Assembly (NCBI GenBank): GCA_021847625.1
Contig: JAJZQK010000014.1
Span: 1 to 17,307 of the forward strand
Reading direction: 5' to 3'
Source: Chloroflexota bacterium
GTDB taxonomy: Bacteria > Chloroflexota > FW602-bin22 > JAMCYS01
DNA length: 17,307 nt
Of this stretch, positions 1 through 17,307 are shown piece by piece (within the stretch, counting starts at the first letter, position 1; the number at the start of each line of letters is the position of its first letter). Position numbers and translations under genes: made by a program. The notes beneath the pieces were generated by a model. That model saw only the letters and a program-made list of their open reading frames with translations. It was not told the origin of the DNA and did not search any database.

Positions 1-1
1 C

Positions 2-43
2 GGAAAACCCTTCAGCCCAAAGACCCTAGTGTTTTCCCTAGTC
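2..43. promoter_or_regulatory. Possible operator or promoter region at the left edge
   Basis: The heptamer CCCTAGT occurs twice (25-31 and 37-43), 12 bp apart, and an inverted pair GGAAAAC / GTTTTCC lies at 2-8 and 31-37. The position just past the stop of the secreted protein gene suggests control of a gene beyond the left edge, or a 3' end. No regulator can be named; this is pattern only. Confidence 0.2.
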
Positions 44-486
44 TAGCGCTGCGGGATCAGCGGGCAGACGAAGCTTGCGACTGCCATGCTGCCGATCGTC
101 ACGTAGCCCTGGCTCTCGTACATCATGAGATCCGCGTCGGAGGTGATCGGGGTGTTCACCACTCCATCCCCGTCGGGATCAAAGTGCGCCAAGCCGGTAG
201 CGGTGAAGGTGACCGGATAAACCAGCCAGCGGCCGCCGTTGTAGTCCTGATCGCCGGGCTTGGCCTCGGAGATCGAGGGCTGGCCCATCAGGCCGCTGTT
301 GTCGAAGTTGTAGAGTGCATCGAACTTGCCATGGTCGGGCAGGTTGGTGGGGGTGAGGACGGTACCAAACAGCGTACCGTCGGCATAGATGGCGTCGGGC
401 ACCATGGCGGCGCCACCAGCGGCGGCCGGCAGGGCCAGGGCGGAAAGCGCTAGGATCAGCGCGAAGACGGTAAACAACCTTTTCAT
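43..486 (-). CDS. Small secreted protein of unknown function
   Basis: A 147-aa protein I do not recognise. Residues 1-23 form a signal peptide: a Lys-Arg start, a Leu/Ala-rich core, and a probable cut near Ala-Ala-Ala-Gly. The mature part is about 120 residues, rich in Asp, Gly and Tyr. It contains an Asp-Pro-Asp-Gly-Asp-Gly stretch at 103-108 that resembles a calcium-binding loop of the thrombospondin-3/EF-hand kind, and one Cys at 141 near the end. No membrane helix follows the signal, so it should be exported and soluble or wall-associated. An AAAGGAGG ribosome site precedes ATG at 486. It appears to be a single-gene unit, with a perfect palindrome just upstream. The function is unknown; calcium binding is a guess. 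Confidence 0.8.
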   Translation of the reverse strand: MKRLFTVFALILALSALALPAAAGGAAMVPDAIYADGTLFGTVLTPTNLPDHGKFDALYNFDNSGLMGQPSISEAKPGDQDYNGGRWLVYPVTFTATGLAHFDPDGDGVVNTPITSDADLMMYESQGYVTIGSMAVASFVCPLIPQR

Positions 487-508
487 CGTAGAGCCTCCTT
501 TGATGTTT

Positions 509-527
509 AGTCATCACTGTGATGACT
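509..527. promoter_or_regulatory. Perfect 19-bp palindrome upstream of the secreted protein
   Basis: Arms AGTCATCAC (509-517) and GTGATGACT (519-527) are perfect reverse complements around a single base. The site lies 22 nt upstream of the secreted-protein start codon and its ribosome site. The symmetry and size fit a dimeric repressor operator overlapping a promoter or early leader. A 9-bp hairpin in the leader RNA is the alternative. Confidence 0.5.
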
Positions 528-799
528 TCTTGCCGGCGATGCGGATGAAAGACCTGGCTCACCACCACCGCGGCAATGGGTGCATTCCACTGTACTCCAA
601 GAGGAATCGTAACAAGGAGAAATAACGGGAGGCTTAAGGAGATTACCAAAGTATGAACAACGCCTTACGCTTTGCTTAACGTTCGTCACCCTTCTGTTCG
701 CGTCATGATCGTTGGGCTGAAGGGGCAGAAGGCAGCAAGGCGTGGAGGAGCATCGACGGATCAAGCCGGGTGAGGGACCCGTGGAAGCTGACCAAACGG
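528..799. other. Intergenic stretch with no recognised gene
   Basis: Together with the palindrome at 509-527 and the hairpin at 800-832, this makes up the 379-bp gap between two minus-strand genes. Several frames are open here, but none has a ribosome site plus protein-like composition. I see no RNA gene. Confidence 0.5.
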
Positions 800-832
800 A
801 ATGCGGCCGGGGCTCTGTAGCCCGGCCGCATT
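800..832 (-). terminator. Hairpin terminator downstream of the baeRF-like gene
   Basis: AATGCGGCCGGG (800-811) pairs with CCCGGCCGCATT (821-832), with further pairing towards the loop. It lies 33 nt past the stop of the minus-strand baeRF-like gene. Read on the minus strand it is followed by only a short T run (CCGTTTGG), so termination is plausible but not classic. Confidence 0.55.
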
Positions 833-865
833 CGTGGGTCACTCCACTTTGGTGAGTAGGCAGAT

Positions 866-2017
866 TCAGTAGCGGAAGACGGCCGCCACGAGCACCTTGC
901 GCGGTATCTCCTCCGGCGGCACGGCGTAGACGGCGCCGCCGTTCAGAAGCGTGTAGAGCGCGGCCAGGTCGAGGAGGTCCTCGTCGCCCGGCTCATCCTC
1001 CTCGTGGATGTGGACGCTGCTCGTCCCCGGGTCGTACGTGCCCCAGACGTGCTGTTCGGTGGGCACGAACAGCGATTCGACGCGCCCGTGGTAGGCGGCC
1101 GGCACGATCTCCCGCAGGTGGCGCGAGGCCTGGGCGCTGCCCGAGAGCTGGACAAACTTGGTGGCGGCCTCGTTCTGGGCGGCCGCGAAGAGCGGCTGGA
1201 CCATCTGCCAGGCTTGATCGCGCAGCTCCTCCGGACTCAGCTCGTCCGGATTGCCGGTGATCCCCTGCTCGACGAGGTTCGGGTATTTGTTCGCCTCTTT
1301 GTAGATCGGCAGCAGGTAGTCGACGCCGGCCAGGATTAACGGCACCCTCTCGTCACGCAGCAGCTCGCGCAGCCCCTCGTCCACCTGCCGGAAGTAGCGT
1401 AGGATCTGGTTCTTGAAGTCCTCTTCACCGGCCCCGTGGCCGTGGTACATCGCGGCGCGCTCGCCGCCCCGCGCCTGGGTGCCGGTATGGAACTGGAGCT
1501 GCTTCTCGAGGTCGTCGTACTTGAGGGCATCGGCCAGGCCCGCCGGCACGTCCTCCAAGGGCACCTCCGCCACCCCGTAGCGCGTGCCGCGCAGCAGGCG
1601 CACCGCGTTCTGGCTGAGGGCCAGCACGTAGAACGAACCGTCGTTCGTCAAGAGGGGCAGAAGAGGCTTGATGTGGCAGCGGTCCCCGACGACGACCAGC
1701 TCGGGGAGTGACAGCGGGACGCGATAGTAGCGAAACCCTTCCGGCGCGCAGAACATGGCCAGACCCTCGCCTTGGTGCTGCCAGAACTGCCCGTTTTGCA
1801 GGGGCAATTGGTAGGCCGGTTCCAGCAACTCCCTAGCCTCGGTGTTGCGTAGGCCATGCTCCACCAGCTGTTCCTCCGCCTGGCGGAGCAGGTTCTTGAA
1901 CCTGATCGGGTCCTCCCTGTTCTCGGCCACCTTGCGGTGGGTGGGCATGAAGACCGAGGCGCACAGGCCGGATTGATGCTCCACTAGGGTTTTCACATCG
2001 TCAATCGACAAGACCAT
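866..2017 (-). CDS. baeRF-like (bacterial archaeo-eukaryotic release factor family) protein
   Basis: A 383-aa soluble protein. The N-terminus has the pattern of this family: a Phe-Met-Pro-Thr-His-Arg strand near 23-28, then an Asp-Pro-Ile-Arg-Phe-Lys-Asn-Leu-Leu helix near 36-44. The C-terminus has the usual Leu-Leu-Asn-Gly-Gly-Ala-Val-Tyr-Ala-Val-Pro-Pro-Glu-Glu signature and ends Ala-Val-Phe-Arg-Tyr. The family is related to eukaryotic/archaeal eRF1 and Pelota and is suspected to act on ribosomes or in stress; the biochemical role in bacteria is largely unproven. I see no membrane segment. ATG at 2017 is preceded by AAGGAG at a slightly long spacing. The next gene upstream is a universal stress protein, so a stress role for both is reasonable. 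Assignment to a particular baeRF subfamily is uncertain. Confidence 0.7.
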   Translation of the reverse strand: MVLSIDDVKTLVEHQSGLCASVFMPTHRKVAENREDPIRFKNLLRQAEEQLVEHGLRNTEARELLEPAYQLPLQNGQFWQHQGEGLAMFCAPEGFRYYRVPLSLPELVVVGDRCHIKPLLPLLTNDGSFYVLALSQNAVRLLRGTRYGVAEVPLEDVPAGLADALKYDDLEKQLQFHTGTQARGGERAAMYHGHGAGEEDFKNQILRYFRQVDEGLRELLRDERVPLILAGVDYLLPIYKEANKYPNLVEQGITGNPDELSPEELRDQAWQMVQPLFAAAQNEAATKFVQLSGSAQASRHLREIVPAAYHGRVESLFVPTEQHVWGTYDPGTSSVHIHEEDEPGDEDLLDLAALYTLLNGGAVYAVPPEEIPRKVLVAAVFRY

Positions 2018-2101
2018 CGCGCGGTTTACTCCTTATCCAAGTGATAACCGAATTACCGAACCCGCCTCGGGAGCCCCCCTGGCGGGCGGTCCGGCAGGAA
2101 C

Positions 2102-2143
2102 AGCGCCGGGCGGGGCGGAAGCGATGCTTCGCACCCCGGCGCT
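2102..2143 (-). terminator. Hairpin terminator downstream of the universal stress protein
   Basis: AGCGCCGGG (2102-2110) pairs with CCCGGCGCT (2135-2143), and the interior holds a second small stem AAGC/GCTT. It sits 53 nt past the universal stress protein stop and before the baeRF-like gene. The minus-strand T run is weak, so it may act only partly. Confidence 0.45.
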
Positions 2144-2195
2144 CTAGACGATGACTCCGCAAGTAACGGGCCACCCTGCTAGGCGCATTGCGATC

Positions 2196-2696
2196 CTATT
2201 GGCGTCGGGCTTCCCCTTTGCCCGCCTCCTTCACGCGGAGAAGAAGGACGGGGATGGTGACTGTGCGGAGCACCTCGTCGGCCACGCTGCCGAAGACCAG
2301 CCTACCCAAGCCGCCGCGTCCGTGCGTCGTCATGGCGATCAGCCCGGCGTTGTATTCGCGGGCGCGGGCGATGATCTGTTCGGCGGCCGGGCCTTCGGGG
2401 GTGTCCTGCTTGGTGCGCAGGCCCCTTTCGCGCAGACGCTGTTCGAGGCCATCCAGGTAATCCCGGGCGTCATTCAGGTCGGCCTCCACGATGGGCGTGG
2501 GGTCGATCAGGGCCCCGGTCGGTGGGATCGCGCCGGGGCTGCCCACGGCCGTACCGGTGAGAATCATCTCCGGAGAAGCCGTCGCCCGCAGCAGCACCAA
2601 CAGGGAATCGAACTTCTGGGCCAGCGGTTCCACGGCGTCGATGATCCGCTCGGCCAACTTCGAGCCATCCAAGGCAACCAGGATAATCTCGTACAT
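2196..2696 (-). CDS. Universal stress protein (UspA family)
   Basis: A 166-aa single-domain Usp. The N-terminal strand ends in Val-Ala-Leu-Asp-Gly-Ser (residues 7-12), where the Asp contacts the nucleotide. The C-terminal part carries the ATP-binding pattern Thr-His-Gly-Arg-Gly-Gly followed by Phe-Gly-Ser-Val-Ala-Asp, then a final strand Ile-Pro-Val-Leu-Leu-Leu. This G-2x-G-9x-G-S arrangement marks the ATP-binding Usp class. The frame is open upstream to 2774, but ATG at 2696 directly follows a GGGGGGAGAG ribosome site and matches the usual Usp start, so I chose it. The protein is cytoplasmic, and such proteins typically accumulate under starvation or energy stress. The long leader contains two hairpins. 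Confidence 0.92.
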   Translation of the reverse strand: MYEIILVALDGSKLAERIIDAVEPLAQKFDSLLVLLRATASPEMILTGTAVGSPGAIPPTGALIDPTPIVEADLNDARDYLDGLEQRLRERGLRTKQDTPEGPAAEQIIARAREYNAGLIAMTTHGRGGLGRLVFGSVADEVLRTVTIPVLLLRVKEAGKGEARRQ

Positions 2697-2720
2697 TCTC
2701 TCCCCCCTTAGAAACGACAA

Positions 2721-2765
2721 GCCGGAGGCGCGCGCCCCCGGCTGAGCCAAGGCTGTTAGCTTGGC
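2721..2765 (-). promoter_or_regulatory. Two hairpins in the universal stress protein leader
   Basis: Hairpin one spans 2721-2742 (GCCGG...CCGGC, with an inner GGCGC/GCGCC stem and one mismatch). Hairpin two pairs GCCAAG (2746-2751) with CTTGGC (2760-2765). Both lie 25-70 nt upstream of the start codon, where they would fold in the leader RNA. No known riboswitch class is recognised. Confidence 0.3.
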
Positions 2766-3023
2766 CTCTTCCACGCGCCTACGAGGTTAGCTGACGGGTT
2801 CGGGTTGAAAGAGCTCCCCTACCCCGGCTTGCGCCAGAGATTCACCCCAGATGTTGGATCCCCCGCTTCCTTTCTCAGGAACTCGGCCTTGCGGGCTTCT
2901 GCCTCTTCGGCGGAGCCCTAATTCCATCCTACCACATGGCGGCCCAACAGACAAAGAAGATGTGCGCTCCGCCAAGATTTGGCCAGCCTCCTTCCCCGGC
3001 GCCAGGCGGCGCCCTGCGCATGG
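2766..3023. other. Divergent intergenic region, no gene seen
   Basis: This is the bulk of the 460-bp gap between the universal stress gene (minus) and the HMA-like gene (plus). Apart from the leader hairpins on one side and the TATACT box on the other, I see no gene or RNA. The minus-strand frame open at 2787-3326 runs into the HMA-like gene and is not protein-like. Confidence 0.5.
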
Positions 3024-3029
3024 TATACT
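3022..3029 (+). promoter_or_regulatory. Extended -10 promoter for the HMA-like gene
   Basis: TG-G-TATACT forms an extended -10 element about 130 nt upstream of the HMA-like start. No good -35 is visible at 17 bp, which is usual for extended -10 promoters. Judged by motif only. Confidence 0.45.
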
Positions 3030-3156
3030 GGAAAGTAGGTGAGGCCCGGCCCGCCTAAGGCGGACGGCCCCTACGAGGATCCCTGGCGAGGGGTCATTTC
3101 TGGGGGAAGAACGCGGTCGCGGTCCCCGAGAGGGACGCGGGCGGAGGAGACGTGCC

Positions 3157-3747
3157 ATGGCGAAGGCTTCGCAGGTCCAGGCACACGTCGTGAGCAGCAC
3201 CCCCGGCAGGCTGCGCGTGCGGCTGCACGGCCTGGAGCGCGGCGAAAAGGCGGCGCAGAAGGTGCGCGAGGAGCTAGGCAAGCGTGGCGTGGAGCACGTG
3301 CGGACGAACGCTCGCACGGGTAGCATCGTCGTGCACTACGACAAGCGCCATCGCTCGCCGCACGACGTGCTAGCCGCGCTCGAGGATGCCGGCGTGATCA
3401 TCACGAAGACGGTCGAGGATTTGGTCGGTCTGCCCAGCGTCGGGCCCAGCATCACGGCCAGACAGGTGACAGGGTCGTTGGACAACCTGGACCGTCGGCT
3501 TTCCCGGCTCACCGGCAGGCGGGTGGACCTCAAGCTCCTCTTCCCGCTCAGCCTGGCCGCCCTCGGCCTACGCCAGACCCTCACCGTGGGCCTGGGCCTC
3601 AGTCAGGTCCCCGGCTATCTGCTGCTCTGGTACGCCTTCGATGCCTTCATGCGCTTCAACCGGCAGCCGCCGGGAGGCGAGCACCAGCGCCAGGCGAGGC
3701 CCGATGAGCGGCCGGCGCCGGAGCCTAAGAAGCCCAAGGCCGGCTAG
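3157..3747 (+). CDS. HMA-like domain membrane protein
   Basis: A 196-aa protein. Residues 1-90 look like a ferredoxin-fold heavy-metal-associated (HMA-like) domain: the Thr-Pro-Gly-Arg-Leu-Arg-Val-Arg-Leu strand, an amphipathic Lys-rich helix, and a Gly-Ser-Ile-Val-Val-His-Tyr strand. The metal-binding Cys-x-x-Cys of classical HMA domains is absent, so metal transport should not be assumed. Residues about 128-168 hold one or two hydrophobic segments (Phe-Pro-Leu-Ser-Leu-Ala-Ala-Leu and Gly-Tyr-Leu-Leu-Leu-Trp-Tyr-Ala). The tail is Pro/Arg/Lys-rich and probably cytoplasmic. ATG follows a GGAGGAGA ribosome site. The gene converges on the antiporter gene and their stop codons overlap. Similar proteins are found next to, or as N-terminal parts of, P-type ATPases. 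The role here is unknown. Confidence 0.7.
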   Translation: MAKASQVQAHVVSSTPGRLRVRLHGLERGEKAAQKVREELGKRGVEHVRTNARTGSIVVHYDKRHRSPHDVLAALEDAGVIITKTVEDLVGLPSVGPSITARQVTGSLDNLDRRLSRLTGRRVDLKLLFPLSLAALGLRQTLTVGLGLSQVPGYLLLWYAFDAFMRFNRQPPGGEHQRQARPDERPAPEPKKPKAG

Positions 3748-3753
3748 CCGGCC
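3738..3753. other. 16-bp palindrome holding two antiparallel stop codons
   Basis: GGCCGGCTAGCCGGCC is a perfect palindrome centred on CTAG. The TAG at 3745-3747 ends the HMA-like gene, and the complementary TAG (3746-3744) ends the antiporter gene, so the two genes overlap tail to tail by 4 bp. A fold-back without a loop is a poor terminator. Confidence 0.8.
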
Positions 3754-5324
3754 GCCTCGCTTTCGCTGGCCTTCTCGCGCGAGAGGTGGTGGTCCTCGCC
3801 CTCCAGGGCCTCGTCTACCTCGACAGTGAGCTTCTCGAACACCTCGGCCGAGATCAACCCGTCGCGCCTGTTGGCCATAAGCGCCCCCCGCTGGGCGCGC
3901 AGCAGCTCCTTGCGCGCGGCCTCCCGTTCCTCCTCGGCCAGGCGGGGGTTGGTATCCAGGAGGTCGTTGACCTGCTCCGTCAGCGAGTTCTCTTCGTCGC
4001 GCATGACGGAGGACATGTCCTCCCAAGTATAGGAGGACAGGAGACCCTCGCGATGCATCGTGTTCAGATGCCGCTCGCCCTCCCGCAGGGCGGCCAGGCG
4101 GGCGTGGAGCTCCTCGAAGCGCAGGGAATCGGCGCCGCGGCTGACGCCCACGCGCAGCCAACCCAACAGCGGCTGGATGGTCGTCCCTTGGACGAGGAGC
4201 GTGAAGAGGACGACGCCGAAGGCCATCACCTGCAACACCTCGCGGTCGGGGCCGAGGGCCAGCGGCAGGCTCAGGGCAAGGGCGAGGCTCACCGCCCCCC
4301 GCAGCCCGCTCCAGGCCAGGACGTTCTGCCAGCGGAAGGGGATCGGTTCGGAAAAGCGGTTGGCCAAGAGCCCGAGCCCGTACACCACGACGACCCGGCC
4401 GACGAGGACGGCGACCACTGCCCAGAATATCGGCTGCCAGGCCTCGGCGAGGGCCCGCACGTTCACGCGCAGGCCAATCAGCAGGAAGACGAGCGAGTTG
4501 GCGAGGAAGGCCACGTACTCCCAGAAGTTGAACAAGACGATGCGCGTGGTCGGGCTCATCCCCGAGGGGCCAATGTTGCCGTTGATCAGGCCGGCGGCGA
4601 CGACGGCCAGCACGCCGCTAACCTGCAGCCGCTCGGCCAGCAGGTAGGTGCCAAAGGCGAGCACCGTCGTGAGGGTGGTCTCGATGAGGTAATCGTCCAC
4701 CCGCGCGATCACCTGCGACACGAGCCAGCCGAAGAAGAGGCCGATGAGGATGCCCCCCGCCGCCACGCGCGCGAAGTCGAGGGCTCCTGCCGCCAGGTCC
4801 AGCCGGTCCGTGAGCGCGCTCACCAGCATCAGGTTGAAGATCACGATGGCGGTGCCGTCGTTGAGCAGGCTCTCGCCCTCGACGAGGAGGCCAAGTCGGT
4901 TGGGCACTCCCAGCGAGCGGAACACCGCCACTACCGCCACTGGATCGGTGGCCGCGATCAAGGCTCCGAACACCAGGGCCAGCGGCAGCGACAGCGAGGT
5001 CGTGACCGAGACGAGGCTGCCCACGATGGACGTCGTGAGGATGACCCCCGGCACGGCGAGCAAGAGAATGCCCACCAGATCGTGGCGGAGCTCCGAGATG
5101 TTGATGTGGAACGCCGCTTGGAATACGAGCGGCGGCAGGAACAGGGCGAGGATCAGCTCGGGCGTCATCTCCAGGCCGATCGGCTGGCTGGTGGTGATGA
5201 CGAGGCCGACGACGACCAGGGCCACGGTGTAGGGAATGCGGAAGCGACGCACGGCCATCGCCACGATCGCCACTACGAGCAGCAGCTCGATGATGATCGT
5301 TTCGGCCTGCAGGAACTCTTCCAT
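3744..5324 (-). CDS. Na+/H+ antiporter, CPA1 (NhaP-like) family
   Basis: A 526-aa inner-membrane protein predicted to exchange cytoplasmic Na+ (or K+) for H+. About twelve hydrophobic segments fill residues 8-400. The family's key motifs are present: Ala-Thr-Asp-Pro-Val-Ala at 125-130 and Glu-Ser-Leu-Leu-Asn-Asp-Gly-Thr at 151-158, with the Asn155-Asp156 pair expected to bind the ion. A charged, helical cytoplasmic tail of about 125 residues follows, typical of NhaP-type regulation domains. ATG at 5324 sits right after AGGGAGGGG; an in-frame ATG 6 codons earlier has no comparable site, so I chose 5324. The role is probably pH and sodium homeostasis. The ion specificity cannot be read from the sequence. 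Confidence 0.92.
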   Translation of the reverse strand: MEEFLQAETIIIELLLVVAIVAMAVRRFRIPYTVALVVVGLVITTSQPIGLEMTPELILALFLPPLVFQAAFHINISELRHDLVGILLLAVPGVILTTSIVGSLVSVTTSLSLPLALVFGALIAATDPVAVVAVFRSLGVPNRLGLLVEGESLLNDGTAIVIFNLMLVSALTDRLDLAAGALDFARVAAGGILIGLFFGWLVSQVIARVDDYLIETTLTTVLAFGTYLLAERLQVSGVLAVVAAGLINGNIGPSGMSPTTRIVLFNFWEYVAFLANSLVFLLIGLRVNVRALAEAWQPIFWAVVAVLVGRVVVVYGLGLLANRFSEPIPFRWQNVLAWSGLRGAVSLALALSLPLALGPDREVLQVMAFGVVLFTLLVQGTTIQPLLGWLRVGVSRGADSLRFEELHARLAALREGERHLNTMHREGLLSSYTWEDMSSVMRDEENSLTEQVNDLLDTNPRLAEEEREAARKELLRAQRGALMANRRDGLISAEVFEKLTVEVDEALEGEDHHLSREKASESEAAG

Positions 5325-5411
5325 CGCCCCTCCCTGGTGCACCGCACCCGCCGAACGCCCCGGCGGGCCCGACCTCGCGGCAGGGTCCCCGGCAGGCGAA
5401 TTGCTTTTGCC

Positions 5412-5417
5412 ATTGTA
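5412..5417 (-). promoter_or_regulatory. -10 box (TACAAT) for the antiporter gene
   Basis: On the minus strand TACAAT lies about 90 nt upstream of the antiporter start, in the only A/T-richer patch of the divergent gap. No clear -35 is visible. Confidence 0.4.
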
Positions 5418-5473
5418 CCAGAAACCACCCGCGGAACGAAAACCCGGGGGGGGCGGAAACGCCGACTGTGGCC

Positions 5474-5479
5474 TATAAT
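5474..5479 (+). promoter_or_regulatory. Consensus -10 box (TATAAT) for the 421-aa gene
   Basis: A perfect TATAAT lies 33 nt upstream of the ATG at 5513, followed by a GAGGAGGT ribosome site. The expected -35 position is G-rich and unlike the consensus, so an activator or an unusual sigma preference may be involved. A short leader of about 25 nt would result. Confidence 0.5.
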
Positions 5480-5512
5480 CGAGGTGAGAGCGAATGACGA
5501 GGAGGTCACCCG

Positions 5513-6778
5513 ATGGACTCGCTAAGAGAGCTGCTGGCGGTTTCTCCGGCCACGCTGGAAGAGATCAACCGCTACCTGCTAGACCCCAATAACCCACTTG
5601 TCGCGGGGGTGCTGCGCGTGGTGGAGAAGTACGGCACTCCCGAGGAGATTAATGCCAAGGCTCGCGAAGCCCGCGGCCTGCCCAACCTGCTGGCCCGCCT
5701 GAAGGAGAGCGGCTCGCCCTACCTGAAGGACCTACAATGGCTACAGGGCGAACGAGACCGCGGCGCCTTCGTCTCGCTGGCCGACTACCGGCGCAGCATT
5801 GTCGGCGGGGAGGCGGCACGGCTGCCGTTTGTCGAGATGCTCGCCGTCACGCTGGAGATCAGCGCCCTCCAGTACTTCCCGTGGCTCATCGCCGAGGCCC
5901 GGCACGCCATCGACCGGCGCGAGCTGATGCCCGGCCGCTACATCCGCGTGCGCAAGATGAAGGAGCAAGAGCACGACCAGGGTGATATCCTGGCCGTGGC
6001 GGCGGCGATGCAGATCATCGGCGCCAGCTACGTGGAGACGCTGGATACAAAGGGCACCGACGGCGCGAACATCCACCTCAACGGGCCCGAGACGATCACC
6101 GGCTACTTCGGCGGCGTCGGCCAGCCCAACGACTACCCCCTGCGCTGGGCGGACGAGTTTCTGTACTACTACACTCGCTATGGCATCCAGCAGGTGCTCA
6201 ACACGAACCCGGGCACGGTCCTCGTCGGCTACCTGCTCTACAAGCTGGGCCTGGACATGCAGTTCAAGATTTCCGTCTTCATGGGCACGGACAACCCCTA
6301 CTCGGTGCTATGGACGCTGCTCGCGGCCAAGCTACTGGCCCGCCCCGACGGCACGACCCCCCTGGTCGGCTTCAACTTCGCCAACTCCGTGAACAACGAG
6401 ACGATCGAGCTCTCGGCGCGGGTCCGTGGCGACCTCGGCTTCGAGGACGTCGTGCGCTTCGAGCACCACATCACCGAGACCTGGAAGAGCATCGTCCGCC
6501 AGCCCTACGACCGACGCGACGAGCTGGTGGAGCTGGCAGGGAGGGTGGCCAACATCTCTGCCAAGCATGAGGGCGGCGACGTGCAGGTGGAGCCCGAGCG
6601 GGAGCACCCCTCCGACGTCCTCGACTACTTCCGCGACAAGGCGGAGATCGAGGAGGCGGGGGAGATGGCGCTCTTGCTGCGCAATTATCTGGACAAGCAC
6701 GAGGCCGTCAATAGGACGGCCGAGGCCCTCACCAGGCACGGCCTGGCCGTCATCCCCGCCGGGAAGCTCCATCGCTGA
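5513..6778 (+). CDS. Conserved-looking protein of unknown function (421 aa)
   Basis: A clearly real gene: GAGGAGGT ribosome site, a TATAAT box just upstream, and even codon use throughout. I do not recognise the family. The protein is soluble, with no signal or membrane helix. Residues 1-75 are helical and Leu-rich. The centre (about 150-300) alternates strands and helices like an alpha/beta barrel and contains motif-like blocks: Glu-Thr-Leu-Asp-Thr-Lys-Gly-Thr-Asp-Gly-Ala, then Gly-Tyr-Phe-Gly-Gly-Val-Gly, a Tyr/Phe-rich stretch near 215, and Asn-Phe-Ala-Asn-Ser-Val-Asn-Asn-Glu-Thr near 288. The C-terminal 100 residues are charged and helical, with several His. Repeated Glu/His/Asn clusters suggest an enzyme, possibly metal- or cofactor-binding, but that is only inference. 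It stands alone, divergent from the antiporter. Confidence 0.75.
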   Translation: MDSLRELLAVSPATLEEINRYLLDPNNPLVAGVLRVVEKYGTPEEINAKAREARGLPNLLARLKESGSPYLKDLQWLQGERDRGAFVSLADYRRSIVGGEAARLPFVEMLAVTLEISALQYFPWLIAEARHAIDRRELMPGRYIRVRKMKEQEHDQGDILAVAAAMQIIGASYVETLDTKGTDGANIHLNGPETITGYFGGVGQPNDYPLRWADEFLYYYTRYGIQQVLNTNPGTVLVGYLLYKLGLDMQFKISVFMGTDNPYSVLWTLLAAKLLARPDGTTPLVGFNFANSVNNETIELSARVRGDLGFEDVVRFEHHITETWKSIVRQPYDRRDELVELAGRVANISAKHEGGDVQVEPEREHPSDVLDYFRDKAEIEEAGEMALLLRNYLDKHEAVNRTAEALTRHGLAVIPAGKLHR

Positions 6779-6796
6779 GTAGTCCGACCTTACAGA

Positions 6797-6821
6797 GCGA
6801 ACGCCGTTCGCCCCTACAAAT
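6797..6821. repeat. Dispersed palindromic repeat, GTAGGGGCGAAC family
   Basis: GCGAAC-GCC-GTTCGC forms a small hairpin that runs into CCCCTACAAAT. On the minus strand 6803-6821 reads ATTTGTAGGGGCGAACGGC, identical over 19 bp to 10225-10243. A 17-bp variant sits at 15360-15376. Confidence 0.75.
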
Positions 6822-6865
6822 GCCAGGCGGGCCGCCGCCGTTTTACTCCCCGTCGCCAAGCAGGC

Positions 6866-6892
6866 TGTAGCGCGGGGGCTTGTCCCCTCGCG
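6866..6892. repeat. Dispersed palindromic repeat, TGTAG-stem-CTTGT-stem family
   Basis: TGTAG is followed by arm CGCGGGGG, loop CTTGT(C), and a returning arm ending CCCTCGCG, which pairs over 8 positions including one G-U. It has the same architecture as the copies at 15461-15486 and 15513-15538, with a different stem sequence. Confidence 0.65.
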
Positions 6893-6913
6893 GCGTCTTC
6901 CCCGGCCAGATGG

Positions 6914-6933
6914 ATCCCCGCTTTCGCGGGGAT
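6914..6933. repeat. Palindromic repeat ATCCCCGC-TTTC-GCGGGGAT
   Basis: Perfect 8-bp arms close a TTTC loop, flanked by TGG on the left and GACAGG on the right. This form is common between genes of many bacteria. It lies in the same gap as two other repeat families, so 6779-7074 is a repeat mosaic with no gene. Confidence 0.7.
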
Positions 6934-7074
6934 GACAGGAGCCCTGGGGTGGCGAGGGAACGGGCCACGTCTCTAGAGCCCCTCTCGACGGCGAGCGCTC
7001 CAGTATCTGCTATCCTGGACTGTTCAGCACGCCCCTGCCTGCGATGTTAGGAACGCAAACGATTCCAGGGGCAA

Positions 7075-7449
7075 TCAACCTGCCCAGGCAATGGTCGAGA
7101 GCAGGGCATTCTCCGCCTGGCGTGAGTCCAGGCGGGTGTGCTGGACGACTATCGGCAAGTCCGACTCGATGACGCTGGCGTAGTCGGTGTCCTTCGGGAT
7201 CGGCTCGGGATCGTTCAGGCTGTTGAAGCGTAGGTGCAAGGTGCGCCGGGCTGGCACGGTGACGCGGTAGGGCCCGGCCGGCTCGCGGTCCTTGAAGTAG
7301 ATGGTTATCTCGACGCGGGCCTCCTGATCGGCGGTGTTGAGGAGGCAGGCCGTCTCGTGGCTGAGCATCTGGGGTTCGGGACCGTTGCTCCAAGCGGGGA
7401 TGTAGCCTTCGGCGATGGCCCAGCGCGTGTGCCCAATCGGCGTCCTCAT
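7075..7449 (-). CDS. Sensory rhodopsin transducer family protein (ASRT-like)
   Basis: A 124-aa soluble beta-rich protein with the signatures of the Anabaena sensory rhodopsin transducer family: Trp-Ala-Ile-Ala-Glu-Gly-Tyr-Ile-Pro near 10-18, Gly-Pro-Glu-Pro with Ser-His-Glu-Thr-Ala, Val-Glu-Ile-Thr-Ile-Tyr-Phe, Pro-Ala-Arg-Arg-Thr, and the C-terminal Gln-His-Thr-Arg-Leu-Asp-Ser-Arg-Gln-Ala-Glu-Asn-Ala. The length fits the family. The cyanobacterial member forms a tetramer and binds a photosensory rhodopsin and DNA. Most bacterial relatives have no rhodopsin partner, and a carbohydrate- or ligand-binding role has been suggested. No rhodopsin gene is present in this window. ATG follows AGGAGGG. 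A terminator separates it from the upstream membrane-protein gene, so it is probably transcribed alone. Confidence 0.88.
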   Translation of the reverse strand: MRTPIGHTRWAIAEGYIPAWSNGPEPQMLSHETACLLNTADQEARVEITIYFKDREPAGPYRVTVPARRTLHLRFNSLNDPEPIPKDTDYASVIESDLPIVVQHTRLDSRQAENALLSTIAWAG

Positions 7450-7551
7450 AGGTCGTTCCCTCCTAGCCGGTGAAGTGCGCCCGACACGCCGACGACGGCC
7501 GTGTCAGTAGGAGGGCAAGCAAGTTCTGTGCCACCGTGCTGGAGCCAAAAC

Positions 7552-7579
7552 GAGGGGAGCGGCGATCGCCGCTCCCCTC
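7552..7579 (-). terminator. Rho-independent terminator after the four-helix membrane protein
   Basis: A perfect 28-bp palindrome, GAGGGGAGCGGCGA plus its complement, lies 29 nt past the stop of the membrane-protein gene. On the minus strand it is followed by GTTTTGG. The stem is strong and the T run short. Confidence 0.75.
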
Positions 7580-7607
7580 AACTGCTGTCTACACCGGCCT
7601 CTGGCCC

Positions 7608-8126
7608 CTATGGCTGGGCCGGTTCACCATACCGGCTCAACCGCGTCCCCAGGAAGTAGCCGAGGACGGCGCCAAAGAACAGGATGTGCGCGGTCATCTG
7701 CACGAGCGGCTGCGTGTGGGTGAACCACGGGAACGCCGCGGGCGCGATCAGGTAGTAGTTGCCGGCCCAGACCAGCAGCCCGAATAGCATCCCCAGGACG
7801 GTCATTTGGGCCGCCGAGGGCTGAATGAATGGGAGCAAGGGCGCTACTGCCGCCAGGATCACGCCGTAGATCGCGGACAGGACGAAATGGACAATGAATG
7901 CGGAGACGATTATTCCAGCCGTCGGCCCGGCCTGCGGTAGGACGGCAGGCCCGAGCAGGATTGCCCCGATCATCTGCAGCGGGGCCAGGGGCCCCGTGTC
8001 GGTCAGAGCCGCGAGGATCATCTCGGCGATGGCAAAGGTGATGCCCGCGATGAGCCCGCCGACGACGCCGTGCGTCAGCGCCCGGGCGAAGTCCAAGTGC
8101 TGTGCGATATTGGGTTCCGTCGCCAT
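7608..8126 (-). CDS. Four-helix integral membrane protein, unknown function
   Basis: A 172-aa protein with about four transmembrane helices: residues about 20-42, 50-85 (possibly two passes through a Gly/Ala/Pro-rich stretch), 85-105, 108-130 and 140-163. The count is therefore four or five. The N-terminus (about 18 residues) and the C-terminus (Ser-Arg-Tyr-Gly-Glu-Pro) are short and polar. I do not recognise a functional motif. One acidic residue (Glu near 36) and His/Tyr within helices could bind an ion or quinone, but nothing supports a specific role. ATG follows GGGGGTGAG. It is flanked by terminators on both sides (8427-8464 and 7552-7579), so it is its own transcription unit. Confidence 0.75.
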   Translation of the reverse strand: MATEPNIAQHLDFARALTHGVVGGLIAGITFAIAEMILAALTDTGPLAPLQMIGAILLGPAVLPQAGPTAGIIVSAFIVHFVLSAIYGVILAAVAPLLPFIQPSAAQMTVLGMLFGLLVWAGNYYLIAPAAFPWFTHTQPLVQMTAHILFFGAVLGYFLGTRLSRYGEPAQP

Positions 8127-8319
8127 CTTCTTCTCACCCCCTTTCCTCTGATTCGCGGTTCCTCATGGAGGGCAGCACACGTGCGGCAGCCACTAGCCAC
8201 CGGTCGTGCTCTGTGAAGAGGGCCGTCAATAATGACTCAGGGGGCAATATCAGTGCCAGATGCTCCCAGCGCCCGGCTTCTCGGGGGAGATGGCTAACCC
8301 GGCTGCGGCGGCCAGGCCT

Positions 8320-8370
8320 CCGTCCCTGGGCATAGCCCAGAGGGACGGCCGCCACTACGTAATGGCATGG
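8320..8370. repeat. Palindrome plus ACGGCCGC-ACTACGTAA dispersed repeat
   Basis: CCGTCCC-TGGGC (8320-8331) pairs with GCCCA-GA-GGGACGG (8335-8348), a 12-bp stem with a two-base bulge. It runs into ACGGCCGCCACTACGTAA (8345-8362) followed by TGGCATGG. The last part matches 10239-10263 apart from one missing base and two changes. The gap 8127-8490 holds only this element, the rhodanese terminator, and a short open frame that I do not accept as a gene. Confidence 0.6.
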
Positions 8371-8426
8371 GTCGATAGGGGCTCAGCTTAGGGCGATTGG
8401 TATAAGGCGAGCAGGGCCGATCCCAA

Positions 8427-8464
8427 AGCGATAGCCGGGCGCAAGCGCGCGCCCGGCTATCGCT
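8427..8464 (-). terminator. Strong terminator after the rhodanese gene
   Basis: A 16-bp perfect stem (8427-8442 with 8449-8464) encloses a 6-nt loop and is followed on the minus strand by TTTGGG. It begins 27 nt after the UGA at 8491-8493 and would end the SHOCT-PepSY-rhodanese transcript. Its placement directly after the long reading, not after the early UGAs, supports the extended rhodanese as the functional gene. Confidence 0.75.
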
Positions 8465-8490
8465 CGGCGCTTCTCCGGGGTGGGTGGTCG

Positions 8491-8865
8491 TCAGGCCGCC
8501 TTGAGCCGTTCCTCGGGCTCGTTACCCGCGAGGGGGTAGCCCGCCGACTGCCAGCCGTGGATGCCGCCGACCAGGGCCGCTACGTTGCCGTATTGTCGGT
8601 ACCGCTGCACGAACAGCGCCGCCCGGGCGCTGGATTCCTCGTGGTGTCAAGCTCAGTAGAATATGATCGGCTTGTCCCGCGGCAGCTCCTGCAGGCGGCG
8701 GGCCAGCTCCCCGATGGGGATCGAGACCGCGCCGGGGATGTGCGACTGCTCGTACGACTTGGCGCTGCGCACGTCGACGAAAAGCGCCGCCTGTCGCTCG
8801 TGCATACCCTTCGCCGTCCGCAGGTCGATCTTCGGCGCCGCGCTTAGGTCGAGTTGTCTGGGCAT
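8491..8865 (-). CDS. Rhodanese-domain selenoprotein with Sec-Ala-Sec active site (two in-frame UGA)
   Basis: Single-domain rhodanese, 124 aa when UGA codons at 8655-8653 and 8649-8647 are read as selenocysteine 71 and 73. The first half has the family pattern: Leu-Phe-Val-Asp-Val-Arg-Ser near 28-34, His-Ile-Pro-Gly-Ala-Val near 42-47, and Asp-Lys-Pro-Ile-Ile-Phe-Tyr just before the UGA. The frame continues unchanged after the UGAs into His-His-Glu-Glu-Ser-Ser-Ala-Arg-Ala-Ala, then Val-Gly-Gly-Ile-His-Gly-Trp and Ala-Gly-Tyr-Pro-Leu, all expected rhodanese C-terminal features. Relatives have Cys-Ala-Cys at 71-73; residue 71 is the catalytic position. A SECIS-like hairpin follows. ATG at 8865 follows GGGAGGGAG. 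The likely role is sulfur or selenium transfer, or thiol redox. It lies 107 nt after the PepSY-like gene and is closed by a terminator. Standard gene calling would give a 70-aa fragment or a pseudogene. Confidence 0.87.
8614..8632 (-). promoter_or_regulatory. Bacterial SECIS-like hairpin
   Basis: In the mRNA, CAGCGCC pairs with GGCGCUG (7 bp) around the apical loop CGGGC. After a UC bulge on the 5' side, GAA can pair with UUC to lengthen the stem. The loop starts 27 nt after the first UGA and 21 nt after the second, within the distance known for bacterial SECIS elements. A G lies in the first two loop positions, as SelB recognition usually needs. It is wholly inside coding sequence. This is a hand fold only. 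Confidence 0.7.
8647..8655 (-). other. Recoded UGA-GCU-UGA (Sec-Ala-Sec)
   Basis: The nine bases read UGA GCU UGA in the rhodanese frame. Both stops are UGA, none is UAA or UAG, and they fall exactly on the two positions where relatives carry cysteine. This is the direct sign of selenocysteine insertion. Confidence 0.85.
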
Positions 8866-8972
8866 TGTTACTCCCTCCCGCCGGTCGAGCTGCCCACGAG
8901 GTTGGTTTACCCTGCGGAGGCGCCGGACCTTCGGTCTGAGCCCGTAAAGTGCAAGTTGCGTTCCCGGTCGGT

Positions 8973-9773
8973 CTAACCTTCAATCTCCTGGATGAAGTCG
9001 CCGTGCCAGGAGTGGTACCAGACGTCGCCGGTGTAGCCGTTGACCGAGAGCATACCCGATATCTTGCCGTCCTTCAGCGTGTGCGCCGTGTAGTAACCGG
9101 GGAACTGGTCGGGCTCCTCCGTCGTCGAGCCGGGATAATAGCGGTCGAGGTACTCCTGGGCCTTCTGCGTGGCCTGGTCGGGGGTCACCGTCAGCGGGCC
9201 GGCGTTCGTGCCGTTGGGCTGGCCGTATCCCCAGCCTCCCATCATGCCGCCCCAGCCGCCCATGTGCCCGTACTTGGTGTTCCACATCATGTTCGGGCCT
9301 ATCTCCGGCGAGACGTAGCTGTTGCTCTTGTTCACCAGCACCTCGAAGGCGCCGATGCCGGTGCTGTTGTCCTTGACGATGGCGTAGAAGTTATACTGGA
9401 ACTCCATCACCTCGTCGACGGCCAGGTTGGGGTCGTTATAGCCGGCTACGTAGTTCTCCACCGCCTTCTTCGCGTCGTCGATGGAGATGGAGGCGCCCGT
9501 GGTGGGCGCCACGTTGCCCTGCGGCCCCCAGCCGCCCATCATGCCGGGCCCGCCGCCCCAGCGGCCACCCATCATGCCCGGGCCGTAGCCCGGCCCGCCC
9601 TGGGGGCTCGGGGTCCCATGGCCGTTGTTGCCCCACCAGGGGCAGGTCCAGCCCGACCACGGGGCGCCGTTGGGCGTCGGGGTCTGGGCGAAGGCCAACC
9701 CGGCCGCGCCGAGGCCGAGCACCAGGGCCACAATGACCCCGCCGACAAGTAGAACGCGTCGCCAACTACCCAT
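8973..9773 (-). CDS. Secreted Met/Gly-rich PepSY-like protein
   Basis: A 266-aa exported protein. Residues 1-29 form a signal peptide (Arg-Arg, long hydrophobic core, Ala-Phe-Ala cut site). Residues 30-92 are low complexity, with Trp/Gly and two Pro-Gly-Met-Met-Gly-Gly blocks at 65-70 and 76-81. A third Met-Gly patch (His-Met-Gly-Gly-Trp-Gly-Gly-Met-Met) is at 170-178. Between and after these lie two PepSY-like alpha/beta repeats: 95-155 (Ile-Asp-Asp-Ala-Lys-Lys-Ala then strands) and 194-262 (Pro-Asp-Gln-Ala-Thr-Gln-Lys-Ala then Gly-Met-Leu-Ser-Val-Asn-Gly-Tyr-Thr-Gly-Asp-Val). Methionine-rich patches with His in exported proteins commonly bind Cu(I) or Ag(I); here that is inference. ATG follows GAGGAGGT. 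It lies 48 nt after the SHOCT gene and is probably co-transcribed with it. Confidence 0.82.
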   Translation of the reverse strand: MGSWRRVLLVGGVIVALVLGLGAAGLAFAQTPTPNGAPWSGWTCPWWGNNGHGTPSPQGGPGYGPGMMGGRWGGGPGMMGGWGPQGNVAPTTGASISIDDAKKAVENYVAGYNDPNLAVDEVMEFQYNFYAIVKDNSTGIGAFEVLVNKSNSYVSPEIGPNMMWNTKYGHMGGWGGMMGGWGYGQPNGTNAGPLTVTPDQATQKAQEYLDRYYPGSTTEEPDQFPGYYTAHTLKDGKISGMLSVNGYTGDVWYHSWHGDFIQEIEG

Positions 9774-9821
9774 TTCGTACCTCCTCTTTCTGACACCTGA
9801 TATACACGCTGGGTGATCTAT

Positions 9822-10052
9822 CTACTGCAGGTCCTGGCGAGCCTGCTCGAACTCCGCCAGGCTGATCTCGCCCCGGGCATAGCGCTCCCTGAGGATCCGC
9901 AGCGCCGAGTCGCCCGTGGAGGGCCGCGAGCCGGACCTGCCGAAGAACGAGGCGATTGCCCAGATCACGAGGACCAGCAGGCCGATCCAGAACAGCATGC
10001 CAAAGATCATCCCGAAGCCGCCGAAGAGCCCCAGTCCGTAGCCGAACATCAT
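9822..10052 (-). CDS. Small membrane protein with SHOCT domain
   Basis: A 76-aa protein. Residues 1-38 form a Phe/Gly/Met-rich hydrophobic stretch, one long or two short membrane passes. After a Gly/Ser/Arg linker, residues 48-76 match the SHOCT (short C-terminal) helix pair: Ala-Leu-Arg-Ile-Leu-Arg-Glu-Arg-Tyr-Ala-Arg-Gly-Glu-Ile-Ser-Leu-Ala-Glu-Phe-Glu, ending Asp-Leu-Gln. SHOCT domains are thought to aid oligomerisation or interaction; no enzymatic role is known. AAGGAGG precedes ATG at 10052. It leads the SHOCT-PepSY-rhodanese group and is preceded by tandem TCTTGA sites. Small membrane SHOCT proteins are often found near copper and envelope-stress genes, which fits the Met-rich neighbours. 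Confidence 0.87.
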   Translation of the reverse strand: MMFGYGLGLFGGFGMIFGMLFWIGLLVLVIWAIASFFGRSGSRPSTGDSALRILRERYARGEISLAEFEQARQDLQ

Positions 10053-10122
10053 TTGTCTCGCCTCCTTCCTTTGCCGCTTGGGATCTCTCCCATATCTCTG
10101 CCTAGATAATAACGGGCGAACG

Positions 10123-10162
10123 TCAAGTTTCCCCCGACGGGAAGATCAAGATTCGGTCAAGA
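10123..10162 (-). promoter_or_regulatory. Tandem direct repeats, candidate response-regulator operator
   Basis: On the minus strand TCTTGA occurs twice with an 11-bp period (10162-10157 and 10151-10146), and a third CTTGA follows at 10127-10123. An 11-bp direct-repeat period is typical of OmpR/PhoB-class regulators. The sites lie 70-110 nt upstream of the SHOCT start, and CTTGACC recurs in front of the response regulator gene (12216-12222). Confidence 0.4.
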
Positions 10163-10221
10163 AATAGGGATGCTCCTTAGTGTCTTCAGCGGAAATGATG
10201 CGTGCAGGCGCCTACCATCCT

Positions 10222-10263
10222 GCTATTTGTAGGGGCGAACGGCCGCACTACGTAACGGCGTGG
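10222..10263. repeat. Dispersed repeat, fused GTAGGGGCGAAC and ACTACGTAA units
   Basis: ATTTGTAGGGGCGAACGGC (10225-10243) is identical to the complement of 6803-6821, and GCTATTTGTAGGGGCGA (10222-10238) to the complement of 15360-15376. The following part up to 10263 matches 8345-8370. It sits between the kinase stop and the SHOCT operator region. Confidence 0.75.
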
Positions 10264-10296
10264 ACCGAAACATGACTCGGCCTGAGACGATCGGTG

Positions 10297-11478
10297 CTAG
10301 GGAGCAATGGGGAGGGCGAGGGTGAAGGTGGCGCCGCGGCCGGGGCCGGGGCTCTCGGCGCGGAGCGTGCCGCCCTGCGCCTCGGCGAGGTGCTTGGCGA
10401 TGGTGAGGCCGATGCCGCTGCCGCCGCCCGTGCGCGACCGCGAGCGGTCGACGCGGTAGAAGCGCTCGAAGATGTGGGGCAGGCTCTCGGCCGGGATGCC
10501 GACGCCGGTGTCCGCCACCGCGAACTCCACCAGGCCGCCGCGGCGCCGGGCGGCCAGGTCGACGCGCCCGCCGGCCGGCGTATAGCGCAGGGCGTTGCCG
10601 AGGAGGTTGACGAGCGCCTGCACCGTGCGGTCCTCGTCCGCCAGCACGGCGGGCAGGCCGTCGGCAGCGCCGACGGCCAGGGCGACCCCCTTCTCCGCGA
10701 ACTGGGGGTTGAGGCGCGCCCCCGCCATCTCCAGCAGGCGCGCGGCGGGCACGGGCCGCGGATGGAGGGCGATCTGGTGGGCCTCGGCCCGCGAGAGCTC
10801 CTGCAGGTCGTCCACCAGCCGCCGCAGGCGGCCGGCCTCGGTGTGCAGCAGGGCGAACGTCTCCGGCGTGGGCTCCACCACGCCGTCGATCAGCCCCTCG
10901 GCGTAGCCCTCTATCGTCGCCAGGGGTGTGCGCAGCTCGTGGGCCACGTCGCCGACGAGGGCCAGCCGGCGCCGCTCGGTCTCTTCCAGCGAGGCGGCCA
11001 TGGCGTTGAAGCTCTGCGCCAGGTCGCCGATCTCGTCGCTCGCGCTCGCGTCCACCCGTTCGGCGTAGTGGCCGGCGGCAATGCGATGGCTCGCCCCGAC
11101 TAACCGGCTCACGGGCTCGACGAGCCGCCGGGAGACGAACATGCTCACCACCATCGCCGCCAGGATCGACACCGCCGTACCGACGGCCAGGGAGTAGGTG
11201 ACGGCCTCTTGAAAGACCTGCGCCGTCGTGCTGTTCAAGGAGTCGGCCATGCCGGTCATCATGCCGCCGAGCCCGCCCGACCCCATCATGCCGCCCGGCC
11301 CCATCATCCCCTCCATCGCCCGTACCCAGAGCTGGTCGAAGAAGAGGGGCGCGATGAGGCTCATCGCCATTAAGAGCGTCGCCGCGCCCACGGCGATGAC
11401 GGCCAGTTGGGCGAGGAAGATCTTCGAGTGCAGGCGCAGGCCCTGAATCCCCAGCCGTTTGAACAACCAGGTGGTCAT
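10297..11478 (-). CDS. Sensor histidine kinase with Met-rich extracytoplasmic loop
   Basis: A 393-aa membrane histidine kinase. The order is: TM1 about 20-46; an extracytoplasmic loop 48-92; TM2 about 93-115; HAMP 116-168; HisKA with His180 in His-Glu-Leu-Arg-Thr-Pro; then HATPase with the N box (Asn-Leu-Leu-Gly-Asn-Ala-Leu-Arg-Tyr), G1 (Asp-Thr-Gly-Val-Gly-Ile), F box (Phe-Glu-Arg-Phe-Tyr-Arg) and G2 (Gly-Gly-Gly-Ser-Gly-Ile-Gly-Leu). The short loop is striking: residues 55-77 hold eight Met among Gly/Pro, like the patches of the nearby PepSY-like protein. Such loops suit Cu(I)/Ag(I) sensing, but this is inference. Its ATG overlaps the regulator's stop as ATGA, so the two are translated together. 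It phosphorylates the regulator encoded just upstream. Confidence 0.93.
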   Translation of the reverse strand: MTTWLFKRLGIQGLRLHSKIFLAQLAVIAVGAATLLMAMSLIAPLFFDQLWVRAMEGMMGPGGMMGSGGLGGMMTGMADSLNSTTAQVFQEAVTYSLAVGTAVSILAAMVVSMFVSRRLVEPVSRLVGASHRIAAGHYAERVDASASDEIGDLAQSFNAMAASLEETERRRLALVGDVAHELRTPLATIEGYAEGLIDGVVEPTPETFALLHTEAGRLRRLVDDLQELSRAEAHQIALHPRPVPAARLLEMAGARLNPQFAEKGVALAVGAADGLPAVLADEDRTVQALVNLLGNALRYTPAGGRVDLAARRRGGLVEFAVADTGVGIPAESLPHIFERFYRVDRSRSRTGGGSGIGLTIAKHLAEAQGGTLRAESPGPGRGATFTLALPIAP

Positions 11479-12173
11479 AGCGATTGCTCCACGAACCGGT
11501 AGCCCACCCCGCGCACCGTCTGGATCCAGCGCGGCTGGGCAGGGTTATCCTCGATCTTCTTGCGTAGGGAAGCGACGTGCACGTCCACGACGTGGTCGTC
11601 GCCGAAGTAGTCGTGGCCCCACACGCTCTCCAGCAGCTGGGCGCGGGTGAACACGCGGCCGGGCTGAGCGGCCAGAGTGGCGAGAAGGCTGAACTCCAAC
11701 GGCGTCAGGGACACCTCCTCGCCGTCGCGTCTTACCTCGTGCCGGTCGACGTCGACGGATAGGCCGGCAAAGGTGAGCGGTGTGCCCGCCGACGCCGGGC
11801 CCGCCCCACCCCTGGGCCGGCGCAGCATCGCCTTGATTCGTGCTACCAGTTCGCGCGGGGAGAAGGGCTTGGTCAGGTAGTCGTCGGCGCCGACGGAGAG
11901 GCCGACGATCTTGTCGATCTCCTCGGAGCGGGCCGTGAGCATTATGACGTAGGCATCCGACCACTGGCGCAGCTGGCGGCAGACCTCCACGCCGTCGACC
12001 TCCGGCAGCATCACGTCCAGTACCACGAGGTCGGGGTCCGCCTCGCGGATCGCCTGCAGAGCGGAGCGGCCGTCGCCGGCGGTGAGCACGGCGTACCCTT
12101 CGCGCTCCAGATAGCCTTTGACGAGGTTGACGAGGTTGACCTCGTCGTCCACGACGAGAACCTTTGTCGGCAA
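11475..12173 (-). CDS. OmpR/PhoB-family response regulator
   Basis: A 232-aa transcription factor. The receiver domain (1-118) has acidic residues Asp9-Asp10, the phosphorylation site Asp53 in Val-Leu-Asp-Val-Met-Leu-Pro, a Thr in Met-Leu-Thr-Ala-Arg, and Lys in Leu-Thr-Lys-Pro-Phe. A Gly/Pro-rich linker leads to a winged-helix DNA-binding domain (about 134-230) with Leu-Thr-Pro-Leu-Glu-Phe-Ser-Leu-Leu and the ending Val-Arg-Gly-Val-Gly-Tyr-Arg-Phe. The start is TTG at 12173: GGAGGT lies 9 nt upstream and the protein begins at the expected place before Lys-Val-Leu-Val-Val-Asp-Asp-Glu, with no ATG nearby. It is co-translated with the kinase. Likely targets are its own promoter and the SHOCT-PepSY-rhodanese group. 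Confidence 0.94.
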   Translation of the reverse strand: MPTKVLVVDDEVNLVNLVKGYLEREGYAVLTAGDGRSALQAIREADPDLVVLDVMLPEVDGVEVCRQLRQWSDAYVIMLTARSEEIDKIVGLSVGADDYLTKPFSPRELVARIKAMLRRPRGGAGPASAGTPLTFAGLSVDVDRHEVRRDGEEVSLTPLEFSLLATLAAQPGRVFTRAQLLESVWGHDYFGDDHVVDVHVASLRKKIEDNPAQPRWIQTVRGVGYRFVEQSL

Positions 12174-12182
12174 AGCAGGCCT

Positions 12183-12188
12183 ACCTCC
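12183..12188 (-). promoter_or_regulatory. Ribosome site deciding a TTG start
   Basis: GGAGGT on the minus strand, 9 nt before TTG at 12173. It is the only good ribosome site near the receiver-domain start and decides the rare start codon. Confidence 0.65.
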
Positions 12189-12210
12189 CGGCTGTCGAAG
12201 CCAATTGCTG

Positions 12211-12242
12211 AGTTACTTGACCTAGTTAATCGACTTAGTTTT
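12211..12242. promoter_or_regulatory. AT-rich promoter/operator region of the two-component genes
   Basis: This A/T-rich island in a GC-rich setting has AGTT three times at 13-bp spacing (12211, 12224, 12237) and the longer repeat GAC-C/T-TAGTT twice (12219, 12232). It also contains CTTGACC, shared with the site at 10155-10161. It probably holds the promoter of the regulator-kinase pair and an autoregulatory site. Confidence 0.35.
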
Positions 12243-12464
12243 ACGATGGCCCGGCAGTGCTTGTCAAGGTGGGCGAGATGATCTGCCGCGGTGGGAACGG
12301 ATGCCGGTCGGTTTGATCACTGGGCGGCCATGTGCTAGCATTGAAGTACAGGAAGAATACGTCCTCAACTTCGCACTAACGCGCGGATGATCGCGGCGGC
12401 CGGGGGTGGCGGGGCGGGGGTGAGGATTGACGGCCCGGCTTACCAATGCGGCCGAGAGTAGTCC
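12243..12464. other. Divergent gap with no gene seen
   Basis: This stretch lies between the regulator promoter region and the terminator-like hairpin ahead of the peroxiredoxin-like gene. It must hold the start of the transcript that reads through 12465-12530. TAGCAT near 12336 and TTGACG at 12427 are loose promoter-like matches only. I recognise no known RNA family. Confidence 0.4.
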
Positions 12465-12499
12465 AGAAGCCGACCATCCACGAACGGTCGGCTTCTTTT
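12465..12499 (+). terminator. Intrinsic terminator (attenuator) in the leader of the peroxiredoxin-like gene
   Basis: AGAAGCCGACC (12465-12475) pairs perfectly with GGTCGGCTTCT (12486-12496) around a 10-nt loop and is followed by TTTT then GGTTCTCTTTT. It points the same way as the gene that starts 32 nt later. No gene ends just upstream on this strand, so it should act either as an attenuator or as the end of a small RNA. Confidence 0.75.
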
Positions 12500-12517
12500 G
12501 GTTCTCTTTTCCAGCCG

Positions 12518-12525
12518 AAGGAGGT
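12518..12525 (+). promoter_or_regulatory. Strong ribosome site deciding a GTG start
   Basis: AAGGAGGT lies 5 nt before GTG at 12531. The frame is open upstream to 12498, but that part overlaps the terminator T run, so GTG at 12531 is preferred. Confidence 0.75.
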
Positions 12526-12530
12526 ACTTC

Positions 12531-13148
12531 GTGAGAGCCGATATTGTCGTAGGCGCAGTGTTCCCCGACTACGAGCTGCCCGACCATACCAATACGCCGC
12601 GCAGGCTGTCGTTCCTGCAGGGGGACGACCCGATGGTCCTGATGCTGTCGCGCGGCTTCTACTGCGCCAAGGAGCGCCAGCAGCTGCACGACATGGTCCA
12701 GTTCTCCAAGCACTGTGCCGTCGGCTACACCCGCCTGGTCACGATCACCACGGACACCCTGGAGGAGGTGAACGATCTCCGCCAGGGGGTCGGCGCCGAC
12801 TGGACCTTCCTCTACGACGATATGCGCGTCGTCCAGCAGGACCTCGACATTCAGGAGTACACCGACCCCTACAACGACCCGATGATCCCCTATACGTTTG
12901 TGCTGGAGCCGGGCCTCAGGATCTTCAAGATCTATGAAGGCTACTGGTTCTGGGGGCGGCCGACGACGCACGAACTCCACCTCGACCTGCGCGAGATCAC
13001 CAGGCGCATCCGCCCGGACTGGAGGATCGATGTGCCGGAGCTGCGGGCCAAGTGGAACCGCGGCGAGCGCGACGGCTTCTTCCCCTACGACAAGTCCCTG
13101 GAACAGGCCTTCATCAGGGCGGCCAACGCGGTGGATCGCTTCGAGTAG
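12531..13148 (+). CDS. Peroxiredoxin-like (AhpC/TSA, thioredoxin-fold) protein
   Basis: A 205-aa soluble protein. The N-terminal Val-Gly-Ala-Val-Phe-Pro-Asp-Tyr-Glu-Leu-Pro-Asp-His (7-19) is the classic peroxiredoxin opening. Arg-Gly-Phe-Tyr-Cys45-Ala-Lys-Glu occupies the peroxidatic position, where relatives usually have Arg-Gly-x-Trp-Cys-Pro. A second Cys at 62 could be a resolving partner. The middle keeps the thioredoxin fold (Val-Thr-Ile-Thr-Thr-Asp; Thr-Phe-Val-Leu-Glu-Pro). The C-terminal 60 residues (Tyr-Trp-Phe-Trp-Gly-Arg-Pro then Arg-Arg-Ile-Arg-Pro-Asp-Trp) fit a less-studied redoxin subfamily. The probable role is reduction of hydroperoxides using thiols. Peroxidase activity is inferred, since the active site is not canonical. 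The intrinsic terminator ahead suggests regulated readthrough, and MsrB follows on the same strand. Confidence 0.82.
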   Translation: MRADIVVGAVFPDYELPDHTNTPRRLSFLQGDDPMVLMLSRGFYCAKERQQLHDMVQFSKHCAVGYTRLVTITTDTLEEVNDLRQGVGADWTFLYDDMRVVQQDLDIQEYTDPYNDPMIPYTFVLEPGLRIFKIYEGYWFWGRPTTHELHLDLREITRRIRPDWRIDVPELRAKWNRGERDGFFPYDKSLEQAFIRAANAVDRFE

Positions 13149-13163
13149 CAGGCCCCCGCCTGC
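13148..13163 (+). terminator. Small hairpin at the end of the peroxiredoxin-like gene
   Basis: GCAGGC-CCCC-GCCTGC starts on the last base of the stop codon. It has a 6-bp stem without a T run, so termination is uncertain. Confidence 0.3.
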
Positions 13164-13462
13164 CTCGGCCTGACCCGACCGCCGGCGGCGTCCCTCGCCC
13201 GCGACGTAGCGCGCGGCAAAGTGCCTTCCTGCTTGGCAAACGAGCGGTGGCTAGGCTCCCCTCCTGGTGTGGAAATTGCATCCGCATAGCCATAGAACGC
13301 GGTCGCGCGACCGGGCTGGACCAATACCAATTGCGGATCTGAGTGTCCTATTTCTCTCCGCGCTCCATGTGTAGGCGGGGGCCGACATGGGTCTGGACTG
13401 AAGGCAATTGGTGTTACGGTGCCTGCTGCCGGTCGCGCGTCGTCAATAGAGAGGAGTCGGGG
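13164..13462. other. Intergenic stretch before MsrB
   Basis: Contents: a perfect 14-bp palindrome CGGTCGCGCGACCG (13300-13313), and CCAATTGC near 13327 repeated in inverted form as GCAATTGG near 13403. The MsrB frame is open upstream to 13343, but those residues are Cys/Trp/Arg-rich and unlike the family. No gene or promoter stands out. Confidence 0.4.
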
Positions 13463-13858
13463 ATGAGGGAGAAAGTCCGCAAGAGCGATCAGGAGTGGCG
13501 GGAGCAGCTCACGCCCGAGCAGTACCGCGTGGCGCGCCAGGGCGGCACCGAGCCGCCCTTCGCCAACGAATACTACAACCTGAAGGAGAAGGGCATCTAC
13601 CATTGTGTTTGCTGCGGGCAGGACCTGTTCTCCTCGGAGGACAAGTTCGACTCCGGCACCGGTTGGCCTAGCTTCACGCGGCCGATTGCCGAGGATAGGA
13701 TCACCACCCGGCCGGATAACAGCCTGTTCATGCGGCGCACGGAGGTCCTGTGCAGCAGGTGCGACGCCCACCTGGGGCACGTCTTCGATGACGGCCCCCG
13801 GCCGACGGGCCTGCGCTACTGCCTGAACTCCGCCTCGCTGAAGTTCGAGAAGGGCTGA
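13463..13858 (+). CDS. msrB: Peptide methionine-(R)-S-oxide reductase MsrB
   Basis: A 131-aa enzyme that reduces the R-epimer of methionine sulfoxide in proteins. The zinc site is intact: Cys48-x-x-Cys51 and Cys97-x-x-Cys100. The catalytic Cys120 lies in Arg-Tyr-Cys-Leu-Asn-Ser-Ala-Ser. The substrate-site motifs Gly-Trp-Pro-Ser-Phe (67-71) and His-Leu-Gly-His-Val-Phe (103-108) are present. Residue 66, where many MsrBs place the resolving Cys (Ser-Gly-Cys-Gly-Trp), is Thr, so thioredoxin recycling would need another thiol or direct reduction. ATG at 13463 follows GAGGAG and matches the usual family start. It is cytoplasmic. It lies 314 bp after the peroxiredoxin-like gene on the same strand, probably with its own promoter, in an oxidative-repair neighbourhood. 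Confidence 0.96.
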
Positions 13859-13863
13859 GCGGC

Positions 13864-13880
13864 GGCCGGCGTCACCGGCC
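13864..13880 (+). terminator. Small GC hairpin after msrB
   Basis: GGCCGG-CGTCA-CCGGCC lies just past the msrB stop. No T run follows, so this is a weak candidate only. Confidence 0.3.
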
Positions 13881-14079
13881 AACCCGAGGCGGTAGCCCAA
13901 ACGGCATGCCAAGATAATACCAGGCATGCTCATTGCCAAGCGGCCGCAAATGCGACAGCATATCGATACTACGTCTGGCGAGCCGCTGGCATGGCTTGCC
14001 GCTGTTTGCCTGCCGGCAGCCAACCCTGCCAGGGCCTTTTGGCGCAAGCCCTGGAGACGGCTATCGCGCCCCGATTGTT

Positions 14080-15306
14080 ATGATTGATCGACTAAACCGG
14101 ATACGTGCTACCTGGTGCCCCGCCCTGGGCGAGGCTGAACGGGCGGACCTCGACCGAATCCTCATCCATACCAACCTGTCCCGCCTGCGCATTGTCGCCT
14201 GGATTGTAGTCTTCTCTACCCCTTGCTTCATCGCCATGGACGCCTACGTCGGGAGCCAAGTGGAGGCGGTCAGGGCGGCCTGGGGGGAGCTGGCCGTCCT
14301 GCGCCTGGGCTGGATCGCCTTTGCGCTGGCCTTCCTATTCGCCTGTCGTCGCCCCGCCTCGCCGGGGGACGTCGCCTTCCGCCACCGGGTGTGCGAGGCC
14401 GGCTTCTTCCTGGGGGGCGTTACGGTGGCCGTTCTGCAAATCGGCCTCGGCCTCACCTCTCAGACCAGTATGGGCATCTACCTGCTGTCCATATTTACCG
14501 TCGCCGCCTTTCTCCCCATGGGCAACCGCAAGGGTTTGGCCGCGTTCGGTCTCGCCTGGGCCGTACTGGTGGGCACGCTTCTGCACCTGGAGATGGCGGA
14601 TGGACTTCGAGTCGGCCCCGACCTGGTCAACAGCACGCTGATGGCTCTCCTGGCCTTCGTCGTCTCGCGCGTGACCTTCCTCACCCGCGTCAACGCGTAT
14701 CTCGACCGGCGCCTGATCGAACAGCAGCAGGCTGAACTGGAAAAGGCCAACGCGCACCTCGCCGAATCCAATGAGCGGCTGCGGCGCCTGTCGCTCCTCG
14801 ACCCGCTGACCGAGGTCCCCAACCGGCGCTTCTTCGGCGAGTGCCTGGCCAGGGAATGGAAGCGGGCGGTGCGCGGCTGCTCGTCGCTGTCCCTGGTCAT
14901 GATCGACCTCGACCACTTCAAGGCCTACAACGACACCTACGGCCATCAGGCCGGCGATGGCTGCCTGCTCGAGGTTTCCGCGGCGATAAGCGAGGTGCTC
15001 AAACGGCCGGGCGATCTGCTGGCGCGCTACGGGGGGGACGAGTTCGCCGTCATCCTCCCCCAAACCGACCTGAGCGGGGCCAGGCGGGTCGCCGACGAGG
15101 TCCGGCAGGCGGTGCTGGCCAAGGACCTCCTGCATCCGGCCGGCTGGGGCGGCCGCGTCACCGTGAGCGTCGGCGTGGCGAGCATCCAACCGACCTGGGA
15201 GGATTCGTCGGCGACGCTCCTCGCGGCAGCCGACAAGGCCCTCTACGTGGCGAAGGCGGGCGGGCGCAACCTCGCCGAGGTGGCCCCCCTCGTGGAAGTG
15301 GTTTAG
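14080..15306 (+). CDS. Membrane-bound diguanylate cyclase (GGDEF)
   Basis: A 408-aa protein that should make cyclic di-GMP from two GTP. The N-terminal half has about six membrane helices between residues 30 and 205. A coiled-coil linker rich in Gln, Glu and Leu (about 208-240) follows, then a full GGDEF domain beginning Asp-Pro-Leu-Thr-Glu-Val-Pro-Asn-Arg-Arg. The active-site motif Gly-Gly-Asp-Glu-Phe is at 318-322. The inhibitory site Arg-x-x-Asp is at 309-312, exactly five residues before it, so product feedback is expected. The frame is open back to TTG at 13933, but those 49 codons look non-coding. ATG at 14080 is the family-like start, although its ribosome site is poor. The membrane module presumably senses an envelope signal of unknown nature. 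Confidence 0.9.
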   Translation: MIDRLNRIRATWCPALGEAERADLDRILIHTNLSRLRIVAWIVVFSTPCFIAMDAYVGSQVEAVRAAWGELAVLRLGWIAFALAFLFACRRPASPGDVAFRHRVCEAGFFLGGVTVAVLQIGLGLTSQTSMGIYLLSIFTVAAFLPMGNRKGLAAFGLAWAVLVGTLLHLEMADGLRVGPDLVNSTLMALLAFVVSRVTFLTRVNAYLDRRLIEQQQAELEKANAHLAESNERLRRLSLLDPLTEVPNRRFFGECLAREWKRAVRGCSSLSLVMIDLDHFKAYNDTYGHQAGDGCLLEVSAAISEVLKRPGDLLARYGGDEFAVILPQTDLSGARRVADEVRQAVLAKDLLHPAGWGGRVTVSVGVASIQPTWEDSSATLLAAADKALYVAKAGGRNLAEVAPLVEVV

Positions 15307-15310
15307 CCGC

Positions 15311-15327
15311 AAGGGCCAGCGGCCCTT
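15311..15327 (+). terminator. Hairpin directly after the diguanylate cyclase gene
   Basis: AAGGGCC-AGC-GGCCCTT starts 5 nt past the stop codon. It has a good 7-bp stem but a G run instead of T after it, so termination by this element alone is uncertain. Confidence 0.4.
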
Positions 15328-15335
15328 GGGGGCGA

Positions 15336-15376
15336 GGCGAGTCCGCCTCTGAGGCGGACTCGCCCCTACAAATAGC
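15336..15376. repeat. Long palindrome joined to a GTAGGGGCGA repeat
   Basis: Fourteen-base arms (15336-15349 and 15351-15364) pair perfectly around one base. The right arm runs into TCGCCCCTACAAATAGC (15360-15376), identical to the complement of 10222-10238. Confidence 0.75.
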
Positions 15377-15391
15377 GGACGAATGAGGGTT

Positions 15392-15414
15392 CCCTCTCCC
15401 TTCCAGGGAGAGGG
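15392..15414. repeat. Palindromic repeat CCCTCTCCC-TTCCA-GGGAGAGGG
   Basis: Perfect 9-bp arms around TTCCA, followed by TAAGGGTGAGGG. This form is widespread in bacterial intergenic DNA as a REP-like element. Confidence 0.75.
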
Positions 15415-15436
15415 TAAGGGTGAGGGTCGTCCTGAG

Positions 15437-15455
15437 GGCCGGCGTCGAGCCGGCC
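15437..15455. repeat. GC hairpin within the repeat cluster
   Basis: GGCCGGC-GTCGA-GCCGGCC, a perfect 7-bp stem between two other palindromic repeats. Confidence 0.5.
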
Positions 15456-15460
15456 AGGGC

Positions 15461-15486
15461 GGCAGGCCACAAGGGCCTGCCCTACA
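15461..15486. repeat. Palindromic repeat, TGTAG-stem-CTTGT-stem family (minus orientation)
   Basis: On the minus strand it reads TGTAG, GGCAGGCC, loop CTTGT, GGCCTGCC. It is the inverted partner of 15513-15538 and differs only at two paired positions on each arm, which keep the stem. Confidence 0.75.
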
Positions 15487-15512
15487 TGTATCACCTCAGA
15501 CGACCATCAGCC

Positions 15513-15538
15513 TGTAGGGCAGGGGCTTGTCCCCTGCC
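15513..15538. repeat. Palindromic repeat, TGTAG-stem-CTTGT-stem family (plus orientation)
   Basis: TGTAG, GGCAGGGG, loop CTTGT, CCCCTGCC. The flank and loop are the same as the copies at 15461-15486 and 6866-6892. The rest of 15307-15662 holds no gene that I can support. Confidence 0.75.
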
Positions 15539-15662
15539 GCCATGGTCCTTGGTGGGGCCGCCCCGCGAATATGAGACCCGGAGCCGGTCCGCCCCTCCGT
15601 GTTGTCGGAGGAGCGGCCTGGCCGCAGGAAGCTCCTCCCCGCGGCCGCCGACCCGGCGGGCG

Positions 15663-16670
15663 CTAGAGAAGCACCGACTCGTGGAAGGACCTCAGTCCCT
15701 TGATGTAGTTGGCGCGTTCGAAGGCAACCGGCGAGGCGACGGAGCGCTGGCTCATGCTGCCCTTCATCTGCTCTATCGAGGCGTACTCGTGCTCGGTCAT
15801 CCACCGTTCGAGGTCGGCCCTGATCTCGCCGAAGCGGCCGTAGCCGTTCTGCAGGATCTCCGAGGCCATCATCGCCACGCTCCCGCCGGCCATCAGCACC
15901 TTGAGCACGTCCTCGGCCGTGTGGACGCCGTTCGTCGCCGCGAAGTCGGCCTGCACCCGCCCGTACAGTATCGCGATCCAGCGCAGCGACTGTCGTAGGT
16001 CGGCGGAGGTGCTCAGCACCAGGTTCGGCACCACCTCCAGGTCCTCCAGGTCGAGGTCTGGCTGGAAGAAGCGGTTGAACAGCACGAGGCCGTTGGCGCC
16101 CGCTTCTACGAACCTGGCGACCGAGCCGGAGATGGAGGTGAAGAAGGGGCTGAGCTTGACCGCCAGCGGTATCTTCACCCGCGAGCGCACTTCCTTGACC
16201 AGCTCGAAGTAGCCTTTCTCCAGCTGCTCGCTGGTGACGCTGGGGTCGGCCGCCAGGTAGTACATGTTCAGCTCCAGGGCGTCGGCGCCGGCTTGCTCGA
16301 TCATCTGCGCGTAGTCCAGCCAGCCGCCGAGGGAGACGCCGTTGAGGCTGCCGATGACGGGGATGCTGAGCGCCTTCTTGAGGGCCTGCAGGTGCTCCAG
16401 GTAGGTGTCGGCCCCCAGATTCTCGTAGTCCAGCTCGGGGTAGTAGGTCAACGCCTCGGCGTAGTGTTCCGTCCCCCTCGTCAGGAAGTAGTCGAGCTCG
16501 GCGACATCGTGACGAATCTCCTCCTCGAAGAGGGAGTACATGACGATGGCGGCGGCCCCTGCTTCTTCCATTTTGCAGGCCCGGCTCACCTTCTGGGAGA
16601 GCGGGGAGGCGGAGGCGACCAGCGGGTTCTTCAGCTTCAAGCCTAGATAGGTAGTACTCAAATCAGGCAT
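15663..16670 (-). CDS. Dihydroorotate dehydrogenase-like flavoprotein
   Basis: A 335-aa TIM-barrel FMN protein of the dihydroorotate dehydrogenase-like (PyrD/PreA-related) group. It starts Tyr-Leu-Gly-Leu-Lys-Leu-Lys-Asn-Pro-Leu-Val-Ala-Ser-Ala-Ser-Pro (8-23), the FMN-contacting strand. Later motifs are Ile-Gly-Ser-Leu-Asn-Gly, Gly-Ala-Asp-Ala-Leu-Glu-Leu-Asn, Leu-Ala-Val-Lys-Leu-Ser-Pro, Asn-Gly-Val-His-Thr-Ala-Glu-Asp, and Met-Ala-Gly-Gly-Ser-Val-Ala-Met-Met-Ala-Ser (phosphate binding). The usual true-PyrD active-site loop is not evident, so pyrimidine synthesis is doubtful. ATG at 16670 follows GGAGGT and the family start; the open frame to 16802 runs into the terminator and is rejected. 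It lies directly downstream of PFOR. This pairing recurs in bacteria and suggests a ferredoxin-linked redox role, but the substrate is unknown. Confidence 0.88.
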   Translation of the reverse strand: MPDLSTTYLGLKLKNPLVASASPLSQKVSRACKMEEAGAAAIVMYSLFEEEIRHDVAELDYFLTRGTEHYAEALTYYPELDYENLGADTYLEHLQALKKALSIPVIGSLNGVSLGGWLDYAQMIEQAGADALELNMYYLAADPSVTSEQLEKGYFELVKEVRSRVKIPLAVKLSPFFTSISGSVARFVEAGANGLVLFNRFFQPDLDLEDLEVVPNLVLSTSADLRQSLRWIAILYGRVQADFAATNGVHTAEDVLKVLMAGGSVAMMASEILQNGYGRFGEIRADLERWMTEHEYASIEQMKGSMSQRSVASPVAFERANYIKGLRSFHESVLL

Positions 16671-16757
16671 ACGTGCGACCTCCGAAGATTGCGGATCCTG
16701 AGAGATGCCGAAGCCGTCCGCTGCCCGTTCGGCCGCGGCTGGCTTCTCTCTCTCCTT

Positions 16758-16812
16758 TAATAATAACAAAAGGGTGGGATTTGCGCGGGAATCCCCGTGC
16801 AAACCCCACCCT
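16758..16812 (-). terminator. Strong Rho-independent terminator after PFOR
   Basis: A near-perfect stem of about 19 bp (one mismatch, one G-U) spans 16771-16812 and is followed on the minus strand by TTTGTTATTATT. It begins 31 nt after the PFOR stop, so the flavoprotein gene is either transcribed by readthrough or from its own promoter. Confidence 0.85.
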
Positions 16813-16842
16813 GTCCTGGCCTCCGGTGGCCGGGGAGAAGCC

Positions 16843-17307
16843 CTATTCCGCTTCTTCCTTTGGCGCCGGGGCCTCGGGCTTGAAGAACTCCACCATCTGA
16901 CGATGGCGGTTCCAGCGCTCCCGCGTCTCCTTCTTCGCCGCCCGCATCAGCTCCTCGGCGCGCTCCTCGTTGCTCTGCACGAGCATGCGATAGCGCGTCT
17001 CGTTGTAGGCGTAGTCCTCGAGCGGCACCGTCGGCTCTCTGGAGTCGAGGGTGAAGGGGTTCTTGCCCTGGGCGGCCAGCGCCGGGTTGTAGCGGTACAG
17101 CGGCCAGTAGCCGGATTGCACCGCCAGCTTCTGCTGGTTCAGCTCCTTGTGCATCGCGATGCCGTGGGCGATGCAGTGGCTGTAGGCGATGACCAGCGAC
17201 GGCCCGTTGTAGGCGTCGGCCTCGAGGATCGCCCGCAGGGTCTGGGCGTCGTTGGCGCCCATCGCGACGCGGGCCACGTAGATGTACCCGTAAGTCATCG
17301 CGATCAT
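16843..17307 (-). CDS. nifJ: Pyruvate:ferredoxin (flavodoxin) oxidoreductase, C-terminal part
   Basis: The last 154 residues of a large enzyme; the N-terminal part lies beyond the right edge. This is the end of the thiamine-diphosphate domain: Ala-Met-Gly-Ala-Asn-Asp-Ala-Gln-Thr, Gly-Pro-Ser-Leu-Val-Ile-Ala-Tyr-Ser-His-Cys-Ile-Ala-His-Gly, Ala-Val-Gln-Ser-Gly-Tyr-Trp-Pro-Leu-Tyr-Arg-Tyr-Asn-Pro, and Phe-Thr-Leu-Asp-Ser. The charged, Pro/Glu-rich tail is typical. The complete enzyme oxidises pyruvate to acetyl-CoA and CO2 and passes electrons to ferredoxin. Its presence points to anaerobic or facultative metabolism. It is closed by a strong terminator. A 2-oxoacid relative with a different substrate cannot be excluded from this part alone. 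Confidence 0.93.
   Translation of the reverse strand: MIAMTYGYIYVARVAMGANDAQTLRAILEADAYNGPSLVIAYSHCIAHGIAMHKELNQQKLAVQSGYWPLYRYNPALAAQGKNPFTLDSREPTVPLEDYAYNETRYRMLVQSNEERAEELMRAAKKETRERWNRHRQMVEFFKPEAPAPKEEAE

Follow-up and report, generated by a model that had tools for sequence, protein, structure and literature searches.

A predicted rhodanese selenoprotein with a Sec-x-Sec (UxU) active site in Chloroflexota

Rhodaneses that carry selenocysteine (Sec, U) are known in several forms, and Table 1 of a 2026 inventory (PMC13188914) lists five of them, with the motifs UxxS, UxxG (twice), CxU and UxxxxU. The CxU form, named there 'Rhodanese-like domain-containing protein form 3', corresponds to the NCBIfam model NF041203 (rhodanese_LYCAU), while the UxxxxU form, TsoB (NF045694), is a rhodanese/DsbD fusion-like selenoprotein and as such also a rhodanese with two Sec. 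Two Sec in one active site are moreover described for the UxxU Prx-like proteins of the GOS survey (PMC2398784). According to section 5 of the inventory, a bacterial SECIS element (bSECIS) has a stem of 4-16 bp, a loop of 3-9 nt with a G in the first two loop positions, a UGA-loop spacing of 16-37 nt and an MFE of -7.5 or lower.

Here we describe a rhodanese gene with two in-frame UGA codons separated by a single sense codon, located in a 17,307-nt stretch of Chloroflexota DNA (contig JAJZQK010000014.1, hereafter the window). At the level of sequence the predicted UxU rhodanese is real, and it has no counterpart in Table 1 of the inventory, in agreement with the initial annotation, which mentioned rhodanese selenoproteins but knew of no UxU form. 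Neither was a UxU rhodanese found in the parts covered of two earlier surveys (PMC2398784, PMC1088965) and of a 2022 review (PMC9312934), and the deep-Sep paper (PMC12013277) does not use the word 'rhodanese' in its main text. A literature search for UxU together with selenocysteine, by title and beginning of abstract in a collection outside which most subscription papers and the bioRxiv preprints fall, gave nothing on prokaryotic selenoproteins.

Reading frame and rhodanese fold

The gene lies on the minus strand, its coordinates having earlier been given without strand, and comprises the following features.

8491..8865, minus strand: rhodanese frame of 124 residues, from ATG 8865-8863 to the terminal TGA 8493-8491, matching PF00581
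8653..8655, minus strand: UGA-1, codon 71, at the rhodanese catalytic Cys position, just after strand 67-70 and at the start of the active-site loop
8647..8649, minus strand: UGA-2, codon 73, at the Sec position of the CxU rhodaneses (NF041203) and the second Cys of CxC relatives
8871..8879, minus strand: GGGAGGGAG, probably the ribosome binding site of ATG 8865, read directly from the sequence upstream of it
8427..8464, minus strand: strong hairpin of 16 bp with a 6-nt loop, located past the terminal TGA; a possible terminator, though lacking a proper U-run

Under translation table 11 the open reading frame covers 8653-8865 and stops after Tyr70 at TGA 8655-8653, giving a stub of 70 aa. Codons 71-73 read TGA-GCT-TGA (U-A-U) and are followed by 51 sense codons and the terminal TGA; the 124-codon frame holds neither TAA nor TAG and needs no frameshift, as the initial annotation had stated. 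Around the active site, the read-through sequence is FY-U-A-U-HHEESSARAALFVQ...VGGIHGWQSAGYPL. That the frame goes on as a rhodanese past UGA-GCU-UGA is borne out by the Pfam Rhodanese match (PF00581) of the read-through protein, which covers residues 18-107 (69.7 bits, gathering cut-off 22.2; E 3.2e-19), so that homology lies on either side of both UGAs. An AlphaFold2 model with C in place of U (mean pLDDT 89.9, pTM 0.83) and its comparison with PDB structures likewise gave a rhodanese fold, in which codon 71 follows strand 67-70 and the nucleophile stands at the start of the active-site loop. The long form had also been said to be followed by a strong terminator. A strong hairpin is indeed present there (8427-8464; fold z -3.4), but since the stem is directly followed by UUGGG and the hairpin is not among the calls of a terminator scan, it is described here as a strong hairpin that lacks a proper U-run.

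The top NCBIfam match of the window protein is NF041203 (71.3 bits, 5.4e-20); because the curated cut-off of 115 is not reached, the protein resembles this family and is not filed as a member of it. Common to both are the fold and the Sec codon at the second position, where UGA codon 73 falls in the same column, whereas the first position, a Cys in NF041203, is occupied by the UGA of codon 71, so that the window gene has a UGA also at the catalytic Cys. By its motif the predicted protein is a C-x-U rhodanese of which the catalytic Cys is replaced too, with no direction of change implied. The C-x-C rhodaneses (P0004, P0019-P0028) share the loop of the window protein and have Cys in place of Sec at both columns. 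The single-domain window protein of 124 aa scores 30 bits against the cut-off of 805 of NF045694 (TsoB), a model that spans 572 positions with another Sec spacing than that of UxU. In the UxxU redox selenoproteins two residues separate the Secs, versus one in UxU, and these proteins are thioredoxin/peroxiredoxin-like, not rhodaneses. A further UxxU family with a diselenide redox motif, presumably SelL, also has two Sec in one active site and is likewise thioredoxin/peroxiredoxin-like and not a rhodanese.

CxC, CxU and UxU relatives

A search with the window protein returned 14 proteins, including the window's own 70-aa stub. One of these, P0003, a Chloroflexota MAG protein of 70 aa, is 89% identical and stops at the same Tyr70 as the window stub; seven others (P0005, P0006, P0008, P0009, P0011, P0013, P0014) stop exactly at Y-C-T, P0004 reads Y-C-A-C, and the remaining four have a different loop or ending. 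When P0004 was used as query, 18 proteins were obtained (query included), 11 with Y-C-x-C, six ending right after Y-C-x and one with an ordinary rhodanese loop. These loops put UGA-1 on the catalytic Cys column and UGA-2 on the column of the second Cys, as had been claimed for this gene; the alignment with homologues that had been proposed as a check has thereby been made, with Cys at both UGA columns in relatives. Nine proteins matched the 70-aa stub, among which P0003 is the sole Tyr-ending one besides the window's own, the other seven ending at Y-C-T (P0006, P0008, P0011, P0014, P0016-P0018). P0003 is known as a protein alone and is absent from the 44 genome loci of the contig scan described below. 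UxU genes are prone to be annotated in databases as short stubs, of which P0003 is apparently an example. The public proteins that end after Y-C-x (P0005, P0006, P0008, P0009, P0011, P0013, P0014, P0016-P0018, P0029-P0033, P0035) have the appearance of CxU selenoproteins cut short by their annotation.

In a contig scan that yielded 44 genome loci, all of which were translated, 11 loci read Y-C-x-UGA followed by continuing rhodanese, which is the known CxU form (nine from Chloroflexota, one acidobacterial and one deltaproteobacterial). Many CxU loci were also met when the read-through protein was searched against 400 genomes of the phylum of G001 (Chloroflexota). This search matched 252 genomes, and 30 loci plus three further places were translated, six of which were UxU (G098, G114, G138, G162, G218 and G279). 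A first sequence pattern, which joined Y-UGA-x-UGA to a portion of the signature downstream of it, was run on the class of G098 and matched 6 of 29 genomes, namely five already known and G250. A second one was run on the classes of G279 and G001, with matches in 6 of 393 and 6 of 396 genomes, respectively; all 12 loci read as rhodanese UxU, one being G279 again, and a reversed-pattern control gave none among the matches listed. Altogether, UxU rhodaneses occur in 18 genomes besides that of the window, all Chloroflexota and belonging to three classes. Because both patterns fix part of the 5' arm of the hairpin treated below, and the second also part of its loop, these counts are minimum values and the sampling carries a corresponding bias. 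With the same reservation that patterns may miss genes, no UxU was detected in 162 genomes of the class to which G008, the acidobacterial genome with CxU, belongs, or in three genomes of the class of G009, and a viral contig scan gave 12 pattern matches with no relative among them.

Two loci carry a rhodanese of yet another type, CxxxxU (Y-C-x-x-x-x-UGA), which is akin to the UxxxxU of TsoB: L036 of Desulfopila sp. IMCC35006 (near 8001-8273, YCGGSTU) and L072 of G090 (near 932-1201, YCTGATU).

On a tree of 47 rows, in which both trait positions were masked and 12 of the 19 UxU rows had been found by pattern alone, the first-position trait (UxU) requires at least 5 changes, compared to a mean of 14.9 after shuffling, and the starred branches force 2 of them. 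Replacement of the first Cys has therefore probably happened, or been reversed, more than once. The nearest branch partner of the window gene is a CxU gene (L048; support 92/77, branch not starred), and the tree is too weak to give either the number of origins of UxU or the direction of change.

A conserved hairpin and the selenocysteine machinery

Downstream of UGA-2 the following element is predicted.

8614..8632, minus strand: predicted bacterial SECIS hairpin with a 7-bp stem and the 5-nt loop CGGGC (8621-8625)

Its folding energy is -13.1 kcal/mol, a G stands at loop position 2, and 21 nt separate the loop from UGA-2 and 27 nt from UGA-1; for both UGAs the hairpin agrees with the bSECIS rules in section 5 of PMC13188914. 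By itself it is unexceptional for such a GC-rich sequence: 13 of 200 shuffles folded as well (z -1.6), and a longer stretch gave a z of 0.07. Synonymous shuffles produce all seven pairs in 2-4% of cases. As the single-sequence fold z is weak, a comparative pairing test was chosen. The test covered 31 distinct genes of the UxU and CxU forms, in which the 5' arm lies 17-21 nt after UGA-2. The five core stem pairs were formed in 155 of 155 cases, whereas shuffling synonymous codons with the protein unchanged gave means of 96-101 (sd about 4.6) and a maximum of 114. Taken separately, the 19 UxU genes formed 95/95 core pairs (shuffles: mean 58-62, maximum 74) and the CxU genes, with a hairpin identical in register, 115/115 (mean 71-76, maximum 89). 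In contrast, the hairpin is absent from the two CxC loci with DNA (L014 and L035, CxC rhodaneses other than P0004 and P0019-P0028), which form 3 of 10 core pairs.

Compensatory changes were seen in the UxU genes at pair 18-30 (five genes) and pair 20-28 (one gene), and in the CxU genes at pairs 18-30 (two genes), 19-29 (one) and 17-31 (one). Of the 19 UxU genes, 11 came from the second pattern and one from the first, and neither pattern fixes the bases of the 3' arm (27-33). The loop, CGGGC in the window, is CGTGC in 14 of the 19 UxU genes. No second consistent hairpin was seen by eye in the UxU folds, which span the 39 nt after UGA-2. From folds of just that length we infer that both UGAs use one hairpin, whose apical loop, at distances of 27 and 21 nt, falls within the published 16-37 nt for either of them.

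Genomes of the relatives were inspected for the Sec machinery, the tests covering UxU genomes other than G414, G420, G426, G435 and G464. A selA above cut-off was found in 12 of 13 UxU genomes (6/7, with G279 giving no match, plus 6/6) and in all ten genomes of CxU or CxC loci (nine CxU, one CxC). For selB, five of six UxU genomes were above cut-off, the gene of G138 being in pieces near contig ends, and tRNA-Sec exceeded the gathering score in five of six, again with G138 below it. All seven UxU genomes have selD, with one in-frame TGA in six of them. The gaps in G279 (selA) and G138 (selB, tRNA-Sec) are perhaps due to incomplete assemblies. As 315 of 396 genomes in the class of G001 have selA anyway, its co-occurrence there serves as a consistency check and not as proof, and a statistical test was dropped; as such a check, the presence of the Sec machinery in most of the relatives' genomes tested is consistent with the predicted selenoprotein. 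G098 has two selD matches over cut-off (C98:8769-9701 and C51:851-1771), with one in-frame TGA each.

Predicted product, alternative readings and gene context

Since the two UGAs match two active-site Cys, and both UxU and a conserved RNA signal recur in Chloroflexota, the gene very probably encodes an enzyme with two closely spaced Sec, a UxU variant of the CxU rhodaneses. The same reading was put forward in the initial annotation, and the in-frame UxU and CxU relatives, the covarying SECIS-like hairpin and the Sec machinery in most of the genomes tested all support it. On comparative sequence grounds, the product would be a single-domain rhodanese of 124 residues whose active-site loop has selenocysteine as both of its chalcogen residues (U71-A-U73). 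The bacterial SelA/SelB/SelC/SelD system would insert Sec at the two UGAs, with one SECIS hairpin 3' of UGA-2 presumably serving both codons. Sec71, in the place of the catalytic Cys, would accept a donor's sulfur (or selenium) in the form of a selenenylsulfide; Sec73 would resolve it, freeing sulfide and leaving an Se-Se bond, which a thiol or thioredoxin would in turn reduce. Such an enzyme would be a persulfide reductase or transferase that handles persulfide through its Se-Se or Se-S pair, and not a classical thiosulfate:cyanide transferase. We hold this explanation as a whole, with the shared SECIS and the chemistry as its conjectural parts, to be highly likely. More tentatively, with the balance of judgement somewhat against it, the Chloroflexota UxU rhodaneses might form an unlisted subfamily, spread over several classes, in which persulfide (or perselenide) turnover runs through a diselenide/selenenylsulfide switch and one SECIS lets a ribosome read two Sec codons six nt apart in one pass. 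In E. coli the recoding efficiency of one UGA was reported to be 30-40% (PMC4513850), so that two successive UGAs would be costly.

The predicted UxU form would extend the rhodanese family by a double-Sec active site, and this small enzyme, with its natural CxC, CxU and UxU versions, offers a series for asking what is gained per Cys-to-Sec step. Moreover, the gene provides a compact test case for the question of whether a single bacterial SECIS is enough for two UGAs that are six nucleotides apart.

Three other readings of the frame were weighed. UGA-2 might be the only Sec codon, as in the CxU genes, and UGA-1 a point mutation or assembly error for TGC/TGT; a single base change separates these codons and CxU is common among the relatives (11 of 44 loci and many loci of the phylum search), but the recurrence of UxU in 18 other genomes of three classes, mostly distant from the window in sequence, and the ending of P0003 at the same residue as the window stub make this very improbable. 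Equally improbable is a decayed gene or a truncated 70-residue product with a mere remnant downstream. Table 11 does give a 70-aa ORF and the long form requires two recoding events, yet rhodanese homology is kept over 51 more codons without TAA, TAG or frameshift, the pairs of the 3' hairpin are conserved beyond what the protein requires, the layout is identical in relatives, and a 70-aa form would miss the catalytic residue. Least probable of all, to the point of being nearly negligible, is a variant genetic code in which UGA means Trp or another ordinary residue here. An in-frame TGA is a sense codon in some bacteria; however, TGA ends 5 of 15 window genes checked and the rhodanese itself, the relatives have Cys and not Trp at the UGA columns, and a SECIS-like hairpin is present.

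A fourth alternative accepts the UxU protein and differs in its role, and it bears on the genes upstream of the rhodanese.

8973..9773, minus strand: probably secreted Met/Gly-rich protein, upstream neighbour, with no Pfam or NCBIfam match
10297..12173, minus strand: histidine kinase (10297-11478) and response regulator (11475-12173), upstream of the rhodanese

The Sec pair could be a selenolate site for a soft metal (copper, mercury or similar) under a metal-sensing two-component system, which we regard as unlikely, though clearly less so than the three readings above. In its favour, translations inspected by eye are Met-rich both in the upstream neighbour and in a stretch of the histidine kinase, a protein with a heavy-metal-associated domain is encoded within the window, and the 8973-type neighbour returns beside the UxU gene of G763, where a homologue (47% over 179 aa; tblastn, L115 2047-2556) lies just upstream on the same strand. 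The neighbourhoods of UxU genes are, however, mostly not conserved: a universal stress protein (Usp) gene adjoins the UxU gene in three related loci, FTR1, DegV, MFS and others are found elsewhere, and among 20 neighbour ORFs scanned Amidohydro_2 was the sole family found in two loci. As the surroundings vary, context does not fix the function of the predicted double-Sec rhodanese.

The histidine kinase and response regulator are possible regulators of the rhodanese, and a homologous response regulator (43% over 210 aa) directly follows the UxU rhodanese of G1034 (L113). The Met-rich stretch of the kinase (10297-11478, minus strand), MEGMMGPGGMMGSGGLGGMMTGM, precedes the HAMP domain and is suggestive of metal sensing. 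A SHOCT protein is also among the same-strand upstream neighbours.

Elsewhere in the window, on the plus strand (12498-13858), a gene for an AhpC/TSA-like protein adjoins an MsrB gene, so that the window holds several thiol-redox genes; the AhpC/TSA-like protein has a weak match to the SelL-related model NF040769 (21.5 bits versus 120). A c-di-AMP riboswitch (RF00379, 2761-2898, minus strand, 91.2 bits) immediately precedes the gene of a universal stress protein (2196-2774), and a Na+/H+ exchanger gene (3744-5342) is situated near it.
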